In this document: in pieces, positions 1-64,000 of the stretch
Layout: every line of letters starts with the position of its first letter
How positions within the stretch are numbered: the stretch's first letter is position 1
Origin: a virus
Direction: 5' to 3' (one strand)
IMG/VR virus record: IMGVR_UViG_3300005613_000001
Coordinates: 254,279-318,278 of that record
Length of the DNA: 64,000 nucleotides
Made by a program: the position numbers and the translations under genes
Notes under the pieces: model-generated
Seen by the model: the letters and a program-made list of their open reading frames with translations, nothing else
The model's database searches: none
Told to the model about the DNA's origin: nothing

Positions 1-30
1 CATCGGCGTTGTAGCGCCTGCATTAACAAT

Positions 31-59
31 AATATAGATATATTGCGGTTAAAAGTCAA
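31..59 (-). promoter_or_regulatory. sigma70-type promoter reading out of the left edge
   Basis: On the minus strand TTGACT (59-54) and TATATT (36-31) are separated by exactly 17 bases, a near-consensus sigma70 arrangement. The same TTGACT box with correct spacing recurs before the dNMP kinase and gp32-like genes, so it is probably the early promoter class. It lies over the 3' end of the aminotransferase gene and would drive a gene or RNA beyond the window edge. The product is not visible. Confidence 0.6.
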
Positions 60-1042
60 CAAGATAAAACAGACTCTAAAATTGAATCGCTTAACACCCT
101 TAATTCGGGGTGACACGGAAAGCATATTATTCGGTTATAGATGTCATTCGCCACCGAAGAATCATCTATTGGCTGATAATACCTGTGTAATTTAATATAG
201 GCATTATCTAAAGAAGGTGGGCAATTGCTTAACAAGGGCACGCAATGTGGAATGTGCTTTATCTTACGAGTGATTAGGGGAGTTTTCCCAAACTTAACCC
301 CTATTCTCACAACTCTTTCATATTGCTCTATGTAATCTCGTCGCATTTGATCTACAGTAGCCAATCTCTGCAAAATAAAAGAGGCGGCGGGGTCGGACAT
401 CTTGCCATTAAAGGCAGTATTTTTTATAGATTGCGTCTTCCACTTACCAAAATTAATAATAGCTCTAAACAATTCATAATACTTCTTCTCTATAACAGCA
501 CAGCCTCCTTCTCCAAACCCCCAAGGCTTCGTGTGATGAAGACTAATAACTTCATTAACATCATGATCCGGCAAGGCGTCAAACGCAGAGCATGAATCAC
601 AAATTACAATCTTGCCTTTTTTTTTGTATTTCTTTACCGAATCCACTACACCAAATGGATTTGTAATCAAAATAGCGTCATACTCATCGTCACCAATTAA
701 ATCAAGATTTATCATCCCTTTTTGATCGCAGTCAATTACCTTTGCTTTTTTTAAAGGGCCTTGCTTTGCACAATGAAAATTGAAACTTGAGACTACCCAA
801 CGTAATTCTTTCCCTGCTAGGTGGTTATGCATTTCAACAAGGGCAAAAAGCGCCAAAGTACCACTCGCACAAGCAACCACAGCACTCTTGTCTTGATTAA
901 TATTTAAAATATCAGCTAATCTTTCCTCCAATAGTATAGACACGGGGCCAAAGTTGGTCCAATGATTAGATAATACACTCCGGTTGAGTGTATTTTCTAT
1001 AAAATCCCAATTTACAGGCTTGTTTTCTACGAAAGAAATCAT
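56..1042 (-). CDS. DegT/DnrJ/EryC1-type PLP aminotransferase
   Basis: A 328-residue fold-type I aminotransferase of the nucleotide-sugar family. The motif SLHHTKPWGFGEGG puts the PLP-binding lysine at about residue 172. The SGT of ACASGT (about 58-63) is the usual phosphate-binding turn, and ICDSCSAFDA (about 147-156) supplies the Asp that contacts the pyridine nitrogen. Family members transaminate keto sugars, or related keto compounds, to amino sugars. It is divergent from and directly abuts the ATP-grasp/HAD gene, with which it probably forms one pathway. It is somewhat shorter than the usual 370 residues. The substrate cannot be told from sequence. Confidence 0.8.
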   Translation of the reverse strand: MISFVENKPVNWDFIENTLNRSVLSNHWTNFGPVSILLEERLADILNINQDKSAVVACASGTLALFALVEMHNHLAGKELRWVVSSFNFHCAKQGPLKKAKVIDCDQKGMINLDLIGDDEYDAILITNPFGVVDSVKKYKKKGKIVICDSCSAFDALPDHDVNEVISLHHTKPWGFGEGGCAVIEKKYYELFRAIINFGKWKTQSIKNTAFNGKMSDPAASFILQRLATVDQMRRDYIEQYERVVRIGVKFGKTPLITRKIKHIPHCVPLLSNCPPSLDNAYIKLHRYYQPIDDSSVANDIYNRIICFPCHPELRVLSDSILESVLSC

Positions 1043-2278
1043 ATGGATAAAATTGCTGTTTTCCCTTGCGGATCAGAAATCGGACTGGAAATTGCTAGAT
1101 CTTTTCAGGGGATTAAAAATGTAAAACTTGTTGGCATCTCCTCAGTACCTAATCATGGTAAATTTATATACAATGATTATATTGAAATTGATGGTTCAGT
1201 AGACGACCCTAATTTCATCTCTCAATTCTCTAACCTTATCAGAGAAAACGATATAGATTTTATTTTCCCTGCCCACGATGATGTCGTTTTATCATTTGCA
1301 CAACATTTTGACACAAAAACCATAGGCTCGCCCCATAAAACGTGTTTGATTACTCGCTATAAAAGCCAAACATATCGACACTTTAACAAAATCATAAGAA
1401 CCCCCAAATATTGCGATATGAACTATCCGCTTTTTATAAAACCAGATAAAGGGCAAGGCTCAAAAGGGTGTCACATCGTTAGAAACGCTAAAGAACTAAA
1501 ATTCTATTTAACTCCCGAAGTGCTCGCATTGGAATATTTACCAGGAGAAGAATACACCGTAGAATGTTTCACGGATTATAAAGGACAACTCTTATACTGC
1601 GCCCCGAGACAAAGAAGAAGAATAAGCAATGGCATCAGTGTGAATACAAACAATGTTTCTTTGTCGCCTGATATAGAAGCTATGGCAAATGCTATTAATG
1701 ATAATTTAACATTAAACGGGGCATGGTTTTTTCAAGCTAAATACAGTAGAACTGATGAATTGACTCTAATGGAGATCGCCCCAAGGATCGGAGGTTCTTC
1801 AGGATTAAGCAGAATCAAAGGAGTAAATCTTCCTGTCTTAAGTTATTTCAATCATCTAAAACAACCCGTGACCGTAGCCCCTAATGAATTTAATGTAGAA
1901 CTAGACAGGGCTTGGAGTAATAAATATAAATTAAATATTGATTATAGCCACCTGTATGTTGATTTTGATGATTGCTTATACATAGATGGCAAAATAAACA
2001 GTGACCTAATTAAGCTTATCGTGCAATGCCGTAATGAAGGTAAATCAATTCACCTATTAAGCAAACATAGCGGGAATTTACATGAAATCTTACTTAAACT
2101 AAAAATAAAAGACTTATTTGACACAGTAGTACAGATGCCCAAGCATACTAAAAAATCATATTACATAAACCGTACTAATTCAATATTTATAGATGACTCA
2201 TTTGAAGAGCGACAAGATGTATATAAAATCATTAGAATTCCAGTATTTGCACCGGATGCCATAGAGGGTTTATTATGA
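1043..2278 (+). CDS. ATP-grasp ligase fused to a HAD-like domain
   Basis: 411 residues with two parts. Residues 1-290 resemble CarB/PylC-like ATP-grasp carboxylate-amine ligases: an N-terminal Rossmann-like start (VFPCGSEIGLEIARSF), a glycine-rich ATP loop (KPDKGQGSKG, about 133-142) and a metal-binding LMEIAPRIGGSSG (about 247-259). Residues 300-411 look HAD-like: the nucleophile motif VDFDDCLY (about 306-313) and an acidic FIDDSFEERQD near the C terminus. Family knowledge predicts ATP-dependent amide or peptide bond formation. Phosphatase or nucleotidase activity of the second part is inferred. It overlaps the next gene by 4 bases (ATGA), so translation is probably coupled. Confidence 0.75.
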   Translation: MDKIAVFPCGSEIGLEIARSFQGIKNVKLVGISSVPNHGKFIYNDYIEIDGSVDDPNFISQFSNLIRENDIDFIFPAHDDVVLSFAQHFDTKTIGSPHKTCLITRYKSQTYRHFNKIIRTPKYCDMNYPLFIKPDKGQGSKGCHIVRNAKELKFYLTPEVLALEYLPGEEYTVECFTDYKGQLLYCAPRQRRRISNGISVNTNNVSLSPDIEAMANAINDNLTLNGAWFFQAKYSRTDELTLMEIAPRIGGSSGLSRIKGVNLPVLSYFNHLKQPVTVAPNEFNVELDRAWSNKYKLNIDYSHLYVDFDDCLYIDGKINSDLIKLIVQCRNEGKSIHLLSKHSGNLHEILLKLKIKDLFDTVVQMPKHTKKSYYINRTNSIFIDDSFEERQDVYKIIRIPVFAPDAIEGLL

Positions 2279-3003
2279 ATGAAAAAGAATTTTTAGATTC
2301 AGTAAGCAAAACATACAAAATGGAAGGCTCCCCCTATAATCAAGGCAAAAGATCAATAGCCATAGGAGTTTTTAGTGAATTCATCAAACCAGGAGGAACA
2401 GCACTAGAATTAGGATGTGCTGATGGATATGAGACTTCATTAATCTCAAAACTAGTCTCCAAATTAGATGTAATAGATGGTTCTATACAATTCATAGAAG
2501 ATTGTATGTTAAAATGCCCAGAGGCCAATTTTGTGCATGACCTATTCGAAAATTACTCTTCAAAACAAAAATACGATTACATCTTTGCCTCTTACGTGCT
2601 TGAACACGTAGCAGATGTGTCTCCTGTATTAAATATGATAAAAAGCCACCTGAAACCGGGTGGTCTATTTTTTACAGTCGTACCCAATGCTAATTCATTT
2701 TCCAGACAATTAGCAGTCAATATGGGCCTAATCAAAGACTTGAAAGGTTTAACAGAAAACGACATTAATCACGGGCATAGAAGGGTATATGATTCATTAT
2801 CTTTATGTAGAGATTTAAAAGACGGTGGATTTACAATAATAGATAGAGGCGGAATACTTTTTAAATTGCTTGCAGACTTTCAAATGGATGAAATGCTGAA
2901 TTCAAAAATAATCACAGACCAACATTTGCAAGGGTTATTTAAAATGGGTGTGCTTTATCCTAGTTTGTGTGATTCAATATATGCCATATGTAAAATCATA
3001 TGA
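2275..3003 (+). CDS. class I SAM-dependent methyltransferase
   Basis: 242 residues with the SAM-binding motif I ALELGCADGYE (about 38-48), an acidic strand-2 end (LDVIDGS) and YIFASYVLEHV (about 102-112), typical of UbiG/COQ5-like methyltransferases. It starts inside the stop of the ATP-grasp/HAD gene. The three genes (aminotransferase, ligase/HAD, methyltransferase) are likely one modification pathway. The acceptor is unknown. Its 3' end overlaps the convergent GT-D-like gene by 30 bases. Confidence 0.8.
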   Translation: MNEKEFLDSVSKTYKMEGSPYNQGKRSIAIGVFSEFIKPGGTALELGCADGYETSLISKLVSKLDVIDGSIQFIEDCMLKCPEANFVHDLFENYSSKQKYDYIFASYVLEHVADVSPVLNMIKSHLKPGGLFFTVVPNANSFSRQLAVNMGLIKDLKGLTENDINHGHRRVYDSLSLCRDLKDGGFTIIDRGGILFKLLADFQMDEMLNSKIITDQHLQGLFKMGVLYPSLCDSIYAICKII

Positions 3004-3933
3004 AGAAAATATGTTCTTTTTGTATTTTTCCCTATAATTCATATCTTTTCCCCTATGATCCATATTACAGGACACCATCTTCATTGCCTCTGATGTTTTC
3101 TTATCTGGCTTCACCAGCCACCCCCACAACAACTCATATGCAAATTCATAATAAAAAATATCAAGTGCCCTTCCTATATCAATCATAAACGAATTACGCA
3201 GAGTGGCATGAAGCTTGTAAATAAACCAACTTGCAAGCGCCCCCGCAACAAACAAATATATTGTCTCATCTTGATGGTTACTTTTTACTTTCTCTAAAAT
3301 TTCATCAATAAAATCTGTTGCTGTTCTATAAGGAATATTTATATGACTATAATTTTCAAGCCCCGCTCGCTCCCCAAAATCTAAAAAATAAGGAGGGCCT
3401 ACTATTACTATCCTACGATTCTTATACTTATTCAAAAACTCAATCAATTGCTTATTGATAGCATAAGATCTAAAAATTCCACCATGAAACAAAATGTCTT
3501 TATGCCTAATAAAATCATTCATAATTTTATGCAGATGTGCAATACGTTTACTTTTGTATTTCATGTGTTGGCGTTTGGCTCGGCGGTAGTGATGAGCAGT
3601 ATCATTGATGGCATATAAAATATTTTCATCAACTCTTGATGTTATCAACTTCAAAATGTCAAAATATATTTCATCTTTTACAAACCATTTTGTAGTTTGT
3701 TTAACCATACCAGCAGCTAACTCTTTAAGATCCGCCTCAGAATCTATATTAAATTCACGATCAGGAAGTGCTTTATATATAAAATCCCAAACGGCGTGTT
3801 GGTGTTTCACGAAATAGAAATAGTTTTTAGAATCAATCCTATCGGAAAAATAATGCATTTTAGGTAAATGTACCTTAATATTATATTTTTCACTCAGGAC
3901 AACTGACTTGATCTTAGGCTTGACATGTATCAC
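2974..3933 (-). CDS. GT-D-fold (DUF1792-like) glycosyltransferase, putative
   Basis: 319 residues. The second half carries the pattern I associate with GT-D glycosyltransferases: RIVIVGPPYF (about 175-184), a hydrophobic HINIPYRTATDFIDEIL stretch, LFVAGALASWFIYKL and IDIGRALD (about 253-260), matching the VGP...IP...SAG...DIGHALD layout. The N-terminal half is not recognised and is rich in basic and aromatic residues. It overlaps the upstream DUF3008-like gene by 20 bases. With the nearby aminotransferase it may glycosylate a virion or host surface component. The family call rests on pattern only. Confidence 0.5.
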   Translation of the reverse strand: MIHVKPKIKSVVLSEKYNIKVHLPKMHYFSDRIDSKNYFYFVKHQHAVWDFIYKALPDREFNIDSEADLKELAAGMVKQTTKWFVKDEIYFDILKLITSRVDENILYAINDTAHHYRRAKRQHMKYKSKRIAHLHKIMNDFIRHKDILFHGGIFRSYAINKQLIEFLNKYKNRRIVIVGPPYFLDFGERAGLENYSHINIPYRTATDFIDEILEKVKSNHQDETIYLFVAGALASWFIYKLHATLRNSFMIDIGRALDIFYYEFAYELLWGWLVKPDKKTSEAMKMVSCNMDHRGKDMNYREKYKKNIFSSYDFTYGIY

Positions 3934-4279
3934 AAAAGCCTCCGGCCTTTACTTTGCGATTGCACCTTGAACAATATGCTTGAGATGGAAAACCTCTAGT
4001 CACCATACCAATGCCGGTAGGTCTAGCAAAAGTAGCCACAGCATTCGTGCCTGTTGAAACTTCACTTAATTTAGCTTCATTCTCAGCCAACCACTCCTTA
4101 AAGCCTTTTTTCTTCTTCTTGGGAAGCCCCTCATGTTTGGTGCTAGCAAATTCTTCTGCATCTCCGGGTTTAATAGTTTTAGCAATTTTCTTTACTTTTG
4201 GACTAGCACATTTCTCGCCTTTTTGACAAGCATGTACCATTCCCATAAGTTGTTGTTGGCTTTTACTGACTGCTGGCAT
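3914..4279 (-). CDS. DUF3008-like protein with zinc ribbon
   Basis: 121 residues. The N terminus MPAVSKSQQQLMGMV matches the DUF3008 family (typical start MPAxSKAQQRxMG), small proteins common in phages. The middle holds KKKKKGFKEWLAENEAKL (about 55-72), an internal copy of the F-x-x-W-L-E tag seen at the N terminus of other proteins here. The C terminus has two CxxC pairs (CSRC and CDTC) forming a zinc ribbon. It sits next to a tagged protein (4289-4696), so a role inside or on the head is possible. Function unknown. Confidence 0.65.
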   Translation of the reverse strand: MPAVSKSQQQLMGMVHACQKGEKCASPKVKKIAKTIKPGDAEEFASTKHEGLPKKKKKGFKEWLAENEAKLSEVSTGTNAVATFARPTGIGMVTRGFPSQAYCSRCNRKVKAGGFCDTCQA

Positions 4280-4288
4280 TATTCATCC

Positions 4289-4696
4289 TTACATCATAGG
4301 GGGCGATTGACCTTGAGCCGCTGGACCCCATCCTTGTTGTAACATCTCATCAAATTCTTCTATTGGAATCGTGAAGCACCCCTCATCTGCGTCCGCTTCT
4401 TTAGGATCTTCGTCCTTCTCATCCTCGCCTTTAGCGTGAATCACCTGTTGGGCTAAATGAGGGTTATTTGACGACGCTATTTGCAACTCCACATGAGTTG
4501 GCTCTTCGTCATCGGGCGTAAAAGCTTTAATGATGGTGGGCAACATATTATACATCTTGTCCCCAACTCTACCCGAGTAGGGTATATTTTGCCCTATGAA
4601 TGCTGCATAATCTATATCCAACACGTCTTTGTGAGCCTGAAGATGAGACGGCTCTTTCTCATCTTCTTCTTTTTTAAGCCATTCGCGGAACTTCAT
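4289..4696 (-). CDS. tagged acidic protein (N-terminal MKFREWLKKEE)
   Basis: 135 residues of unknown function. The first residues MKFREWLKKEE carry the N-terminal tag shared by at least eight other genes in this window and similar to the T4 capsid-targeting sequence. The rest is strongly acidic (clusters such as GEDEKDEDPKEADADEG) and ends in a Gln/Pro/Met-rich tail. There is no Shine-Dalgarno; a GTATATATC box lies about four bases before ATG. It could be a scaffold or internal head protein. Confidence 0.65.
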   Translation of the reverse strand: MKFREWLKKEEDEKEPSHLQAHKDVLDIDYAAFIGQNIPYSGRVGDKMYNMLPTIIKAFTPDDEEPTHVELQIASSNNPHLAQQVIHAKGEDEKDEDPKEADADEGCFTIPIEEFDEMLQQGWGPAAQGQSPPMM

Positions 4697-4769
4697 ACAG
4701 ATATATACCTAATAAAAAACCATTTTCACTTCGCTAATATTATATATAAAATAGGAGAAAGGCACAATA

Positions 4770-5225
4770 ATGGCTCAATTCGGCTCTGATTTAAAACATT
4801 TCGTCACATTATGGAATGAGAGCGAAGAGGTTAGAAACCAAATAAAAATACTGCTTGACGGTCAAAACCTCGTCATGTTCTTTAAAAAGGGGGATTCTAT
4901 TTACGGATGCCCTGAAGAAAGTCGTATTACATACGCCATTATGAAAAATCCAGATGATGAAACATCAGATAAATGGATAGATGATGCTAACTTCATGGCT
5001 ATGAATTTAAATAAAGCTCTAATGGGTGCCAAAGTGCATAACATCTTCGCAAATAAGGACATAGGAGAAATTAAAGTATTAGACAAATCTAAAGTAGAAG
5101 ATGCATTAGTAGATTTAGCAGCAGCCTTAGGAAAAGAACTAAAAGCAGAGAAGTTAGCTCCCAAACCAGACCAACCAAGCAACACCCCGACATCAAAAAG
5201 TGACGTGCCTCTGGGAGAAAAATAA
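4770..5225 (+). CDS. hypothetical protein
   Basis: 151 residues, preceded by a good GGAGAAAGG ribosome site. Soluble, mixed alpha/beta, with a low-complexity hydrophilic tail (PKPDQPSNTPTSKSDVP). No family recognised. Its stop codon overlaps the start of the gp4-like nuclease by one base (TAATG), so the two are co-translated and it may take part in head completion. Confidence 0.6.
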   Translation: MAQFGSDLKHFVTLWNESEEVRNQIKILLDGQNLVMFFKKGDSIYGCPEESRITYAIMKNPDDETSDKWIDDANFMAMNLNKALMGAKVHNIFANKDIGEIKVLDKSKVEDALVDLAAALGKELKAEKLAPKPDQPSNTPTSKSDVPLGEK

Positions 5226-5899
5226 TGGCTCTACCATTCGTGCCGGATAATCACAAACGCAAATGGCATTGTTTCGTGTGTGGTCTAATGTTCGAAGAAT
5301 TTGAACCATTCAAACAACACATATTAGAAACACATGACGAAGGCAGAGACTTTGTAGTTTGCCCACTAAAACGGTGTGGCGCTCCTGTGCGAGATATGAA
5401 ATCACACTTTAAGGTGAAGCACCCTCGGGAGAAGCTTCCTAGAGGCGTACAAATGAAGGCTATCCTCTGGCGGGATCGCAAAGGCAAAAAAGGAAAGCTA
5501 GTAACCAGGAAACCCAAATTCAACGAAGGGTGTGTCATATCCCAAAAAATGAATGGAAAAGAAATCCATTATAGATCGGGGTACGAACGAGAAGTGTATG
5601 GATTACTAGAAAGCCTAAACGAAGTTGTTGAATATGACACTGAGACGGTGGAAATCCCTTATTCTTTTAATGGTCGTCAACATAAATATTTGCCTGATAT
5701 ACAAATCATCTTTGCAAACGGGACCGTAGAGTTGTGGGAAATCAAACCCGCCTCGCAAACTAGCGATCCACGTAATTTAGCCAAATGGGATGCAGCTAGA
5801 TATTATTGTAATGTGCGTGGGTGGAAATTCAATGTGGTGACAGAGGTTGGCATTGGGAAGCTCAGGAGGGAGATTAAACGACGAAATCTTGCTCAATAA
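5225..5899 (+). CDS. T4 gp4-like head-completion nuclease with zinc fingers
   Basis: 224 residues. Residues about 14-66 hold two C2H2-like units (CFVCGLMF...HILETH and CPLKRCG...HFKVKH). Residues 115-224 form a TnsA/gp4-like PD-(D/E)xK nuclease: YEREVYGLLE, KYLPDIQI (catalytic Asp), ELWEIKP (catalytic Glu-x-Lys), then AKWDAARYYCNVRGWKF, closely matching the T4 gp4 pattern of QAKWxAAxxYCxxRGW. In T4, gp4 acts in head completion. The zinc-finger extension is unusual compared with the roughly 150-residue T4 protein. It follows the hypothetical gene at 4770 with a one-base overlap. Confidence 0.75.
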   Translation: MALPFVPDNHKRKWHCFVCGLMFEEFEPFKQHILETHDEGRDFVVCPLKRCGAPVRDMKSHFKVKHPREKLPRGVQMKAILWRDRKGKKGKLVTRKPKFNEGCVISQKMNGKEIHYRSGYEREVYGLLESLNEVVEYDTETVEIPYSFNGRQHKYLPDIQIIFANGTVELWEIKPASQTSDPRNLAKWDAARYYCNVRGWKFNVVTEVGIGKLRREIKRRNLAQ

Positions 5900-6171
5900 A
5901 CATCCCCATTTTTTTCACAAGCCCCATCTTCATAAGGCCCGGCAATCCTACGATAAAGTTCTAATTTAACTCCCTCTAGAACTCCAATAGCACGATTTAA
6001 CCATTTATATCGCCAACCAGTGTGAGGCTTCATTCTTTGATTGATGAGCGTAGTAATGGTGTAATTCATCACACCTTCTATCTCTTTATCTGGTATTTCC
6101 AGCAATTTATAAACCAATTCTCTAATCTCATAATCCACTGTAACTCTTTGCTCTTTTTTAATATACGGCAT
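5893..6171 (-). CDS. conserved small protein (MPYIK...NGDVY family)
   Basis: 92 residues with the recurring signature MPYIKKEQR at the N terminus, MNYTITTLI in the middle and GPYEDGACEKNGDVY at the C terminus. I recognise the pattern as a widespread short family in phages and metagenomes with no established function (DUF6899-like). Predicted mostly helical. It overlaps the end of the convergent nuclease gene by 7 bases. Confidence 0.6.
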   Translation of the reverse strand: MPYIKKEQRVTVDYEIRELVYKLLEIPDKEIEGVMNYTITTLINQRMKPHTGWRYKWLNRAIGVLEGVKLELYRRIAGPYEDGACEKNGDVY

Positions 6172-6180
6172 TGCTTATCC

Positions 6181-6372
6181 CTAATCGTAATAATCTAAAT
6201 CTTCTCTATTGGGGTTTATTGAAATCAATAACAAAAACATAAACGCAACAACAAAAATGAAAGTCTCATACCAATCCAATTTGTAATCAAGCCAACTTTC
6301 AGCTTCTCGCTTGACCAAAAGGGGCATACAGACTACAAAAATCAAAGCTATTAAGCTCATCAAATATATCAT
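6181..6372 (-). CDS. small membrane protein
   Basis: 63 residues with two hydrophobic segments (about 1-20 and 34-53) separated by a charged linker KREAESWLDYKLDWYE. Its start overlaps the stop of the cupin gene by 4 bases, so it is coupled to it. No family recognised. Confidence 0.5.
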   Translation of the reverse strand: MIYLMSLIALIFVVCMPLLVKREAESWLDYKLDWYETFIFVVAFMFLLLISINPNREDLDYYD

Positions 6373-6800
6373 ATCGTATCGCCTTTAACGACCACATATG
6401 AATCTTCATCTTCGTGATGTGTAGAAAACTCCACAAAAAACGTATCCGCAAGACCTATAAACCTGTGTCTTAACCCCGGTGGAACATGAAAGGCATCCCC
6501 AGGATTTAATATAATCTCACAAGCATTCTCCATATCATCATCTTCTGAGAAGAGTACATGCATCTTGCCAGAAATCATAAAGAACACTTCATCTTTAATT
6601 TTATGATAATGGAAACTACACTTCTTACCCTTTTTCAAAAACAAACCCTTCCCGCAATATCCTTCATTCCAAATCCAATCCTCATACCCCCAACCTTTAG
6701 GCACAAAATTGCGAGTGGCAGGATCAACAAAGTGTTTCTTCCCCTCTTCAATTGACTTAACTATTTTATCTCGTTCTTGAATCAATTTCTTATTATCCAT
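6369..6800 (-). CDS. cupin-domain protein (mannose-6-P isomerase type II-like)
   Basis: 143 residues from the ATG at 6800, which has a GGAGAAG site; an upstream in-frame ATG has none. A single cupin barrel: GKKCSFHYHKIKDEVFFMISGKM (about 56-78) is cupin motif 1 with His-x-His and Glu metal ligands, and NPGDAFHVPPGLRHRF (about 95-110) is motif 2. The preceding GWGYEDWIW resembles the KPWG(Y)E start of sugar-phosphate isomerase cupins. Probable role in sugar nucleotide metabolism; substrate not determinable. Confidence 0.75.
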   Translation of the reverse strand: MDNKKLIQERDKIVKSIEEGKKHFVDPATRNFVPKGWGYEDWIWNEGYCGKGLFLKKGKKCSFHYHKIKDEVFFMISGKMHVLFSEDDDMENACEIILNPGDAFHVPPGLRHRFIGLADTFFVEFSTHHEDEDSYVVVKGDTI

Positions 6801-7419
6801 ATTTCTTCTCCACATAGGGAATTACAATGTCATCTACTTTTTTGTAAAGATCACTTATTGACCCAGAGTTAATTATAAAAAGATCAAATAGGTCTGCTGG
6901 TTTAGGAGTGGGCTCTTCAAATGCATCAAGAGCAGCACCCCAAGCATGGTGTATCTCTCCCTCTACTGCGTATTTTGCACACCAATCAAGATAAGACTTC
7001 AGTTGTGCTTCAGATGGATGGTCTATATCATTCTCATGTCCTGGCCTCCAAAGAAGAATAGAAATCCCACCCCTATCCTTCACTGCCTGAGCTTCATTTA
7101 AATATCTTACATCTGATATAACTAAAGGTGTCTCGCCCCTAAAAACCCGATCTACCCAAACAGATGGTTTAATCTGGCGGAGTCCATCACCAATCTGCTG
7201 TAAAGCAAAACGAACTGTGTTAATGTAACCTACGGGAATTTCATCCATTCTTTTCCATTGCTCAACAAATTCCCAAGTCTCCCCAAACGCCTCCATAAAT
7301 ATATCTTTGACCCCATTGCCAAAGGCTTCCCTCTTCCAACCTGGGAGCTTGGAACCTAAATAATCGGATAGAACATCCTTACCACTAGCAATTTGCCCTG
7401 CTACAGATACTATTTCCAT
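6793..7419 (-). CDS. deoxynucleoside monophosphate kinase (T4 gp1-like)
   Basis: 208 residues with a Walker A motif AGQIASGKD at residues 7-15 directly after the first strand, and LVISDVRYLNEAQAVKDRGG (about 94-113), the strand and loop characteristic of phage dNMP kinases. These enzymes phosphorylate dNMPs, including modified ones, to feed replication. It has its own sigma70-like promoter (7440-7468) and a GGAG ribosome site, implying early expression. It overlaps the cupin start by 8 bases. Confidence 0.8.
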   Translation of the reverse strand: MEIVSVAGQIASGKDVLSDYLGSKLPGWKREAFGNGVKDIFMEAFGETWEFVEQWKRMDEIPVGYINTVRFALQQIGDGLRQIKPSVWVDRVFRGETPLVISDVRYLNEAQAVKDRGGISILLWRPGHENDIDHPSEAQLKSYLDWCAKYAVEGEIHHAWGAALDAFEEPTPKPADLFDLFIINSGSISDLYKKVDDIVIPYVEKKYG

Positions 7420-7439
7420 TTTATTTTCTCCACAATGCT

Positions 7440-7468
7440 TTTATATTACTAAATTAAGAAAAAGTCAA
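7440..7468 (-). promoter_or_regulatory. sigma70-type promoter for the dNMP kinase gene
   Basis: Minus-strand TTGACT (7468-7463), 17-base spacer, TATAAA (7445-7440), about 20 bases upstream of ATG at 7419 with a GGAG in between. One of the best matches in the window. The -35 box lies at the very edge of the divergent plus-strand gene starting at 7471. Confidence 0.75.
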
Positions 7469-7470
7469 CA

Positions 7471-7755
7471 ATGAAAAGAAAAAAGAAAAAAATCAAAGAA
7501 ATCTGCGGGAATTGCAGACTTTACAATCACGAAGAGGGAGAATGTAAAGTTACCGTGCTCGTAGGCACAGAAAAATTTAATATGCCCGTATTCCCCAAGG
7601 ACAAGTGCCACATGGAAGAATTGGGCATAGAAATTAAAGAAATCCGGTGGTGGGCGGAAGATCCCGAAACAGGCGAAAAAACAGAAGGTGATGGAATTGT
7701 AAAAATGGAATACCCCACCGACCTTGGCCTTTGGGAAGGATTTTTAGAGGAATGA
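7471..7755 (+). CDS. Cys-containing small protein
   Basis: 94 residues beginning with a lysine run and CGNCRLYNHEEGEC, followed by a later FPKDKCHM; the cysteines could form a zinc knuckle (CxxC...C...C). The second half is acidic. No family recognised. The stop overlaps the start of the carbohydrate-binding-like gene (ATGA), so the two are coupled. Confidence 0.55.
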   Translation: MKRKKKKIKEICGNCRLYNHEEGECKVTVLVGTEKFNMPVFPKDKCHMEELGIEIKEIRWWAEDPETGEKTEGDGIVKMEYPTDLGLWEGFLEE

Positions 7756-8381
7756 ATGTCAACGTAGATATTGGTGGATTAGAAGGGCTTTGTGCTTGTT
7801 TCAACGACCCATGTTGGAATGACTTCTTCGCTGATTGCTGTCAATGCTGCCCTTCATCATCATCATCATCATCTCTACTTGGATTATCAATAGCTAAAAT
7901 GCAAATGGTTTGGCTTGATTGGGAAGTATTCGGACCCGGAGAAGATCAAATACAAAAGAACCTCCACAAGCACATCGTTGAAAACACGTCATACACCCTA
8001 AGCTTTGAAGCTCGATGCAATAGCCCCGCTCAACTTCATATACATCTCGGGGACAAATTAGGACTAACAATTAACGATTATCAATCTGAGCCAATAGAAT
8101 ATGAGATAGCCCGACTCCCTGACCATTGGACTCCTTATCAATTTGAATTCACAACAAGCACTCTTCCCACTGCTCGTAACTTGATTTTCCGAGCAAGCCT
8201 AGAATATACAGACAGCCTATATGTGAAGAATGTGGTGGTAACCAGAGAATCTAATGCAGTAGAATTGCCCTTCTGGGAATTTGGGGCTGCTCAAGAAAAA
8301 GAACAAATAAAAAGGGGCGTAATAAGTAAAATTAAAAGCCTTGTATCTAAAATCAAATTCATTAAGGGAATATTGTTTTAG
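7752..8381 (+). CDS. Cys-rich stalk plus carbohydrate-binding-like (CBM4_9) domain
   Basis: 209 residues from the ATG at 7752, which overlaps the stop of the previous gene. Residues 14-35 are Cys-rich (CACFNDPCW...CCQCCP), followed by seven serines as a linker. Residues 45-175 look like a jelly-roll carbohydrate-binding module of the CBM4_9/galactose-binding type: VENTSYTLSFEARC, the typical LPDHWTPYQFEFTT strand and YVKNVVVTRE. It ends in a basic hydrophobic tail. A virion-surface or tail adhesion role is inferred. Confidence 0.55.
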   Translation: MNVNVDIGGLEGLCACFNDPCWNDFFADCCQCCPSSSSSSSLLGLSIAKMQMVWLDWEVFGPGEDQIQKNLHKHIVENTSYTLSFEARCNSPAQLHIHLGDKLGLTINDYQSEPIEYEIARLPDHWTPYQFEFTTSTLPTARNLIFRASLEYTDSLYVKNVVVTRESNAVELPFWEFGAAQEKEQIKRGVISKIKSLVSKIKFIKGILF

Positions 8382-8605
8382 TAAGGCTGCTGCATTTGTT
8401 GAGCCGTTTGCTGTGCGTGTCCAGTATTCTGGGGATCATAAATTAATGTGGTCGCATAAACCCCATCTCTTTCCTCGGTGCGACTCTCAATCCCAGGAGG
8501 CAACTTATTGGTGCCTAACTTCTGAGCTAATTGCTGAACAGCCTTCGCATGAGCCGACCGTGCATTCGTGTCAATAGCTCTGGAAACTACACTCCTTGAA
8601 CCCAA
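8378..8605 (-). CDS. hypothetical protein
   Basis: 75 residues, helical at the N terminus (ARSAHAKAVQQLAQKLG), ending with a Gln-rich tail. It overlaps the upstream tagged gene by 19 bases and the convergent adhesin-like gene by 4 bases. No family recognised; possible structural accessory. Confidence 0.45.
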   Translation of the reverse strand: MGSRSVVSRAIDTNARSAHAKAVQQLAQKLGTNKLPPGIESRTEERDGVYATTLIYDPQNTGHAQQTAQQMQQPY

Positions 8606-8802
8606 AAGTCTCGGTCTTGGGCTGATATTGGCGGATTTTGAGCCGGGCCTTGAGGTTGTTCGCCTCCCATGAACTTGCCTAAACCCATACCTGCGCCAAC
8701 TAATGCACCACCTAAAGCGGCTTTTCGTCCAAGTTTACCCCAATCAACTTCAGCGTAATATTCCGGCTGATTAACTTCTAGCCATTCTTTAAATGTTTGC
8801 AT
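8587..8802 (-). CDS. tagged small protein with Gly-rich helix
   Basis: 71 residues beginning MQTFKEWLEVNQ, the shared N-terminal tag. Residues 27-48 (RKAALGGALVGAGMGLGKF) form a Gly/Ala-rich amphipathic or membrane-inserting helix like those in phage ejection proteins. No Shine-Dalgarno is present; TATATATT lies four bases before ATG and the start is inside a small inverted repeat. Likely late and head-associated. Confidence 0.6.
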   Translation of the reverse strand: MQTFKEWLEVNQPEYYAEVDWGKLGRKAALGGALVGAGMGLGKFMGGEQPQGPAQNPPISAQDRDFWVQGV

Positions 8803-8820
8803 AATAAATATATAAACATT
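8792..8820 (-). promoter_or_regulatory. late-type box within an inverted repeat at a start codon
   Basis: The arms AATGTTT (8792-8798) and AAACATT (8814-8820) are perfect complements. Between them the minus strand reads TATATATT, four bases, then ATG (8802). Read-through RNA could fold the start into the loop, while transcription from the box would begin at or next to ATG. Inferred. Confidence 0.4.
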
Positions 8821-10833
8821 CTACACCATTTTCTTAGCCGCCTCGCAAATTTGATTAATAGCCTCATCCTTCATCTTCAATGCATCCTTCACCTTCCCCG
8901 AATTAGATGCTACATCAAGTGGTGTGCGGATTCCAGAAGCCCAAAGCCTCTCAGCCCTAACCTTGCCAATATTGGGAATTCCACACAAATCAATCAATTC
9001 CGCCCTAACTCCATATTTAATTCTCATATTGAGGCGGGACAGGTATTGTCTCTGTTCCCACCTTGCACTCATGCTATCAATAGCCTTTAACACTTCAGCA
9101 AGTCGTGGAAAATCAAACTGTAGTCCTCTCATGAGCCCAAGGAAGGCTGTTGGGTTCCGGCCTCGCAGTAATTCATAGTAAGCATAACTAGCCTTAATAG
9201 CAGGCTCATACATATTTGGCATTACGCGATTAGTGCGAGCAAGATAGGTACTCATGCTTTCTCGTTCTAATTTACTCACAATACCAAACTTATGCGTGTC
9301 TATATTGCCAAGGGCCAAAGACAGATAGTAGTCATCATCTTCATGCCCACTTTGAAACAATAAGTTGAAATTCTTCCTTAGATCAGATACATCAAAAGGA
9401 GAATAGTAAAACATGCTGGCTACTTTACCAACAGAAGTAGCTCTAAGACCAAAACCATCCTCAATTATAGCACCACACTTTTCCAACAATGCAAGAGTGC
9501 CCTCTAAAATATCCTCTTCTAAATCTTGAGCTTGCCAGTTTGCCAAGCTTCGCTCATACCAATCATAAATATCTTCAACGGTTTTGACATGCCCGTGATG
9601 AATCTCACTAACCAGATGGAATGCCAATACTTTATAATGACCACCAACATTCTCCAACAGTTGAGATTTAATCAATTGCGGTTTTTTAAGTCGGTCCTTA
9701 TAGTGATCGTAATTGCTAGAAGGGAGTAGAATATAAGCGTCCCCACTAGGATCATAGGCAGGACGACCAGCGCGGCCAACCATCTGCCAAATATCAAAAT
9801 TATCAACCTCGCTAAGCCCACGATGCACCCCCGTAACAACAACTCGTCTTGCTGGTAAGTTCAACCCCCAAGCCAATGTACTCGTAGCTATAATTACCCT
9901 GAATTTAGGATCAGTACGAAACTTGTTTTCTAATGCAATCCTCTTATTTTTTTCAAGATTAGCATTATGGAATTCACAATCAATACTAGAACCCTGTAAA
10001 AGCCGTTTCAGCAACTCCCCTGTGCGCTTAGTGTGAACAAACAAAAGGAATTTGTCATCAGGATACCGCTCAACCAAAGATAAAGCATGCTTGGCTTTTT
10101 CTAATTCCTTCTCATCATAGGTAGAGCCCCCATCCCAACACTTCTCATAGTAAATCATTAAAGGACAAGGACGATATGTAGATTCTAATAAATAGGTCTT
10201 CTTATCAGTTAAAGTCCCTGATAACCAATCTCCCATTTCTACTACATTTGGCATAGTCGCAGATAGAAAAACAATCCTTGCTGTGGGGTTGATCTTCGTA
10301 AATTTCATTAATCCCACTTCTAAATGGTCACCCCGATTGGGAACCGTAAGCAAGTGCGACTCATCCACAACCAACACCCCAACATCCTTGAGAAACTGAC
10401 TTTTCTCAGACCTCATATTCCGACTACGGGAGTTCAACATCTCCGAAGTCATAATGATTAAATCAGCCGCCTCTAATTCTTCTTTTCTATCTGCGGTAAG
10501 TTGATAATCCCCAGTACAAATCGATAAATTTAAATCCGAAAAATGGTGTGATTCATCGGTCCAATCATCTATCTTTTCCTGTGCCAACGCCCTTAATGGG
10601 CTTAAATACATCGCCTTACGCCCATTCTCTCTAATCTCATGTGATATTGCCAACTCCGCACATACTGTCTTACCAGCACTTGTTGCAGCAGCAATAACTT
10701 GGTTAGCATCCTCATTGAAGAATTCAAACACCCTGCTCTGGACAGGGTTAAATTCTTCAAATGGAAAGTTGGCATACGGAAATGAATTGGATTTCACCAG
10801 TTCATTCTGATCTTCAACTTTTACTACTGCCAT
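8821..10833 (-). CDS. Ski2-like SF2 DNA helicase, Hel308/PolQ type
   Basis: 670 residues with the full SF2 set: Q-like FNPVQ, Walker A AATSAGKT (49-56), LSPLRALAQEK (Ia), DESH (157-160), SATMPN (191-196), a C-terminal RecA domain with HNANLEKNKR and VGRAGRP (motif VI), then a winged-helix and ratchet region. It ends with a helix-hairpin-helix LCGIPNIGKVRAERLWASGI near residue 630. This architecture is Hel308-like, unwinding lagging strands at stalled forks. Such helicases are common in archaea and eukaryotes and unusual in phages. It overlaps the DEDDh exonuclease gene by 10 bases. Confidence 0.85.
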   Translation of the reverse strand: MAVVKVEDQNELVKSNSFPYANFPFEEFNPVQSRVFEFFNEDANQVIAAATSAGKTVCAELAISHEIRENGRKAMYLSPLRALAQEKIDDWTDESHHFSDLNLSICTGDYQLTADRKEELEAADLIIMTSEMLNSRSRNMRSEKSQFLKDVGVLVVDESHLLTVPNRGDHLEVGLMKFTKINPTARIVFLSATMPNVVEMGDWLSGTLTDKKTYLLESTYRPCPLMIYYEKCWDGGSTYDEKELEKAKHALSLVERYPDDKFLLFVHTKRTGELLKRLLQGSSIDCEFHNANLEKNKRIALENKFRTDPKFRVIIATSTLAWGLNLPARRVVVTGVHRGLSEVDNFDIWQMVGRAGRPAYDPSGDAYILLPSSNYDHYKDRLKKPQLIKSQLLENVGGHYKVLAFHLVSEIHHGHVKTVEDIYDWYERSLANWQAQDLEEDILEGTLALLEKCGAIIEDGFGLRATSVGKVASMFYYSPFDVSDLRKNFNLLFQSGHEDDDYYLSLALGNIDTHKFGIVSKLERESMSTYLARTNRVMPNMYEPAIKASYAYYELLRGRNPTAFLGLMRGLQFDFPRLAEVLKAIDSMSARWEQRQYLSRLNMRIKYGVRAELIDLCGIPNIGKVRAERLWASGIRTPLDVASNSGKVKDALKMKDEAINQICEAAKKMV

Positions 10834-11390
10834 AATTTATTAAATCCTATTCTCACTAAAGAGATTACATCAGCAGCATCTTCCATTGCCGTGTGTGCTA
10901 CCTCTTTGTCAATGCCCGCCCGCTTCAAACACTCATTAGAACCAGGAAGACACTCATCATCGGGGCGGACGAAAAACATGGCGGGATCAACAACTCTATG
11001 GTGAATATTCACATGGTTATTAAAATCAGGAAGCCTATCCAAGAATTTGGCGTCAAAACGAGCAAAATTCTTCCCAGCGGCGGTGATCTTCTCGCCCAAC
11101 TCAAAACCATTAGATTCTAAAAACTTGGAAAATTCATACCCAACATTTTTAGGCTCAAGGAAAACATGAGAATCATCACCGTTTGCTAATTTCGTGAAAA
11201 TCTTGGGATGCATTGACAACGCATAGGGTTGCCCCACATACACTTCATGCATCACGTAACAGTGGAAATAAGGGAGGCGTTCAATGGATCTCTGGTCTGC
11301 GGTGTCATCAATAATCGCCGCAAATTCAAGAACCTGACAGTAGTTTTCATCTAAACCAGTCGTCTCTAAATCAATGCTCACGTATTTCAT
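10824..11390 (-). CDS. DnaQ-like DEDDh 3'-5' exonuclease
   Basis: 188 residues with the ExoI motif SIDLETTGLDE at residues 4-14 (Asp and Glu metal ligands), an ExoII-like FARFDAKFLDR and ExoIII HTAMEDAADV (His and Asp) near residue 172. It may proofread for, or work with, the exonuclease-deficient small polymerase, or act with the Hel308-like helicase whose start overlaps its stop. RNase T-like RNA trimming is an alternative, relevant because tRNAs are encoded here. Confidence 0.8.
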   Translation of the reverse strand: MKYVSIDLETTGLDENYCQVLEFAAIIDDTADQRSIERLPYFHCYVMHEVYVGQPYALSMHPKIFTKLANGDDSHVFLEPKNVGYEFSKFLESNGFELGEKITAAGKNFARFDAKFLDRLPDFNNHVNIHHRVVDPAMFFVRPDDECLPGSNECLKRAGIDKEVAHTAMEDAADVISLVRIGFNKLWQ

Positions 11391-11407
11391 TTCAATTCTC
11401 TCTTTCT

Positions 11408-11449
11408 AAAAAAATAGCCCCGACCCCGTGTGCGTTGCGGGGTCAGGGC
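11408..11449 (-). terminator. rho-independent terminator
   Basis: The minus-strand hairpin GCCC-GACCCC/GGGGTC-GGGC (one mismatch, 11-base loop) is followed by seven Ts at 11414-11408. It ends transcription of the gene at 11461-11739 just before the exonuclease gene. Confidence 0.8.
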
Positions 11450-11460
11450 ACTCTACCACT

Positions 11461-11739
11461 TTACCGTTCCGACTTCTCTTTACGTTCTCTTTCTTTAATA
11501 GAGCGTTTTTTTGCTTCCTTGTCAACACAATCTGTAATTAAATCTAACATATCAAAGAATTCATTCCCCGATTTGGCTGATGATAGCCACTTATCAAGCT
11601 CTGAGCTTCTAGCTAGCAACTCCGTCGCTTCGGACATATCACCGCTATATCGCTCAGTCAAACGGGATTCAAGGAAAGTTAAATTATCATCAGATAGTCT
11701 TCCAACGTACTCTTTTACAATAAATTCGGGCTTTTTCAT
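11461..11739 (-). CDS. hypothetical helical protein
   Basis: 92 residues, almost entirely helical and charged, with a basic C-terminal end (KKRSIKERERKEKSER). Followed by a strong terminator, so it is the last gene of its transcript. Divergent from the gene at 11751. No family recognised. Confidence 0.5.
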   Translation of the reverse strand: MKKPEFIVKEYVGRLSDDNLTFLESRLTERYSGDMSEATELLARSSELDKWLSSAKSGNEFFDMLDLITDCVDKEAKKRSIKERERKEKSER

Positions 11740-11750
11740 ATTAAAACCTC

Positions 11751-12080
11751 ATGGAAAAAATTATAAACAAACAAAAACTTGAAGAATTGTTGACAGCCCA
11801 CTGGGCTGACATCCTAGACGTTAGAAAGTTAATAGCACACGTCATGCTTAACGTCCGAGATGAACAACTAAAAACATTCGTAGAAGATACCCTCCCAGAT
11901 AAAGGTGTGGAAATTACGATTACAAGATTCGCCATTCAGGATGATGGCTTTCTTCTGTGGGTTGATTTCACCATTCCCAAAGAGAATGGCTTTGCCATTG
12001 GCACTTGTGAAACACATCTATCAAACTCCGGTGTGCTTACTACCACTGAAATAGTTGGTCAATTACTTAAACGACGTTGA
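11751..12080 (+). CDS. hypothetical protein
   Basis: 109 residues, helical N-terminal half followed by beta strands (VEITITRFAIQDDGFLLWVDFTI). It overlaps the convergent gene 12067-12360 by 14 bases. An antisense frame (11741-11935) looks like a shadow. No family recognised. Confidence 0.5.
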   Translation: MEKIINKQKLEELLTAHWADILDVRKLIAHVMLNVRDEQLKTFVEDTLPDKGVEITITRFAIQDDGFLLWVDFTIPKENGFAIGTCETHLSNSGVLTTTEIVGQLLKRR

Positions 12081-12360
12081 CCATTTTAAATACGTCTCCC
12101 TCTTCGCTTTCATTCTCGTCAAGGATTATACACTTGTTCCCAATAAATTTCAATCCTAAATTATAAGAATCTAATGAAACTGATCGATCTTCTTGGGTGG
12201 TCGTCACCGAACAATAATCCTCTTTTATATACGTGCCGTGTTTTCCCTCCTGCAACATCCCTATCTCTAATGATATTCCATCGGGAAGCCGAATGTCTAA
12301 TGAACCGTGATTCCTTAAATATTCGATAACTAGATACTGAATCTTATCCTTCCGTGTCAT
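12067..12360 (-). CDS. hypothetical protein
   Basis: 97 residues beginning MTRKDKIQYLVIEYLRNHGS, a possible short winged-helix-like start, then beta-rich with an acidic tail. A GGAGGG-type ribosome site lies just upstream (12365-12373). No family recognised. Confidence 0.5.
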   Translation of the reverse strand: MTRKDKIQYLVIEYLRNHGSLDIRLPDGISLEIGMLQEGKHGTYIKEDYCSVTTTQEDRSVSLDSYNLGLKFIGNKCIILDENESEEGDVFKMVNVV

Positions 12361-12411
12361 CTTGCCCTCCTCCCTTACTCTAATATTTACGAGTAATAAA
12401 GGGGGTTTCGA

Positions 12412-12858
12412 TTAATAAAAGTTAATTTTATCGGGAGTTACGTAACTGTATTGGAAACCTTCATAGCTGCAATCTTCGCCTTTATTTTGATATGGGGCGG
12501 CGATTGCTTTCCCCTTTTTATCCCTAATCAGGGTCCAACAGTATATTTTCCTCCCGTCCTTCAGCACTTCCACAAGGGATAGTTTCTGTTCACCGAGGAA
12601 CAACTTGGCTAATTTGCAAATTAATACAAATGGCAAAAACGGGACTTCCTTACCCAACACCTGAAATGTTTCCAAATAATGGTCGCCATAATCATGCTTA
12701 TTGAAATGCAAAATTACATCATAACCATCAACCGTCGCCTCAGTGAATTTTAAGAAGTTGATTATTTCCTCATCTTGAGGCGACACGGTTGGGAAGTTAT
12801 ATGGAACTAACTGTTCCGCCATCCTCTTAATTCGTCCAACGGTATCGTAGATATTCAT
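12412..12858 (-). CDS. hypothetical protein
   Basis: 148 residues. The C terminus YSYVTPDKINFY resembles the YAWVTPDKINHY end of the Nudix protein at 40490-40927, but no Nudix box is present, so the similarity may be chance or a remnant. No Shine-Dalgarno; TATATATT lies three bases before ATG and an inverted repeat brackets the start. Probably late expressed. Confidence 0.5.
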   Translation of the reverse strand: MNIYDTVGRIKRMAEQLVPYNFPTVSPQDEEIINFLKFTEATVDGYDVILHFNKHDYGDHYLETFQVLGKEVPFLPFVLICKLAKLFLGEQKLSLVEVLKDGRKIYCWTLIRDKKGKAIAAPYQNKGEDCSYEGFQYSYVTPDKINFY

Positions 12859-12875
12859 TATAATATATATGAATA
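12852..12875 (-). promoter_or_regulatory. late-type box in a start-codon hairpin
   Basis: Arms TATTCAT (12852-12858) and ATGAATA (12869-12875) are perfectly complementary and the loop contains the TATATATT box on the minus strand. The ATG at 12858 lies in the 3' arm, so read-through RNA would hide it while RNA starting at the box would not. Confidence 0.4.
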
Positions 12876-12882
12876 AGTAGCA

Positions 12883-13842
12883 TCAATATAGCTTTGACAA
12901 TTTCTCAATTTGTTTTATAGAAACAGACCTGACTTTTTTCGACCAAAACGATATTTCAGGAAGATTATTAAAATCACGACAATTTTCCACAAGCCTTTTA
13001 ACAAACCAACTCCTAGTTCGCTCTAAGTCTTCTGATAAATCCGCCTCAAATTTTAATACTTCAAAAACATCCATCGGATCAAGCAGTAATAGTGACGACC
13101 AACGATCATTCTTCCTGTAAGAGCGGGGAATGGGTCGATTCTTAGCCATATCTGTGAAATGAATTAAGAGGCGTATCCAGTTTTCCAATAGGGTGGAATT
13201 CCTACACCCTTCCGCCTCTATGATCCGATACTCGATTGTATCCCTACGACCACGACAGAGATGATATGTGTTAATGGTTGTGTATTTCGTCTTGCCTAAC
13301 TCTTCAACTAACAAACTGGGAAATAATTCTTCATCATGCTCAAACAGATCCATCATTGCTATGAATTGGGAGTGCCGATTGCGTTTCCTGTGTTCGGGTA
13401 CAGAATCTATAAAAACCGCTTCACATTTAACCCAATGTGCCAAAATGGAAGCCACTTCCGGCTCAGAACAGTCGGAAACATCCACATGCACATGCAGGGA
13501 ACACCTGCCATCGGATTTTATCTTGGAATCATCATTTATCGCATCCACCAACCTACAAAGTTTTCTCAGTCCATGATTGCCCTTACAAATAGGAGAGCAA
13601 ATCTCCATACCACAACTTGCATCGGGCTTTACCACCCAACAAGCATTATTGTTCGTCTCCTCATACCCCCATTTGGCTATTCTCACTGGTTCTATGAATA
13701 ATTTTGCAATCAACTCCCCTACATAGTGAATGCCGTCTGGGTCGCTGCCTATATGACGGCTCCTTCCATCAAAAGCGTTAATTTCAATTTCAACACCAAA
13801 TCTTCGATCTGTGTTGAATATTAATTTGTCTTGAGATTCCAT
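12883..13842 (-). CDS. putative amidoligase
   Basis: 319 residues matching the amidoligase pattern (ATP-grasp-like COOH-NH2 ligase fold): FGVEIEINAF at residues 15-24, VKPDASCGMEICSPI (about 88-102), the CSLHVHVDVSD triad region (about 135-145) and YRIIEAEGCRN (about 202-212). Amidoligases form amide bonds between peptides or on proteins and are often found in mobile elements and phages. The target is unknown. It stands alone as an enzyme, flanked by hypothetical genes. Confidence 0.7.
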   Translation of the reverse strand: MESQDKLIFNTDRRFGVEIEINAFDGRSRHIGSDPDGIHYVGELIAKLFIEPVRIAKWGYEETNNNACWVVKPDASCGMEICSPICKGNHGLRKLCRLVDAINDDSKIKSDGRCSLHVHVDVSDCSEPEVASILAHWVKCEAVFIDSVPEHRKRNRHSQFIAMMDLFEHDEELFPSLLVEELGKTKYTTINTYHLCRGRRDTIEYRIIEAEGCRNSTLLENWIRLLIHFTDMAKNRPIPRSYRKNDRWSSLLLLDPMDVFEVLKFEADLSEDLERTRSWFVKRLVENCRDFNNLPEISFWSKKVRSVSIKQIEKLSKLY

Positions 13843-13879
13843 AATTTGATTTTATTAAAAAACCCAACAAAGATCAAGC

Positions 13880-13907
13880 TTGCAATTTTAGAATATTTTT
13901 GTATAAT
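13880..13907 (+). promoter_or_regulatory. sigma70-type promoter
   Basis: TTGCAA (13880-13885), a 16-base spacer, TATAAT (13902-13907), then a GGAGG ribosome site before ATG at 13929. It drives the plus-strand gene 13929-14423. Confidence 0.65.
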
Positions 13908-13928
13908 ATTTCCCCAGGAGGATTGTCT

Positions 13929-14423
13929 ATGAGTTCTAAAAAAAATTACCAATGCCTAATGATTAAAACCAAAGATAACAGGCATTTTTTTACCTACCAA
14001 AAAAATTTCCCCCAACTAATTGAGTTTTCTAAAACCTTCGGAGCCGAAATCTCCGTTGTAAAGGTGAAAGAAGCAGAAGTATTACAACTCGATGAATTGG
14101 CACCCGCCTTCTGTGATGCAAATTACCAGCATGAGCCTGACTATGATCTCATAGAAGTGAAAATAGCCGAATTTAAGAAAATTGGGCCAAAGCCACCCAA
14201 AACAAACAGAACAAAAGCATTAGAAACAGCAGCACAAGTGAGAAGCTATGTGCTACAAGAATTCATCTCAGGAGAAGTAGTATCCCTTCATCGTGTCCTG
14301 AAAAAATTCAAAACACTAAGCATCTCTACCGTTTGCAACCATATCCGCACCGTTAAACAACAACTTGCAAAAGAAGGATATGAAATTAAAAAAATTGGGG
14401 CGGGAAAATATCAGTGTGTCTGA
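13929..14423 (+). CDS. hypothetical protein with C-terminal HTH-like region
   Basis: 164 residues from ATG 13929, chosen because CAGGAGG lies just before it; the longer frame starts on top of the -10 box. The N-terminal half is mixed alpha/beta. Residues 100-164 (TAAQVRSYVLQEFISGEV...ISTVCNHIRTVKQQLAKEG) look like a winged helix-turn-helix. It has its own promoter, so it may be an early regulator. Function not known. Confidence 0.55.
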   Translation: MSSKKNYQCLMIKTKDNRHFFTYQKNFPQLIEFSKTFGAEISVVKVKEAEVLQLDELAPAFCDANYQHEPDYDLIEVKIAEFKKIGPKPPKTNRTKALETAAQVRSYVLQEFISGEVVSLHRVLKKFKTLSISTVCNHIRTVKQQLAKEGYEIKKIGAGKYQCV

Positions 14424-16589
14424 TTATTCAAAATCCCAGAAAGGCACCACTTCTGCATCCATCGCAGCCTGATTGCTTCCCTGGATGGAACACTCACAAC
14501 ATAAAGTTAAAGTTCCCGTGGTAAGATTCTCATTGACGAACCCATCCATATTAGGACTTTGAGTGATGTCAAAATCTGGAGGATCGCCTTCACTAGTGCA
14601 ATTATCTTCTTCAAGAATCCAATTTGGATTGGTAAACATACTCCAACGCCAAAGAACGTTCCCACATTCACACTCGCAACAAGTAGTCAAAGACTGATAT
14701 AAATACTGACCATCATCCTCAGGCTCTACTGCAATGCAACCACCCGAACAATCTTCGGCCAATACATCCCAACTTGAACCATTCCATTCATATGTGGTTT
14801 CTCCGCACCAGCACTCACAACAAGTAATAATTTCCGTTTGACAGTCTGCCATGTCTTCGGTTGGTTCGGATGGCTTGCAACCATCCGAACACTCATCCTG
14901 AATCATCTCCCAACTGAACCCGCCGCCCTTCCACGATGCCCACCCACAACCGCAATCAGGCGGCATTTCAGCACAATAAGGAGGCACACAGCAAGATTCA
15001 TAAGTATCGCCAGTAGTTAATTCCCATTCATTTATAATACCAGGGGGCGGATAATGCGGGATGCAGTCGCCAGTACATCTGTCATCTGATAGACCCCATT
15101 CGCCAAAAGAATTAACCATCCACAAAGATGTGCCACATCTGCAATTACTGCAAGGAACTGTAGTCGGCCAACCGTAAATCCTTTGCAGGTGGGGGGCCAA
15201 ATCACTTCCATCCCCCTCATTAGCCAGCGATTCACTCTCATAATTCCCTTGTTCCATTAGCCCTCCCATCTCATGCACTAAACCAAATACATGACCTAAT
15301 TCATGAGCGGCTACATTTGCTACGCTAGAACCATCATTGGGAGTTCCTTCCTCAGTTGCGCCTGTATCGGATCTGCGCCAATCAGCAAGAGGGTTAAAAT
15401 GTATATCGCCGTGCTGCCCACCAATGACTCCTAGTTGTTCGGGCTCCTCGCCTTCTCCACCACACTCATAAAATTCCCCAGAGGCATGATGGGCGTGAGC
15501 AAGAGTGCCGATACTTAAATTATGGAACGCATAACGTATATCGCCAACGCTAGGATAATCAGCCAATAAATAGGTTTCACCATCAATCCCAGTATTTGGA
15601 ACATCCCCAGACTCGTCACCCAAAACGCTAAAACTTAAAGTTAAATCATTTGCATATCCGTTCGCTCTGCTAAAGGTGGTATTAAACAAATTCGCCCACC
15701 AGGCATGAGCTAAATCAGTATCAGCTTTAAATTCTGCGGCACTAGGAACCCCATCGTCATCTCCTAAAGTCTCTACGGACAGACCCGCTTCATACTTGGT
15801 AGGTGGATGAACATAACTTACTGTAATAGTAATTGATTGAGGACCACATGCCAACTTGGCTACCGCCTCTTTAATTTCAGGCCAAGGTTGTCCAATCGTT
15901 CTTCCATAATCACTCCCCGTAGTTGTAGGCAGTGTGTCAATATCAGAATTTCTTGCACATCTAGCATCTTGAATGTCCCCATCTTCTTCTGTTCCTAAAA
16001 CGGGAGGCGGTAGCGGAGAGCAATCAGGGCCACAACCATTATTTAACAACATCCATCCAGTGCCATAGAAAGAACCACACCAATTTGTCCCAGTTGAAAC
16101 AGAGGTACTTAAACTCCGACAACCAATCCACATCCATTTAGATAAACCACAACAAGACCCTGATAGTTTTACACAATCTGTGGCAATCACAATGGGGTTG
16201 TAACCAAAGGCTCCAGGCCCAGCAACAATTTCATTATCAGGATAAACAGGAACACAACATTCATCACATTTATTGTTGCCTAGTTTCCAAAAATAAGGAG
16301 GATTATGAAGGTCGCTAATATTTATAACATCGCCCGCCGATTGTCCTAATACAGTTGAATTGCAATCATACAACAACCATTTGCAATCCCCACAATCAGC
16401 AACCGCAGCAGCGGCTTTCATACAAGAAGAGGGAGAATCTCTAAGCGGACGATCAGAAGGATCATCCGTATTGTCTTTATATTGTCTGTTATTGATTTTA
16501 ATAGAGGCGGGGGATGCATACCCGCCTTTAGTTAAAATCAATGAATCAGGCACATCCTGCGGCCCACAATTATTAACAAACCTAGCCAT
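14424..16589 (-). CDS. secreted-type metzincin metalloprotease with Cys/Trp repeats
   Basis: 721 residues. The zinc motif HELGHVFGLVHE (about 433-444) is the metzincin HExxHxxGxxH, with a Met-turn-like GGLMEQGN shortly after. Both flanks carry repeated units of about 45-55 residues of the form C-x-C-G-x(3)-W...W...D-x-C-x(2)-[GD]-C-x(4)-P, about five or six copies, rich in paired Cys and Trp. No signal peptide or transmembrane segment is seen. It may be a virion protein or secreted protease. The start is leaderless-like inside a 15-bp hairpin. Cys-rich repeats are unusual for a cytoplasmic phage product. Confidence 0.75.
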   Translation of the reverse strand: MARFVNNCGPQDVPDSLILTKGGYASPASIKINNRQYKDNTDDPSDRPLRDSPSSCMKAAAAVADCGDCKWLLYDCNSTVLGQSAGDVINISDLHNPPYFWKLGNNKCDECCVPVYPDNEIVAGPGAFGYNPIVIATDCVKLSGSCCGLSKWMWIGCRSLSTSVSTGTNWCGSFYGTGWMLLNNGCGPDCSPLPPPVLGTEEDGDIQDARCARNSDIDTLPTTTGSDYGRTIGQPWPEIKEAVAKLACGPQSITITVSYVHPPTKYEAGLSVETLGDDDGVPSAAEFKADTDLAHAWWANLFNTTFSRANGYANDLTLSFSVLGDESGDVPNTGIDGETYLLADYPSVGDIRYAFHNLSIGTLAHAHHASGEFYECGGEGEEPEQLGVIGGQHGDIHFNPLADWRRSDTGATEEGTPNDGSSVANVAAHELGHVFGLVHEMGGLMEQGNYESESLANEGDGSDLAPHLQRIYGWPTTVPCSNCRCGTSLWMVNSFGEWGLSDDRCTGDCIPHYPPPGIINEWELTTGDTYESCCVPPYCAEMPPDCGCGWASWKGGGFSWEMIQDECSDGCKPSEPTEDMADCQTEIITCCECWCGETTYEWNGSSWDVLAEDCSGGCIAVEPEDDGQYLYQSLTTCCECECGNVLWRWSMFTNPNWILEEDNCTSEGDPPDFDITQSPNMDGFVNENLTTGTLTLCCECSIQGSNQAAMDAEVVPFWDFE

Positions 16590-16615
16590 GCATGTATATA
16601 ATGGCTAGGTTTGTT
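16575..16615 (-). promoter_or_regulatory. 15-bp hairpin enclosing a start codon and TATATA box
   Basis: The arms 16575-16589 and 16601-16615 are perfect 15-base complements around an 11-base loop. The metalloprotease ATG is at the inner end of the 3' arm and the first five codons form that arm. The loop contains TTATATAC four bases before ATG. RNA read through from uvsX would bury the start; RNA begun at the loop box would lack the 5' arm. This mirrors the known T4 strategy for late genes also covered by early transcripts (such as lysozyme e). Confidence 0.6.
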
Positions 16616-16618
16616 GAT

Positions 16619-17818
16619 TTAGCTGCTACTTCCGATTTTCTTCTCAAGATCTTCAGCAGTAATTTCAGTTTCCTCAACTGAATCACTGTTAGTCAGATCA
16701 ATTGCATCTCCAAAAGCAGATAAGTATTTCTCTACTTCATCCTTGCTTTTAGCATCAACTATCGCTGGACAATCTAATAATAATTCCACAGGAACATCAT
16801 TCCTCACCTTGCTGCTTCTGAAAGTAATAGTCTTCCCATCAGCATAAGGTTCTTCAACTTGGAACATCCCCGCAGAGCCCGTAGATTTAATTCTTTTAGA
16901 CTTTAAGAAAATACCTAGCAAACCACCCAAAGGATTAATGCCACTATCAAAATAAAGCTGTACGCCTTCTGTCTCCCAATGAGGGCTAAAGGACCGACAT
17001 TTCTTATTTTGAACCTTGATATTAACCCCAATGGGGATTTCCAAGTCTGTATTTTCAATAATCTTATGAGGAGAAACCCTAATGCGACAAGAAGCATAGA
17101 ATTTCAAAGCCTCACCACCACCAGCAGTTGTCTCAGGAGAACCAAATAATACGCCAATCTTTTGACGAACTTGATTCACCACAAATAAGGAGGCGTTGTT
17201 CTTATCCAAAACACTAGTCAGCTTTCTAAATTCCTTGCTGCAAATCTTGGCTCGTTCACCGGGCTGCTCGTTGCCACCTACAATTGACTTGAATTCTGTC
17301 TTTTTGTAATTCTCAGGCAAATCGGTTTCCCTGAATTCCCTTTCGCATGGTGAAGCCCCAATAGAATCGTATATGAAACAAATAGGTACTTCTGGACCTT
17401 TCTTCTCACGAATCTTCCTGATTACGTTGTAAATCTTCAAGAATGATTGCTCTAGAGTCTCTGGTTCAAAGACAATCAATTTTGTGGGATCAACGTGACC
17501 AGCAGCTACAGCGAAATCTCTGTTCGTAGCATGCTCACAATCCAAATAAATTGCATAACCATTAAGCTGTTGAACCCCATGAAGAACACTCATTCCCACT
17601 AAAGATTTTGAGGCGGCTGGGGGTCCGTAGATTTCGGTGATTTTACCACCAGGGATGCCGCCTCCAATAAATCGACCACTATTAATATAATTAAGGGCTA
17701 AATTACCCGTATCAATAAAATACTTTGTGTTACCAACATCAGTCAGCATTACGCCGCCGTGGTTTTTAGTTAAATCGTTATAAACATCGTCATATTCAGC
17801 AGTTTTCTTTTTTGCCAT
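16619..17818 (-). CDS. uvsX: UvsX/RecA-like recombinase
   Basis: 399 residues. Walker A EIYGPPAASKSLVG (about 63-76) matches the degenerate GPSKSFKS of UvsX better than the GPESSGKT of bacterial RecA. The Walker B region reads PICFIYDSIGASP (about 146-158), followed by LFVVNQVRQKIGVLFGSPETTAGG (about 209-232), the L2-like DNA-binding region. The C terminus is acidic. It catalyses strand exchange in recombination-dependent replication, with the gp32-like protein (next upstream gene) and a possible UvsY. Confidence 0.9.
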   Translation of the reverse strand: MAKKKTAEYDDVYNDLTKNHGGVMLTDVGNTKYFIDTGNLALNYINSGRFIGGGIPGGKITEIYGPPAASKSLVGMSVLHGVQQLNGYAIYLDCEHATNRDFAVAAGHVDPTKLIVFEPETLEQSFLKIYNVIRKIREKKGPEVPICFIYDSIGASPCEREFRETDLPENYKKTEFKSIVGGNEQPGERAKICSKEFRKLTSVLDKNNASLFVVNQVRQKIGVLFGSPETTAGGGEALKFYASCRIRVSPHKIIENTDLEIPIGVNIKVQNKKCRSFSPHWETEGVQLYFDSGINPLGGLLGIFLKSKRIKSTGSAGMFQVEEPYADGKTITFRSSKVRNDVPVELLLDCPAIVDAKSKDEVEKYLSAFGDAIDLTNSDSVEETEITAEDLEKKIGSSS

Positions 17819-17835
17819 ATTGTTACCTCAAGTTT

Positions 17836-17894
17836 GATAAATAAAACGGGGGCTGTAGAGACCATCGACCCGATCAATGGAACCCACAGCCCCC
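17836..17894 (-). terminator. terminator between the gp32-like gene and uvsX
   Basis: Arms GGGGGCTGT (17848-17856) and ACAGCCCCC (17886-17894) with an inner ACCAT/ATGG pairing, followed on the minus strand by GTTTTATTTATC. A strong intrinsic terminator for the gp32-like mRNA; some read-through would supply uvsX. Confidence 0.75.
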
Positions 17895-17919
17895 AACCCA
17901 ACCATATTAAAATTACTCA

Positions 17920-18870
17920 TTACAGTTCATGCAACTCTTGCATGAAATCAGTGTCCGCCATTTGCTCTTCCGGCTCTTCTTTGGCTGCTACGGGAGCAGG
18001 TTCAGGAGTCGGGGCGGGAGCGGGAGCGGGATCAGGGGTGGATTCTACCACCACACCACTCACCACAGGGGTCTCATCAACGGGAGTGGTTTCAGTTTCC
18101 GATACAACACCTTCAATGTTGTATTTGGTGGGATCGATTCCACCTTCCTCATCTGGAATAGCACCAAAATGAATCTGAAGTTCCCGATCAATAAACTCGG
18201 CGGGCTTAACATTCCGCAGAGGATCTAAGTCATGGCATTCCGCCAACATCTTTTCAATTTCATCAGGAGTTCCCAACGGAGTGGGATCATCATTAAATTC
18301 AGAATCATTATATCTTGGGAAACCTCCGACCATTTCCTTGACGATTACCATATCTCGGCCTTCCTTGCCTGTTACGTCAAAGATGTTGCCCAAAGGCTTC
18401 TTTCGTTCGTCACCCACACAAGCACGAATAATCAGCTTGTGAATGGTTTTCCCAGTGGAGAAGATTTTAACACCTTCTTGGCTGGGATCGTTGCGAACTA
18501 TCGCATTGTAGTAGAATCTTTCAATCGGCTTAATTGCACGGGCTTTATCAATGTAACCTTGAGCGGTTTCACCAGTGCTTCTATTCGCTAGGCTCCACAG
18601 ATGGTTATAAACGTCGCAAGCTGGGCATACGCCGGGCTTGCCTACCCATTTACCACCTTGAAGTTCTTTACGACAGTGAATACTCTTGCCATTAATCATA
18701 TGCAATCTAGTTGATTGAAATGGCAACTTCATGCCGTGTGCGGGGGGGAGTAATCGGAGAGAAACTTCGCCATTTTCCTTTGGCATTTTGACAAACTTTG
18801 CGAGAAAGTCGTCACTCTTATTTTCCGATAGTCTGTCTGCCTCTTGTTTAATTCCGTCAAAAAAGTCCAT
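17920..18870 (-). CDS. gp32-like single-stranded DNA-binding protein
   Basis: 316 residues. KLPFQSTRLHMINGKSIHCRK (about 49-69) and CPACDVYNHLWSL (about 82-94) match the T4 gp32 core with its His/Cys zinc site. The C-terminal tail is Pro/Ala-rich then acidic (EEPEEQMADTDFMQELHEL), the protein-interaction tail of SSB proteins. It coats ssDNA for replication and recombination with UvsX. It has its own strong promoter and terminator, as expected for an abundant early protein. Confidence 0.88.
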   Translation of the reverse strand: MDFFDGIKQEADRLSENKSDDFLAKFVKMPKENGEVSLRLLPPAHGMKLPFQSTRLHMINGKSIHCRKELQGGKWVGKPGVCPACDVYNHLWSLANRSTGETAQGYIDKARAIKPIERFYYNAIVRNDPSQEGVKIFSTGKTIHKLIIRACVGDERKKPLGNIFDVTGKEGRDMVIVKEMVGGFPRYNDSEFNDDPTPLGTPDEIEKMLAECHDLDPLRNVKPAEFIDRELQIHFGAIPDEEGGIDPTKYNIEGVVSETETTPVDETPVVSGVVVESTPDPAPAPAPTPEPAPVAAKEEPEEQMADTDFMQELHEL

Positions 18871-18908
18871 AATAGTACCTCTTGGTTAAAGTGAAAGTTG
18901 ATTGTGTT

Positions 18909-18937
18909 GTTATATTATAAAGTTGGGTAAAAGTCAA
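18909..18937 (-). promoter_or_regulatory. sigma70-type promoter for the gp32-like gene
   Basis: Minus-strand TTGACT (18937-18932), 17-base spacer, TATAAC (18914-18909); an AAGAGG ribosome site precedes ATG at 18870. Same -35 box as the promoters at 31-59 and 7440-7468. Confidence 0.7.
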
Positions 18938-18946
18938 CTAATTTAT

Positions 18947-19357
18947 TTATTCATCTGCGGTCGTTTTCATGCCACTTATTATGCGTTTTTCGTAACCTTT
19001 TTTGGCCTTTTTTTCAGCCTCTTCATGAAGGTGTTTCATTTTATCTTCAAGCGTCTTATACCCCTCTTTTTCAAGCATTTCGTTGAGATCTTCCCTCTCT
19101 GCCATCTCCTTTTTATATTGCTCTTCGAGGGCTTTCAAAACCTTCATGTTCTTCTCTATTTTCAAGGCTGTATCGTCAGGATCATCAGCCTTACGATAAG
19201 GCTCAATTTTATTTCTAGTTTTTTCCTCAATCATCTCAAGTTTCCTTTTTTTAGACGCCTCGGCTCTAGTGGCTTTTCTCCGAGCTAAAACCTTTTTCTT
19301 AGCTGCCTTTTCACGCTTCTTCTGCTTCACTTGCTTCTTCGCACTTGGCTTGCTCAT
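18947..19357 (-). CDS. basic coiled-coil protein
   Basis: 136 residues, with a very basic N-terminal third (KKQVKQKKREKAAKKKVLAR) and a long charged helix likely to form a coiled coil (residues 35-120). Could be a nucleic-acid binding or internal head protein. No family recognised. A plus-strand frame covering its 5' part is a shadow. Confidence 0.55.
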   Translation of the reverse strand: MSKPSAKKQVKQKKREKAAKKKVLARRKATRAEASKKRKLEMIEEKTRNKIEPYRKADDPDDTALKIEKNMKVLKALEEQYKKEMAEREDLNEMLEKEGYKTLEDKMKHLHEEAEKKAKKGYEKRIISGMKTTADE

Positions 19358-19369
19358 TTTTATCCCTTT

Positions 19370-20149
19370 CTATCTGATATCCGTAGCTCCGCCTTCTACA
19401 ACACCGTCCCAACGAAGCCCATCATCGCTGAGACCGCCTCCGCCGCCGCCTCTTAAACTAGGCATATCACTATCAAACTGCCCACCACCAACTAAACCTT
19501 GCCCCTGTGCAACAAAACACGCGGAAGGAACAAGTTGGGCCTTTCCCAAATCATCTTTAGTTTTGTATAGCATTGGCAACTCTCTACCCGCTGCAACCTC
19601 TCTGGGGTCTTTTTCTTCTTTAAATATCGGGTATAACTTGCCCCTGGTAAATTGCCCTTTCACCATCCCAGCACGCACCATATCATCTGTGGGATCAAAT
19701 ATCTCATTCCTTATAGCCTTCTCTCCAGAAGGAGCAGGCGTCTTAGCTATCGCTTCATGGGGGTGTGCGGTCGGAACCGGAGCAGTCGGTTTAGCCATCG
19801 CCTCATGGGGGTGTTGTGAAGGTAATTGCGCAGGACATGATGGTGCCTCTTGTACTGGGTGTGATTCTAAAGCCCCGGCAATTGAATCTAAAGTGAATTT
19901 CTTATTCTTTATAACAATGCCGCCCTCTGTTTCCCTGAATTTAATCTTCTTCTTAGAAAGCTCTGTAATCTCTACATCTACCACCCAAATATCCCGCCTC
20001 GCAAGTTGCATCATTATTGTGGCGGCAAGCTTTTCTAACGGAACGTCTTCAAAGGGATCGCCTACTTTCTTCTTAAGCTCATCCACTTTGTCCGTATCAT
20101 ATCCATCTTCGGTCTTTTTATGATATTTATATGTGAGTTCGTATCCCAT
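19370..20149 (-). CDS. hypothetical protein with HPHEA repeats
   Basis: 259 residues. The N-terminal domain (1-95) is alpha/beta. Residues 110-140 contain two copies of HPHEA[MI]AK separated by a Pro/Thr linker, then a C-terminal domain ends in a Gly-rich stretch (LRGGGGGGLSDDG). A 284-residue plus-strand frame over it is a shadow caused by this low-complexity composition. No family recognised. Its start is 4 bases after the stop of the methyltransferase gene upstream. Confidence 0.6.
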   Translation of the reverse strand: MGYELTYKYHKKTEDGYDTDKVDELKKKVGDPFEDVPLEKLAATIMMQLARRDIWVVDVEITELSKKKIKFRETEGGIVIKNKKFTLDSIAGALESHPVQEAPSCPAQLPSQHPHEAMAKPTAPVPTAHPHEAIAKTPAPSGEKAIRNEIFDPTDDMVRAGMVKGQFTRGKLYPIFKEEKDPREVAAGRELPMLYKTKDDLGKAQLVPSACFVAQGQGLVGGGQFDSDMPSLRGGGGGGLSDDGLRWDGVVEGGATDIR

Positions 20150-20153
20150 TTTT

Positions 20154-20774
20154 TCACCTTTGTACTATGCCCACTCCATACCGCGTTTTAAATGTAATTG
20201 GTTCCCTATTCTGGGTCTTACAAAAATCAAAATAGGCTTTCTTGGCATGCTCATGACTACTGATATAATCCATTACTATTAACCCATCTCCCGCCATGTG
20301 TTGCCAAATCATATCTAAATAATCCCTATGCCGATCATATGTCATCTCCTCATTAATAATCACCGTATCCCAATTTCTTTTGGCAAAATAATCAACAAAG
20401 GCATCGTCAGTAATCTCACCCAAATAGAAATCAAATCTACCCTTGAATACACTTTTAATGTTCGCCCTTGCTAATCTTAGAGAATAATACTCCTCGGTCT
20501 TTTCTTGGAAGCCTAAAAACGTTTTTACCGTTTTACACCCTTTTAAAAAACACCCACTCAATAAAGCCAATCGCGTCCCAATCTCTGCTACCGACTTCGC
20601 CTCAATTAATGTGCCCAAATAATAATAAAATGGAGCATATGCAGGGTCCGTATATGGAGCAGTCTTACGTGATGACTCCTCTATAACCCTGAACTTATCC
20701 AATAATATTCTAGCAGGAATTAAACTTTTTGCAAGTTTAGAATCCAAGATTGGCTTTAATTTAGAGGCGTTCAT
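20154..20774 (-). CDS. class I methyltransferase-like protein
   Basis: 206 residues. SVAEIGTRLALLSGCF (about 61-76) is SAM motif I, followed by KTFLGFQEKTEEYYSLRLARAN and WDTVIINEEMTYDRHRDYLDMIWQHMAGDGLIVMDY, the layout of the Methyltransf_24 (class I O-methyltransferase) group. The glycine-rich loop is degenerate (EIGTRL), so activity is uncertain. It overlaps the gene at 20771 by 4 bases. Confidence 0.6.
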   Translation of the reverse strand: MNASKLKPILDSKLAKSLIPARILLDKFRVIEESSRKTAPYTDPAYAPFYYYLGTLIEAKSVAEIGTRLALLSGCFLKGCKTVKTFLGFQEKTEEYYSLRLARANIKSVFKGRFDFYLGEITDDAFVDYFAKRNWDTVIINEEMTYDRHRDYLDMIWQHMAGDGLIVMDYISSHEHAKKAYFDFCKTQNREPITFKTRYGVGIVQR

Positions 20775-21031
20775 TTAAAAGTAAATAAATTTTTGAGGCG
20801 TTGCATAAATGTAATCTTAGGTTTGACCTCAGACTCTACTGGTTCATCCAGTAGCATTTCAACAGCATCTTCTAAGTATTCTACTTCATCACAATCTTCT
20901 GGCTCTGGGTCTTCGGGATGAGGAGTAGAAACCTCTGCAAGACATGTCTTCGCTAATATAAAACGACTTTTATTGGCTGGTTGAGGGACAACAGCCCCAT
21001 TTACTACATTGGCTCTTTTTGGATCAAACAT
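20771..21031 (-). CDS. hypothetical acidic protein
   Basis: 86 residues, acidic middle (PEDPEPEDCDEVEYLEDA) and a basic aromatic end (MQRLKNLFTFK). It lies directly downstream of a perfect intrinsic terminator (21046-21083), so it may be expressed by read-through or attenuation from the structured RNA upstream. Confidence 0.5.
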   Translation of the reverse strand: MFDPKRANVVNGAVVPQPANKSRFILAKTCLAEVSTPHPEDPEPEDCDEVEYLEDAVEMLLDEPVESEVKPKITFMQRLKNLFTFK

Positions 21032-21045
21032 ACTTTATAGTAGTA

Positions 21046-21083
21046 AAAAAAAAGCAGATTAGAACGACAAGTTCTAATCTGCT
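21046..21083 (-). terminator. perfect 12-bp terminator hairpin
   Basis: Arms 21055-21066 and 21072-21083 are perfect complements around a GACAA loop, followed on the minus strand by nine Ts (21054-21046). It ends the structured RNA 15 bases before the next ATG. Confidence 0.85.
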
Positions 21084-21235
21084 CACCTTAGCAAGCGAGG
21101 TTTATGACCTCTTTTGAAAGCCGCTGGATTTTGCCATAGGCATGAAATCCCCGTGTAGCGTTACTTCCGTTCTGATCGCCTCATTCACACGGACCAGGCG
21201 AACATCAGAAGATTGAGACCATATAGGCCAAGGTT
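21046..21235 (-). ncRNA. structured RNA with pseudoknot, unknown class
   Basis: About 190 minus-strand bases without an ORF. A TATAAT at 21245-21240 (minus) may start it. Visible structure: TCGCCT/AGGCGA stem whose loop has CCGTGT able to pair with downstream ACACGG (pseudoknot); GGATTT...AAATCC with inner TGCC/GGCA; GAGGT/ACCTC; and a final 12-bp terminator hairpin. It could be a free small RNA or an attenuator/riboswitch leader for the gene at 20771-21031. It matches no class I can name. Confidence 0.55.
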
Positions 21236-21285
21236 ATAATTATATATGTGTATTATTTCAAAACATGTAAGATAAATACAATATC

Positions 21286-21903
21286 ATGGACGTAAAATAT
21301 CCAGAGGAAAAAGCGTGGGTAGATTTTTACAATCGCAAATGTTGCTCATATGATAAATTCTACTTTAATGGCAACAACTGCTTTGACGGCCCTAACTTCC
21401 AAAAAACATGTAAAGCATTAAATTTAAATTTTGAAAACAAACAACTTCTAGATGCTGGCTGTGGAATTGGCAAGTTAGCAGTGTTTTTGGCAATTGAAAA
21501 CCCCACCCTAAAAGTATTTGGCATCGATTACTCAAAAATGAGACTGAAGCAAGGAGCAAAAATGGCAGCGATCAGTAATGTTAAAGATCGATGTAAATTT
21601 CGCCTAAAAGACATTAATCTGTTTGTTGAAAAAACCCCCTTGACCTTTGATATAATATTCTCATTTGAAACCTTTGAACATCTCTTACATCCACATAAAG
21701 CCATGCGTAAATTAAAAAAACTCCTAAATCCAGGGGGTATAATATTGGGATCAGTTCCCTTGGGCAGAGGAGGAAGACAACATTTAAGTGGCTTTAGAAC
21801 CGAAAAACATATAGAAAGAATATTAAAAGTCAAAACTCTCTCTCTTTCCGGGGTCACATTTAGACGGCGCAGTACCAGATTATTCTTCTACCAGAAGCCA
21901 TAA
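21286..21903 (+). CDS. class I SAM-dependent methyltransferase
   Basis: 205 residues. LLDAGCGIGKLAVFLA (about 54-69) is SAM motif I, FGIDYSKMRLKQG is the acidic strand-2 region and FDIIFSFETFEHLLHP (about 121-136) matches UbiG-like enzymes. The ATG is seven bases after GATAAATA with no Shine-Dalgarno, like the other late-type starts. Target unknown; possibly glycan or small-molecule methylation. Confidence 0.75.
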   Translation: MDVKYPEEKAWVDFYNRKCCSYDKFYFNGNNCFDGPNFQKTCKALNLNFENKQLLDAGCGIGKLAVFLAIENPTLKVFGIDYSKMRLKQGAKMAAISNVKDRCKFRLKDINLFVEKTPLTFDIIFSFETFEHLLHPHKAMRKLKKLLNPGGIILGSVPLGRGGRQHLSGFRTEKHIERILKVKTLSLSGVTFRRRSTRLFFYQKP

Positions 21904-21911
21904 ATACAAAT

Positions 21912-22553
21912 ATGCTACTCGACGAAAACAAAATTAAATTCAAACGAATACCAGGGCAAGAACTCCTTGAAACCAAGTATAAATTGGTCAAAGAGGGGCT
22001 GATCGCCAAACAATCACACAAACGACTATCAACTAATGTATCTTCTCACAACACATACAAGCTAATTAGGATAAGAAAATCCATACACGTCGCTCAGGGT
22101 CCGTCGTACTTCGCCTCCGCTCCCTTGGATCAATGCCCCAATTTGCCCACGCTTACCGAACCAGAACTTATTAGTTTAACCGAACCAGAACTAATCTGTA
22201 TGACTAATGATGAAATTGGAGTTTCTCTATTTGCTGTCGAATACACAAGAACGAAATCTATCGTAGGGAAAACGCCTCCTAAAGTTATTGCCACTCCCAA
22301 AAAAGGCGGAATTGGCTCAAGCGTTGCCCGAAAACGTGTCGAAACAGGACAACACGGGCCAATTACAACACGTCGTTCTTTAGAATCAACAAGAAGTCAA
22401 AGAGTAGGCACAACACCCACTAAAGGACAAGGAAAAAGAGGCGGCGGATCAAAACGAATGAATGAAGGTAAACATGGCGTTCAAAAAGAGAGTCGCAGCC
22501 TAGCTGCTATTAGAACCGCTAAAGTTAGCAAGGCTGGCGCTGTTTCTCGTTAA
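21912..22553 (+). CDS. basic protein with duplicated GxHG motif
   Basis: 213 residues. Residues 138-200 contain two copies of a 25-residue unit, RKRVETGQHGPITTRRSLES and SKRMNEGKHGVQKESRSLAA, each followed by xxRxxxV. The pattern resembles the short DNA-binding modules of homing endonucleases (NUMOD3-like), but no nuclease domain is present. CATAAATA ends five bases before ATG, overlapping the previous stop. It overlaps the convergent sulfotransferase/GT gene by 54 bases. Confidence 0.55.
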   Translation: MLLDENKIKFKRIPGQELLETKYKLVKEGLIAKQSHKRLSTNVSSHNTYKLIRIRKSIHVAQGPSYFASAPLDQCPNLPTLTEPELISLTEPELICMTNDEIGVSLFAVEYTRTKSIVGKTPPKVIATPKKGGIGSSVARKRVETGQHGPITTRRSLESTRSQRVGTTPTKGQGKRGGGSKRMNEGKHGVQKESRSLAAIRTAKVSKAGAVSR

Positions 22554-24764
22554 TCGCGCACGCACCCTAAGAAATACATCATCCCAACTACCTTCAGTTT
22601 CTTGTCTAAATAGCCGAATTGAAGGATACCAAGGCGATACATCTCCCAAACCCCATCTCCAATCAGGCTTGTAAGGTAATAACCCCCACGCCTCTTTGCC
22701 CATCGCACCGGCCAAATGAAGAACCGCTGTGTCTACCGATATTACTAAATCTAAAGCATCAACAATAGAGGCGGTATCCTCAAAATCGCCTACCTCCAGA
22801 TTTAAAGCCATGTCTTGCAATATGTCACATTCATCAGAGGTAATATTTTTCTGAAGCGAGTAGAGCTTTACGCCGGGCATCTTAAGTTGTTGAAAGCTTG
22901 ATACATCAATTGATCTTCTTCTATCATTAGGGTGCCGAGGATTGCCTTTCCAACAAATACCCACCTTATACTCATCCCCAATTAATACACAGTCAATTTG
23001 AGCGGCAATATATGGTTTATTGGGAATGTCATAGTAACCCAAAAGATGTGGCAAACTCACAATGGGGATGTGATAATCGTACTGAATCTCGTCACTCTTA
23101 ATGTCCTTCAGGTGAATCTCATCTACGCCCTCACAATGCTCAAGTAAATTAGCAATCACCAAAGAACAAGACAACACTACATGACAGCCCCGCTCTTTGA
23201 GTTTTGGCAAGAATCTTACAAAATGAATCGCATCACCCAACCCCTGCTCGCAGAATACCACAACCCGCTTACCCTCCAAGTCATCTGTCCCATTCCACTT
23301 CTTGTCCGCCCCATATTGATTTAAATATGCTATCATCATCGGATAGTGATTTAAACGATGCTCGTATTCAACCCACGCCTCCTTATATTTCCCCATGAGT
23401 TGATAACAATAAAATAAGTTCACATGTGCGCCCGAGAGACCAGGGCGAAGAGAAATGGCTGATTCTAAATACTCAGCAGCTTTTTGCAAATCCAAGGCAT
23501 CCATATAGGCGCTCCCCAGATTTGTCATCACATAAGGATCAATCTTATACTCTAAAGATTTTAACAGCACTCCAATCGCAAGATCGCTCCTATCTACATT
23601 CCTGTATTGTAATCCCAAATTATTCAAAAAAGAGGGATTCTCAGGAACCAATCCAACCGCCGTCTGAGCATGCTCCAAAGCCTTCTCCATATCCCTAGAC
23701 GCATAACAAATAGATATGTTGTTGTGAAGTTCCGCATTATCAGGCTCTAACTCAATTGCCTTAGATAATAATGCAATTGCATCGTCAGGCTGTGATAGGT
23801 TGTTTTGAACAATCCCCAACATTTGAAGCACATTGGTATTGTTGGGCTCTACCTTAAGAGCTTGTTGTAGTAAGCCCACCGCCTCTTTGTCTTTTCCCTG
23901 CTTACAGAGAAGCGTAGCACTACCTACAGCCTTCTCTACTAAGTTCTGGATAGATTCAGGGGTCCGACTCTTCTTCTTTGTAAATTTTAAAGGAGGCGGC
24001 TCTCCGAAGATTCTACTGGAAAGCTCAATCGTTTCCTCATCAAACAAAGCAAGATATTCTGGGTCGTCTTCGTAATACTTCCACCGATTCATTAAATCCA
24101 AGTTTTTGGGCTCATTTACCGCCTCAAAACTGCTACCCCTACTGAATTCCCATCCTATAGTAGAATTAAAACCCTTATCCGAGAAGATTGCATCGGTATT
24201 GAATTCACCACTAATGCTTCTACGATATTCCCTATCTTCAAACCACAAATTAAAATCAACCCTCACAGCATTCCTCAAATATTCAGTCTCCCCTAAAAAC
24301 TCCTTAGCATATTGTTTCCAGAGATGAATTGTGAACTGATCTACAGCATTAGCTTTTCTCTGTGTCTCATCCTTATCAGATCGAACAATTTTGAGGCGGC
24401 TAGCAAATGTATTAAATGGATCGCGGAGGACAATGATAGGGGTACTCAATACCCTTTGTCGGTGAAGATCCACATAATCTAATGGGTGATCTTCAAAACT
24501 CAATAAATTAATCCCTTTGCCAGAGCCTCCTGCAAGATAATTCACATGCGACTTCAGAACTTCGACGGTTCCATCTGTATTCAACTTACAATTATTAAAA
24601 TGACGCTTATCGCCGTACCAATGGAGCAAAAGCCAATAGATTAAAGCATGATTGCCACTTCTCCGCAGTCCAAAAACATGCAGATCGCCCTTATTTTGAG
24701 GCACTTCCACTACATTTTGTTGGCGAAACAGCATATCTCGTATTTCTTTTAACATTTTTTCCAT
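22500..24764 (-). CDS. sulfotransferase-like / TPR / glycosyltransferase fusion
   Basis: 754 residues in three parts. Residues 28-250: VFGLRRSGNHALIYWLLLHW is a PAPS-binding-type P-loop as in sulfotransferases, with VLRDPFNTFASR as the 3'-phosphate loop. Residues 280-470: at least five TPR units (EAVGLLQQALKVEPNNTNVL and similar). Residues 490-740: a GT9/TPR-glycosyltransferase-like C-terminal domain with FCEQGLGDAIHFVRFLPKL, KVGICWKGNP, DALDLVISVDTAVLHLAGAMG. The fusion predicts a glycan-modifying enzyme. It has its own GAGAGATAC leader. The last 54 bases overlap the convergent gene. Confidence 0.75.
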   Translation of the reverse strand: MEKMLKEIRDMLFRQQNVVEVPQNKGDLHVFGLRRSGNHALIYWLLLHWYGDKRHFNNCKLNTDGTVEVLKSHVNYLAGGSGKGINLLSFEDHPLDYVDLHRQRVLSTPIIVLRDPFNTFASRLKIVRSDKDETQRKANAVDQFTIHLWKQYAKEFLGETEYLRNAVRVDFNLWFEDREYRRSISGEFNTDAIFSDKGFNSTIGWEFSRGSSFEAVNEPKNLDLMNRWKYYEDDPEYLALFDEETIELSSRIFGEPPPLKFTKKKSRTPESIQNLVEKAVGSATLLCKQGKDKEAVGLLQQALKVEPNNTNVLQMLGIVQNNLSQPDDAIALLSKAIELEPDNAELHNNISICYASRDMEKALEHAQTAVGLVPENPSFLNNLGLQYRNVDRSDLAIGVLLKSLEYKIDPYVMTNLGSAYMDALDLQKAAEYLESAISLRPGLSGAHVNLFYCYQLMGKYKEAWVEYEHRLNHYPMMIAYLNQYGADKKWNGTDDLEGKRVVVFCEQGLGDAIHFVRFLPKLKERGCHVVLSCSLVIANLLEHCEGVDEIHLKDIKSDEIQYDYHIPIVSLPHLLGYYDIPNKPYIAAQIDCVLIGDEYKVGICWKGNPRHPNDRRRSIDVSSFQQLKMPGVKLYSLQKNITSDECDILQDMALNLEVGDFEDTASIVDALDLVISVDTAVLHLAGAMGKEAWGLLPYKPDWRWGLGDVSPWYPSIRLFRQETEGSWDDVFLRVRARLTRNSASLANFSGSNSS

Positions 24765-24805
24765 TGTATCTCTCTGGTTTTTAACTTGTGTAAATAAATA
24801 ACATT

Positions 24806-26227
24806 ATGTCGTCATTCTACAATCTTTGGTCAAAAATAACAATCCAAGAGTCCCTTGAGGACTACTATGTAGAATTTTTCGCTAAACTCAAGAGTTATCC
24901 AGGCGATGTTTATGTGCATTTTACAGATGGTGTTACTGATAATATACCTAAAGGGGCAATAGAACAACCTAAAATCGGCATCAATCCCAGAAATAAAGGC
25001 GGATATTACGGCGACCCAACAGGAGTGTATGCTTTTCCCCGAGATTACGTCCTAAGCGACTTAGGCGTTAACCACTTCTTCTACTCAAAGAAGTATATTT
25101 ACATTATCCAACTTAAGCCTGGGCAGCGAATTCTTAATTTGACAACAATAACCCTTCCTGAAGCTGAGGGGGTAGCAGCCAACTTGGGGCTGACTTATGA
25201 ATTCGCCGCCACCGCCAGGATGAACTCAGGGAAAGAACCAGGAAAAATACTTTGGACAACCTTCATTGACAATTACAAAAAGAACAAAGGCGGAAATGCC
25301 GCTTTTAATAATGCAGTCAGAAGAGCGGGATATGATGCAATTGTTGATGATGGAAGTGGCATCATACATCATAATGAAAAAAACCAAATAGCCATTCTTA
25401 ATCCTAGAGGATATAGAGTGCTTGATATGATGAAAAACCCCATAAGAAGTGGAGTTTCACAACAACGACTGGCAATGCGCATCCTGAAGATAGTAGCAAC
25501 TCAAGTATTAGGGAAATACTCCCTAACAACCAGCCGAAGCAGTCGTTCTGAAAAAACCTACCACGCGAAGGGTAGAATTAAGAATAAACCGTTCACTGTA
25601 TATCTCACCCAATACGAAGAAGGAACCAGATTCCGAGCAAGTATTGGGATAGGCTCTCACTACATGGATAGCTACATCAAACCCTTCACCATCATAGTGC
25701 CAGAGGATACTTACTTTGATGTAGACAACGAAGCTAAAACCATTGCCGCCGCTATCAATGCAAAACTAGAGAAAACTCAAATCAGGTCCAGCAATAAGAA
25801 AAAGGTAGCAGATTTAGCAAATGCCTTAGCACAAATTATGGGCTTTACCAAAATGCCCGAACTTGATGAAGAAAGTGCCACCCTAACAAGACGATACAAA
25901 AAAGGCAAATTTAGATTTAATGTTCGCTATAGTATGGGCAAATACACTTTACACATTCGCCTCGATACTCAAGGTTTATATGCAGTATCAATGGACGGAA
26001 GCTCAGAAATACCAGAAACAGCACTAGAAGGCGATCTAAAATCTATAGCTAAAATGTATCTCATTGATACTTTAGATGATCTGGAAAAAAGAACCTATCA
26101 ACTCTACAATCCAGACGAAGAAGCCCACAAAGACCGGGCGATGTCCTATACTCATGCTGAAAAAGGTAAGAGAATGTTGGACTTCTTAGAGTTTATAAGG
26201 AACAAGTTTTCAATAACTGTTTCCTAA
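24806..26227 (+). CDS. ART-like N-terminal domain protein, possibly packaged
   Basis: 473 residues beginning MSSFYNLWSKITIQE, a weaker version of the shared tag. Residues 33-200 have an ADP-ribosyltransferase-like pattern: DVYVHFTDG, YYGDPTGVYAFPRDYVL, YIYIIQLKPGQRIL, then a conserved DGSGIIHHNEKNQIAILNP where the Glu could be catalytic. Residues 210-473 are unassigned. It has no Shine-Dalgarno; AATAAATA lies five bases before ATG. Phage ARTs are often injected with DNA. The ART call is tentative. Confidence 0.5.
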   Translation: MSSFYNLWSKITIQESLEDYYVEFFAKLKSYPGDVYVHFTDGVTDNIPKGAIEQPKIGINPRNKGGYYGDPTGVYAFPRDYVLSDLGVNHFFYSKKYIYIIQLKPGQRILNLTTITLPEAEGVAANLGLTYEFAATARMNSGKEPGKILWTTFIDNYKKNKGGNAAFNNAVRRAGYDAIVDDGSGIIHHNEKNQIAILNPRGYRVLDMMKNPIRSGVSQQRLAMRILKIVATQVLGKYSLTTSRSSRSEKTYHAKGRIKNKPFTVYLTQYEEGTRFRASIGIGSHYMDSYIKPFTIIVPEDTYFDVDNEAKTIAAAINAKLEKTQIRSSNKKKVADLANALAQIMGFTKMPELDEESATLTRRYKKGKFRFNVRYSMGKYTLHIRLDTQGLYAVSMDGSSEIPETALEGDLKSIAKMYLIDTLDDLEKRTYQLYNPDEEAHKDRAMSYTHAEKGKRMLDFLEFIRNKFSITVS

Positions 26228-26546
26228 TATTCAACTCGTAGCCTCTTGGATTGTAACCATGTAATCGATCAGGCCAATCATCGGCAGCATCTACAAGCTG
26301 GACTACACATTCCGCCGCAATCCACATTTCTTTGCCTGCCATGTCAAATCTAGATGGATCAAAATACTTGCCAGTACAAGATTCTACATAAGCCGTGATA
26401 GGCGAGAAAACGCGATCATCTTCATTCTTTAATCCGCGAATCTCTTTAAATTGAACACCATCTCGCTCAGTCACAATGTAAAACCAATTGTACTTATCAG
26501 CTACTTCAGAAAAAGCTTTTATAAAATCAGATGCTCTGCGTATCAT
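26193..26546 (-). CDS. hypothetical protein
   Basis: 117 residues, mixed alpha/beta, four Trp and several Cys, no recognised motif. Its 3' end overlaps the convergent ART-like gene by 35 bases and its start overlaps the membrane gene stop by 20 bases, so it belongs to the 26193-27897 minus-strand operon. Confidence 0.5.
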   Translation of the reverse strand: MIRRASDFIKAFSEVADKYNWFYIVTERDGVQFKEIRGLKNEDDRVFSPITAYVESCTGKYFDPSRFDMAGKEMWIAAECVVQLVDAADDWPDRLHGYNPRGYELNIRKQLLKTCSL

Positions 26547-26793
26547 TTTGTTTATCCTTTTTACTTAAATACTCCATGTATAAAACATGTCTAATTAAAA
26601 GATTAATTCCCCAAAGCAACACTGGGAGAAATAAAGCAGAATTCTCACCAACATAACAGTCTAATGCAGCTAACACAAAGACGGTAATGCTTAAACAATA
26701 ATTTAATTTGGGAAGTTTGTTAGTCCAAGATAGTATGCAAACTATAACTGCAATTGTCAGATATATAACTTGGAAGGTGAGATAATATATCAT
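26527..26793 (-). CDS. small membrane protein
   Basis: 88 residues with three predicted transmembrane segments (about 4-22, 31-47, 53-72) and a charged C-terminal end. It overlaps the HhH-GPD glycosylase gene by 4 bases (ATGA). No family recognised. Confidence 0.5.
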   Translation of the reverse strand: MIYYLTFQVIYLTIAVIVCILSWTNKLPKLNYCLSITVFVLAALDCYVGENSALFLPVLLWGINLLIRHVLYMEYLSKKDKQNDTQSI

Positions 26794-27389
26794 TTCACGC
26801 TATACTCCCGCCAAATTTCCAAATCATATTCAGCAATTGGCTTCTTGGCTTGTTTTGCTAACTTAATAAACTCCTTCTCAATTTCCCTGTATTTCTTTCC
26901 AGATGGCGTACTCTTGGGGACATCAAATCCCTTAGCTCGCATAAATTTTAGAATGTGAGTATCAAGTCCAGCATATTCCTGGTCAGGACGACTATGAATC
27001 AAAAAACAACGTGCCGTCTTAGGACCAATGCCAGGAATCGCCTCTAATTCTTCAACTGAGCAGGTTTCTAAGTTCAACCTACTATTTGCCAAAGCAAGAA
27101 ATGATTTGGATTTCATACCATAACAACCAATTCCACAAATCTTCATCCCCGCTGACACCCATGAGTCGTTGGTGTGTAATTGGTTCTTTTTCCTAATCAT
27201 GGCAAAAGGACTACGGGGCGGGGTCATATCTTTCATTCGGAACCATTTTCTAGTAAGAGAAAGAAATGAATCCAAACACCGGGCAGCAGTGCGACCATTC
27301 TTGCCAGCAGCACAAATCCAGAATAAAAGATGTTCTTCTAATTGATTACGATTTAAATTGAAATTTGTAATATTTACAGGATCAACCAT
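26790..27389 (-). CDS. HhH-GPD DNA glycosylase (endonuclease III-like)
   Basis: 199 residues. LEAIPGIGPKTARCFLIHSR (about 117-136) is the helix-hairpin-helix with the catalytic-position lysine in GPKTA, and YAGLDTHILKFMRAKG (about 140-155) supplies the catalytic Asp of the GPD loop. No C-terminal FeS cysteines. Base-excision repair of damaged or modified bases is expected; relevance to a modified phage genome is possible. It overlaps the UvsY-like gene by 8 bases. Confidence 0.7.
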   Translation of the reverse strand: MVDPVNITNFNLNRNQLEEHLLFWICAAGKNGRTAARCLDSFLSLTRKWFRMKDMTPPRSPFAMIRKKNQLHTNDSWVSAGMKICGIGCYGMKSKSFLALANSRLNLETCSVEELEAIPGIGPKTARCFLIHSRPDQEYAGLDTHILKFMRAKGFDVPKSTPSGKKYREIEKEFIKLAKQAKKPIAEYDLEIWREYSVK

Positions 27390-27897
27390 TAGTTCGTTCC
27401 AATACAGCCTTGATTTTATCCTCTATCAATGCATCTTGTGGATTTACCGACCCAGTAGCAGCTTTAATTTCCAACCCTAGCTTGTCCATTTCTTTCCGTA
27501 TCATATGACCCAAAGCCTGAGCATTATCGTGATTCTTGTCCCATGATCTAAGATAGTTTTTAATTTTATCTAAAACTCGGGTGCAAGCTATAACGTGCTT
27601 TGATGCCTTAACTACCTCGGGATCAGCTTTAGCAAGAGATTCAGTGAGCGCAACAGTATTAGATGCTTTATAAGCTTGGAATTTCTCAGCATAGGCTACT
27701 TCATAATGCATTTTAGCTAACTGAAGCTGTGCCTGTGCATCTGCCGCCTTTTGACCATAATAATTATAAAGCGAGGCTTCCTTCTGCATGTAATCGTTCA
27801 GGGTCGCCTCATTAAAATCTAGGTCATTGGGATCAATTGTGATATCTTCGGTCCCAACCTTCACAGTTTCAACAATTTTAAGATCTTCTAAATTCAT
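27382..27897 (-). CDS. possible UvsY-like recombination mediator
   Basis: 171 residues, nearly all helical. The plan (MNLEDLKI start, ID-DLDFNEATLNDYMQKEAS, a long helix with AYAEKFQAYK, then KASKHVIACTRVLDKIKNYL and a final helix with IRKEMDKLGLEIK) resembles T4 UvsY, which loads UvsX onto gp32-coated DNA. UvsX and gp32 homologues in the window make this plausible, but the match is at pattern level only. An alternative is a generic coiled-coil scaffold. GGAGGAATTC precedes ATG. Confidence 0.4.
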   Translation of the reverse strand: MNLEDLKIVETVKVGTEDITIDPNDLDFNEATLNDYMQKEASLYNYYGQKAADAQAQLQLAKMHYEVAYAEKFQAYKASNTVALTESLAKADPEVVKASKHVIACTRVLDKIKNYLRSWDKNHDNAQALGHMIRKEMDKLGLEIKAATGSVNPQDALIEDKIKAVLERTNG

Positions 27898-27949
27898 GAA
27901 TTCCTCCGCAGTGATTATACTAAATTAAATAAGAAAAGGAAAGCTTAAT

Positions 27950-28612
27950 ATGTCTGACCCAGAAGTTGTTAATATAATATCTTGTGGACGTACTGGCTCC
28001 ACTCTCTTAATGGGAATTTTAAATTCCATTGATGGCTACATGATCCGTGGTGAGAATCTCCAAATATTCCACAAATTATTTGAATTTCATCAATTGGCTA
28101 ATCGTATAAAGCATTACAAAAAAGAAACCCATCCTTGGTTCAACAATTACTCAACAGATAATATTAATCAAAATCTTAAACGCCTCTTTTTTGATTTCCT
28201 AGACAAAGACCGAACTCATCGTGTGGTTGGATTTAAAGAAATACGATACGTTTTTGGTGAACACAAGCATCAACGGGGACAATTGCCATTAGTTCCTATG
28301 TCACCAAATGAAAAAAGGCTCTTATTTAAATATTTGGACTTCCTACATGAACTAACCAATTGTAAATTCATCTATAACACCCGAACTATTAGCGAAGTCG
28401 TTAAAAGTGGTTGGTGGGCGGACAATAATGACTCCCAAAAAATAATCAAAAGATTTGAGCGGATAATGTTCCATTATTGCAATACCAGGGATTTTTGTTT
28501 TCATGTCAGCTACAAAGATGTTATATCACAAAATTTAAAACCAATGTTCAGATTCTTAAATGAAGAATACAATCAAGAAAAAATTGAAAACGTCCTAAAG
28601 ATCAGACATTAA
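27950..28612 (+). CDS. sulfotransferase-like protein
   Basis: 220 residues with the N-terminal P-loop IISCGRTGSTLLMGIL (about 9-24), the 5'-phosphosulfate loop of PAPS-dependent sulfotransferases, and FIYNTRTISEVVKSGWW (about 139-155) in the position of the 3'-phosphate loop. One of three sulfotransferase-like proteins here; the acceptor is unknown. It overlaps the convergent helicase gene by 4 bases. Confidence 0.65.
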   Translation: MSDPEVVNIISCGRTGSTLLMGILNSIDGYMIRGENLQIFHKLFEFHQLANRIKHYKKETHPWFNNYSTDNINQNLKRLFFDFLDKDRTHRVVGFKEIRYVFGEHKHQRGQLPLVPMSPNEKRLLFKYLDFLHELTNCKFIYNTRTISEVVKSGWWADNNDSQKIIKRFERIMFHYCNTRDFCFHVSYKDVISQNLKPMFRFLNEEYNQEKIENVLKIRH

Positions 28613-30141
28613 TCTTTATCACCACCCTCCACACTGCTCATTTCATCAAACTTCTGGGTGGTTCTATCAGCATCCTTTTCAACAACCTGACTAACTCTAG
28701 AATGATAAGTGCGGTTGTCTATCTGGTACATTCTCAAAGTCATTTCGTCGTAACCAATCTCAAAATTAAATCTACTTTTACCCCTTCTATGTTTAATTAC
28801 ATAACCCCTAGCTACACTTGCTTTTTTCTCATTTTTACCCTGATTAATGGAATAAAGCCCATCTAAGGGGCGGGTTTGACCAAAAGCGTCAGCTAAGTTG
28901 TCATCATCAATGAACTTGCTGGGATCGTCTTGAAGTTCTCGGGCACTTCGGTTGGGCTGCATGGCTGTGAAGCACAAGAAGTCTTCTTCGGTGGCAAACC
29001 CTCTAAGATCACGAACTATTTTAAATCTAGATTCGTGCGTCGGGATACCAGGAGCATCCTTCATTTCGCCAATGTAATCGACAATAACCAAATCTGGGTT
29101 GAAGCCCAACATCTTCATTTGAGAGTGATAGGCTCGGATGGTGTTTACATCTGCCACACCGGCTGGGAATTGTTGGATAACCAATTGCCGTTTATCCTCG
29201 TAATCTCTTACCACTTCCTTCACCGACTCAATTACCATTTCTTTACGATCAAATAAATGATTAATATTTTCATTTGCTAGTTGGGCATCAAACCTCTCAG
29301 CTACGCTATCAACATCCATCTCGCAAGAAATGTATAGTACCTTTTTGCCCAGAATGAGATTTTTCACAGAACAAGCCACAAGGGCCAAACTTTTCCCCGT
29401 ACCCGACATGCCCATCCAAGCATAAATTTCCCCGCGTGTAGGTCCGCCTCCTGTTAATGCATTATCTAATATTTCAAATCCAGTAGTGAATTTTTCCGCA
29501 GTTTCTATATCTTCCCCCATCCGTTCATATCGTTCTTCCAAAGTATTAAAATAATCTAAACCATCATTGTATTCACGATCAATTGTTACTGCATCTCTGT
29601 ATATGTCATAAATCTTCATCCATGTTTCATCATCTTCATAGCCCTTCTTCAACAGGTTAAATGACTCCCTAAAAGCCACTCGCAAAGCTTGAGCCTTGGC
29701 AAACTTCAAGACCTTGTTTTCTAGGGCTTGCCTGCTGTCTAAACCAGGAATGTAATAGTCGTAAAGCCCTGTTAATTCCCCTTGGGCAGACAATATTGCA
29801 GCTTCATCACCCAATGCATCTGCAATTTCCTGTTGAAGTATAATCCGATTTGGCATCGTCTTATACTCTTCAAAATATTCAAATAGGCATCTACTGATTA
29901 CTTTGTGATTAATATTCGTAAAATATGTTGGTTGGATTAAACTTAAACTCTGCATCAAAAACTGACGGTCTGCCAATAACATGCTTAAAATGAGGCGTTG
30001 GTAATCCTCTTCTAAGGCATACCGAGCTTTTTGGTCAGCATCGGGATCAACTAGATTTGCTACAATTTCTTCAGGCGTTTTATCTCTGCTCATTCTTAAC
30101 CTATAATCTCTATTACTTTCATCTTTTGTGCTAATACCCAA
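28609..30141 (-). CDS. DnaB/gp41-like replicative helicase
   Basis: 510 residues. The N-terminal helical domain (residues 30-200) is followed by a RecA-type motor: Walker A WMGMSGTGKSLALVA (about 242-256), SCEMDVDSVAERFDA, Walker B PDLVIVDYIGEMK (about 351-363) and FTAMQPNRSAREL (about 389-401). This is the DnaB_C/gp41 pattern of the hexameric 5'-3' helicase. Thr-rich and acidic C-terminal tail. It overlaps the upstream gene 30096-30410 by 46 bases, unusually long. Confidence 0.88.
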   Translation of the reverse strand: MGISTKDESNRDYRLRMSRDKTPEEIVANLVDPDADQKARYALEEDYQRLILSMLLADRQFLMQSLSLIQPTYFTNINHKVISRCLFEYFEEYKTMPNRIILQQEIADALGDEAAILSAQGELTGLYDYYIPGLDSRQALENKVLKFAKAQALRVAFRESFNLLKKGYEDDETWMKIYDIYRDAVTIDREYNDGLDYFNTLEERYERMGEDIETAEKFTTGFEILDNALTGGGPTRGEIYAWMGMSGTGKSLALVACSVKNLILGKKVLYISCEMDVDSVAERFDAQLANENINHLFDRKEMVIESVKEVVRDYEDKRQLVIQQFPAGVADVNTIRAYHSQMKMLGFNPDLVIVDYIGEMKDAPGIPTHESRFKIVRDLRGFATEEDFLCFTAMQPNRSARELQDDPSKFIDDDNLADAFGQTRPLDGLYSINQGKNEKKASVARGYVIKHRRGKSRFNFEIGYDEMTLRMYQIDNRTYHSRVSQVVEKDADRTTQKFDEMSSVEGGDKD

Positions 30142-30410
30142 GTTCCCCCTTGATTTTTGGGGCGGGTGTAAGTTTCGTAATCCTCAACCTCACATTTCAC
30201 CCACACTCGTTCATGTCCCTTGGGTTCTTTTTTTAGATGAGGGGCTTCTGCTTTCAGACATGCGTGCCATCCAGGTCGGAATGCATACCCTTTTGTTCGG
30301 TGTGATTCAGCTTGTAGCCATTCACCAACCTTAATTCTTTGACGAGTGTTAATAAACAGCGGTCCAAGGCTACCATCTTTGCGGCGACGGAAAAGTTTAT
30401 ACACTATCAT
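30096..30410 (-). CDS. conserved phage hypothetical (RRRKDGSLGPLFIN family)
   Basis: 104 residues. RRRKDGSLGPLFINTRQRI, RPGWHACLKAEAPHL and QGGTWVLAQKMKVIEII form a pattern I recall as a small phage-wide family without known function. Mixed beta. Its ribosome site lies in a hairpin arm (30416-30443), suggesting regulated translation. Confidence 0.6.
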   Translation of the reverse strand: MIVYKLFRRRKDGSLGPLFINTRQRIKVGEWLQAESHRTKGYAFRPGWHACLKAEAPHLKKEPKGHERVWVKCEVEDYETYTRPKNQGGTWVLAQKMKVIEIIG

Positions 30411-30415
30411 GAGAA

Positions 30416-30443
30416 AATGCCCTCCGCGAAAGCAAAGGGCATT
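30416..30443 (-). promoter_or_regulatory. hairpin sequestering a Shine-Dalgarno
   Basis: Arms AATGCCCT (30416-30423) and AGGGCATT (30436-30443) are perfect complements. On the minus strand the 3' arm contains CGGAGGGC, the ribosome site for the gene at 30410, and is followed by TTTTCTC. It may be a translational switch or a weak terminator before that gene. Confidence 0.5.
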
Positions 30444-30472
30444 ATAGCAATTAAATTTAGATGCGCCAAGTT

Positions 30473-30640
30473 TTAATCATGCTCCTCAAAAGTAAAGGGA
30501 GATTCACCGTGATAACCGCCACCAGGCCATCTAATATGTATCTTGCTTTGTTTATCCTCGGCTTTTTGGGTAGCTACGGTCCACCCTATAGCCAATCCTG
30601 CTATCAAGGCTAATATGCCTATCCAAACCCTATCACTCAT
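30473..30640 (-). CDS. 55-residue membrane protein
   Basis: Translated directly: MSDRVWIGILALIAGLAIGW starts a single N-terminal transmembrane helix, followed by a soluble tail with GGGYHG. The ribosome site GAGGATTAATT precedes ATG and is nearly identical to that of the next small gene upstream. Too short for most gene callers. Possibly a superinfection or membrane accessory protein; not known. Confidence 0.6.
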   Translation of the reverse strand: MSDRVWIGILALIAGLAIGWTVATQKAEDKQSKIHIRWPGGGYHGESPFTFEEHD

Positions 30641-30642
30641 AA

Positions 30643-30741
30643 TTAATCCTCTTCCATCTCACGTTTTCTAATTTCCGCAGCCCACTCGTAAATCGCCTTC
30701 AAGGTCTCCACCGGGCTATCCTTTTTTTCCTCATCACTCAT
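30643..30741 (-). CDS. 32-residue acidic peptide
   Basis: MSDEEKKDSPVETLKAIYEW starts a single amphipathic helix of alternating charges. Good GAGGATTAGTT ribosome site, packed two bases from the next gene on both sides, so it is likely a real micro-gene. Function unknown. Confidence 0.5.
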   Translation of the reverse strand: MSDEEKKDSPVETLKAIYEWAAEIRKREMEED

Positions 30742-30743
30742 AA

Positions 30744-31103
30744 CTAATCCTCTGAAAGATACTTTTGTTTTTCTTGATCTAATAGTTTATGAGAATTATA
30801 AATCATCTCATCCCAATTGTCTTGATGAAATCTCCCTTGCTCATCTTTATAAACAAAATGAACTATCTCAGAGTCAGGGTCATCATCTACCCACACAGCA
30901 CCCAACTCAACTACCTTTGACATTAACTTGCCATCTACCTCCTTGGAAACAATGGCAACAATAGGCATCTTAACCCAATGCCGCTTATATATTCCGTCAT
31001 TAGCCTCATCGCCAGATTTATAACCATACAAATATCCAGCCACAAAAAGCGAGGCGGCGGCAGCAATAAAAATTATCCAATACAGTATCTTAAAGTATTT
31101 CAT
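30744..31103 (-). CDS. membrane-anchored hypothetical protein
   Basis: 119 residues: an N-terminal transmembrane helix (about 7-26, IIFIAAAASLFVAGYLYGY) and a soluble beta-rich domain of about 85 residues. Its ATG overlaps the stop of the sigma-like gene (ATGA). First of three consecutive small genes. No family recognised. Confidence 0.5.
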   Translation of the reverse strand: MKYFKILYWIIFIAAAASLFVAGYLYGYKSGDEANDGIYKRHWVKMPIVAIVSKEVDGKLMSKVVELGAVWVDDDPDSEIVHFVYKDEQGRFHQDNWDEMIYNSHKLLDQEKQKYLSED

Positions 31104-31651
31104 TTTGAACTCACTAAATAGTCAAATTCGCTGATTGAAACTTGCCCTGTTCGGATCGGCTTCTCCTTGGTAATTTTCTTACCAAGGGTTTTCTGGCAGT
31201 TCCAAGCAATTGCCTTACAATATGTAGCGAACTTGGAATCTATTTGAAGCGGCGACTTCTTGGACGGACGGTATTTTCTCGGCACAACCGTCCGCACGAT
31301 CTTGTCCAACATCTTCTCTTGGAAAGGACCAAATTTCTGGCGGTTGGCACCATGCCTCTTCCTATTCGCCCACAATTCACAAAGCTCATTTAAAACAAAC
31401 CGCATGAACTTGTCCTCAGCATACTTCTTTGCAGTCTCTAAACACCTTTCAATATAAACCTGACGCTTATAGTAAGAGCCTGCAATCAATAAGTGCATTC
31501 TCAATTCTTGTGCCACATCATCAAAATCATTAGTGTGATTGTTCTTTGTATTCTTCTTCAACAATTGCCATGCTTGAAAATGACATAATGCTTCAAACTT
31601 ATCCTGTAGCAACACCCATTCATCTTCGCTCACTGAGAAATTATCGTGCAT
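31100..31651 (-). CDS. possible sigma-like (gp55-type) transcription factor
   Basis: 183 residues from ATG 31651, chosen for GAAGGG upstream; the longer frame overlaps the endonuclease gene. Helical throughout; DDVAQELRMHLLIAGSYYKRQ resembles a sigma region 2 core-binding helix, and SKFATYCKAIAWNCQKTLGKKITKEK ends basic and helical. Late sigma factors of T4-like phages are of this size (gp55, 185 residues). The similarity is weak. If correct, it would read the TATAWATA-like boxes found before late-type genes. Confidence 0.35.
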   Translation of the reverse strand: MHDNFSVSEDEWVLLQDKFEALCHFQAWQLLKKNTKNNHTNDFDDVAQELRMHLLIAGSYYKRQVYIERCLETAKKYAEDKFMRFVLNELCELWANRKRHGANRQKFGPFQEKMLDKIVRTVVPRKYRPSKKSPLQIDSKFATYCKAIAWNCQKTLGKKITKEKPIRTGQVSISEFDYLVSSK

Positions 31652-31653
31652 AT

Positions 31654-32529
31654 TTATCCCTTCTTTGATTTCCAACACTTCCTATTGAAAGGTTGATTCC
31701 CATTGGTTTTTATAAAATTACTTAATGATGATCCACCCGACAGCCCCTTGACACCCACTCGCAAGGCCCTATCTATTGCATCCCATGTTACTAAATTATA
31801 ACCATATTCTGAAGCCCACTCAATTACACCTGATCTTTTCGTAGGATAATATCCATACTCTTTATAATGCCTTTCAATCCATTTTCTAATAATATTATTA
31901 CTATATTTCTTAGTGTTTGATCTATTAATTACATTAAATTGTTCAGCAATTAATTTACTCAAAGAAGTATTTTTAGGCAATCCTCTCCAGCCATTAATCA
32001 AACAAGCCTCCAAAGCAGACCAAGTGATATCCTCATCAGCAAATTCCACTTTACCAGAGGCATGATGCGGAAACTTGCCATATTTATCTTTATATTTTTT
32101 AACCCAATTAACAACATCAATATCTTTTATTATAGTTTTTCTATTTCCCCAAGAACTATCAGCAATTGGTCTTAAATTATATCCACATTCATAAGACTTC
32201 CATTCATCTATCCAATATTGCTCTCTCTCCGTTAAGTGTTCTAAATCATCTACCCTTTCAATTATAATAAAAATAAAACTTTCATCGCCATACTTATTCC
32301 AAGCATTTTGCAGTTTAGAATTTTTATGAACATTGTTTCTTAAATTGCGAAGATGTGATGTTAAACGATTTCCAACTCCCATTTTGTGTTTTCTTGCCTC
32401 AGGCTTAGCCATAGCCTGCCCTACGTAGGGAGTTCCCATATTACATACATTGCTACACTTGTTTATGTTTATAATAGCATATACCCCTTGCACCCCTATA
32501 TATTTGGAGATTTTTGATATTACTTCCAT
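31654..32529 (-). CDS. GIY-YIG homing endonuclease
   Basis: 291 residues from ATG 32529. GVYAIININ...TPYVGQA (about 13-35) is the GIY-YIG core; the catalytic Arg/Glu are suggested by NRLTSHLRNLRNN and REQYWIDEWKSYECGYNLRP. The C-terminal half has two related DNA-binding units: KYGKFPHHASGKVEFADEDI...WSALEACL and EYGYYPTKRSGVIEWASEYG...WDAIDRAL. Free-standing, AT-rich, between the polymerase and sigma-like genes, a typical position for homing endonucleases. It ends 3 bases after the start of the downstream gene. Confidence 0.75.
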   Translation of the reverse strand: MEVISKISKYIGVQGVYAIININKCSNVCNMGTPYVGQAMAKPEARKHKMGVGNRLTSHLRNLRNNVHKNSKLQNAWNKYGDESFIFIIIERVDDLEHLTEREQYWIDEWKSYECGYNLRPIADSSWGNRKTIIKDIDVVNWVKKYKDKYGKFPHHASGKVEFADEDITWSALEACLINGWRGLPKNTSLSKLIAEQFNVINRSNTKKYSNNIIRKWIERHYKEYGYYPTKRSGVIEWASEYGYNLVTWDAIDRALRVGVKGLSGGSSLSNFIKTNGNQPFNRKCWKSKKG

Positions 32530-32566
32530 AACACAATATAGTAATTTAATTACAAAAATTCCCAAA

Positions 32567-33835
32567 TTAAATAGGTATCAAATCATTCAAGGTTGGGCCG
32601 GTCTTACAGGATACCTTCAATTTTAATCCAGGTAGGATATCACTCGGACTTTCTAAGACCTCTCTAGCTACTTGGGATATCCGCTTACACTTGCCTTCTG
32701 GCACATACAGACCGTAGCCATCATGCACACTGAACCCCAGATAGTTTGTTTTTTCCGACAATTTAATAAGCTTCTCCAAACAGACCATACTTGCAGGAGC
32801 TTGAATCACAAAATTGCGTACCCTGTGAATACTGTCAAACTTACGCACCCTTCCTAAGTAATCTGTGGCATATCCTTGGTGCAATTGCTGATTTTTTACA
32901 AATGACATCGCGGAAGGGAAAAGACAGTTCAATCTATTTACTATGTGTTCTGCAAATTTATTAGAAATTTTCAGCTTTTCAGCAAGCACCGGCGTAGAAA
33001 TGCCATAAATCACCGGAAGAAACGCCAATTTACTGAATTTTCTACGCTTCTCAGAATTGCACTTTTCGCCCGTAACCATCTCAAATAAAGACTCATAAAA
33101 ATCAGAACCAGACAACATCTCCGCTAATGATTCATCCCCAGACAACCACTGCAAAACGGAAACCTCATTATGCCTGTAATCTAAATACATGAACCTCTTA
33201 TGCTCACCCAAAGGCAAAAAAGCTTCTCGCTGATCTGGACCTAAACTATGTGGGTTAAATCCCCGTGAGAAAGCTACCGCACACTTCAACCTGCCATTAG
33301 CCTGGCCCTCAATCTCATAATGTGCATAAAGAAGCTGCCGCCTCTTTTGATCTACGATTGCCTTTGTCTCCATATGCGGGATCACCTTTTGAATTAAAGG
33401 CAGATGAATGGTCTTATAAATATCCCGCCAAAAGACCTTATGATTTTCCACAATATCGCTCATATGCCCCATAGCTTCATGCCATGACGCAGCAGTATAA
33501 TCCTTGGATAAGTACGCCCCAATAATTTTAAGATCAGCTAGAACACCATCAAATTTGAAGTCCGCCCCTGTTTTAAATCTAACATAGCTAAAAAAGGGCT
33601 TCATGTTCCAACATATAACGTTATTACCTTCTTTAAATACAGTAAGACGCAACAAGGGGAGTATTCGTTGCAGATTGTCTTTTAATCCTACTTTAAAGAC
33701 GTTCTTCTCGGTATGGATTTCCAGATCAACTCCCGCCTCAGGATTAGTGAAGTCAATTATTTCGGGGCGGGCACGGACAAAGAATGTTGTTTGTTCTCGT
33801 ACCAATTCTAGGAGTGCTTGGGCAGACTTATCCAT
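32567..33835 (-). CDS. minimal family A DNA polymerase
   Basis: 422 residues. Motif A MYLDYRHNEVSVLQWLS keeps the catalytic Asp and Glu of DYSQIELR. Motif B RRKFSKLAFLPVIYGIS keeps Arg, Lys and Tyr-Gly, but the Phe/Tyr762 position is Leu. Motif C is FSVHDGYGLYV: HDE has become HDG. The N-terminal 150 residues look like a remnant without exonuclease carboxylates. It is far shorter than Pol I (about 900) or T7 polymerase (about 700). A dedicated promoter fits a replication role; a repair role is an alternative. Confidence 0.78.
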   Translation of the reverse strand: MDKSAQALLELVREQTTFFVRARPEIIDFTNPEAGVDLEIHTEKNVFKVGLKDNLQRILPLLRLTVFKEGNNVICWNMKPFFSYVRFKTGADFKFDGVLADLKIIGAYLSKDYTAASWHEAMGHMSDIVENHKVFWRDIYKTIHLPLIQKVIPHMETKAIVDQKRRQLLYAHYEIEGQANGRLKCAVAFSRGFNPHSLGPDQREAFLPLGEHKRFMYLDYRHNEVSVLQWLSGDESLAEMLSGSDFYESLFEMVTGEKCNSEKRRKFSKLAFLPVIYGISTPVLAEKLKISNKFAEHIVNRLNCLFPSAMSFVKNQQLHQGYATDYLGRVRKFDSIHRVRNFVIQAPASMVCLEKLIKLSEKTNYLGFSVHDGYGLYVPEGKCKRISQVAREVLESPSDILPGLKLKVSCKTGPTLNDLIPI

Positions 33836-33843
33836 AGTTTAAT

Positions 33844-33872
33844 AATATACCGATTTTCCACTCATAGATCAA
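33844..33872 (-). promoter_or_regulatory. promoter for the polymerase gene, leaderless-like
   Basis: TTGATC (33872-33867), 17 bases, TATATT (33849-33844) on the minus strand. Only eight bases separate the -10 box from ATG at 33835, so the mRNA would begin at or next to the start codon. No Shine-Dalgarno. Confidence 0.55.
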
Positions 33873-33893
33873 CTGGGATCTCTATATTAGTAT

Positions 33894-34772
33894 ATGAAGT
33901 TATTATTTATCGGGTGCTATTCAGAAATAGATGCAAAAGGCAGGAACCTTGGCGACTACCTCTACTTGCAAATCTTAAAACATTACTTCAAAGACTATCA
34001 ATGCAAGTTTATGCACACAGCCTCTCCTAAATGTACCTCATTTGTAGAAGAATCAGATTATGTTTTAATTGGAGGCGGAGGCTTGCTTTACCCCTCAGAA
34101 AAACATCATGAAAATCTACTAAAATTACACGAAAGTTTAGCTCAACATAAAAAACCATATGGTTTCATATCTTTAGGAATTCAGTGTGCCGAGTGGCGTC
34201 TCCAGAACCCAAAGTTTCCATTTCCTAAATTAAAACCATTTGTAAAAGATGCTCAATTCGTATTTGCTAGATCAAAATTTGATTTAACCATACTTAAGAA
34301 AATTAATCCCAACACAACTTACTATCCAGATTTGTGTTTTGCTTTATTTAAATCTGGATTATTAAAAAGAAAACCAGAATCTTCCCCCCGGTTTAATCTA
34401 ATAACAATATCAAGTCAAGAACACATACAGCATTATAAAATTATCATAAGGCAATTAGTAAAACTAGGGCTCAGACACATCCACTTGGTATTCTCTAAAG
34501 CAGATGATTTCCCAGATGAAGAATGGGATAGACTAAAAATAAAGACACCTGAAATTTTCCGTCCTCCTGACTTAATTTCATGCGCTGAGTATTTTGAAGA
34601 TGCTTCATATGTTTATACATCTAGATTTCATGGGTTTCTATTTGCTAAGCTATTGAGAGTAGGACACATCATCCCTATGTTGCCTACATACAAGATTGTT
34701 AATTATAATACTTTCGATGAGCAGCAAGCTATCAATCAGTTACGTCGCATAAAGATGATTCTTAAGTCATAG
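33894..34772 (+). CDS. polysaccharide pyruvyl transferase-like protein
   Basis: 292 residues: NLGDYLYLQILKHYF (about 19-33), YVLIGGGGLLYPSEKHHENL (about 56-75), GFISLGIQCAEW, DLCFALF and YVYTSRFHGFLFAKLLRVGHIIPML near the C terminus, the CsaB/PssM-like pyruvyltransferase pattern. The family adds pyruvate ketals to surface sugars. CTATATTAG lies four bases before ATG with no ribosome site. Fits with the other glycan genes. Confidence 0.75.
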   Translation: MKLLFIGCYSEIDAKGRNLGDYLYLQILKHYFKDYQCKFMHTASPKCTSFVEESDYVLIGGGGLLYPSEKHHENLLKLHESLAQHKKPYGFISLGIQCAEWRLQNPKFPFPKLKPFVKDAQFVFARSKFDLTILKKINPNTTYYPDLCFALFKSGLLKRKPESSPRFNLITISSQEHIQHYKIIIRQLVKLGLRHIHLVFSKADDFPDEEWDRLKIKTPEIFRPPDLISCAEYFEDASYVYTSRFHGFLFAKLLRVGHIIPMLPTYKIVNYNTFDEQQAINQLRRIKMILKS

Positions 34773-35199
34773 ATTTCTTATTTATTTCTGCGCATACCGG
34801 GGCTTCCCTAAGGCATAGAGTATTTATATTACTTCATGTATACTCTATATCTTCATGTTTACATCGTATTAAACATGAGCCACAAGTGAGATAGATCCAA
34901 GGCTATAACAGTCTTCTCCCCTACTAACAACTTGTTTAATTAGTTCTATGCCATTAAGCGACCAACGCCCACCCCGTAGTGACAGGATCAAACACCTGCT
35001 GGTATGTTGGACAAAAACCTTACTTTAAGGGGAAACAAGTCTTTCAGTTCAGTGACAAAATACATCATGTAGTTTTATATTCCGATTCTTTTTCTGCAAT
35101 TAAGGCATGGGGAAGAACACGGCACAACGTAACCTAATTCCTTGGTGGTTATTATAGTAGGGAGGATTTAATTGTCAACTTCCCTACTCTTTTAAAAAT
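34773..35199. other. 427-bp intergenic region with several stem-loops
   Basis: No ORF. Visible structure: AGAGTAT...ATACTCT (about 34817-34846), CATGTTT...AAACATG (about 34855-34877) and AGTAGGGA...TCCCTACT ending at about 35190 followed by CTTTT. The last could end an upstream plus-strand RNA or fold around the ribosome-site-like GGGAGG. An unrecognised non-coding RNA or a control region for the capsid gene is possible. It matches no class I know. Confidence 0.4.
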
Positions 35200-36138
35200 A
35201 TGAACCAAAAAACAAAACCAGATTGGCGTGAGAGATTAGATGCTAAGAATAAAGAATTCAAGGAAAAAGCATTAGAAAATTATAAGGATGACTACGATTT
35301 TAGTGTTATGGGGGAATTCGCTGGTGACTTAGCCATTATTATGGAAAATCAGCGACTTATGAACGATGCGCTCCCAAAAAATGATCCAATTGACCTTCAA
35401 TTAATATATGATATATACACTAAGTTCTTAGGTTGGCATCTTGTTTCTATTCAACCCATGCTTGGACCCGCCTCTCTTGTTTATTATCCTAAATTTCAAC
35501 GGAACGAAGTTTCAGAGGATATAGATTTAAACCTTGTTTCGGAGGAAATTGCGGCTAGAACTAGGAAATTAAGAACAGTTGATTTAGATAGCGAAGGCGA
35601 CCTTTCCGAGCGTATAGCTAATGAAATGACCAGAGAAGTTGCAACAGATTTGAGGAATAATGCTGGGACAGTAGCAACGAGAACTGATGCCGATGACAGA
35701 CCTCTGTATTTAGCTATGATGGAAGTAAGTGGTGTTATTCATCGCAAGACATTGATTGATGGCTCTAATTGGATTTATACTACTCCCTCTTTAGCGGAAG
35801 AGCTTTTTGAACCTTACGGTAAAGGGGCGACTCTAGTTAAATCGGATGCTGAAATTTACAAAGCTGGCGTTATGGGTGGCCGCTGGTCGGTATATGTTGA
35901 TACAAAAGCCCCTGAAAATGAAATTCTCATTGGTTATAGAGGAAGAGAACCAGACGCTTATTCGCAGCGTAGTTGGTATTATAAGGCGGGATATTTCTAC
36001 TGTCCTTATATTGCTTTAACTAAAACTCCTGGCATAAATACAGAAGACTTCTCCTCCCGTGGCGGATATTTAATGAGATACGGGAAAAAGTTGACAAGAG
36101 AGGGTGCGAAGTATTATGCTAAGCTCAAAATAGAATGA
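35200..36138 (+). CDS. T4 gp23-like capsid protein, short form
   Basis: 312 residues. The C-terminal half, with ENEILIGYRGREPDAYSQRSW, YKAGYFYCPYIALTKTPGIN and GGYLMRYGKK, follows the gp23 pattern (VLVGYKG, DAGxFYCPY, PRxGxxTRYG). SDLRERIAN-type helix ERIANEMTREVATDLRNNAG matches the E-loop side. T4 gp23 is 521 and gp24 427 residues, so this may be a vertex or minor capsid paralogue or a compact major protein. ATG lacks a ribosome site; see the hairpin just upstream. Plus-strand with 36142. Confidence 0.55.
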   Translation: MNQKTKPDWRERLDAKNKEFKEKALENYKDDYDFSVMGEFAGDLAIIMENQRLMNDALPKNDPIDLQLIYDIYTKFLGWHLVSIQPMLGPASLVYYPKFQRNEVSEDIDLNLVSEEIAARTRKLRTVDLDSEGDLSERIANEMTREVATDLRNNAGTVATRTDADDRPLYLAMMEVSGVIHRKTLIDGSNWIYTTPSLAEELFEPYGKGATLVKSDAEIYKAGVMGGRWSVYVDTKAPENEILIGYRGREPDAYSQRSWYYKAGYFYCPYIALTKTPGINTEDFSSRGGYLMRYGKKLTREGAKYYAKLKIE

Positions 36139-36141
36139 GCA

Positions 36142-36822
36142 ATGGACAGACTTTACCAAATTCTCGAATATAACATGACTCGCCAACAAGCCAAGGCGTT
36201 TAAAGTTGCCTTGATTTGGGAGGAGCTAACTAAGAAGCTCTACCCAGGGGAGCAATGTGGTAGGTTGAATAGAAAAGGTGACCCACGCAAGTCAATTCTC
36301 TTTAAATATTGTTATAAATTGGTCCGCACGATGCAGGGAGTCATTCTTGATGACCAATATCGTTATTATATTCGCGCTCAATTAGACACTCTTAGGAATT
36401 ATAAAGTTGGGGATTGTCACGCCAATATTAATCCTAGTTGTTTAGTGGGGAAGAAAGCTTGGTGGAGATGGACAACATGGGCTAAGAAGTTACAATCTAT
36501 GGAGCGAACGAGCAAAGTAGAGATATCGCCATTAGAGTCCAAAATTAAGGCTCGGCTTAAGAAAACTAAAGAGTTTCTTTTACATGAATTTAAAAAACTC
36601 CCCACCAAGGAAGATATATGCAAGGCGTATGAAAGTAGAGCATTAATTAGATGGATTGTATTGGGTAAGGTATGTGGCTATTATGCTGTATTATCGCCCC
36701 AGATTGCACAATGCTTAGGCAGTAAAAACTTTGATGACGCATTCCGGTTTGACACACAGATTTACAGATCACATATTACACCTGAGATCGAGAAGTTTTT
36801 TGAGGATGAGTTTGGTGATTAA
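36142..36822 (+). CDS. hypothetical helical protein, follows capsid gene
   Basis: 226 residues, basic and helical, three bases after the capsid stop. Many Lys/Arg/Trp residues (KAWWRWTTWAKKLQSMERTS) could bind nucleic acid. No family recognised. It overlaps the convergent tagged gene by 4 bases. Confidence 0.5.
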   Translation: MDRLYQILEYNMTRQQAKAFKVALIWEELTKKLYPGEQCGRLNRKGDPRKSILFKYCYKLVRTMQGVILDDQYRYYIRAQLDTLRNYKVGDCHANINPSCLVGKKAWWRWTTWAKKLQSMERTSKVEISPLESKIKARLKKTKEFLLHEFKKLPTKEDICKAYESRALIRWIVLGKVCGYYAVLSPQIAQCLGSKNFDDAFRFDTQIYRSHITPEIEKFFEDEFGD

Positions 36823-37607
36823 TACCACTTCATTCCTACGGACATCGCCTCAATAATTTCATCTCTTGATTGGCTGGGGAAGAAGTAGAAGTCATTATCA
36901 GACGGCATGATTTCCCATTTATGCCCTCCAAGTGACGATTCCACGTTAGTATTAAGGACTCTTATTTTGCCAGATTGGGGGTCAAAACTTATATCGGTTA
37001 GATTTTCTTCCACTCTTTGTTGGTCGGGGGCTTGTATTCCGTGGCCTCTTACCCCAAGTTTTATGATGTAGTTAGTATCATTGATTTTAGTCACACCTTC
37101 AAAGATGAAGATATCGTGGGCAACTCGTCTAAACTTATTCGCCATTCCTACTACTAGATTTTCTAGTTCTGGGTATTGTGATTTAGGACTTTCTAGGGGT
37201 TGGTTATCTACATATTTTATTAAATTAAATACTTCGTCAGCTACGTTTTCTTCAAATCCTCCATAACCATCACGATTTATTTGGTAATATTTCTTAGTGA
37301 GCCATACTTTATTTCCCTGCAAGTCTACACCCATCTTAGCTACTTCTAATGCAAGAGTAGGACTGATTTCTAGTTTGATGGCTCCCGGCCTATCCCCCCA
37401 ATGGATTTCATTAACATATTTAATTTTCGCCTTTTTGCCGGGGAGATGACGGTCTTTTAAGAGTCCTGTCAATTCATCTATATCAAAGTTGTGAATTGGC
37501 TTTTCTTCCTCAACCCTATTTTTAGGGGCGGGTTCTTTGTCTCGTTCGAAGCCAAACAGATCATTAAGATCAGTTTCCAGCCATAATTTGAAGTTTAGAT
37601 CTTTCAT
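36819..37607 (-). CDS. tagged protein (MKDLNFKLWLETD)
   Basis: 262 residues from ATG 37607; the longer frame runs into the divergent gene. The start MKDLNFKLWLETDLNDLFG has the shared tag with a two-residue shift. The rest is mixed alpha/beta with IKLGVRGHGIQAPDQ and ends QSRDEIIEAMSVGMKWY. CATAAATA on the minus strand (37623-37616) lies eight bases before ATG. No family recognised; possibly an internal head protein. Confidence 0.6.
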   Translation of the reverse strand: MKDLNFKLWLETDLNDLFGFERDKEPAPKNRVEEEKPIHNFDIDELTGLLKDRHLPGKKAKIKYVNEIHWGDRPGAIKLEISPTLALEVAKMGVDLQGNKVWLTKKYYQINRDGYGGFEENVADEVFNLIKYVDNQPLESPKSQYPELENLVVGMANKFRRVAHDIFIFEGVTKINDTNYIIKLGVRGHGIQAPDQQRVEENLTDISFDPQSGKIRVLNTNVESSLGGHKWEIMPSDNDFYFFPSQSRDEIIEAMSVGMKWY

Positions 37608-37633
37608 TGCTACACTATTTATGTTAATATATC

Positions 37634-37641
37634 TATAAATA
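37634..37641 (+). promoter_or_regulatory. TATAAATA late-type box
   Basis: An exact T4 late promoter octamer, followed by CAAT and the ATG at 37646. With T4 spacing the transcript would start within one or two bases of ATG. The tagged gene it precedes has no ribosome site. Confidence 0.5.
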
Positions 37642-37645
37642 CAAT

Positions 37646-37951
37646 ATGAAAACATTTCAAATTTGGGTTGAGTCAAGGCAAAAACAGGAAATCGCGGATA
37701 CTCTGGTATCACAATTGGGATTAAATAAAGAAACTGGGCTATCTGCGCCCCTTGATAGTTTTGATCCTTCTGATTTAGCAAGCAAAATACAGGGATTGGG
37801 CATTTGGAGACAATTATCCCCTGAAAAACAGGCTGCTGTCAAGGGTAAAATAGATAATCAACAAGGGACCATTGGTGATTTAGTTGATGAGATGATAGAA
37901 ATTGATACTTCTGGCAACTTAGGTGGTGTCTCGCCTCCAATTGGAGTTTAA
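37646..37951 (+). CDS. tagged small protein (MKTFQIWVESR)
   Basis: 101 residues. MKTFQIWVESRQKQE closely resembles the T4 MKTYQEFIAEA capsid-targeting start. The body is hydrophilic and helical with no recognised domain. The exact TATAAATA box precedes it. Likely a head-internal or scaffold-associated protein. Confidence 0.6.
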   Translation: MKTFQIWVESRQKQEIADTLVSQLGLNKETGLSAPLDSFDPSDLASKIQGLGIWRQLSPEKQAAVKGKIDNQQGTIGDLVDEMIEIDTSGNLGGVSPPIGV

Positions 37952-37952
37952 T

Positions 37953-38579
37953 ATGGAATTGTTATTAATCCGACATGCTGAAAGTAATTTCAACTCTCGG
38001 AAGTCTAAGCATCTGGATTCAAAACTCACCGCTAGAGGAAAGAGACAAGGAGGCGAGTGCGCTGAGTTCATAAGTCGTAATTTTGAAGATTTAGAAGAAT
38101 GGCAAGGGATTACAAGTCCCTATTTTCGCACCCTTGCTACATCTAGAATGATATCAAAACGAACGCTGATTCCATTTAAAATTGACTGGCGAGTTCGGGA
38201 GTACGGCCACAGGTCGTCTGGATATCACGAAAGCACCATCATCAGGGTGCCAGAGAGGCGAGAAGAATTTCCTGAGATTTTTGAGAGTGTCCCACCCAAA
38301 CCGGAGTGGGCTCATGGATATGAAACAGAAGATGATCTACTAGAGAGACTTGTAGATTTTATCCAGGCATTAAGAACTGAAAATGGGAAATACATTGTGG
38401 TTTCACATGGCGTTCCAATTTACACCATGATTCATATTTTAAATGGCTCACATCATGTTCCTGCTTGGGATAGACAAATATTAAATACAAGTATTAGCCA
38501 TTTTGAAGAAGATCATTTCCATTATATCGCTAAATTTGTGAATACAGGGGAAGATCCCAGGAAGAAATTATTACTATAA
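37953..38579 (+). CDS. histidine phosphatase (phosphoglycerate mutase-like)
   Basis: 208 residues from ATG 37953, two bases after the tagged gene stop. LLIRHAESNFNSRKS (about 4-18) is the RHG catalytic motif; SPYFRTLATSRMI is the second Arg region; YGHRSSGYHES resembles the acidic-loop region and VVSHGVPIYTMIHIL (about 148-162) holds the second catalytic His. Broad phosphatase; could act on sugar phosphates or nucleotides. Confidence 0.75.
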   Translation: MELLLIRHAESNFNSRKSKHLDSKLTARGKRQGGECAEFISRNFEDLEEWQGITSPYFRTLATSRMISKRTLIPFKIDWRVREYGHRSSGYHESTIIRVPERREEFPEIFESVPPKPEWAHGYETEDDLLERLVDFIQALRTENGKYIVVSHGVPIYTMIHILNGSHHVPAWDRQILNTSISHFEEDHFHYIAKFVNTGEDPRKKLLL

Positions 38580-39233
38580 GTGTGTAATTGTAGTAAAAAA
38601 ATGTGAATACTTAGTGTCGTGGAAAAAGGACACTATATCATTATAATTTATAGCTGATTTCTTACCTTGGGGATTTGTTGGCCTAAAGTGTTTAATAAGT
38701 TTCTTTTGTTCTATTCCTATAAAATCTTGAACTTCACATAAAGTATCATTCCATCTTCTAACCAAATCTGTATATTGTATTTCAATTGATTGGCAATTGC
38801 TAAAAATACATTTCCATAAATTTGCTTTTTTTGTGTGATTGTCAAAAAATATTTTAACTTGTTGAGGATTTAAAAATATAGAGCAGTTTGGATATTTCTG
38901 TTCTTTCTTTTTAATATGCCAAATTCTTGTTTTCTTTGCTATTTTAAAAGATAAAAAACAATCAAATAAATTTCTATTTAAAAATATTATCTTGGGTTTC
39001 TTTTTTTTTAAAAACATAATTGAATTAAAATCTCTATCAACTTTAAGTTGATTTAATAATAATTTAAATGTATTGAAATTACGGGCTGTTTTTTTTACAT
39101 GTTGAAGGCATGTGTTTTTAGCAAAAGGTTCAAAATTTGAAAATGGTGGAATTTTGATCGATGGATGTTGAGATAAGGCAGAGCAAAGAAGAGTGCTCCC
39201 TGATCTAGCTGAAGTGATAATTATTGTCGGCAT
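38574..39233 (-). CDS. sulfotransferase-like protein, strongly AT-rich
   Basis: 219 residues with ITSARSGSTLLCSALSQHPS (about 6-25), the PAPS-binding loop, and KIIFLNRNLFDCFLSFKIAKK (about 84-104) as the second loop. The coding sequence is much richer in A/T than its neighbours, with long T and A runs, which suggests recent acquisition. It overlaps the convergent phosphatase gene by 6 bases. Confidence 0.65.
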   Translation of the reverse strand: MPTIIITSARSGSTLLCSALSQHPSIKIPPFSNFEPFAKNTCLQHVKKTARNFNTFKLLLNQLKVDRDFNSIMFLKKKKPKIIFLNRNLFDCFLSFKIAKKTRIWHIKKKEQKYPNCSIFLNPQQVKIFFDNHTKKANLWKCIFSNCQSIEIQYTDLVRRWNDTLCEVQDFIGIEQKKLIKHFRPTNPQGKKSAINYNDIVSFFHDTKYSHFFTTITHL

Positions 39234-39773
39234 TTAATCTAAGAAATCATCCACTTTGGGGTCCATATGCCATTGCATTAATTGTTTAAAAATAACTTGA
39301 TTAGGAACTCCGTGAATATTTCTATCTCCCATCTTTAATGCTGCAAATTGAAGTCTGCTTAGATTTTTAATTTTATCTCTCAAGAGTTCAACGAGTTTAT
39401 CCATTTGTTCTGGCTGGGCGAACTTTACTTCATAATTATGAATGTAAGCAGCCTCAACATAGGGTTGCATATGTGATTTCTTAACATTGGTGTTATCAAC
39501 AAATATCGGGCTGATACCACCTTCCATTGCTTTTACTACTCTTTCTAAATTTTGCCTATGGAACCAGTGCATTTTGTTAGCAGCCATAGCGGCCCTAATG
39601 TTATCTTCGTATTCTTCTTTTGTTTTGCCTTCCAAATAATCATCTGTTGAGAAGATCACGCCTCCTAGTTCTTTAGCCATTTTTCGCGCAAGGGTAGATT
39701 TCCCTGTGCCGGAGATGCCCCGCATAAGGTAAAGAATGCGACTTTCGTTTTCTAGGAATGTCTTAAAATCCAA
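39234..39773 (-). CDS. tagged P-loop kinase (AAA_33-like)
   Basis: 179 residues. MDFKTFLENESRILYL is the tag running straight into strand 1. LMRGISGTGKSTLARKMAKE (about 16-35) is Walker A; IFSTDDYL (about 40-47) and FVDNTNVKK (about 93-101) are the polynucleotide-kinase/NEDD4BP2-like motifs. It probably phosphorylates a nucleic acid end or small molecule. The tag suggests it is packaged in the virion. It overlaps the next tagged gene by 11 bases. Confidence 0.72.
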   Translation of the reverse strand: MDFKTFLENESRILYLMRGISGTGKSTLARKMAKELGGVIFSTDDYLEGKTKEEYEDNIRAAMAANKMHWFHRQNLERVVKAMEGGISPIFVDNTNVKKSHMQPYVEAAYIHNYEVKFAQPEQMDKLVELLRDKIKNLSRLQFAALKMGDRNIHGVPNQVIFKQLMQWHMDPKVDDFLD

Positions 39774-40329
39774 ATTCTTGCCCGCCTCTTAATTCTGGAT
39801 ATTTCTGCAATATTTCTGGAATCTTACTTTCCATTTCACGCATGAATTGTTGTTCTGCGGCTTTGGGATCAATTTCATCGGTTAATCCACTTGATTCCCT
39901 TTCTGACGAATGGGTTGCTTCGTGGACAATGGTGGAGGCTATTTGCAGTACCGCCTCTAAATCATTTCTTGCTTGGCTTAGAATTCTTCTCACATTAACG
40001 TGAATGGTATTACTAGATTTAATATTTTGGGGCTTCACTCCATATTTTTGGTACATCATGGAGGGGATATTACCCAATTCGTCCTTCTGTACACCTCTGT
40101 AGATTAGCCATCTTTCCACATCTGGTGGTAGAAGTTTCTGATTCTCAGCAGAATTATACATTCCATATGCCCCGGTGGCAAGGTTGGCAATCGTAGAGAT
40201 ATTCACTAGCAATTGCGGTCTATAGGCCCTCACAAGTTCTACAGCGATATGAGCCTTATCATAGAGAGCATCTATTTGACGTTCATCCACCTGGGTATCT
40301 TGTGCTGAAAACCAATCTTTAAAATTCAT
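39763..40329 (-). CDS. tagged zincin-type metalloprotease
   Basis: 188 residues from ATG 40329; the longer frame is rejected because it crosses the divergent small gene. MNFKDWFSAQDTQ is the tag. IASTIVHEATHSSERESSG (about 129-147) carries HExxH with a downstream Glu-rich helix (EQQFMREMESK), like minigluzincins. It could be an injected protease or act in head maturation. TATATATA ends five bases before ATG. Confidence 0.65.
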   Translation of the reverse strand: MNFKDWFSAQDTQVDERQIDALYDKAHIAVELVRAYRPQLLVNISTIANLATGAYGMYNSAENQKLLPPDVERWLIYRGVQKDELGNIPSMMYQKYGVKPQNIKSSNTIHVNVRRILSQARNDLEAVLQIASTIVHEATHSSERESSGLTDEIDPKAAEQQFMREMESKIPEILQKYPELRGGQEFGF

Positions 40330-40360
40330 AATGATATATATATTTTGAAGGAGGTTTATT

Positions 40361-40489
40361 ATGGGATGTTGTGGAGGAAAAAACTCGGGCGGTAGGCGAG
40401 GGAGAAGCAAACTTATTAATAAGAAGAGAATGGCAGCCCTAAAAAAAGAACGGGAAGAGATGGCAAAAAAGGCTAAAGAGGAAAAATAA
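40361..40489 (+). CDS. 42-residue basic protein
   Basis: Translated directly from ATG 40361: MGCCGGKNSGGRRGRS followed by a charged helix KKRMAALKKEREEMAKKAKE. A textbook GAAGGAGG ribosome site precedes it. The stop is immediately followed by the GTG start of the Nudix gene, so they are coupled. Confidence 0.6.
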   Translation: MGCCGGKNSGGRRGRSKLINKKRMAALKKEREEMAKKAKEEK

Positions 40490-40927
40490 GTGGATTTCAA
40501 AACGTGGCTGAAAGAGAGAGAAACCCATAAGGCTGCTGCTATGGCAGTTGTCTATGAAGGTAGGGTATTAATTTTACATAGAGGCCCTACGGCTCCTTGG
40601 ATGCCAAATAAATGGAATCTTCCTGGGGGTGACGTAGAAAAGAATGAATCTCCACATGATGCAGCAATGCGAGAATGTAAAGAAGAGGCGGGCATTGTTC
40701 CTAAAAATGTAAGAGCATTAAGAACGTTTCGTGCGCCTGATTACATCTTAGATATTTTCACGGGAGAAGTTTTGACAGATGCGGTAAAAATCAATTGGGA
40801 AAGCCAATCATATGCTTGGGTAACTCCTGATAAAATAAATCATTATGGGTATGTGCCATTTACGAAAGAAGTGTTAAAGCAAATATTTTCTTCCCACCAT
40901 GATATTCGTAGCCCAAGCCCTCTTTGA
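40490..40927 (+). CDS. tagged Nudix hydrolase
   Basis: 145 residues with a GTG start immediately after the previous stop. MDFKTWLKERETHK is the shared tag; the Nudix box GGDVEKNESPHDAAMRECKEEAGI is complete (about 47-70, GX5EX7REUXEEXGU) and the fold follows. It hydrolyses a nucleoside diphosphate derivative; targets range from oxidised dNTPs to NAD or capped RNA. The tag suggests delivery with the DNA. The 3' end overlaps the convergent nuclease by 68 bases. Confidence 0.85.
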   Translation: MDFKTWLKERETHKAAAMAVVYEGRVLILHRGPTAPWMPNKWNLPGGDVEKNESPHDAAMRECKEEAGIVPKNVRALRTFRAPDYILDIFTGEVLTDAVKINWESQSYAWVTPDKINHYGYVPFTKEVLKQIFSSHHDIRSPSPL

Positions 40928-41210
40928 TGAGATAATCTGTTAAATCTTGACCATCTTCCATTTGGACTTTGGCTAATGCACGTCCAAATTTATCTTTATT
41001 TTTAGCCTCAATTAGTTTAACAGATTTGTTTTCAATCAATTCTCTGACAAATTCAGAAGCTCTCACCCCTTCATCTGTATGATTTTCAGGCGTATTAATT
41101 CCATCTAATCGTATCCTGAATTTTTGTGTGACGCCAAACCCCAATTCTACTAGGGCATCAAAGGTGTCGCCGTCAACTACTTTTATTACATGTCCATTGT
41201 AAGTATTCAT
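40860..41210 (-). CDS. staphylococcal nuclease-like (SNase) protein
   Basis: 116 residues. VIKVVDGDTFDALVELG (about 8-24), RIRLDGINTPE (about 32-42, the Arg and Asp of the active site) and KDKFGRALAKVQMEDG (about 72-87) match the thermonuclease family. No signal peptide, so it would act in the cell. Overlaps the Nudix gene 3' end by 68 bases, unusual for a coding overlap. Confidence 0.8.
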   Translation of the reverse strand: MNTYNGHVIKVVDGDTFDALVELGFGVTQKFRIRLDGINTPENHTDEGVRASEFVRELIENKSVKLIEAKNKDKFGRALAKVQMEDGQDLTDYLIKEGLGYEYHGGKKIFALTLLS

Positions 41211-41218
41211 ACCTGTAT

Positions 41219-42031
41219 CTAGGTATGATACTTAGCTATTTCCCACGCAACATCCTCAGCGATAGGACAATTCCCTGTAATTCCTCTATTAGCACAGAAA
41301 GGTAGTTGATAGGTAAGGTAGGGATAAAATCCTTGGATTTCGCCATTAACAGGTATTTCAGCTTGAATACCCTTTTTATGTAATTTCAAGCGTTCATATC
41401 CAATCAAAGCACAAGGTTCTGGCATTCTGAAGTTGAATCCCAACTCAGCAAAACTGGGCTTATTCTGTGTTGGACTAGCAATAGCTCTAATCGCCATAGC
41501 ATTGAGCTTAGAACCCCATTTAATTGCTATCATCCCCCCTTCAAAAGTAGATAGATTCTTTGTTTTATAGAAACTAAAACATCCCGCATCTCCAATGGTT
41601 CCTATTGGCTGGTTATAATACTCGCTGTAATAGGTCACTCCTAAAGCCTGTGCGGTGTCTTCTATTACTACTAAATTATTTGAGGCGGCTATTTCCATGA
41701 TTGTATCCATGTCGCACATTCTGCCAAATAGATGAACAGGAAGAATAGCCTTAGTATTTGGCGTGATTGCCGCCTCAATTAAATTGACATCAATCAGATG
41801 TCTATTGGGGTCAATATCTACAAAGACTGGTTTAGCACCGGCTATCATGATTGCTGCTGTTGTAGCCGGAAAGGTAAAGGGTGTGGTAATGACTTCATCT
41901 GTGGGTTTTAAATTCATTGACCACAGGGGGGCAATTAGGGCTGATGTGCCACTATTTACTGCTATCGCTTCCTTTACATCGAATTGTTTTTTAAATTCAT
42001 CTTCAAACAACTGGCGGATAATCTGCGGCAT
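41219..42031 (-). CDS. wbpE: WbpE-like sugar aminotransferase
   Basis: 270 residues from ATG 42031 (GAAGG site nine bases upstream). NSGTSALIAPLWSM, TTPFTFPATTAAI, VHLFGRMCDMDTIM, VIEDTAQALGV and CFSFYKTKNLSTFEGGM (PLP lysine) are typical of the DegT family. It is shorter than usual (about 360), with the C-terminal domain reduced. It overlaps the WbpD-like gene by 29 bases. In the known pathway WbpE makes the 3-amino sugar that WbpD acetylates. Confidence 0.75.
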   Translation of the reverse strand: MPQIIRQLFEDEFKKQFDVKEAIAVNSGTSALIAPLWSMNLKPTDEVITTPFTFPATTAAIMIAGAKPVFVDIDPNRHLIDVNLIEAAITPNTKAILPVHLFGRMCDMDTIMEIAASNNLVVIEDTAQALGVTYYSEYYNQPIGTIGDAGCFSFYKTKNLSTFEGGMIAIKWGSKLNAMAIRAIASPTQNKPSFAELGFNFRMPEPCALIGYERLKLHKKGIQAEIPVNGEIQGFYPYLTYQLPFCANRGITGNCPIAEDVAWEIAKYHT

Positions 42032-42518
42032 CGACGTGACCTTCAAATCTGGCGGGGACACCCCACACAATAGTATTATCTTCTACATCATGAGTGACAA
42101 CTGATCCTGCTCCTACCACTGCGTTTTCTCCTATAGTAATCCCACAACGTATAGTGGAATTAGCTCCTATAGTCGCCCCTTTTTTAATTAACGTTTGTTC
42201 AAATTCTCCCTGTCTGTATGCTCTGGGCAGCCTAACATTAGTAAACACTACTGAGGGACCAACAAACACGTCATCTTCTATTTCTACACCTTCATAGACG
42301 CTGACATTGTTTTGTATTTTAACACGATTGCCTATTATCACATTTGGGCCAATATTTACATTTTGACCTAAAGTGCAATTATCGCCTATGATTGCTCCAT
42401 TTTGAATGTGGCAAAAGTGCCAAATATTAGTTTCATTTCCTATATCAACACGTCCATCTGCACAAGATGATTCATGTATGTAATATGTTGTTCCATTTGG
42501 TAATCTATTAATCTTCAT
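42003..42518 (-). CDS. wbpD: WbpD-like hexapeptide N-acetyltransferase
   Basis: 171 residues with a left-handed beta-helix: IWHFCHIQNGAIIGDNCTLG, NVSVYEGVEIEDDVFVGPSV, VFTNVRLPRA and GATIGANSTIRCGITIGENA closely follow the WbpD/WlbB pattern, including NVRLPRA. Acetylates UDP-3-amino sugars using acetyl-CoA. Start inside a 10-bp palindrome (42516-42538). Last seven codons overlap the next gene. Confidence 0.8.
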   Translation of the reverse strand: MKINRLPNGTTYYIHESSCADGRVDIGNETNIWHFCHIQNGAIIGDNCTLGQNVNIGPNVIIGNRVKIQNNVSVYEGVEIEDDVFVGPSVVFTNVRLPRAYRQGEFEQTLIKKGATIGANSTIRCGITIGENAVVGAGSVVTHDVEDNTIVWGVPARFEGHVDAADYPPVV

Positions 42519-42538
42519 TACTCTATTATAGAGTAATG
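42516..42538. promoter_or_regulatory. 10-bp palindrome over a start codon
   Basis: CATTACTCTA-TTA-TAGAGTAATG, a perfect inverted repeat between divergent genes. It contains the WbpD-like ATG (42518-42516) and a TATAATAG box on the minus strand. It may be an operator or a start-hiding hairpin. Confidence 0.45.
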
Positions 42539-42553
42539 AAAAGGAGACTGCAA

Positions 42554-43423
42554 ATGAACTTTGCTATAATTGGCGTGGGTGGTTATGTAGCCAAAAAACA
42601 TTTGAAAGCCATTAAGGATACGGGAAATAATCTTCTTGCTGCTGTCGATATACACGATTCAGTAGGTATTCTTGACTCTTTTTTCCCGAGGTGTCAATTT
42701 TTCACAGATCTTGAGAAATTCCTACATTTCATAGAGGGTAAAGTAGATTATGTTGTCGTTTGCACTCCTAATTATTTACATTTCACGCATTGTATGGCAG
42801 CGATCAGCTATGGTGCTAATGTAATCTGCGAGAAGCCCTTAACCCTCACTCCTACTGAGCTTCACATGTTGAAGTGTTTTGCTAGGGATAACAAAAAAAC
42901 TGTAAATGTTATCCTCCAATTAAGATTGCATCCTGCCACTGAAGATTTAAAAACCGAGTCTATGAACAATGAAGTAAATCTTCGTTATATTACTCCAAGA
43001 GGGCAATGGTATGATGTGTCTTGGAAGGGAGATAAGAGTAAATCAGGCGGACTGTTAATGAATATTGGTGTCCATATGTTTGATTTGTTGTTACATCTGT
43101 ATGGTGATATGGAAAGTCAAGCTGGAACTTACATACATGAAAAAACAGCAGGAGGCACTTTGTTTTTAAATAAGGCCAAAGTGCGTTGGCATCTTTCTAC
43201 TTTTCATGATGAGTGGGATTCACAAGAACCAACACCAAGTAGAATGCTTCAAGTTAATGGAAAGCCACATTGGTTTGATGATGATTTTAACGATTTGCAT
43301 ACATTAAGCTATGAAAAAATCCTAAATGGAGAGGGATTTACTATCGAAAATGCTAGAAAATCAATTGAATTAGTTAACGCCATATATAAAACATATGAAA
43401 GCAATTCTATTCGGGTGGGATAA
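42554..43423 (+). CDS. wbpB: WbpB/WlbA-like NAD-dependent oxidoreductase
   Basis: 289 residues from ATG 42554 (GGAG site). MNFAIIGVGGYVAKKHLKAI (Rossmann loop), DTGNNLLAAVDIHDSVGILD and VICEKPLTLTPTELHML (EKP) follow the WbpB/WlbA pattern almost word for word. It oxidises UDP-GlcNAcA at C3, the step before WbpE. It overlaps the next gene by 29 bases. Divergent from WbpD/WbpE genes. Confidence 0.8.
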   Translation: MNFAIIGVGGYVAKKHLKAIKDTGNNLLAAVDIHDSVGILDSFFPRCQFFTDLEKFLHFIEGKVDYVVVCTPNYLHFTHCMAAISYGANVICEKPLTLTPTELHMLKCFARDNKKTVNVILQLRLHPATEDLKTESMNNEVNLRYITPRGQWYDVSWKGDKSKSGGLLMNIGVHMFDLLLHLYGDMESQAGTYIHEKTAGGTLFLNKAKVRWHLSTFHDEWDSQEPTPSRMLQVNGKPHWFDDDFNDLHTLSYEKILNGEGFTIENARKSIELVNAIYKTYESNSIRVG

Positions 43424-44177
43424 AGATGTAGGTTTGATGGAATTGACCTACAAATGCTATATGAAGTTATGGCCTGGTTGCCCGCTAGAGTTTAGAGTCC
43501 CCATTAACGACATTAAAAACCCTGATTTTGAATATTTTAAAACGAGGCGGAATGTTTCATTACATCATTGTGATTCTCACATGCGAGATACATTCATTGC
43601 ATTGTTAGATGGTATAGAAGATGAAGAATGGATATATTGGTGTATTTCTGATCGTTACCCTGTTGCTCTACACCCAGATATACATAAGCTTTATAAAAGT
43701 ATAAATGAAGTTCCCAATGATGTATCAACTATAAAACTGTTTTACTATCTTCGTTCTGACCGCCCATGTAATCAAAAATTTAAAATTGAAGGTTTGGATT
43801 TTTATGAAATTAAAGCAAAAAACCCGGAATGGGGGTTTTGGCTTCATCAATTTGTAAAATGTAAATGGTTTAAAAACATAGTATTGCACAAATCAATTAA
43901 AGATTATAAAAAACCATCACAAGATAAACCTATTAAGATTAAACGTAAATTGAATGAAATTATGTCAAATGATAAATCAGTAGCTCCACACGAAGATGAT
44001 AATTTACTCATATTGGGAGAACCTTCTATGAGAAAAAATAGGCTGACAAAGAATGGATGTGAAGATTTAAATACGATGAAGTGCAAGCTTACTGGTCGCA
44101 AAGTTTCTAGCAAGTCAGTATATTGGCCTGAAACTAAAAAAATAAAGCCCGGATATAAGGCTATTCGGGATCTTTAA
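43395..44177 (+). CDS. hypothetical, possibly glycosyltransferase-like
   Basis: 260 residues. The N-terminal part (LTYKCYMKLWPGCPLEFRVP) and EEWIYWCISDRYPVALHPDI could be a GT-A fold with a DR/DxD-like acidic site, but the family is not certain. Coupled to wbpB, so likely transfers or modifies the sugar made by the trio. Overlaps the UvsW gene by 17 bases. Confidence 0.4.
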   Translation: MKAILFGWDKDVGLMELTYKCYMKLWPGCPLEFRVPINDIKNPDFEYFKTRRNVSLHHCDSHMRDTFIALLDGIEDEEWIYWCISDRYPVALHPDIHKLYKSINEVPNDVSTIKLFYYLRSDRPCNQKFKIEGLDFYEIKAKNPEWGFWLHQFVKCKWFKNIVLHKSIKDYKKPSQDKPIKIKRKLNEIMSNDKSVAPHEDDNLLILGEPSMRKNRLTKNGCEDLNTMKCKLTGRKVSSKSVYWPETKKIKPGYKAIRDL

Positions 44178-45573
44178 TTACTATTGGGTGACCTTCAGAT
44201 TTAAGCGTATTGATTCTCTGTTCGGAGTGATCTCGTAAATAATCATTTATATTAAATAAAAAGTCATAATACTTGAGAACATCCTTATCTCCGGCAGTTC
44301 TTAAACCTCTACCCATTCGCTGAATAACACTATGTTCAGCTTTACCTCCAGCGGCATTAATTAGATTGTGTATTTTAACATCTAAGCCCTTGGAGATAAT
44401 TTTTTGACTCACAATGGCGACGACATTTTCTGATGTTCGTAGTTTCTCTATCACCTCCTTCCGAACACCAACCTTATCTTCTCCCTGAATCCAATAGGAG
44501 CCGGGGATCATTTGGTTTAATGTCGTCCCCTGTGTGAGCCTTTCTACTAATATTAGTGTCCGCCCCTTTAATTTTGTAGCTAGCCGTTGAATTATCCCAT
44601 GTAAATAGTGATTCTCCGCGATGCCGAACTTGACAGCATCTTGGAAAATTTCATAGGGCAATTGTGGGTCATCTATATCAAAGAAGACACATTCTGACCC
44701 TGACAGGATACCTCTTTCCTGTAGTGCTTGGGTTGTGAGTTCTCCTGTGTCGGTAGCTTTAGTTTTGAAAACGGGGCCGAAATACCCTCTTACTTTAAAT
44801 TTATCTGTGCGGGCATTTTTGAATGGCGTAGCACTGATGCCTATTCTAACAGGTGCATTTTTGAGTTTTCTATAAACCGACATTGGCACTTTGCTCATAC
44901 ATGCATGCACTTCATCTACAAGAAGTGCCTTAATACGAGGAAATAGTTTCTCAAGTTTTTTTACCGATTGGGTAGTTGAGCAAGTGATGATATTTGGTTT
45001 TTTCTTAGAGCCATGCAATAAACCAACATTATCAAAATTACAATCTTTTAATACATCGTAGTTCTGTTCAGTTAGGTTGATGGTATCTGTTAAAACCAAA
45101 GTTGGGGTTCCTGGCGGCAAGGCACGCATTATGCCTGCGAAGATCGCTGTTTTCCCTGCCCCTGTTGGTGCTTTTACGATTCCTCTCTTGTATTTGAGAC
45201 TTTGATTTATCAAATCCACTTGATAATCACGCAATTCAAAAGACCCTTCTCCTCCTGGCATCCACCTGTTGAGGAAATCTTTATCAACGCTATCATATTG
45301 AAATTTGAAGCCACCTGTCTGGTCATCAATGTCATAGGGTTCTTTGAATTTGTATTTTAGAGCATATTCCACTTCTGGACGTAGGCCCGCGAGGAATCGC
45401 CCTTTTAATTTATCAAAGAAATCCGTATAACCATCCCAACGCCCCTGTTTAAAAGCTGCCACATGCCAATACCCCTCTTCCCTGAATCGCATGGCCTCCC
45501 ATAGCTTGTATTTTATAGCATCATTAGAGGTTAGGATTTGACCGTATATGTTGTCCAAGCGCAATGTAGTCAT
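44161..45573 (-). CDS. uvsW: UvsW-like SF2 helicase
   Basis: 470 residues. FELRDYQVDLINQSL (Q-like), IVKAPTGAGKTAIFAGIM (about 136-153), LVLTDTINLTEQNYD, LLVDEVHAC (about 218-226), GISATPF and IIQRMGRGLRTAGDKD give the SF2 set. The short N-terminal domain before DYQ matches UvsW/gp-type helicases acting on recombination and fork intermediates. Own promoter directly upstream, leaderless-like. Confidence 0.85.
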   Translation of the reverse strand: MTTLRLDNIYGQILTSNDAIKYKLWEAMRFREEGYWHVAAFKQGRWDGYTDFFDKLKGRFLAGLRPEVEYALKYKFKEPYDIDDQTGGFKFQYDSVDKDFLNRWMPGGEGSFELRDYQVDLINQSLKYKRGIVKAPTGAGKTAIFAGIMRALPPGTPTLVLTDTINLTEQNYDVLKDCNFDNVGLLHGSKKKPNIITCSTTQSVKKLEKLFPRIKALLVDEVHACMSKVPMSVYRKLKNAPVRIGISATPFKNARTDKFKVRGYFGPVFKTKATDTGELTTQALQERGILSGSECVFFDIDDPQLPYEIFQDAVKFGIAENHYLHGIIQRLATKLKGRTLILVERLTQGTTLNQMIPGSYWIQGEDKVGVRKEVIEKLRTSENVVAIVSQKIISKGLDVKIHNLINAAGGKAEHSVIQRMGRGLRTAGDKDVLKYYDFLFNINDYLRDHSEQRINTLKSEGHPIVIKDPE

Positions 45574-45579
45574 TATTTA

Positions 45580-45607
45580 ATTATATCAAAATCCACTTTT
45601 AAATCAA
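45580..45607 (-). promoter_or_regulatory. promoter for uvsW-like gene
   Basis: Minus-strand TTGATT (45607-45602), 16 bases, TATAAT (45585-45580); only six bases lie between -10 box and ATG at 45573, predicting a leaderless mRNA. No ribosome site. Confidence 0.6.
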
Positions 45608-45666
45608 GTGGTTAATAGAAATATATAGAGTAGGCATGATGGAGTGCCATTTTGTAAAGGAGTGCT

Positions 45667-45996
45667 GTGTCTAAAACCACAATCGCAATTATTGCATTCA
45701 TGTGGATTTTCGTGGGGGCTGTTGAATTATACGATGTTTATTATTCAATAAAACTTGCGGAATATCTCTACGATAATGAACTTAACCCTATTGGAAAGTA
45801 TTTAATTCAATTGGATGGTGGTTCTGTTGCGCTTTTCATGGTTATGAAAATCACTGCAATGATTGGCGTTTTGTCAGGTGTCATTTTCTTTTTCCACACA
45901 AAGAGATATATTCTAGGATGGCTGTTCTTAATTTTAGCCTTTTCTTCCCGACTTATATTATTAATATTTCTTGAAACTGGGCACCTTTGGTTCTAG
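45667..45996 (+). CDS. four-helix membrane protein
   Basis: 109 residues, GTG start with GGAG upstream. Four hydrophobic segments (about 5-20, 50-75, 80-95 and 95-107 in tight succession). DVYYSIKLAEYLYDNELNPI between the first and second resembles the DUF5658-type family. No function known. Confidence 0.55.
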   Translation: MSKTTIAIIAFMWIFVGAVELYDVYYSIKLAEYLYDNELNPIGKYLIQLDGGSVALFMVMKITAMIGVLSGVIFFFHTKRYILGWLFLILAFSSRLILLIFLETGHLWF

Positions 45997-46006
45997 ATAG
46001 AGTAAT

Positions 46007-46309
46007 ATGAAGAATTTCCGAACATGGCTAGAACAGCGACAAAAAGGCAAGAGCCTGCCTGAAACGGGATACCCACATAGATATACGACAATTTATAGGG
46101 CTACCAATGAATTTGAATTCAAATCAATGGATTATGTAACCCTGAGTCGTAAATGGGCAAAAGAACACGCCGAGCATCAAACGGCTGTGGAAGAAGAACC
46201 TTACCACGTTATAAGAGCTATGGTACAGGCAGATCAAGTTTTTGAGGCGTACAATCCAGGGGAATATTTTTACGACGGACCAACTATTCGCGGGAAGCTT
46301 TGCACTTAG
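46007..46309 (+). CDS. tagged small ART-like protein
   Basis: 100 residues. MKNFRTWLEQRQKGK is the shared tag. TIYRATNEFEFKSMDYVTLSRKWAKEHAEH has the R...STS-like order of Arg-type ADP-ribosyltransferases (Y-R-A start, TLS strand), followed by VIRAMVQADQVFEAYNPGEYFYDG. A Glu in the last part could be catalytic. Length fits a minimal ART. Tentative, since sequence similarity is weak. Overlaps the convergent gene by 26 bases. Confidence 0.5.
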   Translation: MKNFRTWLEQRQKGKSLPETGYPHRYTTIYRATNEFEFKSMDYVTLSRKWAKEHAEHQTAVEEEPYHVIRAMVQADQVFEAYNPGEYFYDGPTIRGKLCT

Positions 46310-46514
46310 GGCAAATTTTGAATTCATCTACGATTTCCCAACCCACACCCCCAGGATCATGGGTTTTGACCCTCTTTTTTTTACCACCTAGCTGAATCAT
46401 CCCTTGATTAGCGTATTTTCGGTAGGGATATGTCTTGCGCCGCTTCTTTGCAATATAGATGATTGCAGGAATCTTTGGTTTAACTATGGCGTTACATAAA
46501 TCACAGCGGTACAT
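46284..46514 (-). CDS. zinc-ribbon protein
   Basis: 76 residues from ATG 46514. MYRCDLCNAIVKPKIP and ICPKCKAS at the two ends form a four-Cys zinc ribbon around a basic centre (KKRRKTYPYRKYANQG). Longer frame upstream covers a terminator and is rejected. Possibly nucleic-acid binding. Confidence 0.6.
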   Translation of the reverse strand: MYRCDLCNAIVKPKIPAIIYIAKKRRKTYPYRKYANQGMIQLGGKKKRVKTHDPGGVGWEIVDEFKICPKCKASRE

Positions 46515-46539
46515 TAAACTATAATAGTATGAATTTAAT

Positions 46540-46573
46540 AAAAAAACACCCTCGCTTTTGGCGAGGGTGTTTT
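46540..46573. terminator. bidirectional terminator
   Basis: ACACCCTCGC-TTTTG-GCGAGGGTGT (46546-46555/46561-46570), preceded by A6 and followed by TTTT. Ends the lipoprotein mRNA on the minus strand and any plus-strand read-through. Confidence 0.85.
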
Positions 46574-46594
46574 CTCGGTTGAAATGCTGTTTAT

Positions 46595-46990
46595 TTAGAA
46601 GCAGCAACCACCGTACCAGCCCCAATGTCGGAATACACGACGAATGGGCTGACAAGCCCGAGGCTGACAGACCCGAGGCTGGCAAGTGGCTTTTGGCTCA
46701 CATACAGGCGGCGAACAGACTTCGGGTGCTGGTGTTTGGCATGATTGGCAACCAAACAAAGTACAGCTTCTCCTGAATGTCCGCGTCCTAACCAAAGCTG
46801 GCGCACTTGAGGGAGGTTCCACGACTAAAGGCGTAACTGCGCCTTCTACCGTTTCTGGAACATCTGCCGGAACTGAGGTTGTTCCCTCAGGAATTTGGGC
46901 AGGGGGTTCCGCTCCTTCGGTTTCTGCTGGTTTGCAACCGATTACGGCCACAGCACCTAGCAACAACAAAACTCCTAGCAGTCGCTTCAT
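46595..46990 (-). CDS. Cys/Arg-rich lipoprotein
   Basis: 131 residues. MKRLLGVLLLLGAVAVIGCK is a signal peptide with a lipobox (AVIGC, Cys19). A Pro/Val/Glu linker follows, then a C-terminal part with repeated CxP-R/Q-x-C units (CEPKATCQPRVCQPRACQP) and GWYGGCCF. The GGAGG site lies just upstream. Likely an outer-membrane or surface lipoprotein, possibly superinfection exclusion. Its own terminator follows, so it is monocistronic. Confidence 0.7.
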   Translation of the reverse strand: MKRLLGVLLLLGAVAVIGCKPAETEGAEPPAQIPEGTTSVPADVPETVEGAVTPLVVEPPSSAPALVRTRTFRRSCTLFGCQSCQTPAPEVCSPPVCEPKATCQPRVCQPRACQPIRRVFRHWGWYGGCCF

Positions 46991-47035
46991 TTGAGCAACC
47001 TCCTTGAAAAAAAGGTGGGAAATAAGGGGGACTCT

Positions 47036-47224
47036 TTAGCCTTTATCCCAACAACGGACAAAGGCTCCACATAGCTTGCAATGCACATCTCCATCATGCC
47101 ATCTCATGCTGTAATTGCGAACTTCATGATGTTCAGGGTCAGAGCCGCAATTACGACATTTCATTTTGTTAGAACTCAGGTGTCCTACCTCTTCATTAGC
47201 CTGAATAACTTGCGTATCATCCAT
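47036..47224 (-). CDS. small zinc-finger-like protein
   Basis: 62 residues with CRNCGSDPEHHE and CKLCGAFVRCW, two CxxC pairs. Overlaps the AtpZ-like gene by 8 bases. Function unknown. Confidence 0.5.
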   Translation of the reverse strand: MDDTQVIQANEEVGHLSSNKMKCRNCGSDPEHHEVRNYSMRWHDGDVHCKLCGAFVRCWDKG

Positions 47225-47438
47225 TTTGACGATTACTCTCCTTTGCTAATTGTAGTAATTGATACATTCCCAATGCAAATCCTAATACTACTCCCAAGAT
47301 AACAAAGACGGGTAGTGTTCCTAATTTGCTATCTACCCAAATACCTCCTACACCTGGGAGTGCCATTGACAATGATATGGTGGTGACTCTAGATACCCAC
47401 TCCATCGCTACCGCCATTGGTGGTCTCGGCTCGCTCAT
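47217..47438 (-). CDS. AtpZ/AtpI-like membrane protein
   Basis: 73 residues. MALPGVGGIWVDSKLGTLPV followed by a hydrophobic FVILGVVLGFALGMYQLLQLA matches the AtpZ (ATPase_gene1) pattern G-x-W-x-D-x-x-x-G-T-x-P. Two transmembrane segments. In bacteria AtpZ/AtpI assist F-type ATP synthase assembly or Mg uptake. A phage copy is unusual and may be host-derived. It overlaps the gene at 47389 by 50 bases. Confidence 0.6.
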   Translation of the reverse strand: MSEPRPPMAVAMEWVSRVTTISLSMALPGVGGIWVDSKLGTLPVFVILGVVLGFALGMYQLLQLAKESNRQNG

Positions 47439-47742
47439 TTTCTTCCTCCCGCATTTTTTCTGCTGTTACAGTAAATTTATATTTCTTATCTCGCTCAACC
47501 CCTAGCGCACGCATTACGTCACCTGGGTAAAGCTGTTCCAAATATGCTTGAACTAATTTTGGCTCAAATTCAACACCACGCATTTGGCAAGTTTCTCTAC
47601 AAGTTTCTTCTTCTAGTTTTCTATCTGTTTCAAAATCTTCTGCGCCGACTACACCAATTTTATCTTCTTCTGACACACCACTCCACAAAAAACACTCTCC
47701 ATCTCCACTTATCTTTGCAATGAAGGTGACTTTATTTTTCAT
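47389..47742 (-). CDS. hypothetical protein
   Basis: 117 residues, beta-rich start (VTFIAKISGDGECFLW) then helical and acidic with a Glu-rich tail. It overlaps both neighbours (50 and 11 bases), so it is part of a tight minus-strand operon 47036-48283. No family recognised. Confidence 0.5.
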   Translation of the reverse strand: MKNKVTFIAKISGDGECFLWSGVSEEDKIGVVGAEDFETDRKLEEETCRETCQMRGVEFEPKLVQAYLEQLYPGDVMRALGVERDKKYKFTVTAEKMREEENERAETTNGGSDGVGI

Positions 47743-48283
47743 TTTTAATGGCTTTTGCTAGGTCTAAGAAAACATTGCCTATTTTAACTAAATCATCAGG
47801 AGAATCTAAAGCAATCATCATTTTAGATTGAAACACACTGTCGTTATCTTCATAGGCTATTACAACTTCTGGAACGACACCTTCCTCTGTTTCCATTTTG
47901 TCAAGTTCAACTAGGAATTCTCCATTCTGCAAGACGCATTTACATTTTGGCTCTGCATCTTTAATGGCTTTATTATAATCAATGTAACCTAGCTCTGTGG
48001 CAACTTCCAACAGCTTGTCCCAATGCTCATCTCCAATGGCTGCTGGATATGTTTGCATCGCATTATCAGCGGAGAAAACATCAACCAGAAATTTCCATTC
48101 TCCTATTTTACTGAACTCTTGGACGTTAGGATAAGTCGTTATGCGAACCGGCTTTCCATTTTCGTCATGCCAACACCAGTACGTCCTATGATATGCCCCT
48201 TGTGGTGTTTTTTGTGTTTTCTCTACTTCAATTTCCGCCAGTTTTGGAAGCATGCAAAACTGCACTAAAGAATCTCTATCCAT
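47732..48283 (-). CDS. hypothetical protein
   Basis: 183 residues of mixed fold, ending with a helical segment DLVKIGNVFLDLAKAIKN. First gene of the 48283-47036 operon. No recognised motif. Confidence 0.5.
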   Translation of the reverse strand: MDRDSLVQFCMLPKLAEIEVEKTQKTPQGAYHRTYWCWHDENGKPVRITTYPNVQEFSKIGEWKFLVDVFSADNAMQTYPAAIGDEHWDKLLEVATELGYIDYNKAIKDAEPKCKCVLQNGEFLVELDKMETEEGVVPEVVIAYEDNDSVFQSKMMIALDSPDDLVKIGNVFLDLAKAIKNEK

Positions 48284-48337
48284 TGGTTTAAATCCTAGTT
48301 ATTAACAGTAAATACTTCCAGAACAAAGGAGGTTTCT

Positions 48338-48559
48338 ATGACATTACTAGCAATTGCATGTCTAGTTCTCGCCGCCTTATTCCTTTGGAGATTTTTCACT
48401 CTTAAAAAGCAAAAAGAAGAAGAATCTGAGGAAAAAGGATTCGTAGTGATCGGAACTACAATTTTAGCTGTATGGCTATTTCCCGGTTCCGCCCTATTAA
48501 TTATCGGCTTAATTTTAATCGCCCTGTTATGTGGCGGTTGCGGTGGCTGCGGAATGTAA
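48338..48559 (+). CDS. small membrane protein with GGCGGCG tail
   Basis: 73 residues. Two transmembrane segments (about 2-17 and 36-64) around a charged KKQKEEESEEK linker; ends CGGCGGCGM. GGAGG ribosome site upstream. The Cys/Gly tail might bind metal or be modified. No family recognised. Confidence 0.5.
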   Translation: MTLLAIACLVLAALFLWRFFTLKKQKEEESEEKGFVVIGTTILAVWLFPGSALLIIGLILIALLCGGCGGCGM

Positions 48560-49363
48560 TCACGCCGCCCCTTTTAACTCCCTGAAAATTTCACTCAATG
48601 GTCGAGTGTCAATTCTATCGGGGCGTTCTATGTAAAGTTGCTTAGAAGCCTTGCTAATTCTAGCAAGGCTTCTAAATTCTTGCTCGTTATTTAATACCAT
48701 CAAGTATTCTGTGATGATTTGATCTGTGGGTGGGAATTGACCTTGAAGGTATACACACAATTTTTCAATGTGTTGTCCATCCTTATAGACATTTACAATA
48801 TGTCCATTGTTTCCTGGCAACTGATAAACTAAACCTGATCTTGCCCGAACACTTACAAATCCAAATCTTAAATAGGCGCGATATTGCTTTTCCCCAATCA
48901 CTCGCCTCAAAGTTTGTCTTGCACGTAGTTCTCGCACATCATCCACTGGCCCTAAAGGATTTCTTGTGCGGATTGCTGGTGCTTGACGCGATCTAATTAT
49001 TTCTTGTAGCCTTTGTTGTGGTGATTGGAGCGGTGTATAACCTTCAGCATAAAGATAAGGGGCGGGGTCGGTAGGTCCATACCACGCCATTCCCGTAGAG
49101 TCTTTCCTGATATAACATGTCTTATAGGTTTCTATATTGCTACTGCTAGTGATAGTAGCACGGTATTTAGTTGAACCTGAGCCCCAATCCCTCCAAGTAT
49201 TTTGTCCCCAATCCATAGTGACAAATGTTTTGCCATCTTCACCCAAATAACCACTGGTCGTATTATTGTCGTAAACTAGACAATTAGAAGCAGTAGTGGT
49301 TTTATTATAGGTGATCGGGTTATAGGTGATCGTGTAATCATCACTGGCGGTGTAGCCGGTCAT
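48560..49363 (-). CDS. hypothetical with Thr/Tyr-rich N-terminal region
   Basis: 267 residues. Residues 1-95 are Thr/Ser/Tyr-rich and beta-like (TITYNPITYNKTTTAS), suggesting a surface or virion domain. Residues 120-260 (RELRARQTLRRVIGEKQYRA, FVSVRARSGLVYQLPG, IVNVYKDGQHIEKLCVYLQG) match a conserved family I recall from phage and planctomycete genomes without a name. Convergent with and abutting 48338-48559. Confidence 0.5.
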   Translation of the reverse strand: MTGYTASDDYTITYNPITYNKTTTASNCLVYDNNTTSGYLGEDGKTFVTMDWGQNTWRDWGSGSTKYRATITSSSNIETYKTCYIRKDSTGMAWYGPTDPAPYLYAEGYTPLQSPQQRLQEIIRSRQAPAIRTRNPLGPVDDVRELRARQTLRRVIGEKQYRAYLRFGFVSVRARSGLVYQLPGNNGHIVNVYKDGQHIEKLCVYLQGQFPPTDQIITEYLMVLNNEQEFRSLARISKASKQLYIERPDRIDTRPLSEIFRELKGAA

Positions 49364-49366
49364 TAA

Positions 49367-49717
49367 TTAGCCTCCTGCTACCATTGCTACTGGAAGAAAT
49401 AAAACTTCCTCAGCGGTGGGATCAAATTCTTTCATCACTTGATCGGTAGCTTTGCCATCAACTCCTACGTTATATGGCACTAAACCTTGTTTTACAAGAT
49501 TGAGAAACATATCCTTCGCATCTCTAATTTGTTGTAAAACTCGGCTATCCCAAACTACTCGCTTGTCCCCATCATCGGCGGTCATTACCCGAAAAACTCT
49601 GTCCAGGTCACTAACCTCATTAGCATCTTGGACTAAGAGAGAATCAGGAATTTCAACCTCTACAGCAGCCCCTAATTTATTTGCCACTCTAACAACAGGT
49701 ACGGCTAAGGTAGTCAT
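49367..49717 (-). CDS. hypothetical protein
   Basis: 116 residues; N-terminal beta strands, helical middle (LQQIRDAKDMFLNLVKQG) and a hydrophobic end. Start overlaps the stop of 49714-49929 (ATGA). Part of the operon 48560-50559. Confidence 0.45.
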   Translation of the reverse strand: MTTLAVPVVRVANKLGAAVEVEIPDSLLVQDANEVSDLDRVFRVMTADDGDKRVVWDSRVLQQIRDAKDMFLNLVKQGLVPYNVGVDGKATDQVMKEFDPTAEEVLFLPVAMVAGG

Positions 49718-49929
49718 TTGCTTCTCCTGACTGAATCAATAAATTCTTGTTCTTCGGGTGTGGGTGGAAGTAAAAAATCCAGAAGCCACGGCAAATCATC
49801 TCTAATTAGATGAAATGCAGGATCGCCAATTTCAAATTTACGTTCTTCATGAGGAAGCTTATAAAGAACTTCCATTCTTTTCTTTTCTATTTCTTTAGCT
49901 CGTTCTATGTCTTCAGGCGAAAAATTCAT
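49714..49929 (-). CDS. hypothetical helical protein
   Basis: 71 residues, charged N-terminal helix (DIERAKEIEKKRMEVLY) then a Pro-rich end. ATGA overlaps on both sides. Confidence 0.45.
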   Translation of the reverse strand: MNFSPEDIERAKEIEKKRMEVLYKLPHEERKFEIGDPAFHLIRDDLPWLLDFLLPPTPEEQEFIDSVRRSK

Positions 49930-50225
49930 TGCTTGAAAAAACTAATTATTGCTGCATCTCGTTCTGATCCTTGCCCCTCCTTGGCAATAGATTCATCAGA
50001 AACAGCACTAGGAGGCGGGCAAATCTCTTCGGCGGGCTTGTTGTCAAAACGTCCCGTTTCTTTTATCACACCATTCTTAATGACTCTTTGGTGTTTGTGT
50101 CCGCAATTAGGGCAGACAATTTCTACTGTCCTATTGAGGGCCATATTGAGGCGTATGAGGATGTATTTCCCACACCCGCCTCCACTCTTAGTACAATAGA
50201 ATTCTTGCCAAACTCTATCTGCCAT
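49926..50225 (-). CDS. zinc-ribbon protein
   Basis: 99 residues with CTKSGGGCG and CPNCGHKH, a zinc ribbon, followed by a disordered acidic tail. Operon member. It could bind nucleic acid or be a small transcription-associated factor. Confidence 0.5.
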   Translation of the reverse strand: MADRVWQEFYCTKSGGGCGKYILIRLNMALNRTVEIVCPNCGHKHQRVIKNGVIKETGRFDNKPAEEICPPPSAVSDESIAKEGQGSERDAAIISFFKQ

Positions 50226-50226
50226 T

Positions 50227-50559
50227 CTAATCCCAATCTACGATATCTTCGGATTCAATCCGCTCACGTAGTTCGTCAAGAATCTCTGGATTCTCAGCAA
50301 TTCTCTTGGCTATTTTAGTAGCCATTATTTTCTGTTGTTCGTTCATTTTTCTATTAAAAATGAATCCAGGGTCAGCAGGGTAATATTCTTCATCTGTCAG
50401 TTTGAGTTCACCAGATTCACCAACAAATTCAAAATTATCTCCACAGTTCCAACACTTGAACCCTTCAGGATCAACAGTAGTAACGTCTTCTAAATCGCCT
50501 ACATTTAGAAAATTCTTTGATTCACATGAAGGGCATTTAATCTCATGCCAGGTGTTCAT
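50227..50559 (-). CDS. zinc-ribbon protein
   Basis: 110 residues with CPSCESKNFLNVG and CWNCGDNFEFVG, another four-Cys ribbon, then a helical tail (MATKIAKRIAENPEILDELRE). The stop of the previous gene overlaps its start. Confidence 0.5.
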   Translation of the reverse strand: MNTWHEIKCPSCESKNFLNVGDLEDVTTVDPEGFKCWNCGDNFEFVGESGELKLTDEEYYPADPGFIFNRKMNEQQKIMATKIAKRIAENPEILDELRERIESEDIVDWD

Positions 50560-50954
50560 TATCCCACCGTGAATTTGTCAAGTTCTGTGAAAGTGTTCCC
50601 GGCTTGAATCTTAGTGACTTCAATGTAGGCATCCAAAGTGCCTGAAATGATGCCCGATTTCACCGTCAGTAATGTGCCTCGTTGCTTGTCTACAAAAGAC
50701 CACTCTCTGCCGGGAAATCTAGCTAAATCTTCCCAAGCTTTAAACCACTCACCTGATGGCACGGCAACTTTTAAATTTTCAGCATCAACGTGAAAATGAA
50801 CTTCACCTTGATTTTCATGAAATCTAACTTGTTGCTTCATCTCTGGAACAGGTGTGATAACTTGAGGCGGGGGAGCGGCTGGGGGAGGTCCAACGGTAGC
50901 TCCTGGTTTAACCGCAGCGGCAGGACCAACTTGTGCTTGTCTTTCACCACCCAT
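50559..50954 (-). CDS. hypothetical protein
   Basis: 131 residues from ATG 50954, chosen because GGAGAAAAG precedes it; the longer frame would overlap the upstream gene by 71 bases. Pro/Ala-rich start (GPPPAAPPPQ) and a beta-rich core (VRFHENQGEVHFHVDAENLK). No family recognised. Confidence 0.5.
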   Translation of the reverse strand: MGGERQAQVGPAAAVKPGATVGPPPAAPPPQVITPVPEMKQQVRFHENQGEVHFHVDAENLKVAVPSGEWFKAWEDLARFPGREWSFVDKQRGTLLTVKSGIISGTLDAYIEVTKIQAGNTFTELDKFTVG

Positions 50955-50964
50955 GACTTTTCTC

Positions 50965-51390
50965 CTAATTGCAAAAGAATTGGGGTTCTTCCCCAGGGGC
51001 AAACCCCTCGTTGACAACTGTTGTTTCAGGCCCAATCCCGCCCTTGAATCTATCTGCTAAAGCCTGCAAGTCTTTTTCGTAAGCTAAAACAAAATTATAA
51101 TTAGGAGTTCCAATTAATACATCTTGTCCCGATCTTAACCTTTCTATTGTTTCATCATGAAGGACAAAACAAAATCCTACACCGGGATTAGATTTTAATG
51201 ATTCCCCATATTCTTCCCAATCGGGACCATTATATGTAATTAAAATGAATCGTGGATCATTCAAACCCACTTCAAGAGCTTGGAAACTAATTGGGTGGTC
51301 CTTCTTCAATTCTGAAATATTACCTTCATCAAGACCCAGTATCACTGTGTCATTTTCGCCATCCCCGCCTTTGGTGAGAAGTTTAAGCAT
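50965..51390 (-). CDS. hypothetical protein
   Basis: 141 residues from ATG 51390, just downstream of the terminator at 51404-51431. Alpha/beta with FILITYNGPDWEEYGESLKS. No ribosome site is clear. Unknown function. Confidence 0.45.
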   Translation of the reverse strand: MLKLLTKGGDGENDTVILGLDEGNISELKKDHPISFQALEVGLNDPRFILITYNGPDWEEYGESLKSNPGVGFCFVLHDETIERLRSGQDVLIGTPNYNFVLAYEKDLQALADRFKGGIGPETTVVNEGFAPGEEPQFFCN

Positions 51391-51403
51391 AGGATACCCA
51401 TGA

Positions 51404-51431
51404 CAAAAAGCCCCCATTCGGGGGCTTTTTG
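51404..51431. terminator. bidirectional terminator
   Basis: AAAAAGCCCCC-ATTC-GGGGGCTTTTT, a six-GC-pair stem with A and T tracts, stops the mRNA of the gene at 51434-52243. Confidence 0.85.
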
Positions 51432-51433
51432 AT

Positions 51434-52243
51434 TTAGTCAAGGAAAGCCACATGTCGCATTGCGCGAGATTGGGTTTCGGTATTCATTGTGACTTCGTGC
51501 CAAAAGGTCAACACAACGGTTTTGTGATCGCCGTGACGAATCTTTCCCCGCACGTAAGCTTTGGGGTCTCTTTGCATCATTCGCCAACCGGCTTTTTTCT
51601 CTTCTCTGCTCAGTTTGTTGTAAGCCTTTGCGGAGATACCGTTCGGATGGCGGGAATTCACGTAAACCGTTTGTCCTCCGGTTCGGTAAAGCTCTGCCGC
51701 CATATGTGGTTTTCCCCGCCCCCTTTGAAGTGGTTCATCCTTCAAAATGAGGTTGGGGTCAACTTTTAAATCGGGTCGAGGGATGAAGAACCATTCACCC
51801 TGTCTAATTGAGGCGGGGTTCTTTCTCTTACCCCTCTTCTTTCGCTTCATTTTGGTTGTGGATTCGGAAGCCAAAACCTCGTCCGGTTTCAGAGCTTCCT
51901 TAGCCGTTTTCACATTTGAGGCGGAAGAAGATTCGGGGATTGCGGCGACAAACCAATCCCTTTCGTCGTGACCGCAAAGGAACTTGGCTTTCCCTTCGTC
52001 CGTTCTCGCCATCAAAAGCAAATGACGATCTTTGGGCTGGGTATCCAAGATTTGCAATTCTACGTCGGCCCCAGCACGGATGGAGAAGTAAGATCCTGCT
52101 TTGTCGCGCAGGATGTTCAAACTGACACCGGAAAACGGTTGTCGTCTGAATCCCCACCTGTTACGAGGCGGCGTGGTTGTGGGACGAGGCTCTTTTTGCA
52201 CTTTAGCCCGCGCACCCATTTTTTCAAATTTGTCGGTAATCAT
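51434..52243 (-). CDS. conserved hypothetical (GRGKPHMAAEL family)
   Basis: 269 residues. DRHLLLMARTDEGKAKFLCG, DERDWFVAAIPESS, RQGEWFFIPRPDL, RGRGKPHMAAELYRTGGQTV, YVNSRHPNG and DPKAYVRGKIRHGDHKTVVL resemble a family that I recall mainly from Planctomycetota and their phages. No enzymatic motif. It is one of the clues to host type. Terminator directly downstream. Confidence 0.55.
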   Translation of the reverse strand: MITDKFEKMGARAKVQKEPRPTTTPPRNRWGFRRQPFSGVSLNILRDKAGSYFSIRAGADVELQILDTQPKDRHLLLMARTDEGKAKFLCGHDERDWFVAAIPESSSASNVKTAKEALKPDEVLASESTTKMKRKKRGKRKNPASIRQGEWFFIPRPDLKVDPNLILKDEPLQRGRGKPHMAAELYRTGGQTVYVNSRHPNGISAKAYNKLSREEKKAGWRMMQRDPKAYVRGKIRHGDHKTVVLTFWHEVTMNTETQSRAMRHVAFLD

Positions 52244-52288
52244 GTGAATGCCTTCCTTTCGAGGCGTTCACTATTTAAGTAACCCGCC

Positions 52289-52687
52289 TCATTTTTCAAT
52301 TGGTTTTTCAGGTTCTTTAACGGTATCTTCGGGTTTCTCAACTGAATCTTCTGGTTTTTCGGGCTTAACAGGTGGTGCCCATCTGGTACACAACATTTGC
52401 CCAGGACCAGTGTAAATTGTATATTCTACGCCTCTGTAGTAGGCATAATGCCAATTCTGGGGTTCTAGAATTTTTGCATCTAGAGTTTGGGTATCATCAA
52501 TTAACTGTTGGGCAATTTTCTGTTCAACTATTGCCTCAAGTTGGGACTCTGTAATTGTAATAGTTTTCTCTTTTGGTGCCTCCTTTTTTGGTTCTTTCTC
52601 TTGACCGTAAGCTCCTGCTAAGAACACACAGGCTACGATACTTAGACAACCAATGCACACCACTGCAACAATCGCTCTTGTAGACAT
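52289..52687 (-). CDS. secreted or membrane-anchored acidic protein
   Basis: 132 residues. N-terminal signal/anchor (AIVAVVCIGCLSIVACVFLA), charged linker, a helical region (TESQLEAIVEQKIAQQLIDD) and Pro/Glu/Lys repeats (KPEDSVEKPEDTVKEPEKP). Could be periplasmic. Not known. Confidence 0.55.
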   Translation of the reverse strand: MSTRAIVAVVCIGCLSIVACVFLAGAYGQEKEPKKEAPKEKTITITESQLEAIVEQKIAQQLIDDTQTLDAKILEPQNWHYAYYRGVEYTIYTGPGQMLCTRWAPPVKPEKPEDSVEKPEDTVKEPEKPIEK

Positions 52688-52697
52688 TTCTACACTC

Positions 52698-52799
52698 CTA
52701 AGGGTTCAGATTTTCAACTACAATCTCAGCTACGAACAATAGCGTGCCGAATAATGCACCACACAAAGCACCCAACACGGCTATGTCACGATATTTCAT
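52698..52799 (-). CDS. 33-residue membrane peptide
   Basis: Translated directly: MKYRDIAVLGALCGALFGTL begins one transmembrane helix, then a short acidic tail. It starts one base after the 3' end of the RNase P RNA, so it may be made from the same transcript. Weak ribosome site (GGGATTAAG), which overlaps the RNA's P1 stem. Confidence 0.4.
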   Translation of the reverse strand: MKYRDIAVLGALCGALFGTLLFVAEIVVENLNP

Positions 52800-53100
52800 A
52801 ATTCTTAATCCCGTAAGCCAACTTCTGTTCTATGTTGTCATTTATCTTTTGGCCGCTACCCGTCCTCATCGAGCCGCTCACCCTCTCGGACTGTTTGCGT
52901 TGCTGCCTCGGTGGTGCAAGCGAGATATGCGAGATATGATTCATCGTCAGCGAAGTTATATGGAACAATTCCTATTTGCTCCCAAACTTCGAATCGTTGA
53001 ATCATATCTTTCAATTATCTCTCCCACCTTAAGCGGTACAGGCTGGACTTTCCTCACATTCCACTTTCATGGAGTAGTGCGACAACTCGGATTAAGAATT
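52800..53100 (-). ncRNA. rnpB: RNase P RNA (bacterial type, compact)
   Basis: The minus strand has the universal 5' core GAGGAAAGTCC (CR-I) and the 3' core ACAGAAGTTGGCTTAC (CR-V, compare ACAGAACCCGGCTTA). The ends are perfect 12-base complements (53100-53089 and 52811-52800), forming P1. Between them are GAGGCAGCAACGCAAAC and GATAAATGACAACATAGA, typical of the catalytic and J regions. About 300 nt against 350-400 for most bacteria. It sits between two minus-strand genes. It would mature the six tRNAs here. Confidence 0.88.
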
Positions 53101-53448
53101 AACTGTATCTATTCTGGTCTTCCAACGCCAAGTATGTAACCACACTCTAGCATTCTTGGCGTGTTCTGCTACATCTTCACCTGGATGTTTCGCTTCGTGT
53201 GGCAACTTCCACCCCGAATTTCTTTTGAGGCGGTCTTGAATTATTTTTTCTTGTTCCTCAAATGAAGGGGAAGTATTGATGCACACTACTAGATCAAAAG
53301 GCCAACAACTGACCACTTTACCTTTTCTGCCCGCGTGTTTGCCCTTTGTGATTAAAGCTTCTCTATCTTTGTTGTACTGACGCGACATGCTATGGATGCC
53401 AGAACTGATAAACAATAGGACAATTATTAGACATATAGCTGTAATCAT
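53092..53448 (-). CDS. membrane-anchored hypothetical protein
   Basis: 118 residues from ATG 53448 (AAAGGC site). MITAICLIIVLLFISSGIHS is a single anchor; the soluble part contains KGKVVSCWPFDLVVCIN and a Trp-rich C-terminal end (ARVWLHTWRWKTR). Its stop codon overlaps the 5' end of the RNase P RNA by nine bases, so RNase P RNA maturation would trim this mRNA. Confidence 0.55.
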   Translation of the reverse strand: MITAICLIIVLLFISSGIHSMSRQYNKDREALITKGKHAGRKGKVVSCWPFDLVVCINTSPSFEEQEKIIQDRLKRNSGWKLPHEAKHPGEDVAEHAKNARVWLHTWRWKTRIDTVNS

Positions 53449-53459
53449 TTGCCTTTGCC

Positions 53460-53567
53460 TTATTTGTAGTGGGAATCCCACCAATTCCTAATATAATTCT
53501 TACCGAAAACTGATTGCCAAATGTTACATGGAATATCTATAAACAAGTAGCACAATACATTAATCAT
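53460..53567 (-). CDS. 35-residue small protein
   Basis: Translated directly: MINVLCYLFIDIPCNIWQSV then a basic, Trp-rich tail. Its ATG overlaps the stop of the GNAT gene (ATGA), indicating coupling. Unknown; confidence limited by size. Confidence 0.4.
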   Translation of the reverse strand: MINVLCYLFIDIPCNIWQSVFGKNYIRNWWDSHYK

Positions 53568-53935
53568 TGAGGCGGCTTCCAATACATCGTGCCCGAGAAT
53601 GGTTTTGATAATCTGTAATCTTTGTTTCTTCCCTTGTTTGGGATTAATCCATTTCTTCGGTAAAATCGGGTCAATGCAGCTTTCTTTCCTTTGCCGGGTT
53701 CAGGGGCTACTATCAAAGGTTTGCCAACGGATGCTGCAAAATCTTTCAGTGCTGATATTACTGCTGATCCAATTCCTTGGTTTCTACTATCTTTGTGAAT
53801 TTTAATGTCCGACAATTCTACGGAGTAAATATTTTCCCAAGCAAAAAGTGACGCTATTTCTGGATACTGCTGTTCCAGAGAAGCCACTAGTTTTTGAAGT
53901 TCGCTATTCTCTTCTAGCCATTGTCGGAATTGCAT
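53564..53935 (-). CDS. tagged GNAT acetyltransferase
   Basis: 123 residues. MQFRQWLEENSELQKL is the shared tag. IHKDSRNQGIGSAVISALKD (about 51-70) is the acetyl-CoA-binding motif A (R-x-x-G-x-G/A), and LTRFYRRNGLIPNKGRNKDY the motif B region. It acetylates an unknown amine; packaged acetyltransferases are known as host-takeover factors. Follows tatA in the operon. Confidence 0.75.
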   Translation of the reverse strand: MQFRQWLEENSELQKLVASLEQQYPEIASLFAWENIYSVELSDIKIHKDSRNQGIGSAVISALKDFAASVGKPLIVAPEPGKGKKAALTRFYRRNGLIPNKGRNKDYRLSKPFSGTMYWKPPQ

Positions 53936-53942
53936 ACCCTAT

Positions 53943-54137
53943 TTAGGGCTGTTTTCTGATTTCCTGATCTATCTCCCTAACCTCATCTTCTATGCCTGAA
54001 ATTCCCTTTTTAAATTCAGAGATACCCTGGCCCAGCCCTTTCATCGCACCAGGAAGGCGTTTTCCAAAGAGCAGTATCCCTATCACCCCGATGATGATTA
54101 GCTCAGTTGGGCCGGGCATACCTATAAATGCGAACAT
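53943..54137 (-). CDS. tatA: TatA-type twin-arginine translocase subunit
   Basis: 64 residues from ATG 54137 with an AAGGAGG site. MPGPTELIIIGVIGILLFGK is the short transmembrane helix ending in the FGK hinge; RLPGAMKGLGQGISEFKKGI is the amphipathic helix. All TatA hallmarks are present. Together with an RR-signal protein at 63650, it suggests the phage alters the Tat export system. Own promoter (54154-54181). Probably host-derived. Confidence 0.85.
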   Translation of the reverse strand: MFAFIGMPGPTELIIIGVIGILLFGKRLPGAMKGLGQGISEFKKGISGIEDEVREIDQEIRKQP

Positions 54138-54153
54138 ACAAACCTCCTTATCT

Positions 54154-54181
54154 ATCATACCATAGGATTTCGGAACGTCAA
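54154..54181 (-). promoter_or_regulatory. promoter for tatA
   Basis: TTGACG (54181-54176), 16 bases, TATGAT (54159-54154) on the minus strand, then AAGGAGG and ATG at 54137. Confidence 0.65.
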
Positions 54182-54378
54182 CTATCCATATTGACAGGAA
54201 TGGTTGTTACAATTAACAAATCATCGGAATCCATACGCTTTGTGACTTCATCATCCCCTGTTGTCCACTTTACGTCTGCCCAACTTCCGTCTTTTGCCAC
54301 CCTCTTTACATACCCTACAGGTTTGCACCCCTTTTCAATCACCCAATCGCCTTTTTTTAAATCTCTTCTTATTTTCAT
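54178..54378 (-). CDS. small KOW-like or SH3-like protein
   Basis: 66 residues from ATG 54378 (GAAGG nine bases upstream; the longer frame overlaps 54447). Beta-rich: LKKGDWVIEKGCKPVGYVKR and GSWADVKWTTGDDEV suggest a small barrel of the KOW/SH3 type. Not certain. Confidence 0.45.
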   Translation of the reverse strand: MKIRRDLKKGDWVIEKGCKPVGYVKRVAKDGSWADVKWTTGDDEVTKRMDSDDLLIVTTIPVNMDS

Positions 54379-54446
54379 GTGTTTTACCTTCGGGGTCAGT
54401 GCTGCCGTACCCGTAAACTCCACCGTAGACCAACAATATGTGATTG

Positions 54447-54731
54447 TCAAGATGCATCCCAGGGTAATGTAATTTGCGACGTATTTACGGTAATGTTGTG
54501 ACCGTATTCTAGTGTGGGTTTAGGCAATCTTACCGAATACAAATCCTTTTGCTCCCCAACAGGCTCTACCTTCATCCTGCCTTTTTTACCTTTAAGTCTC
54601 TCTACAAGATTTGAGAAAACAACAAGTTCGGCTGTAGCACCGTCTTGTAATTTAACCTCCACATTCATCTTGTTGCTAAATTCATCTAAAATTTCACATT
54701 CTAACCATACAAACTGTTCATATACACTCAT
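54447..54731 (-). CDS. hypothetical beta-rich protein
   Basis: 94 residues. FVWLECEILDEFSNKMNVEV and KKGRMKVEPVGEQKDLYSVR. Starts just downstream of tRNA-Ser (17 bases), so it may be on the same transcript. Not recognised. Confidence 0.45.
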   Translation of the reverse strand: MSVYEQFVWLECEILDEFSNKMNVEVKLQDGATAELVVFSNLVERLKGKKGRMKVEPVGEQKDLYSVRLPKPTLEYGHNITVNTSQITLPWDAS

Positions 54732-54747
54732 ATTATAAAACCTCCAG

Positions 54748-54831
54748 CGGAAGGCACGGGACTCGAACCCGCAACCGCATTATACGGCAGGTGATTTCCA
54801 GTCACCCCGCTAGCCAATTCGCTTACCTTCC
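54748..54831 (-). tRNA. tRNA-Ser (GGA)
   Basis: Minus-strand GGAAGGT acceptor start pairs with GCCTTCC; anticodon loop CTGGAAA in stem GGTGA/TCACC gives anticodon GGA; long variable arm and GCGGG-TTCGAGT-CCCGT T-arm. Class II tRNA of 84 nt. No CCA encoded. Confidence 0.9.
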
Positions 54832-54925
54832 CAGTGGGGGCGAGGGTTGTTTTTTCTAACTCAATCCGTTCGACCGAGGCCCCCTGATATATTCTTGGAT
54901 ATTCTAATCTAGTGAGGCTTTATTA

Positions 54926-55237
54926 TTAATTGTTCTCCCAAGGGTCTGATTCTTCTTCTTCATCTATATCAACTACCTCTATCTCTCCATCATCATTAAC
55001 CTTAAGGAATGAAAAATTATCGGGGCGTTCTCCTTCTGCAATCTTGTGTAACATCATTCCCGCTTGGGCCAAAGCGCTCATACAGTCGTGTGGCCCCATA
55101 TTTGACACATGACACTCTAATGTGTCTTCCATATCCGTAAGTCCCGAGCCTTCATCAAACAATATGACGAAGGATTTATTCCTTTTATTTAATTCACCTA
55201 GAATTTGACCAGTTGTAGCTAATTCTAAATCAATCAT
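54926..55237 (-). CDS. hypothetical acidic protein
   Basis: 103 residues from ATG 55237; it starts just past the stop of the lysine-repeat gene. N-terminal ELATTGQILGELNKRNKSFV looks alpha/beta; ends in an acidic tail (IDEEEESDPWENN). Unknown. Confidence 0.5.
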   Translation of the reverse strand: MIDLELATTGQILGELNKRNKSFVILFDEGSGLTDMEDTLECHVSNMGPHDCMSALAQAGMMLHKIAEGERPDNFSFLKVNDDGEIEVVDIDEEEESDPWENN

Positions 55238-55241
55238 TTTT

Positions 55242-56246
55242 CTAAGCCTTATTCGCAAGTCTCTTTTTGGCGAGTTTCTTTTTCACAGGCTTCTTTTTAG
55301 CTACTTTCACCTTAGCGAGTTTCTTTTTCACGGGCATCTTTTTAGCTACTTTCACCTTAGCGAGTTTCTTTTTCACGGGCATCTTTTTAGCTACTTTCAC
55401 CTTAGCGAGTTTCTTTTTCACGGGCATCTTTTTAGCCAGTTTCTTCTTAGCTACCTTCTTCTTGGCGAGTTTCTTCTTAGCCACCTTCTTCTTGGCTGTC
55501 TTTTTAGTTGCCTTCTTTACGGGTGCCTTAGCAAGTTTCTTTTTGGCTACCTTCTTTTTAACGGTTCTGGTAGGTCGAAGTAGTCTATTAATATCCTTCA
55601 TTTCTTTAGTTGTGGCATACTTAGTCTCTACTTTCTTTTTGGCTTTCATTGCGACCTTCCTTTTTCGCAATGGTGGTTTAATCTTGGGCAAATCCATTTC
55701 AATTTCGTACTCAAGATAAGGAGCATCAAAATCTAATATTATTCTTTGACACTTCTCCGCCTCAGCTTTGGAAGTGTACTTGTTGAATGTGTCCCAACAA
55801 TTTAAAAACCAACCGAGGGGCTTCTTGTTGTATTGTATTTTCCCCTGTATTTTTTTACCCTCTGCTGTAGTTTGTTCCCAAGCACGCCAACTACCAAAAT
55901 TTGTGTATAAAGCTTTGTGGCTTCCATCCCCATTAAAAGATGTTTGGAAAAAACGCTGAATGGAAGTATCTATATTTTCACCATAAGCTCCGCAGATTCG
56001 CCACCCCTCATAAATATTACCCACCGTAGGTTGATACACATTGCTTTTTATTGACCGCATTTCATCTTTAGCAAACGCTACGAATAGGGTTTGGTTTCTA
56101 AAATAAAATAATGTTATAGGGAATTCAACATAATGTACCTTAAGGTCATACCCGTTATAGACTACGCGCCTTTGAGGTTCATATTCCCTAAGAACATCTT
56201 TTCTATTTGTTACACCCCTAGTCGTCGCTAGAACCCGATATGCCAT
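55242..56246 (-). CDS. lysine-repeat protein (histone H1-like tail)
   Basis: 334 residues from ATG 56246. Residues 1-180 are a mixed domain (GNIYEGWRICGAYGENIDTS). Residues 195-334 are nearly all Lys/Ala/Val/Pro with repeats such as KKMPVKKKLAKVKVA, three near-identical 15-residue units, like the tails of H1-type or planctomycete/chlamydia nucleoid proteins. Likely binds DNA, perhaps in packaging or chromosome takeover. Confidence 0.6.
   Translation of the reverse strand: MAYRVLATTRGVTNRKDVLREYEPQRRVVYNGYDLKVHYVEFPITLFYFRNQTLFVAFAKDEMRSIKSNVYQPTVGNIYEGWRICGAYGENIDTSIQRFFQTSFNGDGSHKALYTNFGSWRAWEQTTAEGKKIQGKIQYNKKPLGWFLNCWDTFNKYTSKAEAEKCQRIILDFDAPYLEYEIEMDLPKIKPPLRKRKVAMKAKKKVETKYATTKEMKDINRLLRPTRTVKKKVAKKKLAKAPVKKATKKTAKKKVAKKKLAKKKVAKKKLAKKMPVKKKLAKVKVAKKMPVKKKLAKVKVAKKMPVKKKLAKVKVAKKKPVKKKLAKKRLANKA
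55268..55445. repeat. 45-bp tandem repeat in the lysine-rich gene
   Basis: CTTAGCGAGTTTCTTTTTCA begins at 55311, 55356 and 55401, an exact 45-bp period of three units with degenerate copies on both sides. It encodes the 15-residue lysine repeat and is prone to copy-number change. Confidence 0.85.
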
Positions 56247-56697
56247 CCTGATTTCCTTTTTCAACAACGGCTGCCGTTATTAATAGGTGTTGGCAAAAGT
56301 CGCGGCCAAATACCTCAGCGATTAAATTCCATTCACGCTCGTCATTCTGAGCATGTTCCTCAGGAGTAAGCTCAACAATAGGCCCGAATGCCTTTTCCAA
56401 AAACCGTTTTCGTTCTGCAATTTCTTCTTTTGTTGGAAGTGGCTCGTTGGGGCACTCTTGGTTGCGGTATTCTTCATGAATCTTAGGATTGATCTTTTCC
56501 GCCATCCTGCCGGGCAATTCACGAAGATCATAGTTGAAACCGCAAGTGCAAGGTGCGTAACCATACACTTCAACAGCCCGAAAGACCGCGCAGGGAGCAA
56601 AGTGGTTAAGAACCCCCTCACGCCGGGCTATTACAGGTCTGAAATACCTGTCTTTAAGAAGTTGGAGATGTTTTATTGTACGCTCTTTTTCGTCCAT
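56218..56697 (-). CDS. hypothetical protein
   Basis: 159 residues from ATG 56697 (TTGGAGC site). Helical with CAVFRAVEVYGYAPCTCGFN, possibly metal binding, and TPEEHAQNDEREWNL. Overlaps the lysine-repeat gene start by 29 bases. Unknown. Confidence 0.5.
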   Translation of the reverse strand: MDEKERTIKHLQLLKDRYFRPVIARREGVLNHFAPCAVFRAVEVYGYAPCTCGFNYDLRELPGRMAEKINPKIHEEYRNQECPNEPLPTKEEIAERKRFLEKAFGPIVELTPEEHAQNDEREWNLIAEVFGRDFCQHLLITAAVVEKGNQDGISGSSDD

Positions 56698-56710
56698 TGA
56701 TAGCTCCAAT

Positions 56711-56749
56711 AAAACAAGCCCTTATCTACATTCTACCATAGATAAGGGC
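56711..56749 (-). terminator. terminator after tRNA-Leu(CAG)
   Basis: A perfect 11-bp stem GCCCTTATCTA/TAGATAAGGGC (56718-56728/56739-56749) followed on the minus strand by TTGTTTTATT; it closes the tRNA-Leu(CAG) transcript. Confidence 0.75.
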
Positions 56750-56758
56750 AAAGGAAAG

Positions 56759-56841
56759 TGGCCTTGGCGGGATTCGAACCCGCACGGGGATACCCCCACA
56801 TGGTCCTGAACCATGCGCGTCTGCCATTTCGCCACAAGGCC
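56759..56841 (-). tRNA. tRNA-Leu (CAG)
   Basis: Acceptor GGCCTTG/CAAGGCC; anticodon loop TTCAGGA in stem CATGG/CCATG gives CAG; variable arm GGGGGTATCCCC and T-arm GCGGG-TTCGAAT-CCCGC. Class II, no CCA encoded. Confidence 0.92.
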
Positions 56842-56876
56842 ATTATTAATACTATATAACGAACAACGGAGGCTAC

Positions 56877-57668
56877 ATGTTAAAAGTTAATTGTAATTAT
56901 GGAAATCATCACGTAAGAGTAAAGCACAGAAAGTTCATTTCTGTAGCTATTACTAGCCGTTGCAATCTAAAGTGCGCTAGCTGCTCTCAGTTGTGTGGAG
57001 TAAGACGAAAACGTTGGGATATTTCATTAGATCAGTTAAAAATCAATTTGGATGTAATTAAAAATACTCGCAAGAAATCAAACCGGCTAGTGATAATTTA
57101 CGGGGGAGAGCCAACATTACACCGCCAGTGGGAAGAAGTTTTACAGATACTTAGAACGTACAAAACCCTCCGATTCACTGTTTGCACCAACGGCAGAGTT
57201 CGAGTTACTCCTGAAAAAGATCCTCAAATAAAATATAGAGTTAATACCCTTAAGCAAAAAAACAAAGGAGCAAACATTATGACTTGGCATGCTCCAAAAG
57301 ACTTATACCCTCGTAGAAGGTCACAATCCTTTTGGAAAGCAGCCCAGCGTAGATGTTATTTATGGAAACGTTGTGGTGTTTGTATTTATGATGATCGCGC
57401 CTACATATGTACCGTTGCTGCTGCTATGGATTTTGCGTTGGGAAAGCCTTATGGTTGGAAAGTGAATGGTGAAAACACATTTCACAAAACAGATGAACAA
57501 ATTAATCAACAAGGAAATATTTTCTGCCAAAGATGTCAGTGGTGTTTGTGTCAAAAACATCAAAGGGGCCAACATCCCACAATAATATCAAAAACTAATT
57601 TTGACATTATGAAAGCTTTGAATTTGAAGTGTAAAAAAATAAAACGAGGGATCGTTGCGGTAAAGTGA
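56877..57668 (+). CDS. radical SAM protein
   Basis: 263 residues. TSRCNLKCASCSQLCGV (about 27-43) gives the CxxxCxxC iron-sulfur motif, VIIYGGEPTLHRQW (about 77-90) the SAM-binding GGEP. C-terminal CQRCQWCLCQKHQ is a SPASM-like auxiliary cluster region. Could modify a peptide, sugar or base. GGAGG ribosome site. Only plus-strand gene in this tRNA region. Confidence 0.8.
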   Translation: MLKVNCNYGNHHVRVKHRKFISVAITSRCNLKCASCSQLCGVRRKRWDISLDQLKINLDVIKNTRKKSNRLVIIYGGEPTLHRQWEEVLQILRTYKTLRFTVCTNGRVRVTPEKDPQIKYRVNTLKQKNKGANIMTWHAPKDLYPRRRSQSFWKAAQRRCYLWKRCGVCIYDDRAYICTVAAAMDFALGKPYGWKVNGENTFHKTDEQINQQGNIFCQRCQWCLCQKHQRGQHPTIISKTNFDIMKALNLKCKKIKRGIVAVK

Positions 57669-57908
57669 TTACCAATCTTTATAATCAGTTAAATCTAATT
57701 CCTCTTTAGTGATATTATTTACAACTTTGATAACCATGCCAAGTCCTGTAGGTGTAAACATATAGGTGAATCCGCCTCCTATTGCTCCATAATTAGGGCC
57801 ACCCACTCTAGCTACATCGGTTCCCTCTTGTTGTTTAGCCACCTTGGCGTTCTGTTCCTGTTTCCAAGTATCAATTTGTGCTTGTTGATTTTTAGATATT
57901 ATAAACAT
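57669..57908 (-). CDS. hypothetical protein
   Basis: 79 residues, N-terminal helix (NQQAQIDTWKQEQNAKVAKQ), Gly-rich middle (GGPNYGAIGGGFTYMFTPTG), reminiscent of small phage head or tail accessory proteins. Convergent with and adjacent to the radical SAM gene. Confidence 0.45.
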   Translation of the reverse strand: MFIISKNQQAQIDTWKQEQNAKVAKQQEGTDVARVGGPNYGAIGGGFTYMFTPTGLGMVIKVVNNITKEELDLTDYKDW

Positions 57909-57921
57909 TTATTTCTCCTAG

Positions 57922-58005
57922 TGCCGAAGAGAGGACTCGAACCTCCACGCCCCGAAGGACATGAGTTCCTAAAACTCAGGCGTCTACCAATTCCGCCACT
58001 TCGGC
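57922..58005 (-). tRNA. tRNA-Leu (UAG)
   Basis: Acceptor GCCGAAG/CTTCGGC; anticodon loop TTTAGGA in stem TGAGT/ACTCA gives UAG; long variable arm; T-arm GGAGG-TTCGAGT-CCTCT. No CCA encoded. Overlaps the HNH gene 3' end. Confidence 0.92.
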
Positions 58006-58521
58006 TTGTTTTTTCCGTCGTTCTCTTTGTTGCTTTGCAATCGTAGTTATCTCTGCCCAACCTTTTGATCCACACCACCCATCTGTTTGACTATGGCAAT
58101 TGGGACAATTAAATTCTAAGTTTTCTTTTCTGTCATCAAGCCAATCTTTATTTTTGTGATCCACTTGGAGCATAATTGGTTTTCCATTCCATTCTCCCTC
58201 TAACCCACAAGTGCATTTGTATTCTCTTCCTGATTCAATTAATGCTCTTCTTAATCGAAAAGAGTGTTGCCTTTTGCCGTGTGTCCTTTTAATCAATATT
58301 TCTTGCCATGTTTTCTTTTTTGGACCACCCCTATGATTTTTACCACAATTGGCCGCCCGCCCTAGAAAATGTGATGTATCTAAACCAAATTCTTTTATTT
58401 TACGTGAAATATGTGTGTGTGACCCGCCTGCCTCTTTTAAACCCAACTTTCTTAGCACTTGAGCTATAGAAATAGATTCTTCAACTAATGGTTTTAGTAA
58501 TGCTTTTGTGTATTTGCTCAT
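57976..58521 (-). CDS. HNH homing endonuclease running into a tRNA
   Basis: 181 residues. CTCGLEGEWNGKPIMLQVDH, KNKDWLDDRKENLEFNCPNC and HSQTDG form an HNH/Cys zinc nuclease. N terminus has an HTH-like region (EESISIAQVLRKLGLKEAGG). The last nine residues AEVAELVDA are encoded by the 5' half of tRNA-Leu(UAG), so RNase P cleavage would remove the stop codon. Late-type hairpin over the start, as for T4 homing endonucleases. Confidence 0.7.
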   Translation of the reverse strand: MSKYTKALLKPLVEESISIAQVLRKLGLKEAGGSHTHISRKIKEFGLDTSHFLGRAANCGKNHRGGPKKKTWQEILIKRTHGKRQHSFRLRRALIESGREYKCTCGLEGEWNGKPIMLQVDHKNKDWLDDRKENLEFNCPNCHSQTDGWCGSKGWAEITTIAKQQRERRKKQAEVAELVDA

Positions 58522-58539
58522 ACATTAATATAGTATGAG
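58517..58539 (-). promoter_or_regulatory. hairpin over HNH start codon with late-type box
   Basis: Arms CTCATAC (58517-58523) and GTATGAG (58533-58539) are complementary; the loop on the minus strand reads TATATTAAT before the arm that contains ATG (58521). Read-through RNA hides the start. Confidence 0.4.
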
Positions 58540-58565
58540 TCTTCCATTTTTTTTGTGTTTTCCAA

Positions 58566-59084
58566 TCATTTTTCGGCATATTGTTTCCACTTTTCATCTA
58601 GCCACTTATAAAGGGCTTTGTTTTCTACTGATTGAGCATGACCTATTATCTTCTCACCAGTATCTACATAACGGTGACCTTTTTCTGGCCCTGTTTCTAT
58701 TGGTCGCTTGCTTTCTTCACCAATCGCCCCATCTTTATCGTCCCACCCCTGCGACTCCGTACAAGGCTCACCTGTGTCCTTGTAATGCCAATCATTAAAA
58801 TACTCTACTGGTCGTCCAGTTTCAGTACAAATCGGAGGGTATAAAGACTCTTCTAAAGGAATACCTTCAGGCACAGGTTCTAATTCTTCTAACGCATGCA
58901 CAGTCCCAAAAGGAGGCCCTGTATCCCAGTGATACTCCGTAAATAAGTAATAATTACCAAACTTCTCCCTAATCCCTATAAACCCACTAACTGCCTCCCT
59001 GAATACCCCTAAAGATAAATTCCTAGAGGATATCCGGTAAAGCATTCCATTCTTGCATTCGTCAAGAGGAATCATACTAGCCAC
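58566..59084 (-). CDS. hypothetical protein
   Basis: 172 residues. Start MASMIPLDECKNGMLYRISS and FGNYYLFTEYHWDTGPPFGT, with an acidic end. Overlaps the next gene by 13 bases. Unknown family. Confidence 0.5.
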   Translation of the reverse strand: MASMIPLDECKNGMLYRISSRNLSLGVFREAVSGFIGIREKFGNYYLFTEYHWDTGPPFGTVHALEELEPVPEGIPLEESLYPPICTETGRPVEYFNDWHYKDTGEPCTESQGWDDKDGAIGEESKRPIETGPEKGHRYVDTGEKIIGHAQSVENKALYKWLDEKWKQYAEK

Positions 59085-59533
59085 CGTCTAATTTGATTTT
59101 CCAACTCATCTAAACTTGATACTATTTCAATTTCGGGGCGGACCAATTCAACTTGAACTTCCAAATCAAATCTGCGTTCGTAATCAGGATGTACGCCCAC
59201 AAACAGGTTGTATTTCTTATCCAACACCTTGCCCAACTCAAACAAAGTGATTGGCTGGATAGTTTCAGGAGTAAACCAAAAACTTACCGCCTCGGTATTA
59301 CCCAACCAAAAGTGTTCCCATTTAATTTGTCTTTTTGCCTCGGGGCCTTCTTTTCCGAATTCTTCCCTTCGCCTCGGATTCACCACAAATAGGTCGGTAT
59401 CCTCAAATCTTTTAGCGAAATCAAATTGCCAAGGCTCACACCCGGAGATACCACCAGCGAGGAAGATGCTTTGTACGTCAACGAATTCAGCCACATCACA
59501 GTTATTCGGGGCTTCCAGGTATCTCATCTTCAT
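59072..59533 (-). CDS. nucleoside 2-deoxyribosyltransferase-like protein
   Basis: 153 residues. SIFLAGGISGCEPWQFDFAK (about 22-41), LFVVNPRRREEFGKEGPEAK, RQIKWEHFWLGNTEAVSFWF and ITLFELGKVLD match the Nuc_deoxyrib_tr2 pattern (GG...WQ...NPRR...ELG). It may exchange nucleobases for DNA synthesis or modification, or act on a nucleotide signal. Second catalytic Glu in FELG present. Confidence 0.7.
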   Translation of the reverse strand: MKMRYLEAPNNCDVAEFVDVQSIFLAGGISGCEPWQFDFAKRFEDTDLFVVNPRRREEFGKEGPEAKRQIKWEHFWLGNTEAVSFWFTPETIQPITLFELGKVLDKKYNLFVGVHPDYERRFDLEVQVELVRPEIEIVSSLDELENQIRRWLV

Positions 59534-59690
59534 CCTCCTTGTCGCATTTATTACAAATTACAGAGCCATGTTCAGGCACAAACCACACACCACATTCTTT
59601 ACATTTGGTAGTATCGTTTATTTCACACACCATTTGCATTAATATTTGTTGCTTCATAATACAAGAGGCGTAAGGTGTCCCCGCTACCAA
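59502..59690 (-). CDS. small zinc-ribbon protein
   Basis: 62 residues (start uncertain; ATG 59657 is an alternative giving 51). CKECGVWFVPEHGSVICNKC is a clean four-Cys ribbon; acidic tail. Overlaps the next gene by 32 bases. Unknown. Confidence 0.5.
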   Translation of the reverse strand: MVAGTPYASCIMKQQILMQMVCEINDTTKCKECGVWFVPEHGSVICNKCDKEDEDEIPGSPE

Positions 59691-59738
59691 GACCTTGCGG
59701 GAAGGTTGTATTTGCCAGGCCGGTTACCTCCACCTTAC
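59670..59738 (-). other. structured intergenic element
   Basis: Closing stem GTAAGGTG (59670-59677) / CACCTTAC (59731-59738) and an inner CCCGC/GCGGG hairpin (59680-59684/59697-59701). It lies between two minus-strand genes and over the possible upstream start of the zinc-ribbon gene. It is not a tRNA (no T-loop). A regulatory RNA element is possible. Confidence 0.35.
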
Positions 59739-60181
59739 CACCATTTCCTTCCATTGGGCCTATTTAATGTTAAATGGAAAGCAACAGCCTTATCATCAAA
59801 GCCTGTGGTTTCCGAAATATAAGTCATTACCGCCTCTTTATCTTCAGGAGTACGAGCAGCACTTAAGAGGCGTTCAATATGGTCTTCAACTTCTGGTTTT
59901 AATTCTAATTGCTCAAAAGTTTCACAATAACAATATTTACAACCTACGGGCTCCATGTCTTCATAGGAATCAAAATGCCTGTGATAATGATGGCCGCATT
60001 TGCAAATCCTGTAGTTGCCAAACTCAGGGTCATATAGTGGGGGTAGTTCGTCTCCTACACAAAGTTCCAATTCATTTCTTACCACTCTGACAACATAACC
60101 GTTATCAAGATGAAGTAGAGTTTGCCATTTCATGGCCTCTACTTTTACTATCGTTCTTCCTGCTAATTCATTTATATCCAA
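59735..60181 (-). CDS. hypothetical Cys/His protein
   Basis: 148 residues. Beta-rich start (TIVKVEAMKWQTLLHLDNGY), then ICKCGHHYHRHF and CKYCYCE, a possible zinc site, and a helical end. Unknown. Confidence 0.5.
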   Translation of the reverse strand: MDINELAGRTIVKVEAMKWQTLLHLDNGYVVRVVRNELELCVGDELPPLYDPEFGNYRICKCGHHYHRHFDSYEDMEPVGCKYCYCETFEQLELKPEVEDHIERLLSAARTPEDKEAVMTYISETTGFDDKAVAFHLTLNRPNGRKWW

Positions 60182-60182
60182 T

Positions 60183-60503
60183 TTATCTTCCTGTCAATGC
60201 TCTTTCATAAAGATTCTTCACAGCTTCTTTGCAAGGTTGGGTGTATTGAATGCCCGGTTCCGTTAATGAAGGCATAAGAAAAACCATACCTTCATGAAGT
60301 TGATCTTTTGGTATTCCCATTACGACACTGAAATTATTTAAATCAACCATTTGTTCTTCTTCATCCCCCCACCACTCTAACTGATCTTCCGCATGCGACT
60401 CAGGATGATCGGGGCATAGTTCCGTAGATTTTGCCATTAACACCCTTACAGTGTCGTCGTAATCAGGAGCCCTAAAAATTTCATCAATACATAAACGAAG
60501 CAT
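60183..60503 (-). CDS. hypothetical protein
   Basis: 106 residues, acidic (HAEDQLEWWGDEEEQMVDLN) with one Trp pair, no recognised motif. Starts about 40 bases past the tRNA-Leu(UAA) 3' end, so possibly co-transcribed with it. Confidence 0.45.
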   Translation of the reverse strand: MLRLCIDEIFRAPDYDDTVRVLMAKSTELCPDHPESHAEDQLEWWGDEEEQMVDLNNFSVVMGIPKDQLHEGMVFLMPSLTEPGIQYTQPCKEAVKNLYERALTGR

Positions 60504-60544
60504 GATAAACTCCCTTTTCTAATATAGGAACGAAATCACATAAG

Positions 60545-60629
60545 TAGCCGAGGCGGGATTCGAACCCGCACGCCCTTAACGGGCACGGGATTTTAAGTCC
60601 CGAGCGTCTGCCAATTCCGCCACTCGGCC
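60545..60629 (-). tRNA. tRNA-Leu (UAA)
   Basis: Acceptor GGCCGAG/CTCGGCT (G1-U72 pair); anticodon loop CTTAAAA in stem CGGGA/TCCCG gives UAA; long variable arm; T-arm GCGGG-TTCGAAT-CCCGC. No CCA encoded. Overlaps the membrane gene 3' end. Confidence 0.92.
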
Positions 60630-60860
60630 CTCTCCACTTTTACCCGATCTAAGAAACATAAAGGTTCCAAAAAGTATTCCAAAAGTACCCAATACTACGG
60701 CCACTAGACCCGGTGTTAAAATACTGAAATCTTTGTTAGCACTTCCAATTCCTGCATACCAAGCGCCAAATATCGCTGCACTATGCCCAACCACAAGAGA
60801 GAGCGAACCCAACGCAGCACGGGGAGCTTTGACCCCCATTTTGGTCATTAGTTTAATCAT
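60576..60860 (-). CDS. small membrane protein running into a tRNA
   Basis: 94 residues from ATG 60860 (GGATG site). Two transmembrane helices (about 17-36 and 49-71). The last residues EGRVAELADARDLKSRAR are encoded by tRNA-Leu(UAA), so the stop codon lies inside the tRNA. Function unknown. Confidence 0.5.
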   Translation of the reverse strand: MIKLMTKMGVKAPRAALGSLSLVVGHSAAIFGAWYAGIGSANKDFSILTPGLVAVVLGTFGILFGTFMFLRSGKSGEGRVAELADARDLKSRAR

Positions 60861-61240
60861 TAATTTACATCCGTTGGTACATTTCGTTGTTCCCAATGGT
60901 TCTCTAATGCTCCCTCAATGAAAACCAACCAAAGCTCTCGGTCAGAATCCCAAGTTACAAATGATTTAAACATTACAGGACCATTGGGATTGGGGCGGAT
61001 ATCGACCTGCCTCATTACCCCAGCATCACCACCGAATTCAATTTTTAACGAGGCGGCTACCTCTTCGTTTCCATCAATATCTTCTACTATCCCCTCAACC
61101 ATCCTCGCCACTCTCTCTTTTGTATCCTCCCGTCCTACACACTGGACAGCAGCACGCATCATGGGAGAGAACGAACAAACATAGGGAATATGAAAGCCGT
61201 CAGATGTAAGATAGTCGGAAACGAATGCATAGTTTTTCAT
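60860..61240 (-). CDS. hypothetical protein
   Basis: 126 residues from ATG 61240 (AGGAAG site). KNYAFVSDYLTSDGFHIPYV and SLKIEFGGDAGVMRQVDI, alpha/beta. Stop overlaps the next start by one base. Unknown. Confidence 0.5.
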   Translation of the reverse strand: MKNYAFVSDYLTSDGFHIPYVCSFSPMMRAAVQCVGREDTKERVARMVEGIVEDIDGNEEVAASLKIEFGGDAGVMRQVDIRPNPNGPVMFKSFVTWDSDRELWLVFIEGALENHWEQRNVPTDVN

Positions 61241-61413
61241 TTTTTCTTCCTGTGACAATCACAGCGACATGGTGTTTTGTTGCCCGCCTTCTTAGAACAC
61301 TCTTTTGGAGTTAATCCAGGGGCGGCACAACAACATACCGTTTGCTTTACCTCACCATCTACAATCCGCTTAACTTCCGTCCAATACTCACCAGATTTGC
61401 GGAAAGTAGTCAT
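61237..61413 (-). CDS. Cys-rich small protein
   Basis: 58 residues from ATG 61413, three bases after the end of tRNA-Leu(CAA); the longer frame lies in the tRNA. CCCAAPGLTPKECSKK and CRCDCHRKKK at the end, metal-binding candidate. No ribosome site, so it would be leaderless after tRNA processing. Confidence 0.45.
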   Translation of the reverse strand: MTTFRKSGEYWTEVKRIVDGEVKQTVCCCAAPGLTPKECSKKAGNKTPCRCDCHRKKK

Positions 61414-61415
61414 AG

Positions 61416-61498
61416 TACCGAAGGTGGGATTTGAACCCACACGCCCTTACGGACAATAGATTTTGAATCTATCGCGTCTGCCATTCCGCCACTTCGGC
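61416..61498 (-). tRNA. tRNA-Leu (CAA)
   Basis: Acceptor GCCGAAG/CTTCGGT (G1-U72 pair); anticodon loop TTCAAAA in stem ATAGA/TCTAT gives CAA; long variable arm; T-arm GTGGG-TTCAAAT-CCCAC. No CCA. First base is the last base of the upstream stop codon. Confidence 0.92.
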
Positions 61499-61758
61499 TA
61501 ATTATTAAGATGCAAATGTTCTTTGCGGTAACGATCCTGCAATTCTTGCCCGCCTCCTAATTTCTCAATGTCCGACAGACCAGTTTTTTCACCTAATGCT
61601 TGAATACAAATTGGGCAACATGGAGTATTTTCCTCAGGATCGCGGTTATCAATAATCAACAGACCACAAAATGTCAAAGAGGCATCGGCATCGCCCATGT
61701 GAACAAAACCGTTAATTTGTGTTACATCAAATGAGTCTATTTTTTCACTTTGGCTCAT
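61498..61758 (-). CDS. hypothetical protein
   Basis: 86 residues from ATG 61758 (AGGGAC site, overlapping the previous stop). FVHMGDADASLTFCGLLIID and NTPCCPICIQALG, a possible zinc-binding ring. TAG stop shares its G with tRNA-Leu(CAA). Unknown. Confidence 0.5.
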   Translation of the reverse strand: MSQSEKIDSFDVTQINGFVHMGDADASLTFCGLLIIDNRDPEENTPCCPICIQALGEKTGLSDIEKLGGGQELQDRYRKEHLHLNN

Positions 61759-62161
61759 TGCTTGTCCCTGGCGCGTTACGACTGATAGGTGTTTGAGCAT
61801 TTGCCTCCGCAGACTCAGCAAATTCTGCTAGGTCTTTAAACACTTTATTTGCTTCTGTAGACAAATTACTTGCCATTCCTATTACTCTTTCCACCGAATC
61901 ACGCATTTTCTCTAATTTTACTTCCGGTGTAAGTTTTTCAAGCCACTCTAAGACGGAAGTATTATTATCCCATTTATTAGGAAGATCACCAATTAGATCA
62001 ACGCCTCTATAATTTATTTTGAATTTACCGCACTGACAGCGGTAGTAATGATAACTCGGCCATCTATTACAAACTCCCCCACGATCTAGGATATCGGTCT
62101 TTTTTAGCCCGCTTTTTCCACCTAAACATTCCCATTTATGTTTGTGTCCTAAACCAAACAT
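61745..62161 (-). CDS. hypothetical protein
   Basis: 138 residues. KHKWECLGGKSGLKKTDI start, YYRCQCGKF partial zinc site, then a helical C-terminal half (LEWLEKLTPEVKLEKMRDSV). Unknown. Confidence 0.5.
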   Translation of the reverse strand: MFGLGHKHKWECLGGKSGLKKTDILDRGGVCNRWPSYHYYRCQCGKFKINYRGVDLIGDLPNKWDNNTSVLEWLEKLTPEVKLEKMRDSVERVIGMASNLSTEANKVFKDLAEFAESAEANAQTPISRNAPGTSNEPK

Positions 62162-62171
62162 TTAATCTTCC

Positions 62172-62621
62172 TTAATCTGGGGTTACTTGTTCGCCGGAAA
62201 TCTCTTCAATTAGAGATTCGTAATGCATAACGAGGCTTATCCAGGGATCAATTTGCTCTAATAGTTCATCTCTGTTTAGCTTTTGTAGATTGCTTGACAA
62301 CATCCAATACTCAGGTTTTGTGAGTGGTCTTTCTCTAGCCTTTTTTAGAATTTCTACCTCGGCACGGACTTCTTTCAATCGACTTGATAAAGCATGTTCA
62401 AGCAAAAAGCAATCATCAATACCAAACACTAACGTTTTATATCTTGTTTGCTGGTCTTCCCACCATCGTTCGAATTGTTCATCTGACTTGAAATTACATA
62501 CCTCCACCCGATCAAACATCTCAGTATTGGGAGGCATTTCACCCGCAAAGTCTTCCTCGGCTTTTTCGCCATCTTTCCAGAGGACGGGGATGTTCTTCCA
62601 ATATGCTACTGTGCGTATCAT
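62172..62621 (-). CDS. hypothetical helical protein
   Basis: 149 residues, mainly helical with coiled-coil-like ALSSRLKEVRAEVEILKKAR. Start overlaps the stop of the gene at 62618 (ATGA). Unknown. Confidence 0.5.
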   Translation of the reverse strand: MIRTVAYWKNIPVLWKDGEKAEEDFAGEMPPNTEMFDRVEVCNFKSDEQFERWWEDQQTRYKTLVFGIDDCFLLEHALSSRLKEVRAEVEILKKARERPLTKPEYWMLSSNLQKLNRDELLEQIDPWISLVMHYESLIEEISGEQVTPD

Positions 62622-63079
62622 TTGTCTCCCTTTAATTTTCTACCATGCTTTGCAAGAGTCTCTCTCAATTCAATTAATGTTGAATTGCCAAAATTGGGAC
62701 AATTTACAAAATCGTCTGCGGTAAAAGAACACAACTCATTAAAACAAAAATTCTTTCTATCGGCTTGCCCATATTTTCCATACATAAGACGAATAAAAGC
62801 CTTTTTGGCTCGCAATGGCATTTGGGAATAAAATAATTTAAACTCATCTGTTGGAAGACAATCATCAACTCTCACTTCAACAGTGGCTTTCATCGCCTTT
62901 TTTACCGTCGCTTCTAATGCTTCAAATTGTTGCACCCAATCTTCATGTGGATTTTTACAGGTTTCACTTGCTATATGACAAAGCTTATAGACAAAACTCT
63001 GCCAGTCTGTTGGGGGTTCTAAGTCTAGAAGTGTGAAACCCTCTAAAGTTTTACATACTCTTTCAGAAAGATCAGACAT
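62618..63079 (-). CDS. hypothetical protein, RpoA C-terminal-like end
   Basis: 153 residues from ATG 63079 (AAAGGAG site). The end DDFVNCPNFGNSTLIELRET resembles the helix-hairpin-helix of the RNA polymerase alpha C-terminal domain (LKNLGRKSLxE). It may bind DNA or host polymerase. The first part is helical. The resemblance is short; treat with care. Confidence 0.45.
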   Translation of the reverse strand: MSDLSERVCKTLEGFTLLDLEPPTDWQSFVYKLCHIASETCKNPHEDWVQQFEALEATVKKAMKATVEVRVDDCLPTDEFKLFYSQMPLRAKKAFIRLMYGKYGQADRKNFCFNELCSFTADDFVNCPNFGNSTLIELRETLAKHGRKLKGDK

Positions 63080-63097
63080 TTTAAACTCCTTTAAAAG

Positions 63098-63181
63098 TGC
63101 CGAAGGTGGGACTTGAACCCACACGGGATTTCTCCCACATGGCCCTCAACCATGCGCGTCTGCCAATTCCGCCACTTCGGC
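63098..63181 (-). tRNA. tRNA-Leu (GAG)
   Basis: Acceptor GCCGAAG/CTTCGGC; anticodon loop TTGAGGG in stem CATGG/CCATG gives GAG; variable arm with GGGAGAAATCCC; T-arm GTGGG-TTCAAGT-CCCAC. No CCA. First base shared with the upstream stop codon. Confidence 0.92.
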
Positions 63182-63402
63182 TATTTTCTATTTTCTTCCC
63201 TACGTTGCCTGAAACTTTTACCATCTGGATTGCGAGGGGCATCCAAATCTTTTTGATCTTCTTCTAAACACCATTTAACAAATTTACAAATTATGTCCAA
63301 CTCTTCTTTTGATGCATCTACATGATCAAATCGCCAATGGTCTAATCTTATAGCCAAGTTCTCTGAACATTCTTCAATTAAATCAGCGGGCTCTATTTTC
63401 AT
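63181..63402 (-). CDS. hypothetical acidic protein
   Basis: 73 residues, helical, ends basic (KSFRQRREENRK). Its TAG stop shares its last base with tRNA-Leu(GAG). Start overlaps the previous stop (ATGA). Unknown. Confidence 0.5.
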   Translation of the reverse strand: MKIEPADLIEECSENLAIRLDHWRFDHVDASKEELDIICKFVKWCLEEDQKDLDAPRNPDGKSFRQRREENRK

Positions 63403-63653
63403 TCCTGCCTTTCATCTATTGTTTTAAACTCTTCATGACAAGCAAAACATCTAACTATGTGGGGAATTTGAACCATTTCAAATTGATCCCAACCTTCTGG
63501 TAGCTCTTCCCATTCTTCTAGTCCATGAAAATCACGATATGCTTCCTCCCGCCCCTCTTTTGTAAATTCTGCCTTTTGAGGAAGGGCATAATTAGCGGCA
63601 TCGCAATGTGGGCAATACCAATGATAGGCGGTTTGTAATTCAACTACTTTCAT
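63399..63653 (-). CDS. zinc-ribbon protein
   Basis: 84 residues with CPHCDAANYALPQKAEF and CFACHEEFKTID, a split zinc ribbon. Coupled to neighbours by ATGA overlaps. Unknown. Confidence 0.5.
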   Translation of the reverse strand: MKVVELQTAYHWYCPHCDAANYALPQKAEFTKEGREEAYRDFHGLEEWEELPEGWDQFEMVQIPHIVRCFACHEEFKTIDERQE

Positions 63654-63841
63654 GTTTTTTTACAGGGACAACTTGAACAGCCATCATCTAATGATCTTTC
63701 CCAACAGGTAATACTATCACCACAGGTATTGCGATTTCCGCCTCCTATTGTAAATGTGACTATCCTAGATTTGGGTTCTTCTGGAAGTTTTGGTACAAAA
63801 ACTCCTGCAATACAAGTAGCCAAAAAACTACGTCTTTTCAT
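63650..63841 (-). CDS. twin-arginine signal protein, Cys-rich
   Basis: 63 residues from ATG 63841 (overlapping the previous stop). MKRRSFLATCIAGVFVPKLP contains R-R-x-F-L, a Tat-type signal, with Cys9 in the hydrophobic part; the mature part ends CWERSLDDGCSSCPCKKT. Export through Tat is predicted, which would connect it to the phage tatA. Confidence 0.6.
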   Translation of the reverse strand: MKRRSFLATCIAGVFVPKLPEEPKSRIVTFTIGGGNRNTCGDSITCWERSLDDGCSSCPCKKT

Positions 63842-64000
63842 GATTCGTACCCGTTGTATCTCCCATAGCCCGGTTGGCATTCTGGGTTTCTTTTTGCTCT
63901 ACGACGCTCAATTCTTCTTTTGCTAACTTTCAGGTGACGATGATACTTCCCGTGGCAGTAACCATCGGCTTGTTCTACGCTAGCTACTTTTCTGTCTTTA
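63838..64000 (-). CDS. partial basic conserved protein
   Basis: The C-terminal 53 residues are visible; the gene continues past the window edge. VSKRRIERRRAKRNPECQPG and YGRYNGYES resemble a small basic phage family ending in YGKYxGxE. Stop overlaps the RR-signal gene (ATGA). Confidence 0.55.
   Translation of the reverse strand, partial: KDRKVASVEQADGYCHGKYHRHLKVSKRRIERRRAKRNPECQPGYGRYNGYES

Follow-up and report, generated by a model that had tools for sequence, protein, structure and literature searches.

A perfect hairpin was found over the start codon of a metalloprotease gene that lies directly behind a uvsX-like recombinase gene of a huge phage, and with a probability of about two in three it would act as a translational lock on the metalloprotease that is opened by late transcription. 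This reading builds on the hairpin, the box in its loop with its modal spacing, a genome-wide class of such genes, a bias towards genes exposed to read-through and a phage sigma gene, all of which were observed. The window analysed is a stretch of 64,000 nucleotides (bases 254279-318278 of a 527,112-base huge-phage record in IMG/VR), and the entire record was retrieved for the analysis. Gene calling on the whole record with a simple coding-score script gave 744 genes at a coding density of 89%, starting mainly with ATG. A Shine-Dalgarno match of some kind precedes 533 of the 744, and the other 211 have none.

The hairpin between uvsX and the metalloprotease

Genes for a gp32-like ssDNA-binding protein, a uvsX-like recombinase and the metalloprotease follow one another on the minus strand, the last two being separated by a gap of 29 nt. 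The metalloprotease has the zinc motif HELGHVFGLVH and a C-terminal part rich in Cys. Read by eye, a sigma70-like promoter (TTGACT-17-TATAAC, 18937-18909) precedes gp32, which is consistent with early gp32 expression. Between gp32 and uvsX there is a terminator-like hairpin, and no promoter was identified for uvsX, whose early expression would be expected from its function. The features of the locus are, in window coordinates:

14424..16589, minus strand: metalloprotease, 721 aa, Peptidase_M10 (matrixin; 33.4 bits against a cut-off of 24, E 5e-8)
16575..16589, minus strand: hairpin 3' arm ATGGCTAGGTTTGTT, the metalloprotease start codon plus codons 2-5
16589, minus strand: predicted late transcription start, A of the ATG +/-2 nt, giving a leaderless mRNA (from box position and T4 spacing)
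16590..16600, minus strand: hairpin loop TATATACATGC, 11 nt
16595..16600, minus strand: late-type box TATATA in the loop, its first T 11 nt before the A of the ATG, which is the phage's modal position
16601..16615, minus strand: hairpin 5' arm AACAAACCTAGCCAT, starting 3 nt past the uvsX stop codon
16619..17818, minus strand: uvsX-like recombinase, the upstream co-directional gene and source of read-through RNA
17920..18870, minus strand: gp32-like ssDNA-binding protein

The initial annotation had described 15-base perfect arms and an 11-base loop at 16575-16615, with the ATG and first codons forming one arm and a box octamer ending four bases before the ATG. All of this was recovered. The strand, which had been left unnamed, is the minus strand, on which the hairpin reads AACAAACCTAGCCAT, TATATACATGC, ATGGCTAGGTTTGTT from 16615 to 16575. 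Its 3' arm opens with the ATG at 16589-16587, and the octamer TTATATAC takes its first base from the last base of the 5' arm. No Shine-Dalgarno sequence was found before this ATG.

Shuffling of the window (5 Markov shuffles, loops of 3-30) gave a mean of 0.2 perfect hairpins with 11-bp arms and none with longer arms. The RNA folding z-score of the hairpin was -3.7, with 0 of 200 shuffles equally stable, and a folding energy of -21.7 kcal/mol was predicted for the hairpin alone. Perfect hairpins with arms of 11 bp or more number about 60 in the 527-kb record, and many resemble terminators, having loops of 3-6 nt. The fair null is therefore another intergenic hairpin and not random DNA; this was tested separately (see below). 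On the opposite strand, the hairpin region (window 16573-16602, plus strand) contains TTAACA-18-TATAAT, an 11/12 match to sigma70 directed antisense into uvsX, which is probably a by-product of the palindromic box.

According to the proposed mechanism, RNA entering from uvsX would carry both arms, with the metalloprotease AUG and first codons double-stranded. The 5' arm occurs only in such read-through RNA, which, with a closed AUG and no Shine-Dalgarno sequence, would not be translated. Late in infection, host RNA polymerase with a gp55-like phage sigma factor would recognize TATATA in the loop and initiate at the A of the ATG or beside it, about 11 nt past the first base of the box, both site and timing being predictions. 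The late RNA would lack the 5' arm, begin with the AUG and be translated as a leaderless message, keeping the protease silent until late in infection.

Predicted folding of the alternative RNAs gave an unpaired probability for the AUG of 0.00-0.05 in the read-through RNA versus 0.87-1.0 in RNA beginning at the ATG. In RNA made from the first T of the box onwards the AUG was partly closed again, indicating that the lock is best served by a start at or beside the ATG. The loop also contains an ATG 4 nt before that of the metalloprotease and out of frame with it; reading from there gives just ATG CAT GGC TAG, so that transcription beginning a few bases too soon would yield no useful product. The earlier proposal that RNA begins in the loop was retained in part: the leaderless message is still predicted, but T4 spacing puts its start at the A of the ATG (16589), on the boundary of loop and stem.

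Ribosomes finishing uvsX might themselves melt the helix and re-initiate at the protease AUG, in which case protease output would follow uvsX. The genes are close enough for this: with the 5' arm 3 nt beyond the uvsX stop, a terminating ribosome would sit over it and could melt the helix briefly, a point that also counts against the lock. However, there is no Shine-Dalgarno sequence for re-initiation, TATATA at its modal position of -11 is left unexplained, and the other devices of the phage lie 19-375 nt from the upstream gene. Translational coupling is thus judged highly improbable.

Elsewhere in the window, an amidoligase-like protein (PF12224, 12883-13842) is encoded on the same strand as the nearby metalloprotease, with one plus-strand gene in between. 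Five tRNA-Leu genes (anticodons cag, tag, taa, caa and gag) and one tRNA-Ser gene are placed singly over 8 kb among small genes (54747-63181), and about 50 more tRNA genes occur in the record (107265-167979 and neighbours; L008-L011, L016). Suppressor-type tRNA anticodons cta and tta are predicted at L011:7265-7425. General stop-codon recoding in the phage is not obvious, since the standard code still yields 89% coding.

The TAWATA box and the phage sigma factors

With no T4 assumption made, TATATA led the AT-rich words that are over-represented ahead of genes, occurring at 82 genes where 11.6 were expected; TAAATA was high too. Counted by distance from the ATG over the whole record, TAWATA was found 16 times at -10, 26 times at -11, 8 times at each of -12 and -13, and never at -8 or -9. 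Other positions mostly had 0-5 counts each, with a second bump of 10 at -24. Where TAWATA lies between -15 and -9 (61 genes), 51 genes have no Shine-Dalgarno sequence; where it lies at -22 to -45, most have some match. There was no -35 signal at the TAWATA genes, a 4/6 match to TTGACA being present in 17 of 61 compared with 14.3 in random positions. Among the replication genes checked, no TAWATA was found within 100 nt upstream of uvsX, DNA polymerase, helicase, gp46 or RNR; for gp47 the box is at -45 and for gp32 at -79.

On these sequence grounds, TAWATA is the phage's own, clade-specific promoter-like box. The late-type box claimed by the initial annotation has been borne out as TATATA/TAAATA genome-wide, with a peak at -11/-10 and mostly at genes lacking Shine-Dalgarno sequences, but as TAWATA and not as the T4 octamer TATAAATA. 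If TAWATA at -11 is aligned with the last six bases of TATAAATA, T4 late-promoter spacing (PMC2988020) would put +1 on the A of the ATG and yield a leaderless mRNA.

Another word, ATTGTAC (often AATTGTAC), was enriched upstream of genes, with 28 sites record-wide (e.g. L003:3489, L008:17680 region). The 8-mer of this type (17 vs 2.2) lies mostly in the 3-119 kb part of the record, and LR756511 has a similar enriched AGCTGTAC. ATTGTAC is possibly another promoter or regulator site; as a further promoter class it was rejected, its positions being scattered from -16 to -146.

A late sigma factor of the gp55 family was detected at record 352483-353085 with the phrog_234 profile (E 1.2e-5 and 1.4e-6), and it is 50-61% identical in three relatives. 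When T4 proteins were compared with the proteome by phmmer, gp46 and gp47 were the sole clear matches, gp55 being found only by profile. We infer that this gp55-like sigma recognizes TAWATA. No beta subunit of a phiKZ-type multisubunit RNA polymerase was found in the record. The gp45 sliding clamp had no match with phrog_223, and a different clamp family may take its place. Two more proteins, encoded at record 220682-220888 and 178220-178432, pass the Pfam cut-off for sigma-70 region 2, and with the gp55-like protein they possibly form a cascade of phage sigma factors.

Helices across the box and the genes that carry them

A helix that silences read-through RNA is expected where the upstream gene has the same direction. 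For each box, one strand of the helix was sought in the first half of the box and the 28 nt preceding it, and the other in the 30 nt that start with its second half; the longest perfect helix was taken, and shuffled pairings of the same sequence pieces served as the null. A first version, with TATATA only and all genes pooled, was weak (10 helices of at least 8 bp against 3.0 shuffled, with the mean duplex energy barely better). The clear signal came with TAAATA and a split by direction: 11 of 70 co-directional TAWATA genes had a helix of at least 8 bp compared with 1.1 expected (matched by 0 of 1000 shuffles), a split that is the read-through prediction, yet was first seen in the same data, the device statistics having been refined in the genome of first discovery. 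Divergent TAWATA genes showed no excess (3 of 62 vs 2.4 expected). In a separate count, start-covering hairpins were present at 13 of the 70 co-directional genes with a box, compared with 21/519 co-directional genes without one (p 4e-5) and 1/62 divergent genes with one (p 0.001). By fold-based accessibility, co-directional leaderless genes taken together were not distinguishable from divergent ones (p 0.89).

The inverted repeat could also be a DNA operator, bound by a dimeric repressor or activator around a TATATA promoter, with RNA pairing incidental. A palindrome around a promoter box is the usual operator layout, and the record has one such case at a divergent gene pair, a 12-bp palindrome TTCATTACTCTA-tta-TAGAGTAATGAA at window 42514-42540, in a short gap and over one start codon, which looks like an operator. 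The arms of the devices, however, are mutually unrelated in sequence and each is complementary to the start of its own gene, a pattern that favours pairing in RNA over a shared operator. Restriction to co-directional genes would not be expected of an operator either, and this explanation is considered improbable.

The same arrangement was found in about a dozen other genes of the phage, many of them endonucleases. Devices were assigned to a leaderless type, in which the stem includes the ATG and the box is at -10 to -12, or a leadered type, in which the helix includes the Shine-Dalgarno sequence and/or the ATG:

window 14424..16589, minus strand: leaderless, metalloprotease
window 57976..58521, minus strand: leaderless, HNH endonuclease, the window's second device, with a 7-bp hairpin that includes the ATG
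window 58517..58539, minus strand: hairpin of this HNH gene, CTCATAC-TATATTAAT-GTATGAG, box TATATT at -11 (58527-58532)
record 156206-156661: leaderless, HNH endonuclease, long helix with one mismatch
record 507958-508584: leaderless, gp2-like DNA end protector, 16 bp
record 74871-75515: leaderless, GIY-YIG/NUMOD3 endonuclease
record 112823-114016: leaderless, transposase
record 127861-128256: leaderless, 131-aa protein, no family given
record 23442, 163693, 223777, 368285 and 135833: leadered, HNH/endonuclease VII-like genes
record 45145: leadered, HTH protein

Endonucleases account for 6 of the 16 strict device genes (odds ratio ~39, p 4e-7, with a non-exhaustive endonuclease list). Hairpins at called starts at record 12249, 305243, 16399 and 518973 look like ordinary terminators, some beside doubtful starts, and were not counted as devices.

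Related large phages also have the box peak at -10/-11 without Shine-Dalgarno sequences. In four records of 36-49% GC, 20/21, 8/8, 15/18 and 23/24 of the genes carrying the box at -10 to -13 lack such a sequence; other relatives have fewer cases. When five relatives were pooled, 5 of 44 co-directional genes had a helix of at least 8 bp compared with 0.43 expected (0/500 shuffles), and none of 30 divergent genes did. Four further relatives showed a weak helix effect (7/110 vs 2.8, matched by 8/500), two of these cases being terminator-like. The relatives thus back the box strongly and the helix moderately, as judged from their genomes. Their three device genes with a family hit are endonucleases, and one further start-locking hairpin is on a DNA polymerase gene.

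The focal locus itself had no match in a DNA search of phage records, and single-sequence searches of IMG/VR with uvsX and the protease revealed no relatives. An alignment of three UvsX proteins as query gave 80 loci; an HExxHxxGxxH protease was near uvsX in 0 of 46 non-redundant loci, and no homologue of the protease was found in nine related records or the phage collection. Late boxes at the uvsX-flanking loci of relatives were too few to inform. Two relatives have a clear terminator for uvsX in the equivalent place, followed by a convergent gene. As the protease is missing from this position in every relative examined, it looks like a lineage-specific insertion behind uvsX, the terminator having been lost or replaced.

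These terminators bear on whether the focal hairpin is mainly an intrinsic terminator for uvsX, at which early polymerase would stop, whereas late polymerase, starting inside and without the 5' arm, would escape; a translation block would then be secondary. Its stem has a GC-containing core followed by UUUGUUAAUAAUU, with 5 T of 9, and long perfect-armed terminators are common in the record. The T content is nevertheless below the mean of 6.1/9 at gene-end hairpins, and the loop of 11 compares with mostly 3-6 nt in these. A terminator scan with a loop limit of 8 did not list the focal hairpin (loop 11) and found no clear terminator in the gap between uvsX and the protease. A T run is missing altogether from several devices with the same layout (0-3 of 9 at 23442, 45145 and 507958), and neither a 3' arm starting exactly at the ATG nor a box at -11 is predicted by termination. 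A mainly terminating role is therefore regarded as unlikely. The hairpin may also attenuate transcription, and attenuation and a translation block would act in the same direction.

Comparison with known systems

In the T4 late promoter, which lacks a -35 element, an 8-bp TATA box begins at -13 and lies roughly one helical turn upstream of the start (PMC2988020). The phage studied here likewise has a single -10-type AT box, no -35 element and a gp55-family sigma, and TAAATA is the last six bases of TATAAATA (PMC2988020). Unlike in T4, the element at the focal site is TTATATAC and not TATAAATA, TATATA is the commonest hexamer, +1 is predicted on the start codon, and gp45 is unmatched by profile. 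The short, phage-specific promoter elements recall phiKZ and AR9, which are also very large phages (PMC5312081). The phiKZ late motif is TATG, with the G as the start, and AR9 leaders are 26-491 nt long (PMC5312081). However, phiKZ and AR9 have phage multisubunit RNA polymerases, for which no beta subunit was found here. A search of the open-licence literature found no description of leaderless late promoters for huge phages.

Regulatory hairpins are known from the non-mobile T4 genes e, soc and 49 (PMC3014915) and from the endonuclease genes I-TevI, I-TevII, I-TevIII, segB and mobE of T4 and Aeh1 (PMC2988022). The folding procedure used here reproduces the T4 gene e hairpin and its late boxes. 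As in genes e, soc and 49, a late gene would lie on a long early RNA with its start region in a helix, and a late promoter between the arms would give a late RNA without the 5' strand (PMC3014915). In T4, the leader of the late RNA contains a Shine-Dalgarno sequence, and in the T4 late genes examined TAAATA is mostly at -30 to -34 from the ATG. The focal gene, by contrast, has no Shine-Dalgarno sequence, a box at -11 and an arm made of the ATG and codons 2-5.

The logic of T4 gene e and I-TevI, to which the initial annotation had appealed, is well supported by the box peak, the gp55-like sigma, the helix excess at co-directional genes only and the endonuclease devices. Shared with that lock are a co-directional gene behind presumed early genes, a start in a predicted helix and a late box that would let RNA skip the 5' arm; the late RNA leader with a Shine-Dalgarno sequence has no counterpart here. 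As neither the TATAAATA consensus nor this leader is matched, the device is a variant. The sequence supports a start-codon lock that is coupled to a leaderless late message and recurs at many genes of one huge phage. A box so near the ATG means that a short inverted repeat around it would lock the start codon itself. For the clade as a whole it is somewhat favoured, with less confidence than the focal lock, that many late genes are expressed from TAWATA boxes without a -35 element, starting at the A of the ATG and leaderless, other genes mostly having Shine-Dalgarno sequences, and that short inverted repeats lock start codons against read-through, the phage reusing this device for mobile endonucleases and for other genes, like the protease, whose early silence would be an advantage.

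If this is true, late genes and late-sigma specificity could be called in huge phages that cannot be grown, and an exceptional T4 trick would be a repeated, genome-wide device in very large uncultured phages, recognizable from sequence and coupled with leaderless late messages. A close parallel is with I-TevI, I-TevII, I-TevIII, segB and Aeh1 mobE, in which a promoter within a hairpin likewise occurs repeatedly on HNH and GIY-YIG endonucleases (PMC2988022). The present case differs in that the focal gene encodes a metalloprotease, half of the devices are of the leaderless type, for which the literature consulted gives no example, and the phage is far from T4 in sequence; phages this distant would then place invading endonucleases under the same kind of lock.
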